Below, piece by piece: positions 1 through 53,902 of a stretch of DNA of 53,902 nt. The first letter of the stretch is position 1. Each line of letters opens with the position of its first letter. A program made the position numbers and the translations under genes. This DNA is from Microcystis aeruginosa Ma_SC_T_19800800_S464 (GTDB taxonomy: Bacteria > Cyanobacteriota > Cyanobacteriia > Cyanobacteriales > Microcystaceae). The notes beneath the pieces were generated by a model. The model was not told the DNA's origin, ran no database searches, and was given only the letters and a program-made list of their open reading frames with translations. The stretch lies in NCBI GenBank assembly GCA_007095785.1, contig SFBL01000061.1, positions 1 through 53,902 of the forward strand, in the 5' to 3' direction.

Positions 1-32
1 TGAGGAGAATTTGCCATCTCAATTGTTAAGCA

Positions 33-57
33 AAAATCGACCAAATGGGTCGATTTT
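33..57. terminator. Stem-loop, probable terminator of an upstream gene
   Basis: A perfect 10-bp inverted repeat (AAAATCGACC / GGTCGATTTT) encloses a 5-base loop. It ends in a short T run on the plus strand and, by symmetry, on the minus strand, so it could end a transcript entering from the left edge. The gene it serves is outside the window. Confidence 0.5.
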
Positions 58-540
58 GTAACTATTCTGATTGACTGGTATCACTTGAAATGCCCACACA
101 GCAAGCGGATCACAAAATTGGCCAATTGTCAATAGCGTTTGAGATGCTCTCACCCTGGACAATTTCAAGAGAGATAGGCTTTTAGTGGCTTGGGAACAAG
201 CTTTATCAATTTATTTATAATAAATATTTGCAGAAGATTAAAGATTAATTATTGTGAATAACTCTTTTGATTAGAAAAAGATAAACTTGAGAATCTTCAG
301 TCAAATTTATTGACTCAAAATCAGCTGTACTTAATTTAAATGAATCAACCCTAGGGTCAAGGGGGGGGAGATTCAGCTAATCTAAGGATGGGCGGTTAAG
401 AATTTTTTCGGCTTTTCTTGACTATTTCAGCCTGATTTGTCCTGACAAGCTCAAAAATACGAGAGTTTTTGTCTAGAATTGCCCGGCCTGAGAGGGGAAT
501 GATAAAGTTAGATAAGAAAATTAAAGATGGTGTGATTAAA
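58..540. other. Gene-free stretch upstream of the SpoIID-like gene
   Basis: No coding region is recognisable here. The stretch is AT-rich, especially around 205-345, and contains a G run near 361-368. The partial motif ATGAATCAACCCTA near 339-352 is half of the long palindrome found at 40714-40747. The promoter of the SpoIID-like gene should lie here but no clear -10/-35 pair could be chosen. Confidence 0.4.
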
Positions 541-1662
541 ATGAAATTTGCTGCTAGTACCTATTTTTCCCTGCTGCGCCATTGTGCCGTTCCTTTGCTG
601 TCGATCGCTACTTTTACGCCAATTCTCTTAACTTATTTAGCCAAGGAAAAACCAGAAACCCCGCAACAGCAGGCAAATCTAGAGACTGCTGCCTCCCCTG
701 CTCCTATTATCCCATCTCCGATCGCACCCTTAACCGCGCCATCGCCGAAACTATTCCCCTCCCCCCAATCTTCTGCGACTCCAAAATCAGCACCCTCTCC
801 TCAGTCTTCCCCCTCAGCGCCGAAAAAATTAGCAGCATCGGTTCGTTCCCCTAATACTTCCCCTGATACTTCCCCCGCTGCTGCTGCCAAACCGGTGACT
901 AGACAACCTTTAGCGGTTCCCGCTAATTATACGCCGCCGGCCTTAGAAATTCGCGTGGCGATCAAAAGGGATGTGGCCAGTGTTTTGATTGGAGTTAACG
1001 GGCCAGCGGTGATCACGGATCGCCAAGGTCGTGGTTTAAAAACGATTGCCACTAACGAGGGTTTACCGGTCATTCCAGGTGCCAATGGCTTAAAAATGGG
1101 CGATTTATCGCTGCCAGAGGTGATTTTTGTGCAGCCCACCAGTGCCGATGGTTTAGTTTATGTGGATGATAGTTGGTATCGGGGTAAAGTGCTGCTGGTA
1201 GCCCAAGGCGATCGCTTATTAGTGGTCAATCATGTTAATTTAGAGGCCTATCTCTATAGTGTGGTGGGTAGTGAAATGCACTCCACCGCGCCAATGCACG
1301 CTTTAAAGGCACAGGCGATCGCCGCTCGTTCCTATGCCCTAGTACACATGATCCGCCCCGCTAATGCTTGGTTTCATCTGGGCAATAGCCAACGCTGGCA
1401 GGTATATAAAGGCATTCGCTCGGAGTATCAATCGACTCATCAAGCGGTTAATGCCACTGCTGGGCAGATTCTCAGCTATAAAGGGGGTGTAGTCGAGTCT
1501 CTTTATGCTGCCACCGATGAAATTGTCGCTTGGGCCCACGGTGGTCGCGGTATGAGTCAAACTGGAGCTTATAAATTAGCGGAAAAAGGCCTAGATTATC
1601 AACAAATTCTCGGTAATTATTATCCCGGAGTTGGTTTAGCTCGTCTAGTGCTACAAAATTAG
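541..1662 (+). CDS. SpoIID/LytB domain protein
   Basis: The predicted protein has about 373 residues: a short N-terminus, one hydrophobic segment (about residues 12-30) that would act as signal anchor, a long Pro/Ser/Ala-rich linker, then a SpoIID/LytB-type domain to the end. Within the domain, VNLEAYLYSVVGSEM, QAIAARSYAL and the terminal HGGRGMSQTGA block are typical of the family. Bacillus SpoIID is a lytic transglycosylase acting on denuded peptidoglycan; cyanobacterial members are probably periplasmic wall-modifying proteins, which is inferred by family. Start choice is uncertain: ATG at 541 gives the signal anchor directly, while an in-frame ATG at 499 and a TTG at 469 would add a charged extension. 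The gene stands alone, 117 bases before metH. Confidence 0.85.
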   Translation: MKFAASTYFSLLRHCAVPLLSIATFTPILLTYLAKEKPETPQQQANLETAASPAPIIPSPIAPLTAPSPKLFPSPQSSATPKSAPSPQSSPSAPKKLAASVRSPNTSPDTSPAAAAKPVTRQPLAVPANYTPPALEIRVAIKRDVASVLIGVNGPAVITDRQGRGLKTIATNEGLPVIPGANGLKMGDLSLPEVIFVQPTSADGLVYVDDSWYRGKVLLVAQGDRLLVVNHVNLEAYLYSVVGSEMHSTAPMHALKAQAIAARSYALVHMIRPANAWFHLGNSQRWQVYKGIRSEYQSTHQAVNATAGQILSYKGGVVESLYAATDEIVAWAHGGRGMSQTGAYKLAEKGLDYQQILGNYYPGVGLARLVLQN

Positions 1663-1779
1663 ATTGATTAGCTTTCTCGACTGATAACTGATCACTGATA
1701 ACTGAAATGCCGACCATAGCAGATTTCTAGTAACTGTATTAGAATAAACTTTCAAAATGCTATAGCAGTAAATCTCTCT

Positions 1780-4700
1780 ATGAATAGCCCCTTTCTCGAC
1801 TACCTCAACGGTCCCAAGCATCCCGTCCTCGTCTTTGATGGGGCGATGGGAACTTCCCTACAAAGCCAAAATCTGACGGCCGAGGACTTTGGTGGGGCAG
1901 AATACGAAGGTTGTAACGAGTATCTTGTCCATACTAAACCTAGCGCCGTAGCCAAAGTCCACGAAGCCTTTTTAGCCGTGGGTGCGGATGTGATTGAAAC
2001 CGACACCTTCGGGGGAACCTCGATAGTTTTAGCCGAGTACGATTTAGCCGATCAAGCCTATTATCTCAACAAAAGCGCCGCCGAACTGGCCAAAGCTTGC
2101 GCTAATAAATACTCTACCCCCGAAAAACCCCGTTTTGTGGCGGGTTCCATGGGGCCGGGGACAAAACTGCCCACTTTGGGTCATATTGACTTTGATACAC
2201 TCAAAAATGCCTATGTGGAACAGGTAGAGGGCCTGTACGATGGCGGGGCAGATTTATTATTAGTAGAAACCTGTCAGGATGTCCTGCAAATTAAAGCGGC
2301 TTTAAATGCTATTGAAGAAGTATTTCAGAAAAAAGGTCAACGATTGCCCCTCATGGTTTCGGTGACGATGGAAACCATGGGAACGATGTTAGTAGGAACG
2401 GAAATTAACGCCGTTGTCTCTATTTTACAACCCTATAAAATTGATATTTTGGGACTTAACTGCGCCACTGGTCCCGATTTAATGAAACCCCATATTAAAT
2501 ATCTCTCGGAAAATTCCCCTTTTATTGTTTCTTGTATTCCTAACGCTGGTTTACCAGAAAATGTCGGCGGTCAAGCCCATTATCGCCTCACTCCCGTAGA
2601 ATTAAAAATGGCTTTAATGCACTTTATTGAAGATTTGGGAGTACAAATTATCGGTGGTTGTTGTGGTACTCGTCCCGACCATATTCAAGCTTTAGCGGAA
2701 CTAAGTCAGGGTTTAACTCCGAAATCTCGTCATTATCATTATGAACCCTCCGCCGCTTCTATCTACAGTACCCAACCCTATATTCAAGATAATTCTTTTC
2801 TCATTGTCGGGGAAAAATTAAACGCTAGTGGTTCTAAAAAATGTCGGGAACTGCTCAATGTTGAAGACTGGGATAGTTTAGTATCGATGGCGAAAGCGCA
2901 GGTAAAAGAAGGGGCGCATATTCTCGATGTCAACGTCGATTATGTGGGTCGGGATGGGGTGCGCGATATGCACCAATTAGCCTCTCGTTTAGTTAATAAT
3001 GTCACCCTACCTTTAATGTTAGATTCCACCGAATGGGAAAAAATGGAAGCGGGGTTAAAAGTAGCGGGGGGTAAATGTATCCTCAACTCTACTAACTACG
3101 AAGACGGCGAACCGCGTTTTTATCAAGTCTTGGATTTAGCGAAAAAATACGGCGCGGGGGTAGTAATTGGAACCATTGATGAAGAAGGAATGGGCCGCAC
3201 TGCCGAGAAAAAATTCCAAATAGCTAAACGGGCCTATTATGGGGCGATAGAATACGGAATTCCTCCCTACGAAATCTTTTTTGATCCCCTAGCTTTACCG
3301 ATTTCTACCGGTATCGAAGAAGACAGAGAAAATGGCAAGGCTACCATCGAAGCAATGCGCCGAATTCGCCAAGAATTGCCCGAATGTCATATTCTTTTAG
3401 GTGTGTCTAATATCTCTTTTGGGTTGAATCCGGCAGCGCGTCAGGTATTAAATTCCGTCTTCCTTCACGAAGCGATGCAGGTGGGGATGGATGGGGCAAT
3501 TGTCAGTGCTAATAAGATTCTTCCTCTGGCAAAAATTGAACCAGAATATCAGCAAATTTGTCGGGATTTAATCTATGATAATCGTCGTTTTGATGGCGAT
3601 ATATGTGTCTATGATCCCCTAACCAAATTAACCGAATTATTTGCGGGTAAAACTACTAAAAAAGACCCCTCTAGTAATGCTAATTTACCCGTGGAGGAAC
3701 GCTTAAAACAGCATATTATTGATGGGGAAAGATTGGGACTGGAAGAGGCTTTAAAGCAAGCTTTACAGGACTATCCACCCCTAGATATTATTAATATTTT
3801 TCTCCTGGATGGGATGAAGGTAGTGGGTGAGTTATTTGGTTCGGGACAAATGCAGTTACCTTTTGTTCTCCAATCGGCCCAAACTATGAAAGCAGCCGTG
3901 GCTTTTTTAGAACCCTTTATGGAGAAAAAAGAGGGGGATAATAATGCCAAAGGTACTTTTATTATCGCAACGGTTAAAGGGGATGTTCACGATATTGGTA
4001 AAAATTTAGTTGATATTATCTTGACCAATAACGGCTATAAGGTGATTAATTTAGGCATTAAACAACCGGTAGAAAATATCATCGAAGCCTACAAAGAACA
4101 TAAGGCCGATTGTATCGCTATGAGCGGTTTATTGGTGAAATCGACGGCTTTTATGAAGGAAAATCTAGAGGTTTTTAACGAAAAAGGAATCACCGTTCCT
4201 GTTATACTTGGCGGGGCAGCTTTAACTCCCAAATTTGTCCATGATGACTGTCAAAAAACCTACAAGGGACAGGTTATCTATGGTAAAGATGCCTTCTCTG
4301 ACCTGCATTTTATGGATAAATTAATGCCCGCTAAAGCTGGGGGTCAATGGGATGATAGTAAAGGCTTTTTAGCGGAGTTTGCCGAGGCAGAAAAAAACCC
4401 GGTTGTTGCGGAAGAATTAGAGGTTAATCCCGATACTATTTTTACCGATGGCAGCGTCAACCAAGAATTAGTTATTGATACCCGTCGTTCCGAAGCGGTG
4501 GCAGTTGATATTCCCCGACCAATACCGCCCTTCTGGGGTACTAAAATATTAACAGCAGCCGAAATTCCTATCGAGGAGGTTTTCTGGTATTTGGATCTAC
4601 AAGCTTTATTTGTCGGTCAATGGCAATTCCGCAAACCCAAAAGCCAATCGAAGCAAGAATACGACCAGTTTTTACAGGAAAAAGTTCATCCAATTCTAGC

Positions 4701-5343
4701 AGCATGGAAAGAGAAAATTGTCAAGGAAAATTTACTAAACCCCACATTAATTTATGGTTATTTTCCCTGTCAATCCTCTGGCAATTCCCTGTTAATTTAC
4801 GATCCCGAATCGATACAAGCAGGCGAAAAACCCGAAAATCTGCAACCGATCGCCATTTTTGAGTTTCCTCGCCAGAAATCTGGTCGTCGTCTTTGTATTG
4901 CTGACTTTTTCGCTCCGCAGGAATCCGGTATCATCGACGTTTTCCCGATGCAAGCGGTGACAGTGGGGGAAATCGCCACGGAATACGCTAAATCTCTCTT
5001 TGATGCCAACGAATATACCGAATACCTCTATTATCACGGCATGGCTGTGCAAACCGCCGAAGCCATGGCCGAATGGACCCACACCCGCATCCGTCGCGAG
5101 TTAGGTTTCGCAGAGTTCGATCCTGATAATATCCGCGATATACTGCAACAGCGTTACCGGGGTTCTCGCTATAGTTTCGGTTATCCCGCTTGTCCCAATA
5201 TTCAGGATCAATACAAGCAACTAGATCTGTTAGGATGCGATCGCATTGGGATGTATATGGACGAAAGCGAACAATTGTACCCAGAACAATCCACCACCGC
5301 CATTATTACCTATCATCCCACCGCTAAATACTTTAGTACCTAA
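1780..5343 (+). CDS. metH: Cobalamin-dependent methionine synthase
   Basis: The product has 1187 residues, the usual MetH length, with all four modules in order. The N-terminal homocysteine-binding barrel carries the zinc ligands Cys228 (NCATGPD) and Cys294-Cys295 ([10 protein letters not shown]). A pterin-type methyltetrahydrofolate domain follows (about 340-620, with [10 protein letters not shown]). The cobalamin-binding domain has the DxHxxG signature DVHDIGKN at 735-742, with His737 as lower axial ligand. The C-terminal AdoMet reactivation domain contains [10 protein letters not shown]. It transfers a methyl group from 5-methyl-THF to homocysteine through methylcobalamin in the cytoplasm. 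No cobalamin riboswitch was seen in the 117-base leader. Immediately after the stop codon begins a large heptamer repeat array. Confidence 0.97.
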
Positions 5344-5355
5344 TCAGTGACCAGT

Positions 5356-5594
5356 GATCAGTTATCAGTAATCAGTTATCAGTTATCAGTTATCAGTTAT
5401 CAGTTATCAGTTATCAGTTATCAGTTATCAGTTATCAGTTATCAGTTATCAGTTATCAGTTATCAGTTATCAGTTATCAGTAATCAGTAATCAGTTATCA
5501 GTTATCAGTTATCAGTTATCAGTTATCAGTTATCAGTTATCAGTTATCAGTTATCAGTTATCAGTTATCAGTTATCAGTTATCAGTTATCAGTT
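5356..5594. repeat. Heptamer tandem array (AGTTATC)n
   Basis: The heptamer AGTTATC (equivalently TTATCAG) repeats about thirty-four times with almost no interruption; a few units read AGTAATC. The same heptamer occurs in short runs or on the opposite strand at about 1679-1706, 5691-5711, 14440-14465, 17215-17268 and 24758-24820. There are no spacers, so it is not a CRISPR array. The array lies between metH and a convergent outer-membrane-like gene and probably varies in copy number among strains by slippage. Confidence 0.95.
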
Positions 5595-5604
5595 AAGTAG
5601 TCGT

Positions 5605-5687
5605 GCAAAATTAATTTCCTAGTGAAGATAGGCAAAAGGCAAGAGGCAAGAGGCAAGAGGTGGTTAGATATGTGTAATTAATTTTGC
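5605..5687. mobile_element. Small MITE-like element inside the heptamer array
   Basis: Perfect 12-bp terminal inverted repeats (GCAAAATTAATT and AATTAATTTTGC) bound an 83-bp segment with an internal GCAAGAG-type tandem. Heptamer units resume directly after it, so it appears inserted into the array. No coding capacity. The transposase family is not identified. Confidence 0.5.
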
Positions 5688-5788
5688 TTAGGTTATCAGT
5701 TATCAGTTATCACTTCACTGAGAAAACTCCCTACACCCCACACCCCACACCCTACCCCCACCGAAAAACTTTTTGCCGCAGACCCTAA

Positions 5789-6466
5789 TTAGGGCAGCCA
5801 TTCCAGTAAAATTCCTAGGGAGCTATCTTTACGAGCGCGGGAATTTTGGGCTTGAATATCGGCGGCTAAACGTAAATTAGAGGTAATCGCATAACCAACG
5901 GAAAGAGTAGTTAATCCCACCTCGTTGTCACCACCGGGGGAGATAAAACTCTGACTGACGGTGATATCTGCCGCCCCCGTGCGAGAAAGGGCTAATTTGA
6001 GCTTTAATCCTAAGTTAAGCCCATCGGTGCTGTAATTTCCTGTTTGAATGTAACGATAGCCCACCATAGGAGCTAGATTGACATAATCACCCAAAGGGAG
6101 GAAATAGTATTGTAAATTTCCTCCTATTGCCGTCCTATTGCCGTTAAAAGCCGTCTGATAATCGCCGCTTAGGGTTAAACTGGTTTGACCGAAAAACACA
6201 TCTTCTACCCCCAAAATCACGCCACTGGAATTATCCCGAGAAGGAAACTCTGCATATCCTAAACGGATACGAGTGCGAAAACTAGGATCATTGCGAATAT
6301 CTTCGGCTATATCGGGTATTTTTTCTAACCAACGCTCTAAAACTGGACTTTCTTGCCGAATTTTTGGCTCTAAGTCTAACTCCGTTTCTGCCCACACAGC
6401 ACCACTCGCCCCCCATAATAAACCAAGAGCGATCGCATTGACAGAACAGCAAGAGAGCTTAAACAT
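5789..6466 (-). CDS. Probable outer-membrane beta-barrel protein
   Basis: About 225 residues. The N-terminus is a clear Sec signal peptide (hydrophobic core ending in GASGAVWA, then ETELDLEP). The mature part is rich in alternating polar and hydrophobic residues with many Gly, Tyr and Asn, for example in the NGNRTAIGGNLQYYFLPLGD region, suggesting antiparallel beta strands of a small barrel. I do not recognise a named family, and the beta-barrel idea is inferred from composition. Of several possible starts (TTG 6484, ATG 6475, ATG 6466), 6466 was chosen because it gives a compact signal peptide; no convincing ribosome-binding site decides. It is divergent from hisD. Confidence 0.65.
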   Translation of the reverse strand: MFKLSCCSVNAIALGLLWGASGAVWAETELDLEPKIRQESPVLERWLEKIPDIAEDIRNDPSFRTRIRLGYAEFPSRDNSSGVILGVEDVFFGQTSLTLSGDYQTAFNGNRTAIGGNLQYYFLPLGDYVNLAPMVGYRYIQTGNYSTDGLNLGLKLKLALSRTGAADITVSQSFISPGGDNEVGLTTLSVGYAITSNLRLAADIQAQNSRARKDSSLGILLEWLP

Positions 6467-6540
6467 GATCTGCATTATAATCAAAAAAGATCAGATTCCC
6501 CGCTATTCTTGAGAGGAAGGGGGCAGTAGGAGCAGCAATA

Positions 6541-7845
6541 GTGGTCAGAATATTAAAACTTTCGCAATTAAGTAGCGCGGAACGGGCAAAACTTCAGAAA
6601 AGAGCCGAGTTAGATATTGATAACGCCCTCAAAGTCGCTCAAACGGTGATAGAAACCATCCGCGAGCGGGGGGATGTTGGCGTTGTGGAATATGTGCGGC
6701 GTTTTGACTACGAGGGTGCGACGGTAGAAAATATCAAAGTCAGCGAGGCAGAATTTGAGCAGGCTTTTCAGTTAATTGAACCGGAAGTGAAAACCGCTAT
6801 TGAACAGGCTTTCCGGAATATTCAAGAGGTACATCGTCGCCAAATGCCGGAAGAAATACAACTGGCAGAAATTGAAGCTGGTGTCTTTGCCGGCGAAAAA
6901 ATCTCTCCTATCCCCAATGTGGGTTTATACGTTCCCCGGGGCCGCGGCGCTTTTCCTTCGATGATGTTAATGTTAGCCATACCGGCAATGGTGGCAGGAG
7001 TGGAAAGAGTGGTCGTTTGCACTCCCCCCGATAAACAGGGCAACGTGGAGCCGGTTTCTCTGGTGGCGGCGCAGATGGCTGGAGTCAAAGAAATTTATAA
7101 ATTAGGAGGCGTACAAGCGATCGCTGCTTTAGCTTTAGGAACAAAAAATATCAAAAGGGTTGACAAAATTACAGGTCCGTGCAGCGTCTATGGGGCGGCG
7201 GCCAAGCGGTTACTGTTCGGTACTGTGGATGTGGGTTTGCCGGCAGGTCCAAGTGAGTCGATAGTTTTGGCCGATGAGTCCACCGATGCCCGTTTAGCGG
7301 CCTTGGATTTATTAATTGAAGCGGAACATGGGGCGGATTCGGCGGCTTTATTAGTCACCCACAGTGAACAGGTGGCGATCGCTGCTAGTGAGTATGCTCA
7401 GGAATACCTGCAAAAACTCCCGGATTGGCGACGGGAATTCTGTGAGGCGGGTTTAGCCGCCTATGGGGGCATAATTTTAACCGATAGTTTGCAGCAATCC
7501 CTCGATTTTGTCAATGAGTACGCCCCGGAACATCTGGAGGTTTTAGTTAGTAATCCTTTTGCCATTCTGGGTAAGATTAAAAATGCCGGAGAAATTCTCC
7601 TGGGTAATCATACTCCTTCCTCTATGGCTACCTACGCCATCGGGGTAAATGCTGTGCTGCCGACAGGAAGTTTTGCTCGTTCCTATTCGGCGGTTTCGGT
7701 TTATGATTTTCTCAAGCGCTCTACCTTGGCTTATGTCACCCCTGAAGGCTTTGAAAAGTTAAAAGAAACCACGAAAACTTTAGCCGAGTACGAGGGTTTT
7801 CCCGCCCATAAATTGGCAATTCAACAAAGGGAATTTTTACTCTAA
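6541..7845 (+). CDS. hisD: Histidinol dehydrogenase
   Basis: The 434-residue product matches the normal HisD length and carries characteristic blocks: PRGRGAFPSMMLM, VDKITGPCSVYGAAAKR, LPAGPSES, the EAEHGADSAA zinc-site region and the C-terminal NHTPSSMATYAIGVNAVLPT. It performs the last two steps of histidine biosynthesis, oxidising L-histidinol to L-histidine with NAD in the cytoplasm. It starts with GTG at 6541; no in-frame ATG lies close by. Other his genes are not adjacent, as is usual in cyanobacteria, where the pathway is dispersed. Confidence 0.96.
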   Translation: MVRILKLSQLSSAERAKLQKRAELDIDNALKVAQTVIETIRERGDVGVVEYVRRFDYEGATVENIKVSEAEFEQAFQLIEPEVKTAIEQAFRNIQEVHRRQMPEEIQLAEIEAGVFAGEKISPIPNVGLYVPRGRGAFPSMMLMLAIPAMVAGVERVVVCTPPDKQGNVEPVSLVAAQMAGVKEIYKLGGVQAIAALALGTKNIKRVDKITGPCSVYGAAAKRLLFGTVDVGLPAGPSESIVLADESTDARLAALDLLIEAEHGADSAALLVTHSEQVAIAASEYAQEYLQKLPDWRREFCEAGLAAYGGIILTDSLQQSLDFVNEYAPEHLEVLVSNPFAILGKIKNAGEILLGNHTPSSMATYAIGVNAVLPTGSFARSYSAVSVYDFLKRSTLAYVTPEGFEKLKETTKTLAEYEGFPAHKLAIQQREFLL

Positions 7846-7920
7846 ATAGGGGAAACAGGGAATAACTTAGATATGTAGGCCAGCTTATTTTTTAGATTCA
7901 GTACAGCTTGAGTAAATTCC

Positions 7921-8371
7921 ATGATGCAACTCGAAGACTATTTTAACTTTCTCACCCCTAATGATATTCGCTTAAAGGGGACAAGAATTGGCATTGAAAC
8001 CATTCTCTATGACTATATTTATCATGCCAAAACACCTGAAGAAATTACTAAAACTTACTCATCTTTGAGCTTAGAACAAGTTTATGCAACAATTCTGTAC
8101 TATTTGCATGAGCAAGAAGAAATAACCAATTATTTAACCGAATTGTCTAAGGTGTAATCAGGCGTTGGGTTTCATGCTTCAACCCAACCTACGTTCATCT
8201 TATATTTAATTCCACTCACCTACTTATTTAACCGAATGGATTGAACATGGAGAAAGAATGAGAGAAATACAAAAACAAAATCCTCCTCCTGTGGCGGAAA
8301 AATTGAGAAAGTTAAGGCAACAAAGAAAAGCAGTCAAACAAGTAAATGAGTCTGAAATATCTCTTAGATGA
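7921..8371 (+). pseudogene. DUF433 antitoxin gene split by a MITE
   Basis: The N-terminal 70 or so residues form a DUF433-type winged-helix antitoxin domain (RLKGTRIGIETIL, then the TPEEI...LSLEQVYATILYYL pattern). Reading then leaves the gene after NYLTE and stops at 8157. The missing C-terminus, beginning EWIEHGERMREIQKQ and ending at a TGA at 8369-8371, resumes in frame after an inserted repeat. The sequence TTATTTAACCGAAT occurs on both sides of the insert and looks like its target duplication; removing the insert and one copy restores a single reading frame. The truncated 78-residue protein (7921-8157) may still be made. DUF433 proteins are usually antitoxins of PIN-like DUF5615 toxins, and a toxin fragment follows directly. 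Confidence 0.8.
8146..8226. mobile_element. MITE-like insert carrying the GTTGGGTT palindrome
   Basis: This roughly 80-bp element contains the hairpin GTTGGGTT-tcatgcttc-AACCCAAC and ends in CACCTACTTA. About 65 bp of it is nearly identical to 39547-39611, and the palindrome recurs in damaged form at 28132-28160. Duplicated target sequence flanks it. It has no coding capacity. Confidence 0.7.
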
Positions 8372-8483
8372 AAATGTTGATCCTCTCTATGGGACTCAAC
8401 TAAGAAGACTCAAGCCTGATTTAGTTATTAGAGTCATTAGAGAACCTGTTATACTAAATCTGTTAAGTATAGGCTACTTATGA
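8346..8483 (+). pseudogene. Truncated DUF5615 PIN-like toxin
   Basis: The first 35 residues (MSLKYLLDENVDPLYG, then a TQLRRLKPDLV block) match the start of DUF5615 PIN-like toxins, including the early acidic DEN. After residue 35 the reading frame enters the next MITE and stops within 11 codons, so the remaining PIN fold and its acidic residues are gone. The start overlaps the end of the ancestral DUF433 gene by 26 bases, the usual coupled arrangement of this toxin-antitoxin pair. It is almost certainly inactive. Confidence 0.75.
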
Positions 8484-8558
8484 AGACAGGCACTCATGCA
8501 AGAGGCAATAGGCAAAAGGGGTAATAAATAATCAGTCTTTAATAACCAGATTTAGTAT
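8451..8558. mobile_element. MITE with ATACTAAATCTG terminal repeats
   Basis: A 108-bp segment has perfect 12-bp terminal inverted repeats (ATACTAAATCTG / CAGATTTAGTAT). The TA at the outer edges fits a TA target site as used by IS630/Tc1-like transposases, which is inference. About 47 bp of its right part recurs inverted at 13172-13219, and related termini bound segments at 13172-13390 and 27992-28090. It truncates the toxin on its left and supplies the last codons and stop of the AbrB-like gene on its right. Confidence 0.8.
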
Positions 8559-8775
8559 CACGGGTCGCTTGCATGATGTCGTTGGTTGTTAGACGGCTAG
8601 TTGCTTTGCCACGGATAGCGGCAATCAGTTGCTTTCCCCGGCTTAGGGTTCTAGGCTTGCGAATTTGCAAGATATCCCCAATCACTTCAAGCTGGATTTC
8701 TGTACCGGGTAACAACCCAAGCTTTTCTTGAATATCAGGGGGAATAGTGATTTGTCCGTTAGGGCTAATTTTCAT
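8539..8775 (-). CDS. AbrB/MazE-type antitoxin without a toxin
   Basis: 78 residues. Residues 1-45 form a swapped-hairpin AbrB/SpoVT DNA-binding domain (MKISPNGQITIPPDIQEKLG, then the LLPGTEIQLE and LQI strands). The C-terminal part (RLTTNDIMQATRD) resembles the toxin-binding tail of VapB/MazE antitoxins whose partners are PIN nucleases. Its final codons (TKSGY) and the stop lie inside a MITE terminal repeat. The PIN toxin gene normally expected directly downstream is absent. It would act as an autorepressing DNA-binding protein; with no partner it is an orphan antitoxin. Confidence 0.8.
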   Translation of the reverse strand: MKISPNGQITIPPDIQEKLGLLPGTEIQLEVIGDILQIRKPRTLSRGKQLIAAIRGKATSRLTTNDIMQATRDTKSGY

Positions 8776-8888
8776 CGAAAATTTGGGTCTGAAACCCCGT
8801 CGTTCTAGGTTGGCTTTACTATTAAATATTAGCGCATTTACAAAATATATGCCAGAATGTGAGACGTAGAGAATCAGGCAGGCATTTT

Positions 8889-9224
8889 ATGAAAAAAGTA
8901 GTTGTTATTTTAATTATGGGTTTTCTGAGCGAACAAATATCAATAAAATCATCAATTTCTGGCAATCAAACCTTCAATAATTTGGCCGTAGCTAACAACA
9001 ATAATCGTCCTAATCCCCAGAAAAAACCTAGTCCTTCTCCACAATTCCGCTGCGATGGTAGAACTCACTGTTCCCAGATGACATCCTGTGCAGAAGCAAC
9101 TTTTTTCTTGAGAAACTGCCCCAATGTCAAAATGGATGGAGACGGTGATGGAGTTCCCTGTGAAAGTCAATGGTGTGGAAAAAAATCCTCAGAAAAATGT
9201 GGGGAAAGTTCTCCAGATAACTAA
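8889..9224 (+). CDS. Secreted excalibur-domain protein
   Basis: About 111 residues from the ATG at 8889, chosen because it opens directly into a signal peptide (MKKVVVILIMGFLS...). A Pro/Asn/Gln-rich linker follows, then an excalibur calcium-binding domain with its four-cysteine pattern (FRCDGRTHCSQM, CAEATFFLRNC) and the DGDGDGVPCESQWC loop, an EF-hand-like DxDxDG motif. Excalibur domains are extracellular, often attached to nuclease-like proteins; here the domain stands alone. An unnamed but clearly recognisable family. A stem-loop follows the stop. Confidence 0.85.
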   Translation: MKKVVVILIMGFLSEQISIKSSISGNQTFNNLAVANNNNRPNPQKKPSPSPQFRCDGRTHCSQMTSCAEATFFLRNCPNVKMDGDGDGVPCESQWCGKKSSEKCGESSPDN

Positions 9225-9236
9225 TTTTGTTTCCTC

Positions 9237-9267
9237 ACCCCAATTCTTTCATTTAAAGAATCGGGGT
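9237..9267. terminator. Stem-loop between convergent genes
   Basis: ACCCCAATTCTTT and AAAGAATCGGGGT form a 13-bp stem with one A-C mismatch and a 5-base loop. It sits exactly between the convergent excalibur and Gfo/Idh genes, consistent with a bidirectional terminator, although neither side has a strong T run. Confidence 0.5.
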
Positions 9268-9275
9268 AAAAACAA

Positions 9276-10349
9276 TTAAGAAGCAGTAATCACGGGAGAA
9301 TTAAGATATTGATAATTCCAGTCCGATTGTTGCCAAACGCGACCATCAAGGGCAATTTGTTCGATTAAACTAGCTAATCGTAAAGCTTTTAAAGCTTGTT
9401 CCCCACCGACAGAAGGTTGGTCTCCACCGCGCACACAATGAACAAAATGTTCTAATTCCGCGTGTAGAGGTTCAATATTGCTAGTATAAACCTTTTCAAT
9501 TAAACCATCTTGACGGTAGAGAACTTGACCGTAATCGGTGCTATAGTTAGCGGTGGTTTGCCTGTGAATGAGGATTTCATTATTGAGAAAATCCGCTTCC
9601 GTGAGAGAATTTTTACAGTGGGCCGCTAAACGGCGAATCTTGCGATGAGTCACCTTACTAGCGGTTAAATTAGCCACTACTCCATTACTAAAACCAAGGG
9701 TTGCAGTGACATAATCGAGATAACCGGAATCAGTGGCAGCGCGACTACCACTAGCGGTTAATTTCACCACGGGAGCGGCGACTAATTCTAAAATTAAATC
9801 TATATCGTGGATCATTAAATCTAACACCACCGACACATCATTAGCGCGCTGGGAATAGGGACTCATGCGATGGGATTCAATCGCTAAAATCTCCTCGGTT
9901 TTCAAGACCTTCGATAACTCCTGGAAAGCGGGATTAAAACGCTCGATATGACCCACTTGCAGGATACAATCGTGATCGGCTGCCGCGTTGACTAAAGATT
10001 CCGCTTCACTAATACTAGCGGCGATCGGTTTCTCGATCAAGGTATGTACTCCCGCTTGCAGACAGTCCATCCCGACTCGATGGTGTAACCGTGTGGGGAC
10101 AGCGAGACAAACCGCATCTACCCTAGGTAAGAGATCTAAATAATTTTCAAAAAAACGGACTCGGTATTTACTGGCAGTTTCCAGTCCCTTTTCGACGTTG
10201 ACATCGGCCACCCCGACGAATTCCACGTCTTTTAATAAACTCAGGATGCGACTATGGTGTTGTCCCATGTTACCGACCCCGATAACCCCGACTTTAATCG
10301 GTTTGAGTTGATTTCTGTTACCCGGAAAGTTTGCTGGTTGATTGGACAT
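9276..10349 (-). CDS. Gfo/Idh/MocA family oxidoreductase
   Basis: About 357 residues from the ATG at 10349, chosen because AGGAG lies 10 bases upstream; a longer frame to 10418 would run through a putative sRNA region. The N-terminal Rossmann fold has GVIGVGNMGQHHSRIL, followed by the EKPIA motif of this superfamily and a C-terminal alpha/beta domain. Such enzymes use NAD(P) to oxidise or reduce sugars, inositols or related compounds. The substrate cannot be told from sequence, and the neighbours (excalibur protein, aroK) give no hint. Confidence 0.85.
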   Translation of the reverse strand: MSNQPANFPGNRNQLKPIKVGVIGVGNMGQHHSRILSLLKDVEFVGVADVNVEKGLETASKYRVRFFENYLDLLPRVDAVCLAVPTRLHHRVGMDCLQAGVHTLIEKPIAASISEAESLVNAAADHDCILQVGHIERFNPAFQELSKVLKTEEILAIESHRMSPYSQRANDVSVVLDLMIHDIDLILELVAAPVVKLTASGSRAATDSGYLDYVTATLGFSNGVVANLTASKVTHRKIRRLAAHCKNSLTEADFLNNEILIHRQTTANYSTDYGQVLYRQDGLIEKVYTSNIEPLHAELEHFVHCVRGGDQPSVGGEQALKALRLASLIEQIALDGRVWQQSDWNYQYLNSPVITAS

Positions 10350-10413
10350 GAATTTTAGACTCCTGTGTTCACACTCCTCACACCACTTGATTAAATTAAT
10401 CAAGCTGATTTTG
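10350..10413 (+). ncRNA. Candidate Yfr1-type small RNA
   Basis: The 11-mer ACTCCTCACAC at 10373-10383 is identical to the conserved single-stranded core of the cyanobacterial sRNA Yfr1. It is followed after two bases by a 7-bp stem (CTTGATT/AATCAAG) and a T-rich tail, as expected of the Yfr1 terminator hairpin. The 5' stem-loop typical of Yfr1 was not found by eye, and the 5' boundary is a guess. It lies antisense to the leader of the Gfo/Idh gene. Known Yfr1 acts on outer-membrane protein mRNAs. This is a candidate only. Confidence 0.4.
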
Positions 10414-10582
10414 TCCATTAATTACCAAGATGGTATCATGGTTATCCAGATTCTGACACGATGTCGCTGTCAATGGGGGTTCTGAGAAGATTTTCTGATT
10501 TCACCTGCGGGTTTTCACTCCTAAATGCTTATCAAAAAATCATCCCTGAGTAGCGAGGACTACATTCAGCTAAATTTTAACT

Positions 10583-11155
10583 ATGGACAATTCAACGGAT
10601 TTTAACTCCTTACGGGGATTAAGTGTTTTTTTGCTAGGAATGATGGGGGCCGGCAAATCCACCCTGGGAGAGTTGCTTTCCCGACGGTTACAATATCGTT
10701 TTTTTGATACAGATATATTAATAGAAAGGGTCGCGGGGAAGAAAATCAGGGAAATTTTTGCCGACGAGGGAGAAGCGACTTTTCGGGAGTTAGAAACCCA
10801 AGTTTTAGCCGAATTATCCTCTCTGACTAAAACTGTGATTGCCACCGGGGGAGGGATGGTTTTAAAACCGATGAATTGGAGTTATCTTCGTCACGGTTTA
10901 ATGATTTGGTTAGATGTTCCCCTAGAAGTTTTGGTTAAACGTTTAAAACAAGATACCTCTCGTCCCCTGCTTGAGTCCACTGATTTAGAAAGTAAACTGG
11001 AATTATTATTAGAACAAAGACGAGGACTTTATGCAGAAGCAGATCTTCAGATTGTTGTTTCTGACCTAGACACACCTGCTGATATCGTTGAGAAAATTTT
11101 AACAGCAATACCGACAGTGATTAAAGATTTTCATCCAGAAAGGAATAATAACTAA
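10583..11155 (+). CDS. aroK: Shikimate kinase
   Basis: 190 residues, close to the usual 170-190. The P-loop GMMGAGKST is at residues 19-27. FFDTDILIE gives the Asp residues that bind Mg and shikimate, and VIATGGGMV carries the glycine-rich shikimate-binding loop. The LID region includes RPLLE. It phosphorylates shikimate at the 3-hydroxyl in the chorismate pathway, in the cytoplasm. Its stop codon overlaps the start of the following cupin gene by one base (TAATG), so the two are very likely co-transcribed and translationally coupled. Confidence 0.95.
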   Translation: MDNSTDFNSLRGLSVFLLGMMGAGKSTLGELLSRRLQYRFFDTDILIERVAGKKIREIFADEGEATFRELETQVLAELSSLTKTVIATGGGMVLKPMNWSYLRHGLMIWLDVPLEVLVKRLKQDTSRPLLESTDLESKLELLLEQRRGLYAEADLQIVVSDLDTPADIVEKILTAIPTVIKDFHPERNNN

Positions 11156-11475
11156 TGACAGCAGCTTCAATTTTTGATTTACCTGAACTAATTCCCGACC
11201 GAGAAATTCTGGAAATTTTGGCCGAAAGTCAAGCTATTCGTCTGGAAAGAATTATTTCCACCGGTCAAACCACTCCCATCGGTCAATGGTACGATCAATC
11301 TGACTTTGAATGGGTGATTTTATTACAGGGTTTTGCCGAGATTAGTTATGAGGATGGCAGCCGAGTTAATCTGCAAGCAGGGGATTATCTACTGATTCCT
11401 CCTCACCAAAAACATCGCGTCGAATTTACTAGCAATAATCCCCCTTGTATTTGGTTAGCTGTCTATTATCGCTAG
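11155..11475 (+). CDS. Small cupin-domain protein
   Basis: 106 residues with a single cupin fold: strands around FEWVILLQGFAEISYEDG, the turn VNLQAGDYLLIPPHQKHRVE, and a terminal CIWLAVYYR strand. His residues of the second cupin motif are present (HQKHRVEF), whereas the first motif is degenerate, so metal binding is uncertain. The start overlaps the aroK stop, making this the second gene of an aroK operon. The role is unknown; homologues are often annotated as cupin or phosphoribosylaminoimidazole carboxylase-like, without evidence. Confidence 0.8.
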   Translation: MTAASIFDLPELIPDREILEILAESQAIRLERIISTGQTTPIGQWYDQSDFEWVILLQGFAEISYEDGSRVNLQAGDYLLIPPHQKHRVEFTSNNPPCIWLAVYYR

Positions 11476-11492
11476 TGAAATATAGTTTCTGA

Positions 11493-12665
11493 CTATTGCC
11501 AGCGATCGAATAAATCGGTTAAAACGATATTAGAAAACAAAAAACCTTCCGGGTCGCTTAATCTTACCCTGCTATCCCCCTCAATTATTACTAGATTGCG
11601 CTGTTTATGCGGCTCTAAGACCTCTAAAATTGCTTTTTTGATTTCCGAGCCAAAATTAGCTTCAATGGCGGGTAAACTCACACCTTCCGCTAACCTTAAC
11701 CCTAGCATTAAGGTTTCGAGAAGATCATCAATCAAGCTATTTTTCTCCACGTCAATCTGACAGCCTTCTTTTACCCAAGCGAAATAGTCGCGACTTTTGC
11801 GCGGACGGGTAAAACGTTGTTGATGAAGATAACTAGCAGCCCCCATACCAAAACCGTAATAGGGACGATTTTCCCAGTAAACTCGATTATGTCGGCATTG
11901 GTAACCAGGTTTGGCATAGTTAGAAATCTCGTAATGTTGATAACCGGCTAAAGTTAGTTTTTCACCAGCTAAAACATACATTTTCGCCGTGGTTTCATCA
12001 TCGGGTAAGGGTTTTTTCCCTGGTTGATACTGTTTACCGAAAGGAGTAACCGCTTCTAAGACCAAATCGTAACAGGAAAGATGGGCCGGTTGCAGTTTGA
12101 TCGCTTTTTCTAGGGAATTTACCCAATCTGTCAGGGTTTGTTGTGGCAATCCCGAAATCAAATCCAAACTATAGTTAACTATTCCCAATCCCCGAATTAA
12201 TTCCACTGCCTGATAGATATCCTTAACGGTATGCGATCGACCAGAAACCTGTAATAATGGTTCTTGAAAAGCCTGTACTCCTAAACTAACCCGATTGACT
12301 CCCGCGCTAAGATAACCCTGTAATTGTTCTAAACTAAAGGTAGCCGGATCAATCTCCATAGAAATCTCTATATCAGCTGCAAAATCAAACTTTTTGGCTA
12401 AAGTATCCAGAATTGCCCCTAATAATTCCACCGGTAACAGGGAAGGAGTCCCCCCCCCAAAAAAAATTGTTTCTAGGGGTTTCCCCGTCCCCTGACTAAG
12501 GCTAATTTCTTCCTGTAATATTTCCACATACTCCACCACAGGGGGAAAAGTCGCCGGATTGGTGTGATTACCAACGACAAAAATCGGGAAATCACAGTAA
12601 AAACAGCGCCGACGACAAAAGGGAATATGAATATAAACCGAGGTTACGGGGTCGAAATAGGGCAT
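11493..12665 (-). CDS. hemW: HemW-like radical SAM protein
   Basis: 390 residues. The radical SAM cluster motif Cys17-x3-Cys21-x2-Cys24 sits in IPFCRRRCFYCDFP, followed by GGGTPSLL, the RVSLGVQAFQ strand and the C-terminal HemN-like domain. Once called oxygen-independent coproporphyrinogen oxidase, this family is now viewed as heme chaperones (HemW) that bind heme and insert it into respiratory enzymes. It is convergent with the aroK-cupin operon, 17 bases from it. Confidence 0.9.
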   Translation of the reverse strand: MPYFDPVTSVYIHIPFCRRRCFYCDFPIFVVGNHTNPATFPPVVEYVEILQEEISLSQGTGKPLETIFFGGGTPSLLPVELLGAILDTLAKKFDFAADIEISMEIDPATFSLEQLQGYLSAGVNRVSLGVQAFQEPLLQVSGRSHTVKDIYQAVELIRGLGIVNYSLDLISGLPQQTLTDWVNSLEKAIKLQPAHLSCYDLVLEAVTPFGKQYQPGKKPLPDDETTAKMYVLAGEKLTLAGYQHYEISNYAKPGYQCRHNRVYWENRPYYGFGMGAASYLHQQRFTRPRKSRDYFAWVKEGCQIDVEKNSLIDDLLETLMLGLRLAEGVSLPAIEANFGSEIKKAILEVLEPHKQRNLVIIEGDSRVRLSDPEGFLFSNIVLTDLFDRWQ

Positions 12666-12724
12666 TTTATCAAGGAAAAAGGAAAAAAGGAGATGGGGAA
12701 GTGGGGAGTGGGGAAGTGGGAATA

Positions 12725-13160
12725 ATAGACCTCTTGCATAATTTTTTTATGGCATGATTGGGGGTTTTGCTTTTTTCTCAATTTTTAGATGGAAGTCGAA
12801 AAAAGAATAAAATGTGATCTTAGGTCAGGAAATCATCATCGGCTCTTCTAGGTTCTGTGTGAGGATGGTATAATACTAATACAGAACAGGAGGTGGGTTA
12901 TGTGGATAAATTTTGATCAACTCCTCGATTTACCAAATGTACAGGGGTCAATTATCAAAAAATTGAGGTTCTTCGTTACTTGTTATAGTTCGATAGGGTG
13001 GCATAAATCGACTAAATCCTTATCTGGCAAGAGATTTAATTGATTAGTTCGCTCCAGATCGCGAACAATTGACAAAAATCGCGGTAATGTCTGTCTCTAT
13101 AAGGGTTTCATTCCTTATAACCCCGTCCATTGCATAAGACAAACCGAAGAACCATTTAAA
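12725..13160 (+). pseudogene. Decayed insertion sequence, transposase N-terminus left
   Basis: After a good ribosome-binding site (AGGAGG) an ATG at 12900 opens a 47-codon frame starting MWINFDQLLDLPNVQG and ending at 13043. I associate this start with transposases of cyanobacterial ISL3-type elements, from memory. Everything after about residue 15 is out of register and the transposase core is missing. ATAGACCTCTTGCATAA near 12725 and TTGCATAAGACAAACCG near 13132 may be degraded element ends. Confidence 0.45.
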
Positions 13161-13171
13161 AGTTACTGATA

Positions 13172-13390
13172 ATACTAAATCTGGTTATTAAAGACTGATT
13201 ATTTATTCCCCTTTTTGCCTGGTGCATCTCAATTTTGTAGAAACATCTATATTACATTTGGGCGCACGCGATGCGCTTCTACCATTGGTGCGATAATATT
13301 ATTATTGTAGGGGCGAATTGCATTCGCCCTCTTTGAATAACTTCTGCTGCTCACCATAAGTGAGAGAAAGTCACTCAACGGATTTAGTAT
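13172..13390. mobile_element. MITE-like element with ATACTAAAT ends
   Basis: The left end (ATACTAAATCTGGTTATTAA...) matches the inverted right end of the element at 8451-8558 over about 47 bp, and the right end GATTTAGTAT (13381-13390) is the inverted partner. Inside are two further palindromic modules, GCGCACGCGATGCGC and GGGGCGAATTGCATTCGCCC. The GCGATGCGC module recurs in inverted form near 17179-17200. It looks like a mosaic of small repeats, with no gene. Confidence 0.55.
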
Positions 13391-13398
13391 GATTGAGA

Positions 13399-14394
13399 TT
13401 ATTTTGAAGAGCGATCGGGTAAAGTCGGTCTTAGGGAAAATAACCACCAGATCAATAAACCTAATATAATCCAGAGAATATCTTTAACCCGGCGAATTAC
13501 AGAAATCGCTAAACCTAATTCTAGACTGCCGGTTAAGGAAGCACCCAGGAGTACTAAAGAACCTTCTAAAGTACCGATATTAGCGGGAATAAAAAAGGTT
13601 CCAGCACGCACCAATTGAGCGACAGAATCAAATAACCAAGCATCGGCAAAACTGATCGGATGTTGGAGAAACTGCATTAAAACATAGATTTCTAAAACTC
13701 CGAGGGGCCAATTGAGAAAACCGACGATCAAGCCATTTCTAAATAGGGGCAGATTCTGGTAAAATTCTCCTAAACGATCATCGACACTGCGAAGATTTTC
13801 TAAAGGTTTAGCTAGGCGATCGCCTAAAAAAGAATGACCTAATCGATTAACTATTCTGGAGGATAAACGGAATCGCTGAATCAAGAAAAATATCAGAATA
13901 CAACTGGAGAATATAGCAAGACTTAATCCGGTAAAAGTTTTAAAAGAATTAGAAAATTTTGGGGAAGCTAGGAGCAGAAAAAAACCGATAATTGCAAAGA
14001 AGACAAGGGAAGCAGTATTTAACGTCTTGGTCAAAATAATCGAGGCACTGGTTTCTTTATAGCTAATCTGATAGTGAGTTTTTAACATCACTGCTTTAAA
14101 ACCTTCTCCTCCCAACGAAGCGAAGGGAGTCACGCGATTAAAGGCTGCCCCTACCATGTAAATTAATAATAGGCGAATTGTCCATCTAGGTTGGATAGGA
14201 ATACTTTTAAAAGTTAGTTGCCAAGTAAAAACATCGGTGAGAAATTCTAGGAAATAAAAAATAATCACTAATGTCATTCCCCACCAACCGACTAGGGTGA
14301 TTTGTTGCCAAACTTCTTGCAGATTTGTTTGGCGCAAAATTACCCCTAGTAAAACAAAACCTAAACCCAGAAAGATAAATTTAAGATATTTCAT
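13399..14394 (-). CDS. Flippase-like integral membrane protein (LPG synthase TM / YbhN family)
   Basis: 331 residues with about eight hydrophobic helices and short loops. The blocks FNRVTPFASLGGEGFKAVMLK and FIPANIGTLEGSLVLLG are typical of the lysylphosphatidylglycerol synthase transmembrane region (UPF0104/YbhN). These proteins are membrane embedded and are thought to flip or move lipid-linked molecules, though few have been tested. It is the last gene of a minus-strand group after the aminotransferase and sulfotransferase, with a 69-base gap containing CTGATAA repeats, so it may be co-transcribed. A role in exporting or flipping a sulfated product is only inference. Confidence 0.8.
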   Translation of the reverse strand: MKYLKFIFLGLGFVLLGVILRQTNLQEVWQQITLVGWWGMTLVIIFYFLEFLTDVFTWQLTFKSIPIQPRWTIRLLLIYMVGAAFNRVTPFASLGGEGFKAVMLKTHYQISYKETSASIILTKTLNTASLVFFAIIGFFLLLASPKFSNSFKTFTGLSLAIFSSCILIFFLIQRFRLSSRIVNRLGHSFLGDRLAKPLENLRSVDDRLGEFYQNLPLFRNGLIVGFLNWPLGVLEIYVLMQFLQHPISFADAWLFDSVAQLVRAGTFFIPANIGTLEGSLVLLGASLTGSLELGLAISVIRRVKDILWIILGLLIWWLFSLRPTLPDRSSK

Positions 14395-14463
14395 CTAAAT
14401 TATGAATTATGAATTGTAAATTATGAATTATGAATTATGACTGATAACTGAAAAAGCTGATAA

Positions 14464-15561
14464 CTAAAAATAATTCCAACGTTGAATAAATGGCAGCCAA
14501 TGAGATTCGACTAACTCGATCGCTTTTGCATCTGGGGGATAATTATTTTTTTTATATCCTTGCAGACTGCTGATATATTTCTCAAAGCGAGGCATAGATA
14601 TTTTTAAGTCGGGAAGTTGCAGTTGCTCGTAGATTTTCTCGATTTGTGCTAGGGGGTCTTTTTCTAAATCTTCAAAACGAATTTCTACAAAACTATCGGC
14701 GGGTAAATCGGCCCTATCTCCCAGGAGAGAATTGATCATTGGGGGATAACTTTTCAGAATCGCTTGCTCGATGACATCAATAGATAAATTATCGTAGGAT
14801 TGTAGTGCTAGTTCTGGTAGGATGCGGGTAAAAAAGTGGCGGGTTGAGGGAAAAACTAGATAGGGATTGCGGTAGATATGAATAAATTTAGCATCGGGCC
14901 AGATAGCTCGCAATTTGGCAATGTGTGCCGTATAAACGGGGTTTTTGATTAGTAATTGTTTGCCTTTTTGATGGATGGAAACTTTTTTTAATAGATGAGT
15001 ATGCCAACGTTGCCAATTGGCGATTTCTTTCTCGCTGCAGCCTTGAAAAAAAACCCCTCGATCAAAATGATACTGAAAACGTTGGGGAAAGTATAAACCA
15101 TGGTAGTAGGAAAGGGGGATCATGCTGGCCAGGGCGATCGAATCTTCTTGGGGGGAATCGGGAGTAACGGCAACGTTATCCACATGGCGATCGCTCGGTA
15201 GGGCCAATTCTAGCAGCGGTTGAAATAAGCGGACAATACCGAGGATATCCCAGGGTAATCCCACCGCTAGGGGCGAAATATAGCCAAAATGCTCCGATTG
15301 CCCGAGTAAATTGTGCAGATGGGTCGTGCCGCTGCGCCAATAGCCGACAATAAAAATGGGTGCTTTTACCTGCACGCGGCGCTCATAAAACCCTGTCATC
15401 AAAATTCGTTCTAGGGTAGAAAAAGGCAGTCGCGCTAGGGTAACTGCCAGCGCCAGGGTTGCTGGGGCCAAATTGGGGCGATCGATGCCGCCATTGGTCA
15501 AAAACAAGCGAAGGAGAGTGCTAAGGTTACTACCGCAGAGGGGATGAAACAAACTGGACAT
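14464..15561 (-). CDS. PAPS-dependent sulfotransferase family protein
   Basis: 365 residues. FIVGYWRSGTTHLHNLLGQ near residue 70 is the 5'-phosphosulfate-binding loop of the sulfotransferase fold. KFIHIYRNPYLVFPSTRHFF supplies the 3'-phosphate-binding Arg and Ser. The C-terminal third has FVEIRFEDLEKDPLAQIEKIYEQL, common in bacterial Sulfotransfer_3-type enzymes. It would move a sulfuryl group from PAPS to a hydroxyl or amine acceptor in the cytoplasm. The acceptor is unknown. The gene begins only 6 bases after the aminotransferase gene, so the two form an operon. Confidence 0.88.
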   Translation of the reverse strand: MSSLFHPLCGSNLSTLLRLFLTNGGIDRPNLAPATLALAVTLARLPFSTLERILMTGFYERRVQVKAPIFIVGYWRSGTTHLHNLLGQSEHFGYISPLAVGLPWDILGIVRLFQPLLELALPSDRHVDNVAVTPDSPQEDSIALASMIPLSYYHGLYFPQRFQYHFDRGVFFQGCSEKEIANWQRWHTHLLKKVSIHQKGKQLLIKNPVYTAHIAKLRAIWPDAKFIHIYRNPYLVFPSTRHFFTRILPELALQSYDNLSIDVIEQAILKSYPPMINSLLGDRADLPADSFVEIRFEDLEKDPLAQIEKIYEQLQLPDLKISMPRFEKYISSLQGYKKNNYPPDAKAIELVESHWLPFIQRWNYF

Positions 15562-15567
15562 ATTAAC

Positions 15568-16956
15568 CTATTTTTTGGCGGTTTTTTGGCGTATAGCTTG
15601 GCTGGCTAAGGTTTTGCCGAATTCCCAAGCGGCCCCAGGTAGGCGGTGAGCATCAGCGACCACATCCTTAACGGCGGTGACAAGCCAACGGCAATCCTCA
15701 TCGGAGAGGGTGAGGGGGGGAATAAACTTGATGATATTCATGCCGTGGCCGGAAACCTGGGAGAGGATTTGATGGCGGGTAAAGAGGGGAACGACGATTA
15801 ACTGGGAAAATAGCCCTTTATTGGCGGTTTCTAGCATTTTCCAGGCGGCTTTTAGTGACCAACTGCTCGGCTCGGCAAATTCCAAGGCCATCATCATACC
15901 CAATCCCCGCACTTCCTGCAAACATTCGTACTGATCTACCAGGGGCTGTAGTTCTGCGATAATTTGTTTTCCCATTAAAGCCGATCGCTCGACTAATTTT
16001 TCCTCCTCAATCACCTGTAAAGTGGCAATACCGGCGGCCATGGCCAGATTATTTTTACCAAAAGTGCTACCGTGAACCACAGAACGATCCATGCGATCGA
16101 ATACTCGATCGAAGATCCAGCGACGACAGAGAACCGCTCCCACTGGCACAAAACCGCCCGAAAGAGCCTTGGCAACACATAAAATGTCCGGTTCTACCCC
16201 CCAATGTTCCACAGCCCAAATTTTGCCAGTCCGGCCTAAACCGGTCTGCACTTCATCGGCCACAAAAAGAGTGCCGTAACGACGACAAAGGGCCGCTGCC
16301 GCCGGGAGATAGTTCGGTTCGGGAATTCTCACCCCGTGACCTTGGATCGGTTCGGTAATAAAAGCCGCTACGTCTTGGTTAATTAGAGCTTTTTCGAGCG
16401 CAGCTAGATCGCCGAAGGGAATTTCCTTAAAATCAGCGACAAAAGGCCCAAATCCCTCACGATAATGGGGATCGCCGGTGGCGGAAAGGGAACCCATGGT
16501 TAACCCGTGGTAGCCTCCCTGACAGTAAACAATTTGGCTGCGTCCGGTGGCGTAGCGGCTGAATTTAATGGCGGCCTCGACGGTTTCTGTGCCGGAATTA
16601 GCAAAGAAAACTCGTTCTAATCCAGGAGGGGCGATCGCTGCTAACCGTTCCGCCAGCAATCCCGCTAGGATAGAAGCATCCAATTGGACTAAATTGGGCA
16701 GTTCTGCCGTCAATATTTCCTGTAAAGCTTGCACTATCTTGGGGTGATTGCGTCCGAGAGCGAAAACACCAAAACCACTCAGTAAGTCCAGATACTTTTC
16801 CCCCTGATTGTCGAATAGGTACGCACCTTGGGCTTTAACGTAATGGCGATCATAACCGATCGTTTTTAGTACCCGAACCATCTGGGGATTTAGATATTGT
16901 TCGTGGAGGGCAAAGTTTTCTTCTAGTCTTTTTTCTATCAGTTCTAAAATGCTCAT
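15568..16956 (-). CDS. Class III PLP-dependent aminotransferase
   Basis: 462 residues, fold-type I class [21 protein letters not shown] and the [15 protein letters not shown] region bind the cofactor phosphate. [16 protein letters not shown] carries the Asp that pairs with the PLP ring nitrogen. Lys263 in CVAKALSGG is the Schiff-base lysine. The family includes ornithine, acetylornithine, putrescine and 4-aminobutyrate aminotransferases; this one is longer than ArgD (about 400) and the linkage to a sulfotransferase argues against arginine biosynthesis. The substrate cannot be assigned. It is the first gene of the aminotransferase-sulfotransferase operon. Confidence 0.88.
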
Positions 16957-17270
16957 AAATTCCAGATTTGATTACTGAAAACCTAATTTTTAAACACCCC
17001 AAACCCGATTATGATGATAGCACATTATCATGATTTTCGGTTATTTAATATTATAAATTATTTGCTATGTTTTGTCAAGTATTTAAGAACTTATCTAGGA
17101 TAATTAAACTAATTAGCTCTTGTTGGCTAAAGGTTCAAGGGACTTTTAGATAATTTATTAGTCAGTTTTTATATGGTTGGCGCACAAGCGATGCGCCCAA
17201 AATGTAATATCAGTAAACTGATAACTGTTTACTGATAACTGATTACTGATAACTGATTACTGATAACTAT
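16957..17270. other. Gene-free AT-rich spacer with repeats
   Basis: This holds the promoter region of the aminotransferase operon (reading leftwards) and several repeats: a GCGCACAAGCGATGCGC module near 17179-17196 with ATGTAATAT beside it, shared inverted with 13247-13275, and a run of TGATAAC/TGATTAC heptamers at about 17215-17268. No coding region is seen. Confidence 0.5.
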
Positions 17271-17315
17271 AAAAAAAACCGACCAACAAGAGAGAATTCC
17301 TGTCAGTCAGTCGGT
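17271..17315 (-). terminator. Probable psaE terminator
   Basis: Read on the minus strand, ACCGAC and GTCGGT form a 6-bp stem with a long loop, followed by eight T residues. It lies 27 bases after the psaE stop, the right place for a rho-independent terminator, although the loop is longer than usual. Confidence 0.5.
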
Positions 17316-17341
17316 GATGATAGGCCGAATTTTACTCAGCT

Positions 17342-17575
17342 TTATTTCTTAGCGGGGGCAGCCTTAACGAGTTCCAATTCACGTTCAGCGAAGTTATTGG
17401 TATTCAGTCCACTGGCGCTACCACTAAAACCGTTGTAGTTAACAGTATCAAAACGAACGATAACGGGATAGAGGATACCACTTTTATCAACACTGGCTAC
17501 GGTTCCTACATCGTTGTACCAGTAAGACTCTTTACGCTTGATTCTAACTTTGGCTCCGCGTTCGATTCCAGGCAT
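17342..17575 (-). CDS. psaE: Photosystem I reaction centre subunit IV (PsaE)
   Basis: 77 residues, the normal size for cyanobacterial PsaE. The SH3-like barrel sequence is unmistakable: [34 protein letters not shown] and the [19 protein letters not shown] loop. It is a small peripheral subunit on the cytoplasmic face of photosystem I, where it helps dock ferredoxin and supports cyclic electron flow. A single gene with its own terminator downstream. Confidence 0.97.
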
Positions 17576-17653
17576 AGGTGTTGTTTTTTTTTAGGGTTTA
17601 GTTAACAGGTTACAATCAGAGCGAGTTTGCCGAAAGGGTTTTTACTTTAAGTT

Positions 17654-18283
17654 TTATTGCAAATCTTGCCACTCCACTGCCACGAAATGCCCCGAACGTC
17701 CCCATAGGTCTGCCTTTGGGGCAATGTTAACGATTGTTAAGTTAAAGGGAATGGCCGTGGTCAGGTATTTTTGGGCCGACATTCCCACATCTGGCCCGAT
17801 TTGAAAAGCGGTGGCAGTGGCTAAACCTAAGCCTAATAACTGAGAAATCGGACCTCTGGGTAAGAGAAGATGAGTTCCTAAGACTAAGCCAGCGGTTAAG
17901 GCTAAAGTTACCGATAAATTAGTGCCACAACGCGGATGTAGTGCCAATTGCCCCTCGCCATTTTTGAGACGATGGAGAGCCTGTTTGGCTGCAATTTGCA
18001 GTTGATTTGTATTAACCTGTCCGTAGAGATAAAAACCCCTATCGGTGGAGAGTCCCCCCAGGGCCTCGTTATCCGCTTGGGAATGGTCAAAAGGCGATTG
18101 ACGACGGGCAGCCATTTCACTTAATACCCAGACGGTGGCGTGTTCCAAGGCGTGAACCTGTCGCAGGGTGAGAAATTCTTTGAAACCGGGGATAAAGCCG
18201 ATTTGTGCCAGTAAATCGCTGTCTTGCTGGGGCGAGGGGTTAAACCAGTCAAAAGAGGGGTTAGAAGGGCTACTAGAGGTCAT
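17654..18283 (-). CDS. DUF6391 family protein
   Basis: 209 residues. A conserved cyanobacterial family of unknown function, recognised by the VHALEHATVWVLSE block and the LSTDRGFYLYGQV and LHPRCGTNLSVT motifs. A hydrophobic stretch after the last motif (ALTAGLVLGTHLLLPRG) suggests membrane association, and the GPDVGMSAQKYLTT segment follows. It lies 78 bases upstream of psaE on the same strand and could share a transcript, but psaE normally has its own promoter. Confidence 0.75.
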   Translation of the reverse strand: MTSSSPSNPSFDWFNPSPQQDSDLLAQIGFIPGFKEFLTLRQVHALEHATVWVLSEMAARRQSPFDHSQADNEALGGLSTDRGFYLYGQVNTNQLQIAAKQALHRLKNGEGQLALHPRCGTNLSVTLALTAGLVLGTHLLLPRGPISQLLGLGLATATAFQIGPDVGMSAQKYLTTAIPFNLTIVNIAPKADLWGRSGHFVAVEWQDLQ

Positions 18284-18299
18284 AAAGTTGCGCTAGGGG

Positions 18300-18480
18300 G
18301 AGTTTTTTCGAGGAATGTGAGGGTGCTATCGGGTTGCAGGGCGGTGTCCCAGTCGGTGTCTTTAATGGGGATTGACCATGGGCAGTAATTCGGAAAAATC
18401 GGCGGTGGTTTTGGCAAAAAGGGGACAATCTGACCACGGGGGAACTACTGCTAGTTTTTGCTTTAGGTTAAGAAGCGAAA
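18300..18480 (-). other. Possible decayed coding fragment
   Basis: The minus strand shows two short protein-like pieces in different frames: one containing PWSDCPLFAKTTADFSELL and, after a stop and frame change, one containing DWDTALQPDSTLTFLEKTPP. The composition is more gene-like than the surrounding spacers, and the second piece reads like a protein C-terminus. I cannot name the family. It may be the remains of a gene between rsmE and the DUF6391 gene. Confidence 0.3.
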
Positions 18481-18530
18481 GGATTTCAGTTATCTCGATT
18501 GCTGGTCTTGGTCATACAAACTATAGTCAA

Positions 18531-19232
18531 TTAGCTGTCTAAATAGGCGTTAATGATAGCAAGAGCCACTAAGGGAGCGGTAATTGTTCTCAGAATGCGT
18601 TTTCCCAGTGATACAGGCACAAAATCAGCAGCGAGCGCTTGTTCTATTTCTGTCTCCGTCCATCCCCCTTCCGGTCCGATGGCCATGGTTATCTCGGTTG
18701 ATGTTTGCAATTGAGAAAGTAGCGGGGCCACTGTTCTACGGGTAACACCAATATAACAAGTTGTCTGTGGGTTAGCTCCCCGCTTAAGGATTGCTAAAAA
18801 TGGTTGTGGTTCTTCGATAATAGGAATAATCTGTCTTTCTGATTGTTCTACAGCTTCCCGGGCAATTTTTCGCCAACGGTCAATTTTTTGAGGACTAGGA
18901 TTAACTAAACCGCGTTCTGTCAGCAGCGGGATAATCCGATAAACTCCTAATTCGGTGGCAGCGCGAACGATATCATCAAAGCCATTTTTGGGAATTGCTA
19001 CCATTAAATTCACTTGTACTGGTAGTTCGCTAGTTTCGTTTATCGCTTCTAAAAGATGGGCCGAATTATCAATTATTTCTGCTAACCAAGCTTGTCCTTG
19101 TCCATTTAGGGCAATAAAATGGTCATGGGATTTTAAACGAACAACTTTTTTAAGATAATGACTTTGTTCGGATGTTAAGGCAATTAACCCGTTTTCTAGG
19201 GTATTAAAATCGAGAAGAAGACGGTAATACAA
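18531..19232 (-). CDS. rsmE: 16S rRNA (uracil-1498-N3)-methyltransferase
   Basis: 233 residues with the RsmE layout: an N-terminal PUA-like domain (SEQSHYLKKVVRLK), then a SPOUT methyltransferase domain with the knot motifs AIGPEGGWTETEIE and LGKRILRTITAPLVALAIIN. The LTERGLV and REAVEQSERQIIP blocks are also typical. It methylates N3 of U1498 in 16S rRNA using AdoMet, acting on the assembled small subunit. Confidence 0.94.
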   Translation of the reverse strand: MYYRLLLDFNTLENGLIALTSEQSHYLKKVVRLKSHDHFIALNGQGQAWLAEIIDNSAHLLEAINETSELPVQVNLMVAIPKNGFDDIVRAATELGVYRIIPLLTERGLVNPSPQKIDRWRKIAREAVEQSERQIIPIIEEPQPFLAILKRGANPQTTCYIGVTRRTVAPLLSQLQTSTEITMAIGPEGGWTETEIEQALAADFVPVSLGKRILRTITAPLVALAIINAYLDS

Positions 19233-19360
19233 GGCGGTTTAGTCTATATTGCTATTGTGGTCAGGATCCCTGTCAACTATCTATTTTAGCTTTTATGGTA
19301 TTTTTGTATAGGGTAGATTAGCCTAAAACCTTGATCATTAAGAAATACGGGAATTGATTA

Positions 19361-19687
19361 ATGAATTTACTAGGCATCGTTTTATACTCTTTTATGGGAG
19401 TGCTGTTCTTGGGGTTAGCTGTAGCTATCTGGTGGTTGGTCGATACCGTATCTTTATCCCCAACCAAACCGAAAAGAGCTACTTCTAAAAATAATCGTCA
19501 AAATTTGCCAATCAGTCAGCAGCAACTTTTCTACTTAGAAAGAGAACTTTTAACCCTCGTGAATGGAGATAAAGCTTTAGCGACTCGATTACTTTTAAGT
19601 ATTAGATTGAGAAATCCCCAACGCAGTAAAAGCTGGTGTTATGAAAAAGTGATTTATGATTTAAAACGAGATCGAGGAGGAATTTAA
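19361..19687 (+). CDS. Small single-pass membrane protein, unknown function
   Basis: 108 residues. The N-terminus is one transmembrane helix (LLGIVLYSFMGVLFLGLAVAI). A short basic linker (PKRATSKNNRQ) leads to a helical cytoplasmic domain ending LRNPQRSKSWCYEKVIYDLKRDRG. The last part resembles a motif found in several cyanobacterial hypotheticals, but I cannot name the family. The stop precedes the helicase remnant by one base, and the ribosome-binding site GAGGAGG for that next gene lies in its final codons, so the two were probably co-transcribed. Confidence 0.7.
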   Translation: MNLLGIVLYSFMGVLFLGLAVAIWWLVDTVSLSPTKPKRATSKNNRQNLPISQQQLFYLERELLTLVNGDKALATRLLLSIRLRNPQRSKSWCYEKVIYDLKRDRGGI

Positions 19688-19688
19688 A

Positions 19689-20197
19689 TTGCCACTACAA
19701 CAATTAGACTTATTAGAAGAATATCACAGGGATCACCATAATCTCATTGAAAAAAATTTATCTACCTTGTTTAGATTAGTACCCGATTGGTGCGTCAGGG
19801 AAAAAGAATCGATTGCTCTAGTTCCTTAGACAGCGATCGAGTTATGTTATTATCACAGTTATCTTCGGGAAATACTGACGCATTAGTAACAGTAAAATGT
19901 CTCGATGAGAGAGTTGATATAACACAAGTCAGTCGGGGAATTGTCCTCGCTGCTGACGCTTCTCCTCTTCAATTTATTCAACGTCGCAGCAAAATTATCC
20001 CAGCAGCTGGTGGCCAAGAAAAAAGCAACTTTAATCGATGTCTTTCCCCTTGGGGCGATAGTGAGGTAAAATTAATTGCATCGGAGATCAAAAGAGTTAT
20101 TGATTTTGCCTGGGCAGCCAGCAATCAAGCTACAGCTATTAACAGATTAGTCCAAGAATTAAGTTACTATGGCCTTACCTACTCAGATCTGTTATAA
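19689..20197 (+). pseudogene. Gutted SF2 helicase, Dnd-restriction type
   Basis: Two pieces of one protein are visible. From a TTG at 19689, with a strong GAGGAGG site upstream, 46 codons read LLEEYHRDHHNLIE..., like the N-terminus of helicases associated with Dnd phosphorothioation loci (TIGR04095 type, from memory). In another frame from about 19787, VTVKCLDERVDITQVSRGIVLAADAS and PLQFIQRRSKI match SF2 motifs V and VI (usual forms CLDEGVDIP and QRRGR). The whole core, with Walker A, DEAD/DEAH and motif III, is missing, and motif VI reads QRRSK. An internal deletion plus frameshift is the simplest reading. The 3' piece (136 codons) could still be translated from GTG 19790. Confidence 0.65.
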
Positions 20198-20277
20198 AAC
20201 TTCTTGTTATCAAGGTATCTCGTGTCAAATAAGCATTAAGACTAGATAATCTCCACTCCCCAACCTCCAGAAAATCC

Positions 20278-20445
20278 ATGGATATAACTGCTAAAATTAA
20301 AGAACTGGCACAAAAATATGAGATACCTCCCCAACTGCTAAAGGAAGCGATGGTTTTAGAAGTAGAAAAAATTACTCTCAAAAATCGGCAGCTATCAGCT
20401 AAAATTGTCAAACTTATCGAAAAATATACCGACTCCCCACAATAA
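20278..20445 (+). CDS. 55-residue helical protein in the Dnd-like cluster
   Basis: The product begins MDITAKIKELAQKYEIPPQL and continues as an almost uninterrupted charged helix to KLIEKYTDSPQ. It ends 9 bases before the DndD-like gene, on the same strand. I do not recognise the family. The early EIPPQLLKEAMVLE piece could be a small helix-turn-helix, and the rest a short coiled coil. Coding is supported by codon pattern and tight placement only. Confidence 0.6.
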   Translation: MDITAKIKELAQKYEIPPQLLKEAMVLEVEKITLKNRQLSAKIVKLIEKYTDSPQ

Positions 20446-20454
20446 ATAAACTCT

Positions 20455-22395
20455 ATGACTTTGAGACTAAAACAAATTCGCTTAACTAATTGGAAATGTT
20501 ATCCTAGTCAAAGGATTACTTTTAACCTGCATCCCGACAGAAAAATTCAGATTATCTTCGGGAATAATGGCTACGGTAAAACTTCTCTGATGACAGCGAT
20601 TTTATGGTGTCTCTATGGTGGAGATATTGTATCTAAAGAGACTCTAAAAACCTATTTTTATCGAGGTAAGGATGATTCTTCACCAGCAATAGAAATGCGG
20701 GTAGAGTTAAATTTTACTAAAAATGAAAAAAATTACTTTATCAGTCGCACAGCGAAATTAAACGTTAACGGTAGCACTTTTTATCCCAGCGTAGAGGAAG
20801 CATTATTTTATGAAGATGGAACTATGAGAAGTAACTCTAGGGAATATATCGAAGCATTGCTTCCTAAATCTATTCGAGATTTTTTCTGTTTTGATGGCTC
20901 AAAAATCGAACAATATGCCCAGATAACTCAAACTAAAGAAGCAAAAGAAGCAATTGAAAAAGTTTTGGGTATCCCGGAATTAAGAAATCTGCGCGATGAT
21001 ACAGAAAAAGCATTGCAAGAATTAGAAAAACGTTTAAATAAAGCAAAGGGAACCAGTCAAAATTTTAGAAATAAGATGCAAGAACTACGAGAATTAGAAG
21101 AAGAAATTGATCTCAAAAAAGATCAGCTTAAAAATGCCAAATGTCAGGAAGAAAATGCTATAATTATGCATCAGAATGCTCAAGAAAAAGCCGCTCAGAT
21201 TGAAAGTTTACGAGAAAAGTTAGAGGAAATTCATAACTTAGATAAAAAGCGTATCGGTTTACAAACTCAGTTAAATAACCAGCAAAATTCTATTAATTCT
21301 TGGTTAAAAAAAGCTTCGATACCTTTGCTGATTAACTTTGTGCAGGAAATGGTCGATGATTGGCAAGTTACTAGCTTAAAAAGCAATTCTAAAACTAATT
21401 CTACAGCAATTTTAAAAGCAATACTTGACGATGAAAGCTGTCTATGTGGTCGTTGTTTAGATAAAAATTCTCGTGACTTTATCCTTGAAAAAATTGCCGA
21501 ACTAGACTCCTTAGAAGTGGACAACATCACCAGAATAGAAAAAGACCAACTTAGAATTGATTTACAGGGAATTATCCGAGATAATGCCAAATTTAGCCAT
21601 TATAGTCAATTGCTTTTACAAAGAGATCGTTTAGAAGAAGAAATCGAAGAAATTAATCAACATATTAAACAGCTAAAACAGGAAACCACGGGAATAAATC
21701 AAGACTCGGTGAGGGAGATTTGGCGAAAAGTTGGCGAATCGGAACGAAAAGTTAAGGAGATTGAAGAAAAGATCGAACGCTTACAAAAGGAAATTGAAAC
21801 CCAAGAAAAACAGTTAGAAAATTTACGCAAAGAAGTGGAAATTTTAGCCAGTGAAAATCAAACCACATTGATGTTATCTAATCAGGTTAAAATGGCCAGA
21901 GGGTTAAAAAATGCCACTAACGAATTAATCGAATGGCATATCGATAATTCCCAAAAAATGATCAATCAAGTAACCAGCGATCGCTATTTACAAGTAACCA
22001 ACAAACCAGAGGAATATAGAGGAGTAGAAATTACTCCCGAATACACTTTAGGAATCCGTACCATCACGGGAAAATTATTAAATCCCGATGTCTTAAGTGC
22101 AGGAGAAAAGGAAGCTTTAGCCTTTGCTTTTATCACCGGTTTAAATCAAATAACCGATACTTGTGTCCCCCTAATTATGGATACACCTTTCGGACATTTA
22201 GACAAAGAACATCAAAAAAATATTATTAACTCTCTCCCTAATTTACACTCCCAAGTAATTATTCTAGCTACCGATCGAGATCTTCCCGATCCACTTTTAA
22301 ATCTGCTGCTTCCCTACACTACTGATATGTTCAAAATACACCGTTTGGCTGCCGATGAAGATGCTTCCGTGATTGAAGTGATGGAGAATTACTAA
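20455..22395 (+). CDS. DndD-like SMC/Rad50-type ATPase
   Basis: 646 residues. The Walker A loop GNNGYGKTS is at 36-44. FDGSKIE at 146-152 is a variant of the FDGEKI box characteristic of DndD. Two long coiled-coil arms (about 160-280 and 370-500) flank a zinc-hook-like Cys331-x2-Cys334 (with Cys329 as well). The ABC signature LSAGEKE is at 547-553, followed by Walker B (VPLIMDTPFGHLD) and a final H-loop-like ILATDRD. DndD is the ATPase of the DNA phosphorothioation machinery; DndA, B, C and E are not in this window. It overlaps the next gene by one base, so the pair is translationally coupled. Confidence 0.75.
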   Translation: MTLRLKQIRLTNWKCYPSQRITFNLHPDRKIQIIFGNNGYGKTSLMTAILWCLYGGDIVSKETLKTYFYRGKDDSSPAIEMRVELNFTKNEKNYFISRTAKLNVNGSTFYPSVEEALFYEDGTMRSNSREYIEALLPKSIRDFFCFDGSKIEQYAQITQTKEAKEAIEKVLGIPELRNLRDDTEKALQELEKRLNKAKGTSQNFRNKMQELRELEEEIDLKKDQLKNAKCQEENAIIMHQNAQEKAAQIESLREKLEEIHNLDKKRIGLQTQLNNQQNSINSWLKKASIPLLINFVQEMVDDWQVTSLKSNSKTNSTAILKAILDDESCLCGRCLDKNSRDFILEKIAELDSLEVDNITRIEKDQLRIDLQGIIRDNAKFSHYSQLLLQRDRLEEEIEEINQHIKQLKQETTGINQDSVREIWRKVGESERKVKEIEEKIERLQKEIETQEKQLENLRKEVEILASENQTTLMLSNQVKMARGLKNATNELIEWHIDNSQKMINQVTSDRYLQVTNKPEEYRGVEITPEYTLGIRTITGKLLNPDVLSAGEKEALAFAFITGLNQITDTCVPLIMDTPFGHLDKEHQKNIINSLPNLHSQVIILATDRDLPDPLLNLLLPYTTDMFKIHRLAADEDASVIEVMENY

Positions 22396-22802
22396 TGCAG
22401 ATAATCGATCCCAGTTTGAAGATTTATGCCTCGGAAACTTCCAGAAATTATCTACAGGTACTAAAAGATAATAAAACCTTTGAGCGCATGGTAGATGCCT
22501 ATTTATTCGCCGCTGCTTTTGCCATTAAACAAGACTTCAGTATCTACGGAATCAATCTGAGCAATCGACAAGATTTAATTAATATTAGCCAAATCGATCC
22601 AGAAGTTATTTTAGCTTTAACCGCAGGAATTTATATTATCTGTAAAAAGAATTCCTATCCTCAACCCAGTGACGGCAAAGAAGTTTTAGATAAGATCTGT
22701 CAATACGCAGAAGTGGGATTAAGGGAATTAAAAGAACGCTGGCAAGGCAAAGTCAGCAATCAAATCCAAGCTGATATTGAGAGAATTATCAATAATCTCT
22801 GA
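22395..22802 (+). CDS. Dnd system-associated protein 4-like
   Basis: 135 residues, starting at the last base of the DndD-like stop codon. The pattern FERMVDAYLFAAAFAI, then an acidic DPEVILALTAGIY helix and the terminal ICQYAEVGLRELKERW fits the small family I remember as Dnd system-associated protein 4 (TIGR04062), found beside dnd genes. The function is unknown. The one-base overlap with the ATPase argues for a physical partner. Placement depends on memory of a short family and is moderate. Confidence 0.6.
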   Translation: MQIIDPSLKIYASETSRNYLQVLKDNKTFERMVDAYLFAAAFAIKQDFSIYGINLSNRQDLINISQIDPEVILALTAGIYIICKKNSYPQPSDGKEVLDKICQYAEVGLRELKERWQGKVSNQIQADIERIINNL

Positions 22803-22844
22803 AATTCTCTCCATCTAACTATCTTTTTTAGGGATAACGTCAAA

Positions 22845-23096
22845 TTACATTCTTTCCACACTGCCAAAAAAGACGGGTTCCACGCGAATAGCAACGATAC
22901 TAGCCGGACGTAAAACCATATATTCCCCTTGGATATTTCTGATCGGAACATTGATAAAATCGAGGGAATCGGCTTTCGGAACTAATTCGTTACTATACCA
23001 CTTTTGAAATTCTTGGATAGTCAAAAAACGGACTTCCTCGCGATGTCCACTGCTTAAGAACAAATGTACAGCGTACTCGTCAGCTTTTCTACTCAT
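22845..23096 (-). CDS. Conserved hypothetical protein, 83 residues
   Basis: The sequence MSRKADEYAVHLFLSSGHRE and the C-terminal region with GEYMVLRPASIVAIRVEP suggest a small beta-rich protein. I know of no function. It follows the next gene (23101) by 4 bases on the minus strand, and the two plus the Mo-nitrogenase-domain gene look like one transcription unit. Confidence 0.65.
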   Translation of the reverse strand: MSRKADEYAVHLFLSSGHREEVRFLTIQEFQKWYSNELVPKADSLDFINVPIRNIQGEYMVLRPASIVAIRVEPVFFGSVERM

Positions 23097-23100
23097 TTTT

Positions 23101-23859
23101 TTAACTAATCAGATTGAATTTTTGCAATAAAGTTGCCATTAAAGGCGGAAAAGTGAGACGCAATTCGCTCAGATCCGAGAAAATTAATTTTTGGTAGCTT
23201 GGCAGGTCAAAAGCTAGTTTACCCTTTAATTCCGCCCGATTTTGATAGGTTAGCAGAATTTGTCCGCCCTGTTTACAAGCGATCGCATAACCTAATTCTA
23301 CACCCACTAGGGGACTGGGCAGTAATTCCGTTTCCTTTTGGCTAATCGCCGTAGCATCGGCAATAAATAATAAACTTTTGCGAATTTTGCGTAATTGACT
23401 ATCACTCAATCTGGTGACATTGCCCTCAGTTCGAGGCGTTTCTTCCACGGTTAAGGGCAAACGGGAGCGTTTATTAAGATTTTCGACGGTTTCGGTCAAA
23501 ACTGTTTTTAAAGCGGTGCTAGAGTCCTTAAATTGGCTTTGGGAGCTAAAATAAATGACGGGATCCAGCCAAGTGCTGAGGTCTTGTTTAGTAAAGTAAA
23601 TTTCTTGGGAAATCAGGTCAATATTGGAGATGACGTAACCGCCACTACCTTCCAGGTAAAATTCCACCCTTTCCCCTTCTAGATAGCGTTGGAACCAGAC
23701 AGAACCCTGTATCGTCAGACTATCATCGAGAAAATCGGCTCTTAAACCCGATTTTAAGAGACTATTGCGACTTAAGCGCAAGTCGTGGGGACGTTTGACA
23801 ACCTCGCGGATAGGTTCGTATTTGTCCAGATACCAAGCTTTCAGAGCGATGATGGCCAT
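23101..23859 (-). CDS. Conserved cyanobacterial hypothetical protein
   Basis: About 252 residues from the ATG at 23859 (a GTG at 23880 would add seven). The N-terminus, MAIIALKAWYLDKYEPIREV then KRPHDLRLSRNSLLKS, is a conserved opening in cyanobacterial proteins of unknown function. The middle holds the GYVISNIDLI and YFSSQSQFKDSSTA segments, and the C-terminal part LLFIADATAISQKETELLPSP resembles a ligand-binding alpha/beta fold. I cannot assign a role. It lies between two hypotheticals on the same strand. Confidence 0.65.
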   Translation of the reverse strand: MAIIALKAWYLDKYEPIREVVKRPHDLRLSRNSLLKSGLRADFLDDSLTIQGSVWFQRYLEGERVEFYLEGSGGYVISNIDLISQEIYFTKQDLSTWLDPVIYFSSQSQFKDSSTALKTVLTETVENLNKRSRLPLTVEETPRTEGNVTRLSDSQLRKIRKSLLFIADATAISQKETELLPSPLVGVELGYAIACKQGGQILLTYQNRAELKGKLAFDLPSYQKLIFSDLSELRLTFPPLMATLLQKFNLIS

Positions 23860-23889
23860 AGGTGTGGCGATTAAAGACACTCTCCCATT

Positions 23890-24282
23890 TTAGCAGTAAG
23901 CACCGATATCCTCTCCACATTCATCGGCAAGGTAAGAAAGAGCGCGAAATCTTAACATCATTAGATTTTCGTAGAGGGGATTTAGCTTGCAAAGGGGCGG
24001 AATCTCTAGAATTGTCCAGCTAAATAGGGTAATTTTCCGCGCAAAGGGACATTGAGCCGGAATTAGACGACAAATCCTGTGAGCTAGTGCGGGTGTATTA
24101 ATCTCTAGGCGATCAATTCGTTGCCGCAGGGGTTGCCATAAATCCCATTTTGGTTGCGGTGACGGGTTTTTCCGATTGCCTTTCGACCAAGGGGCGATCC
24201 AATTAGAGACAATTATTTTATTTGTGGTATAATCTGATACATCAGCATCGGCCATAGCTTTATCTTCAATTGATTGACTCAT
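23890..24282 (-). CDS. Mo-dependent nitrogenase C-terminal domain protein
   Basis: 130 residues. The region LRQRIDRLEINTPALAHRIC, then LIPAQCPFARKI and CKLNPLYENLMMLRFRALSYL, matches the Mo-nitro_C domain found as a stand-alone protein in cyanobacteria, including ones that do not fix nitrogen. The name comes from early sequence grouping and does not show a nitrogenase role. No nif gene is in the window. It is the first gene of a three-gene minus-strand set. Confidence 0.75.
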   Translation of the reverse strand: MSQSIEDKAMADADVSDYTTNKIIVSNWIAPWSKGNRKNPSPQPKWDLWQPLRQRIDRLEINTPALAHRICRLIPAQCPFARKITLFSWTILEIPPLCKLNPLYENLMMLRFRALSYLADECGEDIGAYC

Positions 24283-24820
24283 AAGGTTCTATCTGAGATT
24301 ACGAGAGGACGAACAATCTTTCCCGAAAATCCTCTAGGACGTTCGGACATTTGACCGCTTTAAAGATAACATCTCTGGGATAAAATTACTCGTTAAGACT
24401 GCACGGGAACGCTGGGGATGCAGATGAGGAAGTTAGAACTTTTGTACTAAATTTCTGCCTCCGAGTTATCACCTGAAAGCTAATAGGCAACAGACGACAA
24501 TAAGATAACGTCACGAGTGAGTTTAACTAGATTAATCTCTAAGCTTAGCCCAAAGATATTGGCTCTGATTAGATCTATTTCTAGGTTAGCAAAAACTCAG
24601 GTTTTTTCACGTCAGCATAGTACATTTTTTCTGGGTATAAAATATCACCCACTTTTGTCACAGATACGCAATCCAAGGGGTGTGGGAATTATGAATTATC
24701 AATTATGAATTATGAATTGGGTGGTTTTTTGCTCTGAACAGTAAACAGTAAACAGTAAACGGTGAACTGATTACTGATAACTGATTACTGATTACTGATA
24801 ACTGATAACTGATAACTGAT
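24283..24820. other. Spacer with repeats, no convincing gene
   Basis: The stretch upstream of the Mo-nitro_C gene and downstream of argS holds short imperfect palindromes, an ATTATGAATTAT tandem near 24690-24720, AAACAGT repeats (24738-24760) and a run of TGATAAC/TGATTAC heptamers up to the argS stop. A 63-codon open frame at 24517-24708 has no recognisable features and was not accepted. Confidence 0.5.
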
Positions 24821-26578
24821 TTACATTCTTTCCAAAACGGGAATTCCCAGGAGAGATAGGCCTAATTTTAGGGTTCTTGCCGTTAAATCACACAAAACTA
24901 AACGAGAGGTTTTAAGCGGTTCTGCTGCCTTGAGTACAGGACAATTTTCGTAGAAACGATTATACTTTTTACTGAGTTCATAAAGATAATCACATAGACG
25001 ATTGGGCAATAAATCCTCTTCCACTGCACTAATTACTTCCGGAAGTTGCAGTAATTGTTTAGCCAGAATTAATTCGCTTTCATCCTTGAGAATTAGCGGT
25101 GAATTGGCACTTAAATCCTGAAAATTAATACCACCTTCGCGACTGATACTCTGGACCCTAGCGTAAGCGTACAGCATATAGGGGGCGGTGTTGCCTTGCA
25201 GATTGAGCATTTTGTCGTAACTGAAAACGTAGTTACTATTGCGATTTTGGCTGAGATCGGCGTATTTAACGGCACTTAAACCGACAGTTTCGGCAGTCTT
25301 AGCGATAAAATCGCCGGTTTCTTCTCTTTCCTCGCTTGCTAGTCTTTTTTCTAAGTCAGCTAGGGAACAGGCGATCGCTTGATCAAGTAATTCTTGTAAT
25401 TTTACCGTCTCCCCGGAACGAGTTTTTAATTTTTTACCATCTTCCCCTAAAACTAATCCAAAAGCGACGTGAACCACTGCCACATTATCGGGTAAAAATC
25501 CCGCTTTTTTAGCCACCTGAAATACTTGGGCAAAATGGTTAGCTTGTCCAGCATCGGTAACATAAATTATTCTTTCGGCCTTATCTTCACGCACTCGATA
25601 ACAAATTGCCGCTAAATCGGTAGTAGCGTAATTATAACCGCCGTCGGATTTCTTGACAATTAGGGGCAGAGGATCCCCCTCTTTGTTGGTAAAACCATCG
25701 AGAAAGACGCATAAAGCGCCGTTGTCTTCTATTAGCAATCCCTGTTGATCTAATTCTCTGATTACCGCTTCCAGGTAGGGATTATAAAAAGATTCCCCCC
25801 TTTCGGTCAGTTTTATATCGAGAATATCATATATTTTCTGAAATTCCCGTCGTGATTGTTGACAAAGTAACTGCCATGCTTGACGACTTTGAGGATCACC
25901 CGACTGTAATTTTACTACCGCTTGACGGGCAGTTTCTTTAAAGTTTTCGTCTTCATCAAAACGGATTTTTGCCTTTTTATAAAAGCTAACTAAATCCCCT
26001 AAATCAAGAGCATCTGCTTGGGTTAAAGCGCTAGGATAAGCTTCTTGTAGATAGGTGATTAACATCCCGAATTGAGTACCCCAATCCCCGACGTGATTAA
26101 GACGAATTACTTGATGATGACGAAATTCCAAAATCCGAGCAATACAATCACCAATTATAGTTGATCGCAAGTGACCGACGTGCATTTCTTTGGCAATATT
26201 GGGACTGGAAAAATCGACAATAATTTTTTGACTGGGGTTAGCAGCGGCAACTCCTAAACGGTTGTCAGTAATTAGGTCTTTTAATTGGGTTTCTAGATAA
26301 CTGGGTTTAAGGGTAAGATTGATAAAACCGGGTCCAGCAATTTCGGGGGTTTGACAGAGATCATCTATCTCTAGATTTGTTAGTAAAGTTGCCGCCACTT
26401 CCCGGGGTTTTTGTTTTAATTCTTTGGCTAAAGAGAGGGAAATATTACATTGATAATCGCCAAAACGGGGGTTACTAGCGGCCACAATTAGAGGATCGGT
26501 ATCAGCGAAGTTTTCCCCAAAGGATTTAACTAGGGATTGGGAAAAGCGTTCTTTTATTTGTTGGATAATGGCAGTCAT
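24821..26578 (-). CDS. argS: Arginyl-tRNA synthetase
   Basis: 585 residues, the usual length. The N-terminal Add1 domain is followed by the class I signature [21 protein letters not shown] (the HIGH motif reads HVGH), the catalytic Rossmann fold, and [21 protein letters not shown] in place of KMSKS, as is common in ArgRS. The C-terminal DALR anticodon-binding domain includes [21 protein letters not shown]. It charges tRNA-Arg with arginine in the cytoplasm. Confidence 0.96.
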
Positions 26579-26857
26579 AGAGAGAATTTAGCAGTTAGGG
26601 ATTAGATAAAAATCGGGAAGGAATCGGTTAGATTCCTAGCAGTGACCAGATTGTGGGTCGAATTAGCTACTGAAGATGAGTATTCTCTCAAGACTTTTTA
26701 AATGATCTGTTGTTTCGAGCCAACGAGATTAATACTCCAGATAACTTAGGTTATTGACCATCTTACCTTATCATAATCTGAAGGCGAATCCAATGCAGCT
26801 GGCTGCTGGGAAACATTTGCTTTAATATAGTAAGTAAGCTCTACCAATAATACAACC

Positions 26858-27112
26858 ATGTTAGCCAGTTATATTGATCAAGCGATGGCACTAGCTCGAT
26901 ACGAAATCATCGAAGAAGATGGCACTTATTGGGGTGAAATTCCACCCCTTCAGGGAGTTTGGGCAAATCACGCCAATCTAGAAGATTGCCGGCAAGAATT
27001 GCGCGAAGCTTTAAGCGATTGGATTGCTTTGCGTCTGTGTTTAGGTTTGCCGATTCCAGTGTTAGCAGGAATAGATCTTAATCTCCTTCCTCAACCCATG
27101 TCTTCAATTTAA
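26858..27112 (+). CDS. hicB: HicB-like antitoxin
   Basis: 84 residues with the HicB fold: the strand pair ARYEIIEEDGTYWGEIPPLQ, then GVWANHANLEDCRQELREAL, and a helix ending in SDWIALRLCLG. It is 3 bases upstream of hicA. This antitoxin-first order is the reverse of E. coli hicAB but common elsewhere. HicB neutralises HicA and often represses the operon; a separate DNA-binding domain is not evident in this short form. Confidence 0.88.
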   Translation: MLASYIDQAMALARYEIIEEDGTYWGEIPPLQGVWANHANLEDCRQELREALSDWIALRLCLGLPIPVLAGIDLNLLPQPMSSI

Positions 27113-27115
27113 GAT

Positions 27116-27334
27116 ATGCCTAAATTAACCGCCGTATCATGGCTTAATCTAGTTCAAAGATTACGAGAACTTGGGTTTGACGGTCCCTACGCTGGGGGTA
27201 AACACCCTCAAATGCGTCGCGGTAATTTAACGATAATTATCCCCAATCCCCATCAAGGGGAAATAGGGGTAGGACTGTTAAAACGCATTCTCAATCAAGC
27301 GGGTATTACCAGAGAAGAATGGCTGGGAAAATAA
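27116..27334 (+). CDS. hicA: HicA-like mRNA interferase toxin
   Basis: 72 residues of the double-stranded-RNA-binding-like HicA fold. The key His30 lies in GGKHPQMRRGNLTIIIPNP, and LLKRILNQAGITREEWL forms the last helix. HicA cleaves mRNA when released from HicB. The module is intact and probably functional. It is convergent with ispF, 22 bases away. Confidence 0.9.
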   Translation: MPKLTAVSWLNLVQRLRELGFDGPYAGGKHPQMRRGNLTIIIPNPHQGEIGVGLLKRILNQAGITREEWLGK

Positions 27335-27356
27335 CAGGGAAAACATCCTATTTAAC

Positions 27357-27836
27357 CTAATCCTTAACCAATAAAACCACGGCATAAACTGCGATACCTT
27401 CTTCTCGTCCTACCGGTCCCAACTGTTCGTTAGTAGTGGCTTTAATTCCCACCTGTTCTGGATTAATATTGAGAGTTTCTGCTAACTTGGTTCGCATCGC
27501 ACTAAGGTGGGATTTCATTTTCGGTCTTTCGGCGACAATTACCGAATCAATATTATTAATCTGCCAACCTTTATCGATAATTAATTGATTAACTTGCTCT
27601 AATAATTTTAAACTATTCGCCCCTTGCCATTGCGGGTCTGTGGGGGGAAAATAATGACCGATATCGCCTAAACTAAGCGCCCCCAGCATGGCATCCATAA
27701 TAGCGTGGGTTAAGACATCGGCATCACTATGACCCAATAAACCGACAGTATGGGCAATTTCTACTCCTCCTAAAATTAAAGGTCTTCCCGTTACCAATCG
27801 GTGGATATCGTAGCCGTTACCAATACGAATATTCAT
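27357..27836 (-). CDS. ispF: 2-C-methyl-D-erythritol 2,4-cyclodiphosphate synthase
   Basis: 159 residues. Zinc ligands Asp10 and His12 (GYDIHRL) and His44 ([13 protein letters not shown]) are present, as are GHSDAD and the C-terminal [19 protein letters not shown] loop. It catalyses the fifth step of the MEP isoprenoid pathway, giving the cyclic diphosphate and CMP. Single gene. Confidence 0.96.
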
Positions 27837-28070
27837 AGAGCAGTCCTCTTGGAGTTATATTAATTATCTTATCGCAAAAGGGAACGGGAAACGGGGAAAT
27901 ATTTTCCCTGACTTGTCCCTATTAGCTAATTAGCTAGGAAGGATGAACTATCCCAAACAAACTGAAGTTTTTCCCGATACAATGAAAGCTTATACTAAAT
28001 TTATTTTTGATAGTATCATTAACTGCCAGTCCAACTTTAAAAACCCACTTCCCACTTGCCACTCTATACT

Positions 28071-28127
28071 TGTTAAATAAGATTTAGTATAACTCGATCG
28101 CTGTTAAAATTGCGGTAGAATCAGGAG
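28071..28127. repeat. 57-bp direct repeat, copy 1
   Basis: TGTTAAATAAGATTTAGTAT... to ...TCAGGAG is repeated at 28165-28221 with a single difference (AACTCG versus AGCTCG). Its internal part ACTCGATCGCTGTTAAAATT recurs once more at about 30710-30742. The 5' part is the MITE terminus GATTTAGTAT. Confidence 0.9.
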
Positions 28128-28164
28128 GGCGTTGGGTTTCATGCTTCACACCAACCTACATTTT

Positions 28165-28221
28165 TGTTAAATAAGATTTAGTATAGCTCGATCGCTGTTA
28201 AAATTGCGGTAGAATCAGGAG
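28165..28221. repeat. 57-bp direct repeat, copy 2
   Basis: Second copy of the unit at 28071-28127, separated from it by 37 bp that contain a damaged GTTGGGTT palindrome. The arrangement looks like a small element inserted with, or flanked by, a long duplication. Confidence 0.9.
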
Positions 28222-28349
28222 AGCTAATTTGCTATAACCAGTCCAGAAGAGCCAGATTACTAAAAATTGACCAGTTTTTTGGGGTAACTGGCGAAATTAA
28301 CAGCTAATCTGGGACAAGACGAGCTAAAAGCAGCAGAGAGCAACAATCA

Positions 28350-29537
28350 ATGTCTAAAAACTCTATACCTCGAATCGAAAATCTGCGTGTGCAAAATTAC
28401 CGAGCTTTACAGGAGTTAGAATTAAAAAGCATTACTCCTTTAACCGTTTTTCTCGGTCCTAATGGGAGCGGAAAATCTACCATATTTGATGTGTTTGCTT
28501 TCCTCTCTGAATGTTTTACTGTTGGTTTAAGAAAAGCTTGGGACAGACGGGGAAGATTTAAAGAATTAAGAACTAGAGGACAAGGAGGTTACATCATTAT
28601 CGAATTAAAATATAGAGAAACCCAAGACTCACCTTTAATTACCTATCATTTAGCCATTAATGAAGCCAATAATCGCCCTTATGTTGCTGAAGAATGGTTA
28701 CATTGGAGACGAGGACGGAAGGGCAAACCTTTTCGCTTTTTAGACTTTAAAGAAGGGGAAGGAATAGTGATTAGTGGAGAAAATCCCCAAGAAGAAGATG
28801 AACGAATTTCTGAACGATTAGACTCCCCGGAATTTTTAGCTGTTAGTACCCTGGGACAATTGGCCAAACATCCCCGGGTTAGTGCTTTGCGTCGTTTTAT
28901 CACAAGTTGGTATCTTTCCTACTTAACCGCAGATAATACTCGCAATCAACCAGAAGCAGGAGCGCAAGAAAGATTATCCCCAACTGGTGACAATTTACCT
29001 AATGTTATTCAATATTTAAAAGAAGATCATCCTCAACGATTAGAATCTATTTTACAAACCCTTTCTCGTCGAATTCCTAGATTAGAAAAAGTAGAAGCAT
29101 CTATTATGCCGAATGGACAGCTTTTACTCCAGATTAAAGACGCACCTTTTCAAAGTCCAATTCTTGCCAAATTTGCCTCTGATGGCACTTTAAAAATGTT
29201 GGCTTATTTAACTATATTATATGATACAAGCCCTCCGCAATTAGTGGGAATAGAAGAACCAGAAAATCATCTTCATCCCCGTTTATTACCTGAATTAGCA
29301 GAAGAATGTCGGGCAGCGACCGCAGGTACACAATTAATGGTAACAACTCATTCTCCCTTTTTTGTAGATGGTTTAAAACCAGAGGAAGTTTGGGTGCTTT
29401 ATCGAGATGAAAATGGTTTTACTCAAGCTAAACGTACTTCAGCAATGCAAGGAGTTAAGGAATTTATTCAAAATGGTGCTTTGTTGGGTCAATTATGGAT
29501 GGAGGACTATTTTGATGTGGGTAATCCTATCATTTAA
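28350..29537 (+). CDS. AAA family ATPase (RecF/OLD-like)
   Basis: 395 residues. An ABC-type head built from both ends: Walker A ([10 protein letters not shown]) near residue 36-45, and Walker B with switch histidine in [20 protein letters not shown] and [21 protein letters not shown]. There is no long coiled coil, which places it with the AAA_21/OLD-type ATPases and not with Rad50. A gene 24 bases downstream encodes a DUF4276 protein. Such ATPase plus small acidic-site partner pairs are frequent in defence islands. A direct function cannot be read from this sequence. Confidence 0.85.
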
Positions 29538-29561
29538 CTTTAATACCAAAGGAGGGAAAAA

Positions 29562-30173
29562 GTGCATCTTGAATTTCTAGTTGAAGAATTTTCTACCCAA
29601 GAATGTTTAAATCAAATTTTACCTCAAATATTATTTGAGAATGTCACTTATAAAATTCATGCCTTTCGAGGTAAATCCGATTTAATCAAAAAACTACCGG
29701 AGCGATTAAGAGGTTATCAATGCTGGATACCCAATGATTATCGAATCATTATTCTTGTAGATAGAGACAATGAAGATTGTCAAATGCTCAAAGAAAAGTT
29801 AGAAAATATCGCTCAACAAACAGGACTTATCACTAAAACGATTAGCGAAGATAAAAAAACATTTCAGGTCTTAAATAGAATTGCCATAGAAGAACTAGAA
29901 GCTTGGTTTTTTGGTGATATTCAGGCTATAGTCTCAGCCTATCCCAAAGTTTCTACTAATGTAGGACAGCAAGCAAAATACAGAAACCCCGATGAAATTA
30001 CAGGCGGAACTTGGGAAAACTTAGAAAAGATACTTCAAAAAGCTGGTTATCATCGCGGAGGTTTAGAAAAAGTGAAAGCGGCCCGAGAAATTTCTCAATT
30101 TATGACTCCTGCTGATAATTGTTCTCCTAGTTTTCAGATTTTTTATCAAGGTTTATTGGCGATGATTAGCTAA
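29562..30173 (+). CDS. DUF4276 family protein, partner of the AAA ATPase
   Basis: 203 residues, starting at GTG 29562 behind a good AGGAGG site. The opening LEFLVEEFSTQECLNQIL, the strand IIILVDRDNEDC and the helix start NRIAIEELEAWFFGD mark DUF4276. The early Glu, the Asp-x-Asp of VDRDNED and the later acidic pair are arranged like the metal site of a TOPRIM nuclease domain, which is my inference from spacing. It forms an operon with the ATPase. Confidence 0.8.
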   Translation: MHLEFLVEEFSTQECLNQILPQILFENVTYKIHAFRGKSDLIKKLPERLRGYQCWIPNDYRIIILVDRDNEDCQMLKEKLENIAQQTGLITKTISEDKKTFQVLNRIAIEELEAWFFGDIQAIVSAYPKVSTNVGQQAKYRNPDEITGGTWENLEKILQKAGYHRGGLEKVKAAREISQFMTPADNCSPSFQIFYQGLLAMIS

Positions 30174-30265
30174 GGATATTTAGGAAAGTAAATGATAAAA
30201 CTGCTAGATCCCTGTCAAGGATAAATCGATTTTTAACTGTTGCATAATTGTTCAAAATTCGGTGT

Positions 30266-30437
30266 TTAACTATTTTTCGCTTCTAATTTGGTCCAAGGAC
30301 TTTTAAGTTCCTGATTTTCCTGTTTCATTTTTTCTAATTCCTTGCGAATTTCCTGAATTGCTTTCTCGGAACCTAATTTTTTCTGGACTTTTTGTACTGC
30401 TTCCTCCTCTACAGGACGCACGCGACCATCGGGAGTT
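30266..30437 (-). pseudogene. Orphan C-terminal fragment of an unknown protein
   Basis: The minus strand encodes about 57 residues (TPDGRVRPVEEEAVQKVQKK, then a charged helix, ending SPWTKLEAKNS) closed by a TAA. Reading back upstream, the frame meets a stop exactly where a 114-bp repeat begins (30434), so the repeat seems to have cut off the rest of the gene. It is rich in Glu and Lys and likely coiled coil. Family unknown. Confidence 0.5.
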
Positions 30438-30547
30438 CAGTAAGGTGCGTTAGACGGCAGAAATTGATGCTTTGACTTGAAGGTAACAATCCGTCGTAAC
30501 GCACCACCTATCATCAACTAAGTAGCCGGTTACAATTAAAGATTTAT
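30434..30547. repeat. 114-bp direct repeat, copy 1 (palindromic core)
   Basis: The unit contains an imperfect palindrome GGTGCGTTAGACGG...CCGTCGTAACGCACC and ends AATTAAAGATTTAT. It is repeated at 30593-30706 with two differences. It looks like a MITE duplicated in tandem with a 45-bp spacer. Confidence 0.9.
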
Positions 30548-30592
30548 AGCGGTTCTCACATCTGTGTGGCACACTTTAACCTTTGCTGATTA

Positions 30593-30706
30593 AGTTCAGT
30601 AGGGTGCGTTAGACGGCAGAAATTGATGCTTTGACTTGAAGGTAACAATCCGTCGTAACGCACCACCTATCATCAACTAAGTAGCTGGTTACAATTAAAG
30701 ATTTAT
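30593..30706. repeat. 114-bp direct repeat, copy 2
   Basis: Second copy of the unit at 30434-30547. It is followed directly by the ACTCGATCGCTGTTAAAATT motif shared with the 57-bp repeats at 28071 and 28165. Confidence 0.9.
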
Positions 30707-30833
30707 TATAACTCGATCGCTGTTAAAATTGCGGTAGAATTTTCTTGGGGATAATCTCCTAACTTCTGACTATCCGCTGCCGATTCCCGCAAAGGATAGC
30801 GATTTATTCTATCAGAATGAGAAGATATTAAGT

Positions 30834-31004
30834 ATGATAACACTTGTGACTATGTTTTTCGCTGCCTTGCTGGCAGCTGCCGATTTTACTTACCAAGTTT
30901 TGATTCATTTTCCCATACAAATCCTCAATTTTTTGGGGTCGTTGCTATCCTATGGAGTAATCGGACTGATAATTATCGTCCTAGTGTGGATTGTGGGTGA
31001 CTGA
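30834..31004 (+). CDS. Small two-helix membrane peptide, 56 residues
   Basis: The product begins MITLVTMFFAALLAAADF and ends SYGVIGLIIIVLVWIVGD: two hydrophobic helices joined by a short amphipathic stretch (TYQVLIHFPIQILNFLG). No strong ribosome-binding site is seen. It resembles the small hydrophobic proteins often missed in annotation, and I cannot name it. It is convergent with secA. Confidence 0.45.
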   Translation: MITLVTMFFAALLAAADFTYQVLIHFPIQILNFLGSLLSYGVIGLIIIVLVWIVGD

Positions 31005-31074
31005 TTTCTTGGGGTAAAAAAATGAGAGAATCAGCCTTAGCCAATTCTCCCCAATTTAAGTCAACTTTTAGTTT

Positions 31075-33891
31075 TTACTGTTCACTAGCCACTGCTTGGG
31101 GTTGTCCTTGCGGTTGGAATTGGAACAGGGAATAAACCACGTTGCGACGGATATCAATCATCATTTCTAAAAACATCTCGTAGCCTTCCTGTTTATACTC
31201 AATTAGGGGGTCTTTTTGACCGTAACCGCGTAAACCAATCGACTCGCGTAAAGCTTCCATAGCTTGCAGATGTTCGCGCCATAACATATCGATTTGTTGC
31301 AGGATAAAATAACGTTCGGCATCGCGCATTAAACCGGCGCGAATACTATCCACTTGACGCTCTTTAATTTCGTAGGCTTTGCGAACTTCTTCGTGGAGAA
31401 ACATCTTGATATCATTAACACTCATCTCCTCGACATCTTTAGCGGTAATATCTGCCAACAGATAGACGAATTCCTGAGATTTACTAATCAGTTTTTCTAA
31501 ATCCCATTCTTCTGCCGGCAGTTCGGGATTAACATAAGCCATGACGATTTCATCCATGGTTTTTTCGGCGTATTGCAGCACCTGTTCTTTTAGGTCCATC
31601 CCCTCCAAAACCCGACGACGTTCGGCATAAATAGCACGCCGTTGATTATTCATCACCTCATCGTATTCAAACACCTGTTTCCTGGCATCATAATAGAAGG
31701 TTTCCACTTTTCTTTGCGCTCCTTCCAGGGAACGAGTCAACATTCCCGATTCAATGGGCATATCTTCTTCCACCCGGAAGGCATCCATTAAACCCGCCAC
31801 GCGGTCGCCACCAAAAATCCGCAATAAATTGTCTTCTAGGCTTAAAAAGAAGCGTGTGGAACCGGGGTCGCCCTGTCTGCCCGCCCGGCCTCGCAATTGG
31901 TTGTCAATACGGCGGGATTCGTGGCGTTCCGTCCCGATAACGTGCAGTCCGCCCCTTTCTACTACCTCATCGTGTTCTTTCCCCGTGTAATCTTCATAAC
32001 TTTGGCGAATTAATTTATAGACTTCCCGTAACTTTTGAATAACTGGGTCATCCGTGGGAGCTTTTTCGGCCGCAATAGCGATTTTTTCTTCCACTTCTAA
32101 TTCCGGTAAACTTTGAGTTCCGTGGGTATCAACGGCAAATTTAACCGCTTCTTTCAGGGTATTTTCTACCTCTTTCGGTAACTCAGTGGGAAAAATTTCC
32201 GCCGAGGCGCGCCAGTTTTTTTTCTTTTTACCCGGGGCGAATCCTTGGGGGCGATTGCGTTCTCCTAAACTGGGTAAACTAAAGGCCAAATTGTCATCTT
32301 CGGGCATAACTAATTTCGGCATTAAATACTCGCGAATTTTCAATCGGGCCATATAGTCGGAGTTACCACCGAGGATGATATCGGTTCCTCGTCCTGCCAT
32401 GTTTGTGGCAATTGTCACAGCGCCGGCCCGGCCTGCTTGGGCGACGATTTCCGATTCCCTTTCCACGTTTTCTGGACGAGCATTAAGCAAGTTATGGGGA
32501 ATCTTTCTTCCCTGTAATAAAAGCGAAAGCACTTCCGATTTTTCTACACTGGTAGTACCGACTAAAACCGGGCGGCCTTCTTCGTGCATTTGTTGACATT
32601 CTTCGGCGACGGCGTTCCATTTTGCCTGTTCATTTTTATAGACCACATCGGCTAAATCTTGCCGACGAGAAACGCGGTTAGTCGGGATAATTGTTACTTG
32701 CAGGTTATAGACTTTTTCTAGTTCCGTTTCTTCGGTTTTGGCCGTCCCGGTCATGCCGGATAATTTCGGATAGAGTAGGAAAAAGTTTTGATAGGTAATC
32801 GTGGCTAAGGTTTGGGTTTCCTGTTGAATTTCTACCCCTTCCTTAGCTTCCACTGCCTGATGTAAACCATCGCCCCAACGTCGCCCCGGTAATACCCGTC
32901 CTGTGAACTCATCAACGATAACAATTTCACCACTGCGGACGATATAGTTAACGTCTTTTTTCTGGAGTTCTTTGGCACGAATAGCGTTAGAAATATAGTG
33001 CGCCCAGGGATTTTCTTGGTCGTATAAATCGGTAACTTCTAATAGTTCTTCCGCTTTTTTAAAGCCTTCATCGGTCATTAAAACGTTACGGTCCTTTTCG
33101 TTAACTTCGTAGTCTCCCGGTCCGTCTTCTACTTCTTGGCGCACTAATTGCTTGGCGATTTCGGCAGCGAGAATATATTTTTCTGTGGGTCGATCGATCG
33201 CTCCTGATATAATTAATGGAGTTCTCGCTTCATCGATAAGAATGGAGTCCACTTCGTCGATAACGCAGTAGTTAAAGGGTCTTTGGACAACTTCCCCCAT
33301 CACTGTAGCCATGTTATCGCGCAGATAATCAAAGCCGAGTTCGCTGTTAGTGGTGTAGGTGATGTCACAGGCATAATTTTTCTTTCTTTCTTCCGGACTC
33401 ATACCGGCTTGAATTAGTCCCACACTTAACCCTAAAAAGCGATGTACCTGCCCCATCCATTCCGCGTCACGACGGGCGAGATAATCGTTAACGGTGACGA
33501 CGTGAACCCCTTTTCCGGTCAATCCATTCAAATAAGCGGGGAGAGTGGCAACCAGGGTTTTTCCTTCCCCGGTTTTCATCTCGGCGATTTGTCCTTTGTG
33601 CAGTACCATTCCCCCCAATAACTGCACGTCAAAGTGACGCATCCCTAAGACTCGGATTCCCGCTTCCCGGACAATGGCGAAAGCTTCGGGGAGGATTTCC
33701 TCGAGAATCTCCTCTCTTTGCTCATAATTTCTCGCTTTGTCTAATCTTTCCTTAAATTCGCTGGTTTTGCCCCTTAATTCCTCATCGGACAGGTTTTTAA
33801 TATCCTCTTCCAGCAGGTTGATTTCGGTGACGAGGGGCTGAAATTTTTTAATTTTGCGGGCGTTGGGGTCTCCGAGTAGGGCTTTTAACAT
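31075..33891 (-). CDS. secA: Preprotein translocase ATPase SecA
   Basis: 938 residues. Walker A is in [18 protein letters not shown] (about 102-112), followed by the DEAD-like [21 protein letters not shown], a preprotein cross-linking domain, and the second ATPase half with [17 protein letters not shown] and [20 protein letters not shown]. The zinc-binding SEC-C tail is absent; the protein ends in a Gln/Pro-rich tail, as is usual in cyanobacteria and chloroplasts. It drives secretion through SecYEG at plasma and thylakoid membranes. Confidence 0.97.
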
Positions 33892-33961
33892 AGCAGTTTT
33901 GATTCTCTCGCTTCGATTGGCTCTTGGTCTGTGGTGTTAACAATTGTATCACTCTCGTTGG

Positions 33962-34020
33962 GAGTGGAGAGTCATTTATCGGTGAAAAGGGACTATTGCC
34001 AGTGGGCAAAAATTAAGTTA
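33962..34020. repeat. 59-bp direct repeat flanking the ImmA/PIN pair, left copy
   Basis: GAGTGGAGAGTCATTTATCG through ...GGCAAAAATTAAGTTA recurs in the same orientation at 35865-35923 with three mismatches in 59. Between the two copies lie only the metalloprotease and PIN-like genes, so the unit looks like a cassette. Confidence 0.92.
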
Positions 34021-34113
34021 GAGATGGTATCTTAGAGCTAAGAATATACTGATCTACTTTGATTCCCTAAAACCTTAAAAAACTTAGTATTGCCGACAAA
34101 GGAGGGTGAAACC

Positions 34114-35103
34114 ATGACAGAAAGCCTTACCATGGCATCCCTCTACCAGAAACTCTCACAAATCGGACTTAAAAAAAATTATGTCCGAAAAAATGGCTTA
34201 CCCAGTTGGTGGGATGATGAACTCAATGATAAACCCGTTGCGGTTCTAGAAGGAGCCGGTTATATCGCCAAAAACCTCAATCTTGACCTCTCATCTTTAT
34301 TAACCCCTCAAGAAGAGGTCAAATTTAATAGACCTCCCCATACTAAATTTAAACAGCACAATAGCCAAAATAACCAACATCCCTATCTAGCGCAAGCTTT
34401 AGCGAGTCGGTTTGCTGAGTTAATTTCCTTGGGGGTTGAAGTTAATTATACTCCTTTACCTAAGGATGCTAAAACCATCAGGGAAGACATCTTAAGTGAC
34501 CAGCCAAAGGTTGACTTGACCTCTCTTTTAGACTATTGTTGGTCTCAGGGAATAGCGGTAGGATACTTTGATCATTTTCCTAACAATACTAAGAAATTTG
34601 CTGGATTAATTCAATGGCATTCCACTTCTCCTGTAATTATTCTTAGTTCAAAACATCAACAGTCGGCAAGACTCGCTTTTGACTTAGCACACGAATTAGG
34701 ACATTTAGCATTAGCACATCTAAAAGATGGGGTATTAGTTGATGAAGACATTACATTTGATAATGATTGCGAAGAAAAAGAAGCTAATCAATTTGCCACT
34801 GAATTACTCTTAGGTGATTATGATAACTGCCTTAAACATAGGAAATTCAAAGCTGAAAAATTCAGTAAATATGTTCAAGAACATTTTATCTCTCATCATC
34901 CCAATATTGATATAGGTGCAATTATTCTGAACTATGGATGGCATAATAGGGACTACTTTGCTTTAGCCATGAAGACTTTAAAAGTATTAGAACCTAACCC
35001 AAATGGCAACAAGATTATTAATGAATATTTGGCCAATCAGTTAGACTGGGATAAATTTGATGACGAAACCTACGAGTATCTAGAAAAGGTGTTAGGAGTT
35101 TAA
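34114..35103 (+). CDS. ImmA/IrrE family metallopeptidase
   Basis: 329 residues from the ATG at 34114, supported by AGGAGGG nine bases upstream (an upstream TTG at 34090 was rejected). The zinc site HELGH begins at His193 in FDLAHELGHLALAHL, with a downstream acidic EEKEANQFATELLLG helix giving the third ligand. The N-terminal third (NYVRKNGLPSWWDDELNDKP, then AAGYIAKNL-like helices) is typical of a subgroup of these proteins. Relatives cleave repressors to relieve repression (ImmA, IrrE). The stop lies 2 bases before the PIN-like gene, so the two genes form a coupled module. Confidence 0.85.
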   Translation: MTESLTMASLYQKLSQIGLKKNYVRKNGLPSWWDDELNDKPVAVLEGAGYIAKNLNLDLSSLLTPQEEVKFNRPPHTKFKQHNSQNNQHPYLAQALASRFAELISLGVEVNYTPLPKDAKTIREDILSDQPKVDLTSLLDYCWSQGIAVGYFDHFPNNTKKFAGLIQWHSTSPVIILSSKHQQSARLAFDLAHELGHLALAHLKDGVLVDEDITFDNDCEEKEANQFATELLLGDYDNCLKHRKFKAEKFSKYVQEHFISHHPNIDIGAIILNYGWHNRDYFALAMKTLKVLEPNPNGNKIINEYLANQLDWDKFDDETYEYLEKVLGV

Positions 35104-35105
35104 TC

Positions 35106-35762
35106 TTGACTGGTTCTGTTTATTGTTTGGATAATGACATTATCCTAAAATTGGCCACCTGTGGTTTATTTGAGAAAACCCTCAATACCTTTGGAGTTGA
35201 GATTAATCAAGTTAAAATTCTTGAGACATTTCAATATAAATTTAAAAGGCAAGCGCAACAAAAAAGAAAGAGAAACCCTGTTAAATATAACCTAGAAGAC
35301 GCTTTATCTGTCGTTGAAACTTGCGATAAAATATCAATCAATAATATCAATCAGGAGGATTTTATTCAATTACAGAAAATTGAAGGAATAGACATAGGTG
35401 AGGCTATTCTCCTCAGTTATGTTAGCTACTTGAATAAACAAAATAATTTAAGCTATTTACTCACGGGAGATAAACGCTGCTTAAAAAATTTAAATGTTCC
35501 TGAAACTAATCAGATTACTGGCTACCTTGAAGGTAAAATATGGTGTTTAGAACAATTAATTTTAAAAGATATTGAAATTTATGGATTTAATTGTATTCAA
35601 GAGAAAGTTTACCCCTTTAGAGATTGTGACACTAATCTTAAACTTATATTCGGTTATAGCAGAGAATCAGCAGAGCAGGAAGTCAGAGAAGCGTTAGCAA
35701 CTGAAATTAGGGAATTAAGCAAAGAAACGGGAAACTTACTTTATCCCTACCCTCAAGGATAG
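35106..35762 (+). CDS. PIN-like protein paired with the ImmA/IrrE protease
   Basis: 218 residues from a TTG start at 35106. The opening VYCLDNDIILKLATCG has the Asp-x-Asp and hydrophobic strand of PIN-like nucleases, GIDIGEAILLSYVS supplies the second acidic position, and YLLTGDKRCLKNL the third (TGDxR). A C-terminal extension of about 70 residues follows. Closest in outline to toxins of type II systems, but the exact family is not recognised. With the upstream protease it resembles a toxin-antitoxin or defence pair. Confidence 0.65.
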   Translation: MTGSVYCLDNDIILKLATCGLFEKTLNTFGVEINQVKILETFQYKFKRQAQQKRKRNPVKYNLEDALSVVETCDKISINNINQEDFIQLQKIEGIDIGEAILLSYVSYLNKQNNLSYLLTGDKRCLKNLNVPETNQITGYLEGKIWCLEQLILKDIEIYGFNCIQEKVYPFRDCDTNLKLIFGYSRESAEQEVREALATEIRELSKETGNLLYPYPQG

Positions 35763-35864
35763 CAAAATTTGTTGTTTATTTTCGTTGATACAGTCCTGCT
35801 GGCGAGCGAGTGGAAGGAACCACTCCAGACACAGAGGACACAAAGAATAAGAGAGCATCCTTGA

Positions 35865-35923
35865 GAGTGGAGAATCATTTATAGGTGAAAAGGGACTCTT
35901 GCCAGTGGGCAAAAATTAAGTTA
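35865..35923. repeat. 59-bp direct repeat flanking the ImmA/PIN pair, right copy
   Basis: Right copy of the repeat at 33962-34020. It lies between the PIN-like gene and the C-terminal end of the restriction-modification gene. The 23 bases at 35739-35761, covering the end of the PIN-like gene, are repeated separately at 39258-39280 with one mismatch. Confidence 0.92.
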
Positions 35924-35942
35924 ATCTTCTCTCAAGCGTCGG

Positions 35943-38900
35943 TTAACTAAAGGAGAAACCACCATATTTATTGATAATTATATCTATAGTTTCCATAATT
36001 GCGATCGATTCTCCCAAAATGGAGATAATTTGTTGATAATGTTCTAAGTCATCGTAGCTAAGGTGGCGACCTTTGCGGTCTTTTAGCCACTTCTGACACA
36101 CTTGATAACCGCCGATATAAAAGTTCCAAATTTGCGGCGGAATCCCCCCAAAATACTGGTCAGAATTAATCAAAATTTGTTGTTTATTTTCGTCATATTT
36201 CACCTGTTCAACTAGATTGGAACCCGCCACGGGATAGCTACTAATTTCTTTTCCTGTCCCTTTCATCAGGTGTAACTGCACTAATCTGTCACCTTTTTTG
36301 ACTAATTCCCAGAATAATTCTTTATCACTGGTGAGAGGAACACGAGGAAAGTCTATTTTTAAAAATTCGGCGTAACGTTGGCGATATTGGGGAGAGTGAA
36401 AGACGGCATAAATATAGTTAAAAATGTCTTCCGGTCCCAAGGTTTTCTTTTCGTCTCCTTTGCCATCACTGATAAATTCTAAGTCAAGTTTTGCGGAAAG
36501 TTCGTTAATAAATTCTGGCGCTAGATTGGGACGGCGACCATTTGGCGAGTTGGTTGGTTCTGTTTCAAATAAAGTTGGGGTATTGGTTGGGTAAAGATAA
36601 AGGGGGAAAACTTGATTTGCTTCTCTACTCGTTGTTGAAATAACACAATCATTAGCAGTTTGATCAGATAACCAACAATGTCTATAACCTAATGTTGCCT
36701 GTTGTCTAGAAGATAATAAACATAGATTATCCTTTCTGAAAACATGATCAATTAACTCTCGTCTAGGTCTGTCCATTATCAAATCACTATAATAACAATA
36801 ACGCCAATCAAACGGACGATAGAGACAAGTAATTATTTTATTTTGCCATTGGTTATCTAAACGAATTGCTTGACGAACCCTATCTAATTTCCAATCTCGG
36901 TTATCTTTAATATCATACTTAGTAGTATAATCTTCATTAGAAAGATTATTTTCTCTTAGTTCTTGAAATCTTTTAGTTATCTTATCTTTGTCAAAATCTA
37001 TAGCAAAATTATCTCGGTGAGTCTGAAATCCTAAGACATTCACTGACATTATCTGATTAATCTTCCAGAATTGATCGTATTCTGATCGCAGATTAATATT
37101 CTGAGGTTTAAATAGATAAAAAGGAGAGTCAGGTTGTAATTCTTGCCAAGCAGTTGAACTAATATCATTTTCATCTAACCAGTGATACTTACCACCGATA
37201 ATAACTTGATTCTCAATCATCTCTCTTTTACCCCATAAATCAGCATGATAAACCTTCGCTAAATCTTGCTGACTATCTTGATACTTAATAAAAATACCAA
37301 TAGCTACACCTTGCTGAATATCAAACACATTTTGATCGGGTGAACCGTCGGGACAGATTTCTTTTTTCTTGCTATTTCCATGTAAATCTAAAACATAAAT
37401 ATCATCAAAAGTTTTTAATAAACTTTGACGCATTCCCCGAAAAGTTGGGTTATCCAAATAACCATGATTAGTAACAAAAGCTAAAATTCCGTAACCAGTT
37501 TTCTCGATGCGCCATTGACTAAAGCGAATAAATTTGACATAATCATCATTTAACCATTTGGGATTTTTTTCGCCTAAAGGTTGCTCATCTACTTCAAAAT
37601 AACTAGCAGTTTTTTCTCCAGAAATAATATCTTTTCCCTTCAATAATTCCTTAATCCATTCTCCTGTATTTACGGAATGTCCAGAGTAGGGAGGATTACC
37701 AATAATCACCATAACAGGATGTTCTTGCTTAACACCTTGCGCTGACTCTGCTTCATCGCGAATACGATTTAAAAAACCATCAGCAGGGGGAATTTGAAAA
37801 GCTTCCTGTAGGGTGTTGGTGAGATAGATTCCTAAGCGTTCATCGGCACTAAAATCATAGCCTAATTCCTGAAGTTGTAAACCTAACTTCATGTGTGCTA
37901 CGGTGTAGGGAGCCATCAGTAACTCAAACCCAAAGAGACGGGGTAATAAATGTTTACTAACATAACTAGACCACATCCCTTTCTGTTGACGAAAACTCTC
38001 ATAGATATAATCGATAACAGAGTGTAAAAAAGTGCCGGTTCCCACAGCAGGATCCAGAATTAAAACTTGGTGAACTTCCTGAGTTTCTTGGCTATTATTA
38101 GGATTTTTAATCGTAATTTTTTTGGCATCGGCCAAACCTTTAGGAATCTGAAACTTATTTTTTAGAATATAGTCCACACTGCGAACCATGTAAGAAACCA
38201 CGGGTTCAGGAGTATAATAAACCCCCCTAGACTCACGCATTTTACTATCGTATTCTGCTAAAAAAGTCTCATAAAAGTGAACCACCGGGTCCTCCTTGCG
38301 GGTGCGTTTTCCAAAGCTGCCCAGAATCCCCTCCATATCCGTTTGTTGTAAAATAGTGGCTAGAGTATCCACGGCCCAAGTAATCCGCTCATCTAATTCT
38401 GTACCAGCGATTTGATGAAAAATTCCCCGCAAAAAAGGGTTAGTTTTTGGCAGTCGAAATCCTGCCGTTTCCCGGGAAAAAGAACTGATTTGATCCGTAT
38501 TACAGCGTGCTGCGAATAAACCATAACAAATTGTTTGTGCATACATATCGGCAAACTGCGCTTCGTTGAGATCACTAATTAAAACTCGTTGAAAAGATTG
38601 CAATTGTTGCCGCAGCATTCCCCCGCAATCTTGATCTTTTAAAGCTTGTGCGATCGCATCCCGAATTAACTGCGCTAAAGCGGCCATTTTTTTCGCTAAT
38701 TCTCGCGGTGTTGTTATCTGAATAACTTTCGAGAGAAAAAATTGACAGAACATTTGTTCTACTTGCAAAATACCCTGGGAATCAGGTTTAATTTGCTTTT
38801 TTTGATTAAGAGTTGCCACGGAAGCTGATAGACGCAATTCTCCCGATACATACCAACGAAATTCTAAATGATCGGTGATAATTAAGTTACCCAAAGCCTG

Positions 38901-39173
38901 TAAATAACGTTTTATTTGGGGAGTATTTTCAACCTTTTTGAGAGAAGTTCCGATATCTTTTGCTTCCAGATGACCAATTTCTACCATACCCTGATTAATC
39001 ACAAAATCCGGAGCGCCACAAGCAATCCTTTTGGGTTCATTGAGAGCTTGTAGGTTATTATTTAGGGATTCAATTAATTTTTTTAAAGCAGGACGATAAC
39101 TGTGTTCTGTGGCCTTACCCTGTTGATAAATGCCTGTAATTTCCTCTAGATATTTTGGCAGGGAATTAGTCAT
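35943..39173 (-). CDS. Type ISP-like restriction-modification enzyme
   Basis: 1076 residues. N-terminus: a PD-(D/E)xK-like nuclease region (CGAPDFVINQGMVEIGHLEAKD, about residues 50-72). Middle: an adenine-specific N6 methyltransferase with motif I LDPAVGTGTFLHSV near 372 and catalytic NPPY near 491 (IIGNPPYSGHS). The last 300 or so residues fit a target-recognition/Type_ISP C-terminal region (FIGGYQVCQKWLKDRKGR). Unlike LlaGI-type enzymes (about 1570 residues), no SF2 helicase lies between nuclease and methylase, so it resembles a type IIG-style single chain. No separate specificity gene is adjacent. Confidence 0.85.
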   Translation of the reverse strand: MTNSLPKYLEEITGIYQQGKATEHSYRPALKKLIESLNNNLQALNEPKRIACGAPDFVINQGMVEIGHLEAKDIGTSLKKVENTPQIKRYLQALGNLIITDHLEFRWYVSGELRLSASVATLNQKKQIKPDSQGILQVEQMFCQFFLSKVIQITTPRELAKKMAALAQLIRDAIAQALKDQDCGGMLRQQLQSFQRVLISDLNEAQFADMYAQTICYGLFAARCNTDQISSFSRETAGFRLPKTNPFLRGIFHQIAGTELDERITWAVDTLATILQQTDMEGILGSFGKRTRKEDPVVHFYETFLAEYDSKMRESRGVYYTPEPVVSYMVRSVDYILKNKFQIPKGLADAKKITIKNPNNSQETQEVHQVLILDPAVGTGTFLHSVIDYIYESFRQQKGMWSSYVSKHLLPRLFGFELLMAPYTVAHMKLGLQLQELGYDFSADERLGIYLTNTLQEAFQIPPADGFLNRIRDEAESAQGVKQEHPVMVIIGNPPYSGHSVNTGEWIKELLKGKDIISGEKTASYFEVDEQPLGEKNPKWLNDDYVKFIRFSQWRIEKTGYGILAFVTNHGYLDNPTFRGMRQSLLKTFDDIYVLDLHGNSKKKEICPDGSPDQNVFDIQQGVAIGIFIKYQDSQQDLAKVYHADLWGKREMIENQVIIGGKYHWLDENDISSTAWQELQPDSPFYLFKPQNINLRSEYDQFWKINQIMSVNVLGFQTHRDNFAIDFDKDKITKRFQELRENNLSNEDYTTKYDIKDNRDWKLDRVRQAIRLDNQWQNKIITCLYRPFDWRYCYYSDLIMDRPRRELIDHVFRKDNLCLLSSRQQATLGYRHCWLSDQTANDCVISTTSREANQVFPLYLYPTNTPTLFETEPTNSPNGRRPNLAPEFINELSAKLDLEFISDGKGDEKKTLGPEDIFNYIYAVFHSPQYRQRYAEFLKIDFPRVPLTSDKELFWELVKKGDRLVQLHLMKGTGKEISSYPVAGSNLVEQVKYDENKQQILINSDQYFGGIPPQIWNFYIGGYQVCQKWLKDRKGRHLSYDDLEHYQQIISILGESIAIMETIDIIINKYGGFSFS

Positions 39174-39257
39174 TATCGGTGCAGCCTACAAACGTTTTTC
39201 TATAGATCAAATATAACCTAATTTGGCTCCAATGTCTCCTGAGATGCGCTCATCCTG

Positions 39258-39280
39258 CTTTATCCCTATCCTCAAGGATA
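39258..39280. repeat. 23-bp copy of the PIN-like gene 3' end
   Basis: CTTTATCCCTATCCTCAAGG ATA repeats, with one mismatch, the last codons and stop region of the PIN-like gene (35739-35761). It sits just upstream of the restriction-modification gene, so that gene is bracketed by this short repeat. Confidence 0.8.
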
Positions 39281-39334
39281 CCAAAGTTAGCTAAAATAAG
39301 ATAATCGATAGGTGATAATCTCATCCCAACAACT

Positions 39335-39442
39335 TCACCAAAATATTAACCGATGGTCGATGAATTGTACTGTACGAATAGCATCATCAATGGCAGAACA
39401 CTGACTTGGTTTGACCACTGCTTTCATTTCTAAGATAATCAT
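39335..39442 (-). pseudogene. Relic of a tnpB gene, N-terminus only
   Basis: The minus strand encodes 35 residues (MIILEMKAVVKPSQCSAIDD, then AIRTVQFI) before a TGA. This opening is characteristic of cyanobacterial TnpB proteins of IS200/IS605-family elements. The remaining coding region and both element ends are missing. Confidence 0.6.
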
Positions 39443-39488
39443 TGTTGATCGACCTCAAACAATTTCTTTTAAACTAACCTGTACAGCA

Positions 39489-39611
39489 TAAGTAGGGAGG
39501 CACAATTATTTGTAGGATGGGTTAGCGCACTTCGTAACCCATGCGGGTGTTGGGTTTCATGCTTCAACCCAACCTACCTTCATCTTATATTTAATTCCAC
39601 CCACCTACTTA
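39489..39611. mobile_element. MITE-like element with TAAGTAGG/CCTACTTA ends
   Basis: TAAGTAGGGAGG at the left and CCACCTACTTA at the right form terminal inverted repeats. Inside are two hairpins, ATGGGTTagcgcacttcgTAACCCAT and GTTGGGTTtcatgcttcAACCCAAC. The right half is nearly identical to the insert in the DUF433 gene (8161-8226). Beyond the element a further palindrome (TCGGGGT...ACCCCGA) runs to about 39700. No gene lies between 39174 and 39742 apart from the tnpB relic. Confidence 0.6.
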
Positions 39612-39802
39612 GATTGTCAAGATTTTAGTCGTGCTTCGCTGTTTTATATTGGTCGGGGTTTCATCCCGTCGCACTAAGCGCTTCGGGTCTCCACCCCGAC
39701 ATTTGAGATAAAAATTCTGCGCTATCCATAGCGTGGTAGGAAATGGGAGTTAGAAGACAAAACAGGATAGACTTTTCTCTAGTCCGATCAATTTTGAAGG
39801 CC

Positions 39803-40609
39803 ATGAAGGATTTATTGGCAATTTTTAGCAAGGAATTAAGCTCTTGGTTTCGGCGCTGTTGGTTAGCGGTACTATTAACCGGCAGGGTTTTTTACTTCCT
39901 ATTCACGCGCAAACCCGATTGGCGCGTCACTCAAGAACAAATGGTGGCAGCCGGGCCGGCCTCGCTGATTATCGCCATGATCACGGCTGCGGTGATCGGG
40001 ATGATCTTTACCATCCAAGTGGCCCGGGAGTTCCAAGCCTTGGGCGCTGGCAGTATGGTGGGGGGAATTTTGGCCCTTGCTCTCGGTCGGGAACTCTGTC
40101 CGATTATGATGGCGATCGTGGTAGCCGGTCGGGTAGGATCGGCTTTTGCGGCGGAAATCGGTACCATGAAGGTGACAGAGCAGATCGACGCACTCTATAT
40201 GCTCAAAACCGATCCCGTGGAATATCTGGTGCTGCCCCGTTTAATTGCCTGTTGTCTGATGGTTCCCGCTTTGAGTGTTATGGCGTTGCTGATCGGTTTA
40301 GGTAGCGGTTTGCTGGTCGGCCAAAGTTTATACGGGATTGCTAATTCAGTTTTTCTCGACTCGGTTCGCGGTTTCCTGCGTGTGGGAGATGTGCTGAGTG
40401 GACCAGTTAAAGGCGTGGTTTTTGGGGCTTTAATCGCGATTATCGGCTGTAATTGGGGTTTAACGACCGATGGCGGTGCTAAAGGAGTCGGCCAAGCTAC
40501 GACCGCAGCCGTAGTCACTATGCTCTTAGCGATTTTTGTATCTAATCTGCTGATGACTTGGATCTTGTTCCAAGGATCCGGCAATAGTTCGGTTTTGTTT
40601 GGACAGTAA
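39803..40609 (+). CDS. MlaE-type ABC transporter permease
   Basis: About 268 residues from the ATG at 39803, which gives the usual family length; an in-frame ATG at 39743 would add 20. Family blocks: QVAREFQALGAGSMVGGILALALGREL, RVGSAFAAEIGTMKVTEQIDAL and the hydrophobic helices around LPRLIACCLMVPALSVMALLIG. In Gram-negatives this permease works with an ATPase and an MCE protein to move phospholipids between membranes; the partners are not adjacent here. The C-terminal part MLLAIFVSNLLMTWILF is the last helix. Confidence 0.92.
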   Translation: MKDLLAIFSKELSSWFRRCWLAVLLTGRVFYFLFTRKPDWRVTQEQMVAAGPASLIIAMITAAVIGMIFTIQVAREFQALGAGSMVGGILALALGRELCPIMMAIVVAGRVGSAFAAEIGTMKVTEQIDALYMLKTDPVEYLVLPRLIACCLMVPALSVMALLIGLGSGLLVGQSLYGIANSVFLDSVRGFLRVGDVLSGPVKGVVFGALIAIIGCNWGLTTDGGAKGVGQATTAAVVTMLLAIFVSNLLMTWILFQGSGNSSVLFGQ

Positions 40610-40713
40610 TTTCAGTTAAAAACGCTCATTTTCTCGCCATTTTTCTAAATCCTCTACTGATACCATTTTTCTTTATTCTTGGCAGGTATCTTACCCCCCC
40701 TTGCTACGATGTC

Positions 40714-40747
40714 GGGTTAGGGTTGATTCATGAATCAACCCTAACCC
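40714..40747. repeat. Perfect 34-bp palindrome
   Basis: GGGTTAGGGTTGATTCA followed immediately by its reverse complement makes a perfect 34-bp palindrome between the MlaE-type gene and proA, which are convergent. It may act as a bidirectional transcription stop or be a repeat end. The following CGAAAAACTTTTTGCCGCA is shared with 5761-5780, and half of the palindrome appears near 339-352. Confidence 0.9.
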
Positions 40748-40811
40748 TGTCCCCACGAAAAACTTTTTGCCGCAAACCCTAGCTAACTTAACAATACCCA
40801 GTTCACCAAAA

Positions 40812-42059
40812 CTACCCCTGCACCACCTGTTTAAGGGTGGTAAAGGTTTCTAGGTTGATTAACCCCCGGCGCTGGCCTTTTTGGTTGGAAATGCCCAAAA
40901 ATACCGATTCTCCCTGTTTGGGATTGCGATCGAATCGGGGTGAAGAATTGATATAAACTAAAGCACTATCAGACTCCATGGCGAATTGACGACTTTCTCG
41001 ATAGGATTCGGTGACAATACAATCCGCGTGACCGCTACTATACTTATTAATCCAAGCGATCGCATCAGTGAGGGTATCCACTAACCTAAAGGCCACCGTT
41101 TTTTCTAAATAGGGTCTTTGCCAATCATTATCGGTGGCAATGGTTAAATGTTCCGGAAAATCCGCCGCTAATCGGGTATCTCCCCGCAATTTAAAGCCTT
41201 TTTCCTGCAAACTTTTAAACAAACGACTTAAAGTCGAAGAATTGTGATGGGGACTAATTAAAACTTTTTCGATCGCGTTAACCGGATCCGGTATGCTGCC
41301 ATGACTATCGATAATTACCTGACGAGCTAACTCCAAATCGCCACTAGGAGACCAATACAAATAACAGTTTCCCATGGCCCCACGCAAAACGGGAACCGTG
41401 GCCAATTGACTCACCCGACCGATTAAACTAGGCCGACCGTAGGGAATAATCAAATTAACATAATTTTCCTGGGTCAGCAACTCCTCTAGGGAAGGACTAG
41501 AATCGCAGGGTAAACCACTGACACAATCCACCGGTAAACCCACATCTTCCAATGCTTCTTGGATAATTTCCGTAATCACCCCATCGGAATGACTAGAGGC
41601 ATTGGAACCGCGAATAATCAAACTATTGCCACTTTTTAGGGAAAATCCCGCCGCTACCATCGCTAATTCCGGAAAACCTTCATAGACGAAGGCAATCACT
41701 CCTAAAGGCATCCTTTGGCAATAGGTTTGGGAAGGATTGAGTTGATAGGCTGCGTTAATTACCTGTTGCAGCGGATCCGATGCTTCCGCTAGTTGTTGCA
41801 ATACCTCCACCGTCGTCTCTAAACGTTCGGGAGTTAACCGTAACCAGCGAATCATTTGTTCTGAGACGGCCATCTCTCGACTGACTTCTAAATCGAGGGT
41901 ATTGGCTTCTAAAATGCGATCAAAGCCAGTTTTAATGGCATTAGCGATCGCGATTACTCCGCGATTTCTTTCGTTGCCATTAAATTGACCTAGAGCCAGA
42001 AAAGCATTGTATGCTTGCTTAAAGATCGTCAGGGGGGGGGTGGAGGAACTTTCGATCAT
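40812..42059 (-). CDS. proA: Glutamate-5-semialdehyde dehydrogenase
   Basis: 415 residues, ProA length. Typical blocks: CQRMPLGVIAFVYEGFPELA, SGNSLIIRGSNASSHSD, the catalytic Cys in GAMGNCYLYW (about residue 232), and DCIVTESYRESRQFAMESDSA. It reduces glutamyl-5-phosphate to the semialdehyde with NADPH in proline biosynthesis. proB is not in the window. The stop side is convergent with the MlaE-type gene. Confidence 0.94.
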   Translation of the reverse strand: MIESSSTPPLTIFKQAYNAFLALGQFNGNERNRGVIAIANAIKTGFDRILEANTLDLEVSREMAVSEQMIRWLRLTPERLETTVEVLQQLAEASDPLQQVINAAYQLNPSQTYCQRMPLGVIAFVYEGFPELAMVAAGFSLKSGNSLIIRGSNASSHSDGVITEIIQEALEDVGLPVDCVSGLPCDSSPSLEELLTQENYVNLIIPYGRPSLIGRVSQLATVPVLRGAMGNCYLYWSPSGDLELARQVIIDSHGSIPDPVNAIEKVLISPHHNSSTLSRLFKSLQEKGFKLRGDTRLAADFPEHLTIATDNDWQRPYLEKTVAFRLVDTLTDAIAWINKYSSGHADCIVTESYRESRQFAMESDSALVYINSSPRFDRNPKQGESVFLGISNQKGQRRGLINLETFTTLKQVVQG

Positions 42060-42069
42060 AGATTCTTGT

Positions 42070-42477
42070 CTAGCGTCGATAGGCTAACCAAAAGATAAAT
42101 GCCGGCAAAACAACTAATAGCATAACTAGAATTGTCCCAAAAATCACGCTCACCCCCGGCGGTGATTTTAAAATTAAGGGTAGCCAAACGATCGATAATA
42201 ACAGAATTATCCCCACCATCAGGGGTAATACCTCTTGTCCAAGGCGCTGATTGGTACTCACCCAACGAAATCCCGTCCAGCGCCAAGTGCGTTTATAGGG
42301 ATAGTGGGGGGCTAATTGTTCGATAATTTGACCGTTTTCCTGTACCACAAATATCTGTTGACAGCGATCGCATCCAAAGGCATCGGTCAATAAAATTGGG
42401 CATAATGTCCCTTTCCGACGACAGGGACAGGGATAGTCTTGGTGTTGGTCGATTTTGGTGTATTTATGCGGTCGCAC
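42070..42477 (-). CDS. Membrane protein with N-terminal zinc ribbon
   Basis: 135 residues. Cys pairs CPCRRKGTLCP and FGCDRCQQIF form a probable zinc ribbon in the first 45 residues. Then comes RTWRWTGFRW and two transmembrane helices (VLPLMVGIILLLSIVWLPLIL and ILVMLLVVLPAFIFWLAY). I know of no function; it is a conserved cyanobacterial hypothetical in appearance. It precedes proA by 10 bases on the same strand, so the two may be co-transcribed. Confidence 0.75.
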   Translation of the reverse strand: MRPHKYTKIDQHQDYPCPCRRKGTLCPILLTDAFGCDRCQQIFVVQENGQIIEQLAPHYPYKRTWRWTGFRWVSTNQRLGQEVLPLMVGIILLLSIVWLPLILKSPPGVSVIFGTILVMLLVVLPAFIFWLAYRR

Positions 42478-42647
42478 AAGCTAAATTTTGTTTATAAACA
42501 GTTGTTTTTAGTCGTGCGTGGTCAATAGCTAAGGGATTCAACGGTTGCTGAAAATCCTCAACCCTATTGCCCACGGATAATTCCCATCTTAAAGGATATA
42601 CCCAAGTTATTCATCCTAATCTTAAGGTCTATTTTAAGATTTTCCTA

Positions 42648-42719
42648 AGCGGGCAACGCGATTCGAACGCGCGACATTCACCTTGGCAAGGTGACGCTCT
42701 ACCACTGAGCTATGCCCGC
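42648..42719 (-). tRNA. tRNA-Gly (GCC)
   Basis: Read on the minus strand the cloverleaf is complete: acceptor GCGGGCA/TGCCCGC, D arm with AGCTCAGTGGTAGAGC, anticodon stem-loop CACCTTGCCAAGGTG giving anticodon GCC, and a T arm with GTTCGAAT. CCA is not encoded. The 72-nt length is normal. It reads GGC/GGT glycine codons. Confidence 0.96.
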
Positions 42720-42790
42720 AAGCCGTTTTTTTACACTTCCCTAAGTATGCCAAATCTCAGAGCATTTGTCAAGTGGTTTGGAGCATTTTT

Positions 42791-43111
42791 TTACAATGAT
42801 TCATCTTCCGGCAAATCCCCCAAACCGGTAATAGCTTCGAGAACCACTTCTATCTTAGCCTGTAGTCGGTTGAACTGATGTTCCAAACGATCAAAGCGCT
42901 TGTCAATGGCGGCGAATTTTTCATCCACTGCGGCGAATTTTTCATCCACTGCGGCGAATTTTTCATCTATATGCCGTTCCATAGCGTCAAAAGCTTCCGT
43001 AATCCGCCCCTCTGGTTCTAAATCTAATTCCAGAGTCTTGATTCTCTCGACAGCGTTGACTAATTGCCGTCTGAGTTGGTTAATATATTTGTTCTGTTCA
43101 GCTTCGCTCAT
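42791..43111 (-). CDS. Small coiled-coil protein with heptad repeats
   Basis: 106 residues, almost all predicted coiled coil. Residues about 50-70 consist of the heptad DEKFAAV/I repeated three times, encoded by a near-perfect 21-base tandem (plus strand GCGGCGAATTTTTCATCCAC units, 42911-42970). The frame then continues DKRFDRLEHQFNRLQAKIE. The repeat number probably varies among strains. Function unknown; cyanobacteria have many such short coiled-coil hypotheticals. Confidence 0.7.
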   Translation of the reverse strand: MSEAEQNKYINQLRRQLVNAVERIKTLELDLEPEGRITEAFDAMERHIDEKFAAVDEKFAAVDEKFAAIDKRFDRLEHQFNRLQAKIEVVLEAITGLGDLPEDESL

Positions 43112-43168
43112 TAGTGGAACTCTTGGGGAGTGGGGACAACTAAAACCCTAAATGCTGGGGGAATTTTC

Positions 43169-43714
43169 TTAGCCTTCTATCAGTGCCTGTGGGGGATTAT
43201 TTTCCAATAATTCTAGGGGTTTATCTTCATCCCGGGGGCGCAATTGACGCATGAGACTAGCCATTTCTAGGGCAGATAGGGCATAATTCCAGCCCAAATT
43301 ACTTTTAATACCGGCCCGTTCGAGGGCCTGTTGTAGGGTATCAGTGGTGAGAATACCGAAGACAACGGGAACACCTGTCTGAAAAGCGGCCGCGGCGATG
43401 CCTTTAGCAGCCTCGGCAGCAACGTAGTCAAAATGGGGCGTTTGTCCGCGAATAATTGCCCCTAGACAAATAACGGCATCGTAACGGTGGGAAAGGGCGA
43501 CTTGACGGGCTACCATTGGCACTTCAAAGCTACCTGGTACCCAGATATAATCCACTTGCGTGCCATCGGGATTAACATCAACCCCGTGACGCTTGAGACA
43601 GTCTTGACAGCCTGATAACAGTTTATCAGTGACGAGATCATTAAAACGACCAATCACGATCGCAAAGCGCCAAGAGGATATATCCTCGGTAAAATTTCCC
43701 TCAAAAACAGTCAT
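43169..43714 (-). CDS. ribH: 6,7-Dimethyl-8-ribityllumazine synthase
   Basis: 181 residues, slightly longer than average owing to a C-terminal tail ([17 protein letters not shown]). Key regions: [34 protein letters not shown], and the catalytic [16 protein letters not shown] with its His. It joins the pyrimidinedione and dihydroxybutanone phosphate to make lumazine, the penultimate step of riboflavin synthesis, usually as a 60-mer or pentamer. Confidence 0.95.
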
Positions 43715-43734
43715 AGGTAGAAGGGGATAGGGGA

Positions 43735-43835
43735 TGGGGGATGGGGGATGGGGGAGTGGGGAGATGGGGAGATGGGGAGATGGGGAGATGGGGAGATGGG
43801 GAGATGGGGAGATGGGGAGATGGGGGAGAAGGGAG
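43735..43835. repeat. Octamer tandem array (GATGGGGA)n
   Basis: GATGGGGA/GGGGAGAT units repeat about nine times just upstream of ribH. A separate ACTCCTG heptamer run follows at 43868-43910. G-rich on the plus strand and likely variable in length. Confidence 0.9.
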
Positions 43836-43913
43836 ATGGGATAAGGGAGAATAAATAAAAATAATCTCCCGACTCCTGACTCCTGACTCCTAACTCCTGA
43901 CTCCTGCTCAAGA

Positions 43914-44102
43914 CTAAATCACTAAAAAGTTTAAAATAGCGACGGCAACGACTAAAATCGCCCAAATTGCCGAACCCACATAGAGAAGGGGTTTCGATTG
44001 ATCCCAGTTTTGGGGGGAAGCATAGGCAACGGGAACCCCAATCACCATCAGCAAGGAAAATAAAACTAGGGCAATGAGAAAAAATTGAAAGACAATGGAC
44101 AT
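43914..44102 (-). CDS. psbZ: Photosystem II protein PsbZ
   Basis: 62 residues, the standard PsbZ (Ycf9) size, with two transmembrane helices ([20 protein letters not shown] and [20 protein letters not shown]) joined by the conserved loop [12 protein letters not shown]. It is a small core subunit that stabilises photosystem II and its supercomplexes in the thylakoid membrane. Confidence 0.96.
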
Positions 44103-44550
44103 GATCGGGTTCTCCTAAAACACTTGATATTAGATAATTCTCCCTGATATAGTACCGTTCTCCAGAGTTATAGACAACTGAAATTTTGGAAGGACTTGTT
44201 AAATGAGTGGTTTACTTCCGCTCAAAGAATAAGGACATCCAAGGTCTAAACGGCAAGACCTTTAGTTCATAGCCACAAGGCATTTGAACTTACTTTTGCA
44301 CATATCCTAATTGACTACCTCGCTTGAAAGATCAACATCTTCGCTACTACCATATTTTTGAACCATTTAGGTTATGGATTTACGGGTTGCTTGCGCCCAT
44401 CTTCAAGGTCATCGGCTCTCGGATGTATCCTGATTTTACCTCTTTTGGAGCAACTTACTCTCGCAGTCTTCAACCCTACCAAGTTTTGTTACTTAATGTA
44501 AATAAGAGATAGGGATTAGGGGATAGGTGGTGGGGAAATGGGGAAATTCA
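44103..44550. other. Spacer upstream of psbZ with no accepted gene
   Basis: The first 60 bases should contain the psbZ promoter. The remainder shows scattered protein-like pieces on both strands (for example YELKVLPFRPWMSLFF on the minus strand around 44210-44270) that suggest a decayed insertion element, but no family could be fixed. A 62-codon open frame at 44324-44512 was not accepted. Confidence 0.35.
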
Positions 44551-44657
44551 ACTAATGCCCCAAAACCCTAAAACCCCAAAACCCCCAACCCCTAACCCCC
44601 AACCCCTAAAACCCCAAAACCCTCAACCCCTAACCCCCAACCCCTAAAACCCCAAAA
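44551..44657. repeat. Telomere-like C-rich tandem upstream of the tRNA nucleotidyltransferase gene
   Basis: Units of CCCTAAAACCCCAAAA and CCCCAACCCCTAACCCCCAA alternate for about 105 bases, ending 6 bases before the ATG of the next gene, so they fill its leader region. The complementary strand is strongly G-rich with regular GGG tracts and could form G-quadruplexes. The plus strand would give an unstructured C/A-rich 5' untranslated region. Confidence 0.9.
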
Positions 44658-44663
44658 AGAACT

Positions 44664-47363
44664 ATGGATTTAATTTTATGTCATCAAACGGCGGATTTTG
44701 ACGCTTTGGGGGCAGCGGTGGGTTTATCGTTGCTAAAAGCGGGTAGTCGTATTGTGTTAACGGGGGGAGCGCACCCAACGGTGAGGGAATTTTTGGCCCT
44801 GCATCGGGATGAATTCGCTTTAATTGAAATGCGTAGTGTCAATCCGGACCGTATTCGCTCTTTAATTATCGTTGATAATCAGTGGCGGGAGCGTCTGGGA
44901 AAAGCCTCCCAGTGGCTCGATTTAGGGCATTTACAGGCGATCGAATTGTATGATCATCATTTGGATAGTGAAAGCGATATTCACGCCTCTAGCGTCCATT
45001 TAGAGGCAGTGGGAGCCACGACAACTTTGATTGTGGAAGCTTTACAAAAAGCCCAGATTAAACCAAACTCGATGGCAGCGACGGTAATGGCGCTCGGTAT
45101 TCACGTGGACACGGGTTCCCTGACTTTTGCTGGTAGTACCCCCAGGGATGCCTATGCTTTGGCTTGGTTAATGACCTGTGCTGCTAACATTAAAACGATC
45201 GCCCAATACTGTCAACCGAGTTTTTCCCCGCGCTTACAGGAGTTATTTAGCCTTGCTTGGGAAAATCTAGAGATTAAAACGATTCATGACCGTAAAATCG
45301 CCCACGTTCTTCTCCATACTGCCGATTTTATCCCGGGTTTGTCTAGTGTGGCCGAGCGCCTACTGGAATTATCCGATAGTGATGCGCTACTTTTTGGCCA
45401 TAGTTATAGTAAAGACGAGGAAGATAAATCCCGACAGCGTTTAACTGTGATTGGTCGCTCTAGAATCGATGGAGTGAATTTATATCAGCTTTTTTCCCCC
45501 TATAACGGCGGTGGTCATGCTCAGGCCGCTTCGGTGAGTTTTCGCGATGTTCAGCCAGTTCAACAGTTAAATCAACTGCTGGGGGACTTAATTGCTCAAA
45601 TTCCTCCTTCTCCCACTGCTAGGGATTTAATGTCTTCCCCAGTACGAACAATTCGTCCCGATACTTCCATATCTCAAGCCGAGCGCATCCTTTTCCGTTA
45701 CGGCCATTCGGGGTTATCGGTGGTAGATGAGCAGGATCGCTTAGTTGGGGTGATTTCTCGTCGTGACCTCGATTTAGCTCTCCATCACGGCTTTTCTCGC
45801 TCTCCTGTGAAGGGATACATGACTTGTAATCCGAAAACTATTACCCCGGACACTTCTCTTCAGGAAATCGAGTCCCTGATGGTAACGTATGATTTAGGGC
45901 GTTTACCTGTACTAGAAAATGGGCAGTTAGTCGGTATCGTCACTCGTACAGATGTATTAAGACAGATTCATCAAAATGAGCGGGTGCGTTTTGAAGGGGT
46001 TGCTTTGGTTTCCTGTCTTTTACCGACGATTAAAGAGCGTTTAGAGCCGATTTTATGGTCATTCCTGCAAGCTGCCGCCGCTGCCGCTCAAAAACGCGGT
46101 TGGCATCTCTATCTGGTTGGGGGTGCGGTGCGGGATTTATTGTTAGCGGCAGAAAGGGATACTTTATTGTTACAGGATATCGATTTAGTGGTGGATGGCT
46201 GCCATCGCGCCGCCGGTGTGGGTGCGGGGGTGGAATTGGCTAATTGTTTACAGGAAATTTATCCGGGGGCCCGGTTATCGATTCACGGGGAATTTAAGAC
46301 GGCGGCTTTGTTATGGCACAAAGATGAGCGTTTTGGCTCGTTATGGGTGGATATCGCCACGGCACGCACGGAATTCTATCCCTATCCCGCCAGTAATCCC
46401 CAAGTGGAGGCTAGTTCGATTCGACAGGATTTGTATAGAAGGGACTTTACGATTAATGCTCTGGCAATTCGCCTAACTTCGCCGAAAGAGGGGGAATTAC
46501 TCGACTTTTTTGGCGGTATGTTGGATTTACGCGCCCAAAACATCCGGGTTCTCCACGCTAATAGTTTTATCGAGGATCCGACGCGCATCTATCGAGCGGT
46601 GCGTTTTGCCACTCGCTTAAGATTTGTTATTGAACCCTTGACAGAAAGCTATATTAGGTATGCGATCGAAAGTGGGGTTTATGATCGCTCACGGCAACAA
46701 AATCAGAATGCACCCGCTTTACAGTCCCGTTTAAAAGCGGAGTTGAATTATATTTTAGAGGCGGATTACTGGGAAAGTGCCTTAGAAAAGTTGGCTGATT
46801 TGGGGGCTTTGCACTGTTTACACGGGGATTTAAGTTTAAATCGGGCTTTATGGCGACAATTGCGCTGTCTCAGTCGTTGGTTAGATTGTTTAAGTCTGGA
46901 ATTGCCGGTGAATGCTTGGTTAATGCGGTTGGAATTATTAATCGCTTCTCTGGCTGTGGAGGGAAGAATAGCGATCGCTAATAATTTACAATTGCCTAAA
47001 GATACTGTGGGGCGTTTACAAAAACTAGAAGTTATGGAAAGGGAGATTAGCAATAATTTTGCTTATGATCGACCCGTTAGTCAAATCGTCAGCTTTTTCA
47101 ATGGTTATCAGGTTCCTAGTTTGTTACTGGTGGCGGTGAGGAGTCAGACTAGGATTCGGGGTTTAATCTGGCAATATTTAACTAAATGGTCGCAGATTGA
47201 GGCTCCTATCCACGGCAATGACCTTAAAGCTTTGGGTTATCAACCCGGTCCCCAGTTTAAACTATTACTTGCGGCGGTGTTGGGGGCGACTTTAGATGGA
47301 ATAGTCAGCAATAAAAGCGAGGCTATGGCTTTTATTGCTAGTTTAACTAAGTCAGCAGATTAG
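44664..47363 (+). CDS. DHH-CBS-tRNA nucleotidyltransferase fusion
   Basis: 899 residues with three modules. The first is a DHH phosphoesterase domain: Asp-rich [10 protein letters not shown] at the N-terminus, YDHH with Asp97-His98-His99, and a DHHA1 [10 protein letters not shown] motif. Then two CBS domains (about 325-440). Last is a class II polyA polymerase/CCA-adding head with [32 protein letters not shown] and the RNA-binding [15 protein letters not shown]...[14 protein letters not shown]. In cyanobacteria this architecture is known, and such proteins may act as the A-adding half of split CCA enzymes, a point to test. It lies behind a C-rich leader. Confidence 0.9.
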
Positions 47364-47524
47364 GTATCGGCTGCCCCTTCATTTTCCGAAGATTGTCTTT
47401 GATCGCTGGAATAACCGCCTCTACCTCCTCTGGTGGTGGTACGATTAGAGGCAGCCCGGAATTGACGAGCGTAGGCGCGGTTGCGTTCCGCTTTTTCTTT
47501 TTTCAAATTACGACGTTTGGCCAC
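47360..47524 (-). CDS. Small basic protein next to the RNA-binding protein gene
   Basis: 54 residues from a GTG start with AAGGAG upstream. The N-terminal half ([20 protein letters not shown]) is a strongly basic helix. The C-terminal half is Gly/Ser/Thr/Glu-rich ([16 protein letters not shown]). Its stop overlaps the stop of the convergent tRNA nucleotidyltransferase gene. It lies 112 bases downstream of the RRM protein gene on the same strand, so the two may share a transcript. It resembles an RNA-binding accessory peptide, but I do not recognise a family. Confidence 0.55.
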
Positions 47525-47636
47525 AAGAATCTCCTTGGGATATTAGATAGACAAGCGGGGAAACGAGCGATCGCTTCCCCTATTGACAATGAAAAGAAGT
47601 TAGGTAATCATAGCCTAGAATGGTTACGATTGGGGA

Positions 47637-47930
47637 TTAGTAGCGACGATCTCGATTGCGATCACCACCAGCGAAGGAAGATCTGGGTTCTTTTTCACGA
47701 GCTTGATTGACTTTTAATTCTCGTCCCATCCATTCAGCACCGTTAAGAGCGGCAATAGCGGCCAATTCTTGCTCTGGGGTTTCCATTTCCACGAAAGCGA
47801 ACCCGCGTTTTCTTTTCGTTTCCCGATCCATAGGAAGGTGAACGCGCTTGATTTTACCATATTCGGTAAAAACCTCCACTACATCTTCTTGGTCAACCTC
47901 GAAGGGGAGATTACCAACATAAATTGACAT
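47637..47930 (-). CDS. RRM-type RNA-binding protein (Rbp family)
   Basis: 97 residues from the ATG at 47930, chosen since it opens directly with RNP2; a frame extension to 48002 would add 24 unrelated residues. RNP2 is IYVGNL (residues 3-8) and RNP1 is RGFAFVEM (42-49). A short Gly/Arg/Asp tail ends in GGDRNRDRRY. Cyanobacterial Rbp proteins are cold-inducible single-RRM proteins; in some species they help localise photosystem mRNAs to thylakoids. The 230-base leader up to the pheS start region fits a regulated long 5' untranslated region. Confidence 0.92.
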   Translation of the reverse strand: MSIYVGNLPFEVDQEDVVEVFTEYGKIKRVHLPMDRETKRKRGFAFVEMETPEQELAAIAALNGAEWMGRELKVNQAREKEPRSSFAGGDRNRDRRY

Positions 47931-48160
47931 AAAAACTATCCTTGCACAGATAAAAACAACAGATTTGTAGAGAACGAAGATTTCGGGAACTAGCTGAACC
48001 AATACTAAACAGAAACGCTTTGACCATTAATACTGACAACGAGCCGCAGTGCCGACTTTTATTCTCAACTTCCATCCTAGCACATAGCTATTAGCTTTGA
48101 TTGATTCGCCACCCGAGCAGATAAACTAGACTAGAATGCTGCCCATAAAATGCCCTAATT

Positions 48161-49165
48161 ATGAGTTTATCCCCCCATCCGATCGAAACTGCCCTCAAAA
48201 CCCTAGCAGGGAAAGCGGAAAATTCCATTAAACAAACAACAACCCTAGAAGACCTAGAACAGCTAAGAGTGAATTATCTGGGTAAGAAAGGAGAATTATC
48301 GCAGATTTTACGGGAAATGGGCAAATTAACTGCCGAGGAAAGACCCCAAATAGGTGCGATCGCTAATGAGGTCAAAGAATTAGTGCAATCGCTGCTGGAA
48401 TCTCGGCGAGAAAGTCTAAATAATGCCCAAATTCAAGCGAAATTAGCGGCGGAAACCCTCGATGTCACCCTACCTGCTCTTAGCCGTCCTCTAGGGCGAA
48501 TTCACCCCTTAAATAGCACAGTTGATCGCATGATCGATATTTTCATCGGTCTGGGTTACAGCATTGCTACTGGGCCGCAGGTAGAAACCGATTATTATAA
48601 TTTTGAGGCTTTAAATATCCCTGCTGACCATCCGGCCCGGGATATGCAGGATACTTTTTTCTTGAGGGATGGTCGTTTATTGCGGACCCATACCTCCCCG
48701 GTGCAGATTCGCTACATGGAAAGTCACGAACCCCCGATTCGGATTGTGGCCCCGGGCCGGGTTTATCGTCGCGATACCGTGGATGCTACCCATTCTGCGG
48801 TTTTCCATCAAGTGGAATTATTAGCGGTGGATAAGGGATTAACTTTTACGGATTTGAAAGGAACAATTAAAGAATTTCTTAAGCAAATGTTTGGGGCCGA
48901 TTTACCGGTTAAATTCCGCGCTTCCTACTTCCCTTTTACCGAACCCTCGGCCGAGGTAGATGTACAGTGGAAAGGCAAATGGTTGGAGGTGATGGGCTGT
49001 GGTATGGTGGATCCCAATGTCTTAAAAGCAGTCGGTTATGACCCCCAAATCTATACGGGTTTTGCTGCTGGTTTTGGCGTGGAAAGATTTGCTATGGTAT
49101 TACATGAGATAGACGATATTCGCCGTTGTTATAATAGCGATATCCGCTTTCTACGACAATTTTAG
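48161..49165 (+). CDS. pheS: Phenylalanyl-tRNA synthetase alpha subunit
   Basis: 334 residues, normal for PheS. The N-terminal coiled coil ([21 protein letters not shown]) is followed by a class II catalytic core: motif 2 around [12 protein letters not shown]...[18 protein letters not shown] and motif 3 in [23 protein letters not shown]. The [10 protein letters not shown] strand is conserved. It pairs with PheT, encoded elsewhere, to charge tRNA-Phe. It precedes the DUF4870 gene by 13 bases. Confidence 0.96.
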
Positions 49166-49477
49166 GGGGATAAACCCGATGGTCAAGAGTGAAGATTTAA
49201 CCAAAAAAAGACTCCTATCCGTGGCTTGTCATGCTTCGATCTTTTTGAGTGCTACGCTGGTATCGGTGGGGATTCCTTTAGCTATTTATTTCATTTCTGA
49301 TGATGAAACGGTGAAGGAAAACGCCAAAGAAGCTTTAAACTTTCACGAGAAGTATATGGGAGCTTGGAAGCCTCGTCTCTTTAGAGCGGAGAGGAAAAGC
49401 GACACGAGCGGATTTATCCGCCTTGACATTTATAGGATTTTAGCTTAAAATGTCACCCTGTGAGTTTTAAGTTAGTC

Positions 49478-50683
49478 ATGGAACAAATCTTAACCCTAGT
49501 TGTCAAACTCCAACCTACTTCTGAGCAGCGTCAATTACTAAATGAGACTGCGACGGCGTTTGCGGATGCTTGCAACTGGATTAATCAAAACGTTAAGACT
49601 AACTTGACTAACAGAAACTCTATTCAAGCCGTTTGTTACCAAGAGGTTAAAGAACGTTTTGGATTAACTGCCAACCATGTAGTTAGAGCTTGTGCTAGGG
49701 TAGCAGCTAATCGCTTAACTGCTAAACACAAAGGCAAGAAAGTCAAAGGATTTGTGGCTACTAGCTTTGATTGTGATTCCCGTACTTTTCGGGTAGTTGA
49801 AAAGGACTACTTAGTTAGTATCAGTACAACCGGAAAACGGGTAAAAGTCCCAATGAGGGTAAGTAATTATCATCTAGGTAAACTCTCAGGTCAAAACCCA
49901 ACTTCAGCACAAGTTTGTTTACATAAAGACAAAGACTGGTATATCCATATCCAAATCAAAAGTGAACCCCCAAAACCAATTAAAACCAATAATGTAATTG
50001 GGGTTGATTTTGGGAGGCGAGATATAGCAGTTACATCTAATAATCAATCATGGTCAGGTAAAGAGATTCAAGACAAAAGAGACAAATTTAATCGTGTAAG
50101 AGCTTCTTTACAAAGAAAAGCTACCCAAGGCACTAGGTCAACTAGACGCAGATGTCGTCAAATCCTGAAACGGTTATCGGGCAGAGAAAGAAGGTTTCAA
50201 ACATGGTTAAACCATAATATATCCAAAGCTATTGTCAGCGAAGCCAAGCAGTCTCAATCGTTTATTGCTATTGAGGATTTAACGGGTATTCGAGAAAGAA
50301 CCAATCAAAAGCCTAGAAACAAAACTGAAAGAAGAAGGTCTAATTCTTGGGCATTCTATCAGTTAAGGACGTTCCTAGAATATAAAGGAATTAAAGAAGG
50401 AGTTGAGGTAACAGCAATTAACCCCGCCTATACATCGCAAACCTGTCATTGTTGTCTGCATATTGGACTGAGAAGCAACAAGGTGTTTAAATGCAGCAAT
50501 CAAAAGTGTGGTTGGATTGGTGACGCTGATTTAAATGGTTCATTGATGATAGCTTTAGTGGGGCTGAGTGTAAGCCAGCCTAGAGGCTCAAATCTATTAG
50601 CTTGTCCAGTAGATTTAGGGCTACGACAAGACCAACTGATTGAGTGCGTAGGTGAAAGCCCCCGCACTTTAGTCGGGGGTTAG
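49478..50683 (+). CDS. tnpB: TnpB RNA-guided nuclease
   Basis: About 401 residues from the ATG at 49478. RuvC-like triad: Asp177 in VIGVDFGRRDIAV, Glu266 in AIEDLTGIRE, Asp351 in GDADLNGSL. A zinc finger with CHCC and CSNQKC lies between the last two. The usual third-motif residues Asn-Ala-Ala read Asn-Gly-Ser. TnpB proteins use an RNA transcribed from the 3' end of the element to cut DNA next to the element's target motif, helping retain it. The last codons overlap the right-end hairpin, where the guide scaffold is expected. Confidence 0.9.
   Translation: MEQILTLVVKLQPTSEQRQLLNETATAFADACNWINQNVKTNLTNRNSIQAVCYQEVKERFGLTANHVVRACARVAANRLTAKHKGKKVKGFVATSFDCDSRTFRVVEKDYLVSISTTGKRVKVPMRVSNYHLGKLSGQNPTSAQVCLHKDKDWYIHIQIKSEPPKPIKTNNVIGVDFGRRDIAVTSNNQSWSGKEIQDKRDKFNRVRASLQRKATQGTRSTRRRCRQILKRLSGRERRFQTWLNHNISKAIVSEAKQSQSFIAIEDLTGIRERTNQKPRNKTERRRSNSWAFYQLRTFLEYKGIKEGVEVTAINPAYTSQTCHCCLHIGLRSNKVFKCSNQKCGWIGDADLNGSLMIALVGLSVSQPRGSNLLACPVDLGLRQDQLIECVGESPRTLVGG
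50659..50679 (+). promoter_or_regulatory. Right-end hairpin of the tnpB element, likely guide-RNA scaffold
   Basis: A perfect 6-bp GC stem (CCCCCG/CGGGGG) with a 9-base loop lies inside the last tnpB codons, nine bases before the element end. By analogy with other TnpB systems, RNA from this end carries the scaffold and reads past the junction, so the guide would start with CTGAATATGTGG in the host gene. Confidence 0.6.
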
Positions 50684-50938
50684 CTTACCTGAATATGTGG
50701 TTATACTACCTAATTGCTGGGATTCTAGTTTGGGTTTTAATCGGTTATTTACTCTTACCGATTCTTGCTGTGGTGAATATTGTTCTCCCCATTCTTGCTA
50801 TTCTGCAAGTCTGGAACGATGCTTATAAGGTTTTCCGTTATCCTTTTATTTTCCGGGTTCTGTAATTAATTATCGGGGTTGCAACCTGTTCAACCCTTTT
50901 TTAGTCCTGTTGCTGCTAGAAAAATACCTCTGGAGTTT

Positions 50939-52066
50939 ATGACTAAAATTGTCATCATCGGTGCGGGGATAGTAGGGGCCACCATTGCCTACGAATTAAG
51001 CGCCATCGAAGGATTAGAAATTACCCTCATCGATGAAAAAAAACCAGGACAAGGAGCAACTGGGGCAGCCCTAGGGATTTTAATGGGGATTATTAGCCAT
51101 AAAACTAAAGGTAGAGCCTGGAAACTGCGGCAAGAAAGTTTAAAACGTTACGAAACCCTCCTTCCTGAGCTAGAATCCCTCACCGGACTGACTATTCCCT
51201 GTAACCGTGATGGCATTGTCCTCCTGCGATCGAGTGCCGAAGACGAAGAAAATTGGCGCAAGTTAGCGCAAATCCGCCAAGAACAGGGATATTGTCTAGA
51301 AATCTGGGATAAAGAGACTTTAAACCAAAAATGTCCCCAAGTGGCCAGCGAGCATCTCCAGGGTGCTATCTACTCCCCCAGTGATCATCAAATTAATCCG
51401 GCCCTGCTCACGGAGGCTCTCGTCGCTGCTGCGGCAAGAAGGGGGGTTAAATGTCAATTTGGGTTAAAAGTTGAAAATTTCGGTAAGATAGAGCTTCATG
51501 GCTCTAATTTGAGGCAATGCACCCACGTTTATAGTTCCAATGGTATAGAGGAAAGCGACTTTTTGATTCTTTCTGCGGGAATTGGTTCCACTGCTTTAAC
51601 CGAAACTCTTACCCATCCAGTGGAGATCCGACCGGTTTTAGGGCAAGCTTTACAGATAAAATTGACGCAGCCCTTAGAAAGTTCCGATTTTAAGCCGATT
51701 TTAACGGGAAATGACCTGCATATTCTGCCTTTGGCCGGAGCGGAATACTGGATTGGAGCAACAGTGGAATTTATGGACGAAAAGGGCGAAATTATCCCCG
51801 ATACTGCCTTGTTAGAACAAGTGTATCAAAAAGTGATCGCTTTTTGTCCCTCTTTGGCCGCGGGTGCGATCGTGCGTACTTGGTCCGGTAAGCGACCGCG
51901 ACCGGAGAAAAAATCCGCTCCTATCATCGAATATTTGCCCGGATACGATAACGTTATTCTGGCCACGGGACACTACCGCAACGGGGTTTTATTAGCCCCC
52001 GCTACCGCTAAAATGGTCAGGGAAATGTTAAGTGGTAAGTTAGGGTTGGCTGAAAAAGTTTGTTGA
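50939..52066 (+). CDS. FAD-dependent oxidoreductase (DadA/glycine oxidase-like)
   Basis: About 375 residues from the ATG at 50939, which opens directly with the dinucleotide-binding fold; an upstream TTG at 50879 was rejected. TKIVIIGAGIVGATIAYELS is the GxGxxG motif, DEKKPGQGATGAALGIL the next FAD block, and the C-terminal TGHYRNGVLLAPATAKMV closes the domain. This family includes D-amino acid dehydrogenases and glycine oxidases such as ThiO; the R/GHYRNG ending is near ThiO. The substrate is not decided. Confidence 0.85.
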   Translation: MTKIVIIGAGIVGATIAYELSAIEGLEITLIDEKKPGQGATGAALGILMGIISHKTKGRAWKLRQESLKRYETLLPELESLTGLTIPCNRDGIVLLRSSAEDEENWRKLAQIRQEQGYCLEIWDKETLNQKCPQVASEHLQGAIYSPSDHQINPALLTEALVAAAARRGVKCQFGLKVENFGKIELHGSNLRQCTHVYSSNGIEESDFLILSAGIGSTALTETLTHPVEIRPVLGQALQIKLTQPLESSDFKPILTGNDLHILPLAGAEYWIGATVEFMDEKGEIIPDTALLEQVYQKVIAFCPSLAAGAIVRTWSGKRPRPEKKSAPIIEYLPGYDNVILATGHYRNGVLLAPATAKMVREMLSGKLGLAEKVC

Positions 52067-52576
52067 TGGGGTTAGGAGTCAGTATTCGGCTTTTTTCTCC
52101 CCTCTCCCCTCTCCCCTCTCTACAATAATTACTCGCAGCCAGAAATACGTTGGTTGGTATCATACTTTGTGCTTTTTGTCAAAAAAACTTTTTTTTTGCA
52201 ATAAAACTACATAAAAAAAAGATCATCGTTGTGGGTGAAATTGACTGATTTACCCGTCTTAATTAGGATCACCTTCCACAGAATAGCCGATTGTGAAATT
52301 GTATCAAATCGCTGTAACCTTCATAACATCGTTGTTAAATAAAAATCTTTCTCAATTAATTCTTAAGAATTTATAAATATTGCGGAATGTTAATTTAAAT
52401 ATTCTCAAGTTTTTGCAGTCAATAAATAATTTTTGCTTATCTTTGTCGGAAAATAGAACTCCCGCAACAATCCAACATCTACCATTGGGTTAGGAGTCAG
52501 TATTTAGGAGTCAGGATTCGGCTTTTTTCTACCCTCTCCCTACTCCCTTCTCCCCTCTCCCTGCTATCGGCAGCCA
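52067..52576. other. Spacer of 500 bases with duplicated C/T-rich repeats
   Basis: GGTTAGGAGTCAGTATTCGG plus a CTCCCCTCTCCCC run at 52072-52120 recurs at 52487-52560. Between lies an AT-rich stretch (about 52160-52450) without a reading frame; it may hold a promoter for cdd, but no motif stands out. Confidence 0.5.
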
Positions 52577-52984
52577 ATGACCCTATCTGACCAAGAAAGA
52601 CAACAAATCTGTGACACTGCTCGGGAAGTGGCGAAACTTTCCTATTCTCCCTATTCCCGTTTTCGGGTGGGGGCAGCGGTCTTGACAAATAAAAAGATTT
52701 ATGCTGGTACTAATGTAGAGAACGCTAGTTATGGCTTGAGTTTGTGCGCGGAAAGGGCAACTTTAGCGCAAATAATCGCAGCGGGCGATCGAGAAGTACG
52801 GGCGATCGCTATAGCCTGTATCGATGGGGTAGATAAGGATGATATTAGTCAGTTAACTCCCTGCGGGGCCTGTCGTCAATGGATAGCCGAATTAGCGCCG
52901 CAAGCGGAGATTATTATCTGTGGAACTCAGCAAAATTATTGTTTTAATCTCTCGGATTTACTGCCTTTTTCCTTTCGTTTTTAA
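52577..52984 (+). CDS. cdd: Cytidine deaminase
   Basis: 135 residues, typical of the homotetrameric small Cdd. Zinc site: Cys57 and catalytic Glu59 in SLCAERAT, Cys96 and Cys99 in TPCGACRQW. SPYSRFRVGAAV and NVENASYGLS are the substrate-binding blocks. It deaminates cytidine and deoxycytidine to uridine and deoxyuridine in pyrimidine salvage. Confidence 0.95.
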   Translation: MTLSDQERQQICDTAREVAKLSYSPYSRFRVGAAVLTNKKIYAGTNVENASYGLSLCAERATLAQIIAAGDREVRAIAIACIDGVDKDDISQLTPCGACRQWIAELAPQAEIIICGTQQNYCFNLSDLLPFSFRF

Positions 52985-53020
52985 CTGTGGGTAAAGTATA
53001 GGGTTCAAGGTACTACAACG

Positions 53021-53791
53021 CTATCGCCTTGAGGCACTTTTGGCTATGAGATAATTAATGTATGCTGAACAAACCGAAAGCATAAATACCGCATCATCTT
53101 TTGTTACGGCGCTATGATCAGTCAGTGCATGGCGTATTCCCGATTCATCGCTTGTGTATCCATATAACTTGGACAAAGCCTCCTTTAGGACAGGATGAAG
53201 ATACCCCATTTCTTCAATTTTCTTGATTGATTTCCCAAGTGTAGCTTTTGGATCACCCGTAAAGTCTCTACAGGCAGATTCAACCGCAGATATAGATTCT
53301 TTTATTGAATTACGATAATCTGGGTCTTCTCTATCGTAAAGAAATCTAACGGATGTTGTTATATGCGTGGCAGCACCAGCAAACTGATTTTGGTTGGCCG
53401 CATTTTCAATAGAATCTATTGTATGTTCATCAATTAAGTCTGCCACCTTTCCATCAACAATTCTATAGCCACAGTTGTCTCGTTCCATAACACTGTTCAT
53501 AAATTCGGTCATACCCCTAACTATGTTTTCGTCCTTTTCATCAAAAGAATATATCAGGCATTCGATGAAATCGTAAACCTCGTTCCACTTAAACTGGAAA
53601 AAGCGCTCACGGATAAATGCAACAAGTGAAGGCCAATAAGTTGGGCATTCGTCAAGTGGCATCTTAAAATAATTATGCCATAACCGCCTTAAGACAATCA
53701 CATGGCTACAATTGTTTGTGTCGTAAAAAGAAACCGGTTCTAAAAATTCTAATGATATAGCAGACCATAACCCATTACGCAATGGGAGCAT
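53021..53791 (-). CDS. AbiJ N-terminal-domain-like protein, probably 5'-truncated
   Basis: About 256 residues from the ATG at 53791 (the frame extends to 53851 through a hydrophobic, low-complexity stretch). LRNGLWSAISLEF, RRLWHNYFKMPLDECP and VYDFIECL match the AbiJ_NTD4 type domain as I remember it, and the C-terminal SGIRHALTDHSAVTKDDAVFML is the usual ending of these proteins. The region that should precede LRNGLW is missing or changed, which suggests a lost 5' end. Codon use looks less typical than that of its neighbours (GCAATGGGAG-type, fewer HIP1). It may be a horizontally gained phage-defence gene. Confidence 0.6.
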   Translation of the reverse strand: MLPLRNGLWSAISLEFLEPVSFYDTNNCSHVIVLRRLWHNYFKMPLDECPTYWPSLVAFIRERFFQFKWNEVYDFIECLIYSFDEKDENIVRGMTEFMNSVMERDNCGYRIVDGKVADLIDEHTIDSIENAANQNQFAGAATHITTSVRFLYDREDPDYRNSIKESISAVESACRDFTGDPKATLGKSIKKIEEMGYLHPVLKEALSKLYGYTSDESGIRHALTDHSAVTKDDAVFMLSVCSAYINYLIAKSASRR

Positions 53792-53902
53792 CTCACCTTT
53801 GCAATAAGTAGAAATGCTTAATGAGATCAATAAAAAAGTTAAAAAAGGCAACCATTTAGATAAGCACAGCGATGACGAAGGACTTGCGGTACATTACCAG
53901 AT

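Follow-up and report, generated by a model that had tools for sequence, protein, structure and literature searches.

In Microcystis aeruginosa Ma_SC_T_19800800_S464, a short gene cluster on contig SFBL01000061.1 couples an intact ATPase gene to small partner genes downstream of a damaged helicase gene, and it raises the question whether this is the debris of a phosphorothioation-linked system or a reduced unit that is still maintained. An earlier note on the 53,902-nucleotide stretch analysed here (the window) had proposed either a decaying island or a stand-alone DNA-sensing pair. The gene order at the locus, pbeA remnant-pbeB-pbeC-pbeD (Table 1), is that of the published PbeABCD cassette. 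From sequence comparison the locus is probably a PbeABCD cassette of the CxC-DndE type that has lost the greater part of pbeA by deletion, with pbeB, pbeC and pbeD kept by selection beside distant dndC, dndD and dndE genes and with a presumed role in phosphorothioate (PT)-guided defence.

Table 1. Features of the pbe locus, in positions of the window.
Feature	Positions	Strand	Remarks
Neighbour gene, 108 aa	19361..19687	+	overlaps the old pbeA start; outside the Pbe system count
pbeA 5' remnant, about 22 codons	19683..19748	+	tblastn with intact 685-aa sibling PbeA: residues 1-22, 86%
pbeA 3' remnant, helicase C-lobe, residues 544-685 of 685	19775..20197	+	frame differs from that of the 5' piece; open in the window
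pbeB-like small protein, 55 aa	20278..20445	+	weak PF20306 and PADLOC PbeB matches; open in 12/12 genomes
pbeC, CxC-type ABC ATPase, 646 aa	20455..22395	+	PDLC02726 PbeC, 1094.8 bits; motifs intact
pbeD-position small protein, 135 aa	22395..22802	+	ATG shares one base with the pbeC stop

The ATPase is PbeC, a CxC-type cousin of DndD. The PADLOC profile covered residues 3-641, i.e. essentially the full length of a CxC-type ABC ATPase, and Walker A (GNNGYGKT, residue 36), FDGSKIE (146), signature (LSAGEK, 547) and LIMDTP (573) motifs were all found. The SMC/ABC-type ATPase and FDGSKIE box reported earlier were thus confirmed, but the hook is of CxC rather than CxxC type (CLCGRC, residues 329-334), and the canonical DndD model TIGR03185 aligned over nearly the full length with 196 bits, below its cut-off of 245.85, a distant homology. 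The CxC motif, known from PbeC/CxC ATPases, is absent from the true DndD of the same genome (contig C114). Seven matches to solved structures were all to Rad50 (best E = 6.4e-14); as the PADLOC PbeC match is far stronger, we rejected a generic Rad50/SMC protein.

The small proteins fit the cassette mainly by position. The 55-residue protein noted previously upstream of the ATPase has the place and size of PbeB; it matched PF20306 (Sp-DndD) at E = 1.8e-4 with 22 bits, under the cut-off of 27.2, and PADLOC PbeB at E = 0.0087. Among three relatives scanned, PF20306 fell below cut-off in two and gave no match in one, and PADLOC PbeB matched none. The 135-aa protein has the place and size of PbeD and travels with PbeC: relatives with 42-52% identity lie 3' of pbeC in 9 of the 10 non-Microcystis genomes that hold a window-type PbeC. 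It had no family match in NCBIfam (E≤0.1), Pfam or PADLOC, DndE included, and three of its relatives had no DndE match by Pfam or PADLOC. An hhalign comparison with DndE, made with shallow profiles, yielded a probability of 0.8% over 23 columns (single-comparison E = 0.072). In 98 genomes, the DndE-model matches at E≤1 included no pbe locus, and a structure model built from 8 near-identical sequences reached pLDDT 52. The one-base overlap at 22395 described earlier is real, but the protein is not the TIGR04062 type of Dnd-associated protein; the genome's TIGR04062 gene (203 bits) lies on contig C103.

The cassette resembles the DndCDEA-PbeABCD system of the archaeon H. jeotgali A29, as set out in the parts of Xiong et al. 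(2019, PMC6459918) drawn on here, in its pbeA-pbeB-pbeC-pbeD order, in the presence of dnd genes in the genome and in the similar sizes of its small proteins (66 and 152 aa in A29, 55 and 135 aa in Microcystis). In contrast to A29, most of the Microcystis pbeA is deleted, the dnd genes are scattered rather than adjacent, and the system is a predicted one. The CxC hook of PbeC likewise links the locus to the CxC ABC ATPase-DndE anchored systems in the corresponding sections of Rakesh, Aravind and Krishnan (2024, PMC10853773), and the PLD/HKD plus SF2 helicase architecture of intact sibling PbeA matches these systems; unlike them, the window cassette has lost the HKD-helicase; its 135-aa protein may be a DndE relative.

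The earlier description of a destroyed Dnd-type helicase upstream was correct. The HKD nuclease and the bulk of the helicase have been deleted from pbeA, leaving only its ends, and TIGR04095 matched the remnant at positions 326-446 of 451 only (66 bits, cut-off 600); intact sibling genes scored 359-361 bits, also below that cut-off. Four of 12 Microcystis genomes carry an intact pbeA at the same chromosomal place and eight carry a deleted one, five of them with a common deletion junction. PbeA of G009, the only intact sibling scanned, exceeded the cut-offs of ResIII and Helicase_C, matched PLDc_2 with 27.4 bits (cut-off 27), and carries an HxK...D motif. In the window and in G003, two of four frame-shifting indels cancel, so that the reading frame of the 3' remnant is still open. 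Damage to pbeA with retention of pbeBCD was found in 11 of the 22 holders of window-type PbeC (12 Microcystis and 10 other genomes), including the non-Microcystis cyanobacteria G021, G026, where the HKD part was lost in frame and the helicase motifs were kept, and G306, where pbeA is broken by an insertion. Together with Microcystis, these represent at least four separate losses; the two Microcystis deletion forms were not counted as surely independent, since the larger could derive from the smaller.

Conceivably PbeBCD still needs a helicase and borrows one in trans. Candidates are an intact helicase-only protein encoded on contig C228 and components of a second set of Dnd-associated genes, namely a 690-aa CxC ATPase on C114 and the TIGR04062 protein on C103. 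The C228 protein is the genome's full TIGR04095 member (665 bits, above cut-off) and matches the helicase half of PADLOC PbeA with 546 bits, with no PLDc domain found; helicases of this type are over cut-off in all 12 Microcystis genomes and in 75 of 98 relatives, and G026 illustrates that a helicase-only PbeA can persist next to PbeBCD. However, they occur both with and without window-type PbeC, which is present in only 20 of the same 98 genomes, and in several genomes (e.g. G054, G056 and G082) the helicase gene by its coordinates adjoins another DndD-like ATPase gene. It therefore probably serves that ATPase, and we regard borrowing by PbeBCD as rather unlikely.

Selection was evaluated by comparing the pbeA remnant with its neighbours. 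In the five genomes with the common deletion, variable sites at first, second and third codon positions numbered 19:23:26 in the remnant, against 81:68:157 in pbeC and 8:5:24 in pbeD; the four intact pbeA genes showed 0:0:7. In the eight pbeA-less genomes, private substitutions in pbeC comprised 108 nonsynonymous and 77 synonymous changes (dN/dS 0.356, p = 3e-11 against neutrality), and the corresponding dN/dS in the four pbeA-bearing genomes was 0.362. The remnant thus drifts; constraint on pbeC is the same in pbeA-bearing and pbeA-less genomes. For pbeD the same test was weak (9:8, p = 0.011) and for pbeB not significant (4:4, p = 0.086), so that evidence of selection is strong for pbeC and weaker for pbeD. 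Pooled pbeC dN/dS (0.367) was looser than that of three flanking genes (0.085, 0.117 and 0.221) and similar to that of the 108-aa neighbour (0.383). Gene trees at the pbe locus disagree with each other, and alleles may therefore have been renewed by recombination with strains that carry pbeA; the pbeC tree separates 7 of 8 pbeA-less alleles from the four pbeA-bearing ones (support 0.877).

These data bear on the decaying island, in which pbeA was lost first and pbeBCD drifts but happens to be unbroken. Decay of pbeA is clear, and two holders have a broken pbeC (G032, and G019, where pbeA is broken too). Against this stand the matching constraint on pbeC in both groups of genomes and the indels: by our reading of the alignment, about four distinct frame-shifting indels lie in the 426-bp remnant of the five deletion genomes and none breaks the 2,508 bp of pbeBCD (assuming independent events, Poisson P is about 6e-11; the count omits insertions of 6, 7 and 73 bases, read as outside the remnant). 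With pbeB, pbeC and pbeD open in all 12 Microcystis genomes, we judge decay improbable. The earlier suggestion that selection acts on the ATPase and the small partner but not on the helicase is borne out, for pbeD less firmly.

Profile searches found no dndB, dndC or dndE in the window, as reported before, but the conclusion that the modification core is lacking does not extend to the genome. A whole-genome search, window included, placed dndC (668 bits) on contig C222 only, dndE (138 bits) on C114 only and the true dndD (652 bits) on C114, all over cut-off, so that phosphorothioation genes share the genome with the cassette. The full dndBCDE set elsewhere that had been held to argue against a core-less cluster is thus largely there, dndB being found nowhere in the genome by the same search. 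Across Microcystis, dndC exceeded its cut-off in all 12 genomes and dndD and dndE did so in 11; G008 was considered as a natural case lacking the latter two but rejected, as the stretch examined there is partly N (1001 of 3501 bases). In 9 of the 10 other holders, dndC follows the pbe genes on the same strand at a distance of 0.8-4.8 kb, with the order pbeABCD, dndC, dndD, dndE in G213. In favour of a stand-alone DNA-sensing pair independent of phosphorothioation, dndCD is reported within 10 kb of only 42.1% (233) of 553 PbeAC (PMC6459918), and CxC systems are described as also existing apart from DndD systems (PMC10853773). The proposal is very improbable given that 21 of 22 holders have dndC, the contig of the exception (G067, rejected as a holder lacking dndC) ends inside pbeC, and PT modification is required for antiviral action in the archaeal system.

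In the preferred reading of a selected, pbeA-less cassette, complex formation, PT-dependence and defence are what we infer. DndCDE with a housekeeping desulfurase would mark self DNA with phosphorothioates, and PbeC, as an ATP-driven clamp, would scan DNA with PbeD as its proposed DNA-binding partner, PbeB regulating or coupling the PbeC-PbeD complex. On unmarked incoming DNA the complex would clamp and hinder replication, giving a weak, nuclease-free defence that would avoid the danger of self-damage posed by the HKD nuclease. A stronger version, somewhat less probable than not, is that the PbeBCD clamp is a self-sufficient selected form, cyanobacteria repeatedly dropping the dangerous HKD nuclease-helicase and retaining a PT-guided ATPase complex that stops unmarked DNA from replicating by holding rather than cutting. 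According to the relevant parts of Xiong et al. (PMC6459918), the archaeal system deleted for pbeA retains low-level resistance of under one order of magnitude, and pbeB, pbeC and pbeD are absolutely needed; the same paper also counts each of the four pbe genes as indispensable to antiviral activity, which counts against an active pbeA-less PbeBCD.

The PbeABCD family is known; a pbeA-less PbeBCD module retained by selection beside dndC, dndD and dndE would, on our best reading of the genes, be new. The titles and abstract openings found in literature searches on PbeABCD, phosphorothioation and Microcystis-Dnd do not name pbeA loss in cyanobacteria, and the string "cyanobacteri" is absent from the main text of PMC6459918 and PMC10853773. 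In the parts cited here, these papers disagree on PbeABCD action, a replication block without cutting in the former and HKD cleavage in the latter. Natural pbeA-less operons point to a function of the ATPase complex separate from the nuclease, and such selected operons, with pbeA-bearing siblings at the same locus, make the question testable.

A promoter scan returned 13 sites against a shuffle mean of 11.5, i.e. no excess. The 108-aa frame that opens the interval 19361-22802 had no Pbe or Dnd family match among NCBIfam, Pfam and PADLOC profiles; this neighbour gene and pbeA are jointly absent in 3 of the 12 Microcystis genomes.

The open reading frames and coordinates of the earlier note proved right, and the genes are listed below under the names of the PbeABCD defence cassette, which is linked to phosphorothioate (PT) modification. 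The ATPase matched the PADLOC model PDLC02726 (PbeC) with 1094.8 bits over residues 3-641, while its score against the DndD model (196 bits) fell short of the cut-off of 245.85. Judged by these profiles, the window ATPase is PbeC. The ATPase and its small partner, taken earlier for DndD plus a TIGR04062-type protein, belong to the PbeABCD family. The CLCGRC hook of the ATPase was present in all 12 genomes of the genus, and the seven named loci encoding relatives of the 135-aa protein at 93-98% identity were all from Microcystis. Close to the defence genes, at positions 23890-24282, lies a gene whose 130-aa product matches Mo-nitro_C (PF06967, 133.2 bits), a domain family that takes its name from nitrogenase.

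Genes of the PbeABCD cassette in the window
Feature	Positions	Strand	Remark
Broken pbeA	19683-19748 and 19775-20197	+	two remnant pieces
55-aa ORF (pbeB-like)	20278-20445	+	
646-aa ATPase (pbeC)	20455-22395	+	
135-aa protein (pbeD position)	22395-22802	+	start in last base of ATPase stop

All 12 Microcystis genomes have the module between rsmE and two genes for proteins of 83 and 259 aa, and pbeB, pbeC and pbeD were open and full-length in every one of them. An intact pbeA, with an open frame of 691 codons, was found in four (G007, G009, G010 and G011); the G009 product, the only one scanned, exceeded the cut-offs for ResIII and Helicase_C, and just exceeded that for PLDc_2 (27.4 vs 27 bits). 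One internal pbeA deletion with an identical junction was common to five genomes including the window, and a larger deletion in the remaining three had also removed the upstream neighbour encoding 108 aa.

Window-type PbeC was detected in 20 of 98 relatives, i.e. 12 Microcystis (87-100% identity, own genome counted) and 8 others (41-50%). A sample of 388 genomes from the class contained it in 6 (E<=1e-60), two of them new (G213 and G306), giving 22 holders. Nine holders have an intact pbeA (4 Microcystis, G028, G036, G076, G067 and G213), and eleven have a damaged pbeA but have kept pbeBCD (8 Microcystis, G021, G026 and G306). Damage outside the genus takes several forms: G021 matches only the last 35 codons of pbeA; in G026 (L094:2500-4194) pbeA has 565 codons, an in-frame loss having removed the HKD nuclease part but left the helicase motifs ATGTGKT, DEVH and QRRGR, with open pbeBCD and dndC downstream; and G306 (L137, 4401-5698 of the reverse complement) carries an insert of about 1.3 kb between the nuclease and helicase parts, followed by pbeBCD and dndCDE matches. 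In G019 both pbeA and pbeC are broken; in G032 pbeC is broken and no pbeA is visible, the locus lying at a contig start. Tallying the states of both genes over the 22 holders thus revealed none with an intact pbeA and a broken pbeC, though G032 may be such a case and the G067 pbeC is cut by a contig end. In G036 (L097), about 1.6 kb separate pbeC from pbeD, which overlap or lie a short gap apart in most relatives.

The remnant of pbeA drifts. Among the five deletion genomes its variable sites at codon positions 1, 2 and 3 numbered 19:23:26 (353 gap-free columns), compared with 0:0:7 for the corresponding stretch of the four intact genes (426 columns) and with 81:68:157 for pbeC, 8:5:24 for pbeD and 5:3:10 for pbeB of the same five genomes. 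Read by eye, the alignment shows that the remnant (426 bp) carries about four separate indels that shift the frame, and that none breaks pbeBCD (2,508 bp); in the window two such indels cancel, and the 3' piece is still an open frame. Pooled pairwise dN/dS with and without pbeA was 0.334 and 0.375 for pbeC, 0.330 and 0.168 for pbeD, and 0.451 in both cases for pbeB; over all pairs, rsmE gave 0.221, the two other flanking genes 0.085 and 0.117, and the 108-aa gene 0.383. Gene trees of pbeC, pbeD and the flanks disagree, and recombination is therefore active; in the pbeC tree, seven of eight pbeA-less alleles stand apart from the four pbeA-bearing ones (exception G002; support 0.877). We also counted private changes, i.e. 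substitutions found in one genome only, as nonsynonymous:synonymous, in tests that treat sites as independent. For pbeC these were 20:14 with and 108:77 without pbeA (dN/dS 0.362 vs 0.356; Fisher p=1.0); without pbeA the ratio lies below the neutral expectation (p=3e-11). The selection previously argued for the pair thus holds for pbeC, where it is now measured. Corresponding counts were 3:2 and 9:8 for pbeD (p=0.011 without pbeA), and 1:0 and 4:4 for pbeB (p=0.086).

The proposed lack of a modification core was not borne out. In the own genome (240 contigs, 98% complete), dndC lies on contig C222 (668 bits), and dndD (652 bits) and dndE (138 bits) on C114, all above cut-off; no dndB was found there. 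By profile scores among the 98 relatives, all 12 Microcystis genomes have dndC above its cut-off, and 11 have dndD and dndE; the exception both times is G008, where a stretch taken from the genome is partly N, so that it does not count as an absence. Over all holders dndC was above cut-off in 21 of 22. Microcystis dndC and pbeC lie on different contigs or >1 Mb apart in the record (12/12 genomes). Of the ten holders outside Microcystis, nine carry the pbe genes upstream of dndC in the same orientation, at a distance of 0.8-4.8 kb, as in G213, where pbeA, B, C and D are followed on one strand by dndC, dndD and dndE (pbeD-dndC distance 4.8 kb); in the tenth, G067, the contig ends inside pbeC and no dndC is visible. 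Cyanobacterial dnd genes except a clear dndB, including those of M. aeruginosa PCC 7806, were reported in 2008 (PMC2442094), with dndC-D-E described there as clustered; in the own genome, dndC and dndD-dndE occupy separate contigs. Just upstream of dndC on C222 is a gene for a 314-aa HNH endonuclease (PF13391, 44.8 bits; L015:8059-9003), a candidate PT-linked nuclease.

According to Xiong et al. (PMC6459918), PbeABCD stops virus DNA replication without cutting and depends on PT modification; pbeB, pbeC and pbeD are absolutely required for resistance, while removal of pbeA leaves low-level resistance of under one order of magnitude. Rakesh et al. (PMC10853773) describe PbeA as HKD plus SF2 helicase, PbeB as a fast-evolving small protein, PbeC as a CxC ATPase and PbeD as a DndE cognate, and argue for cleavage. 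The window is thus a natural counterpart of the pbeA removal by Xiong et al., pbeA having been removed in the laboratory there but lost naturally here. PbeBCD probably scans and clamps unmarked DNA and would in this way give weak, nuclease-free protection. Alternatively, a helicase-only paralogue on C228 may serve PbeBCD in trans. The own genome carries a second, scattered Dnd-associated set (loci L004, L016 and L102): another CxC ATPase at C114:15863-17935 (PDLC02753, 990.5 bits, CIC motif), the helicase-only TIGR04095 protein at C228:17294-18631 and a TIGR04062 protein at C103:2000-2452. Of the 98 relatives, 75 have the TIGR04095 gene above its cut-off, and in several its coordinates place it beside a DndD-like ATPase gene.
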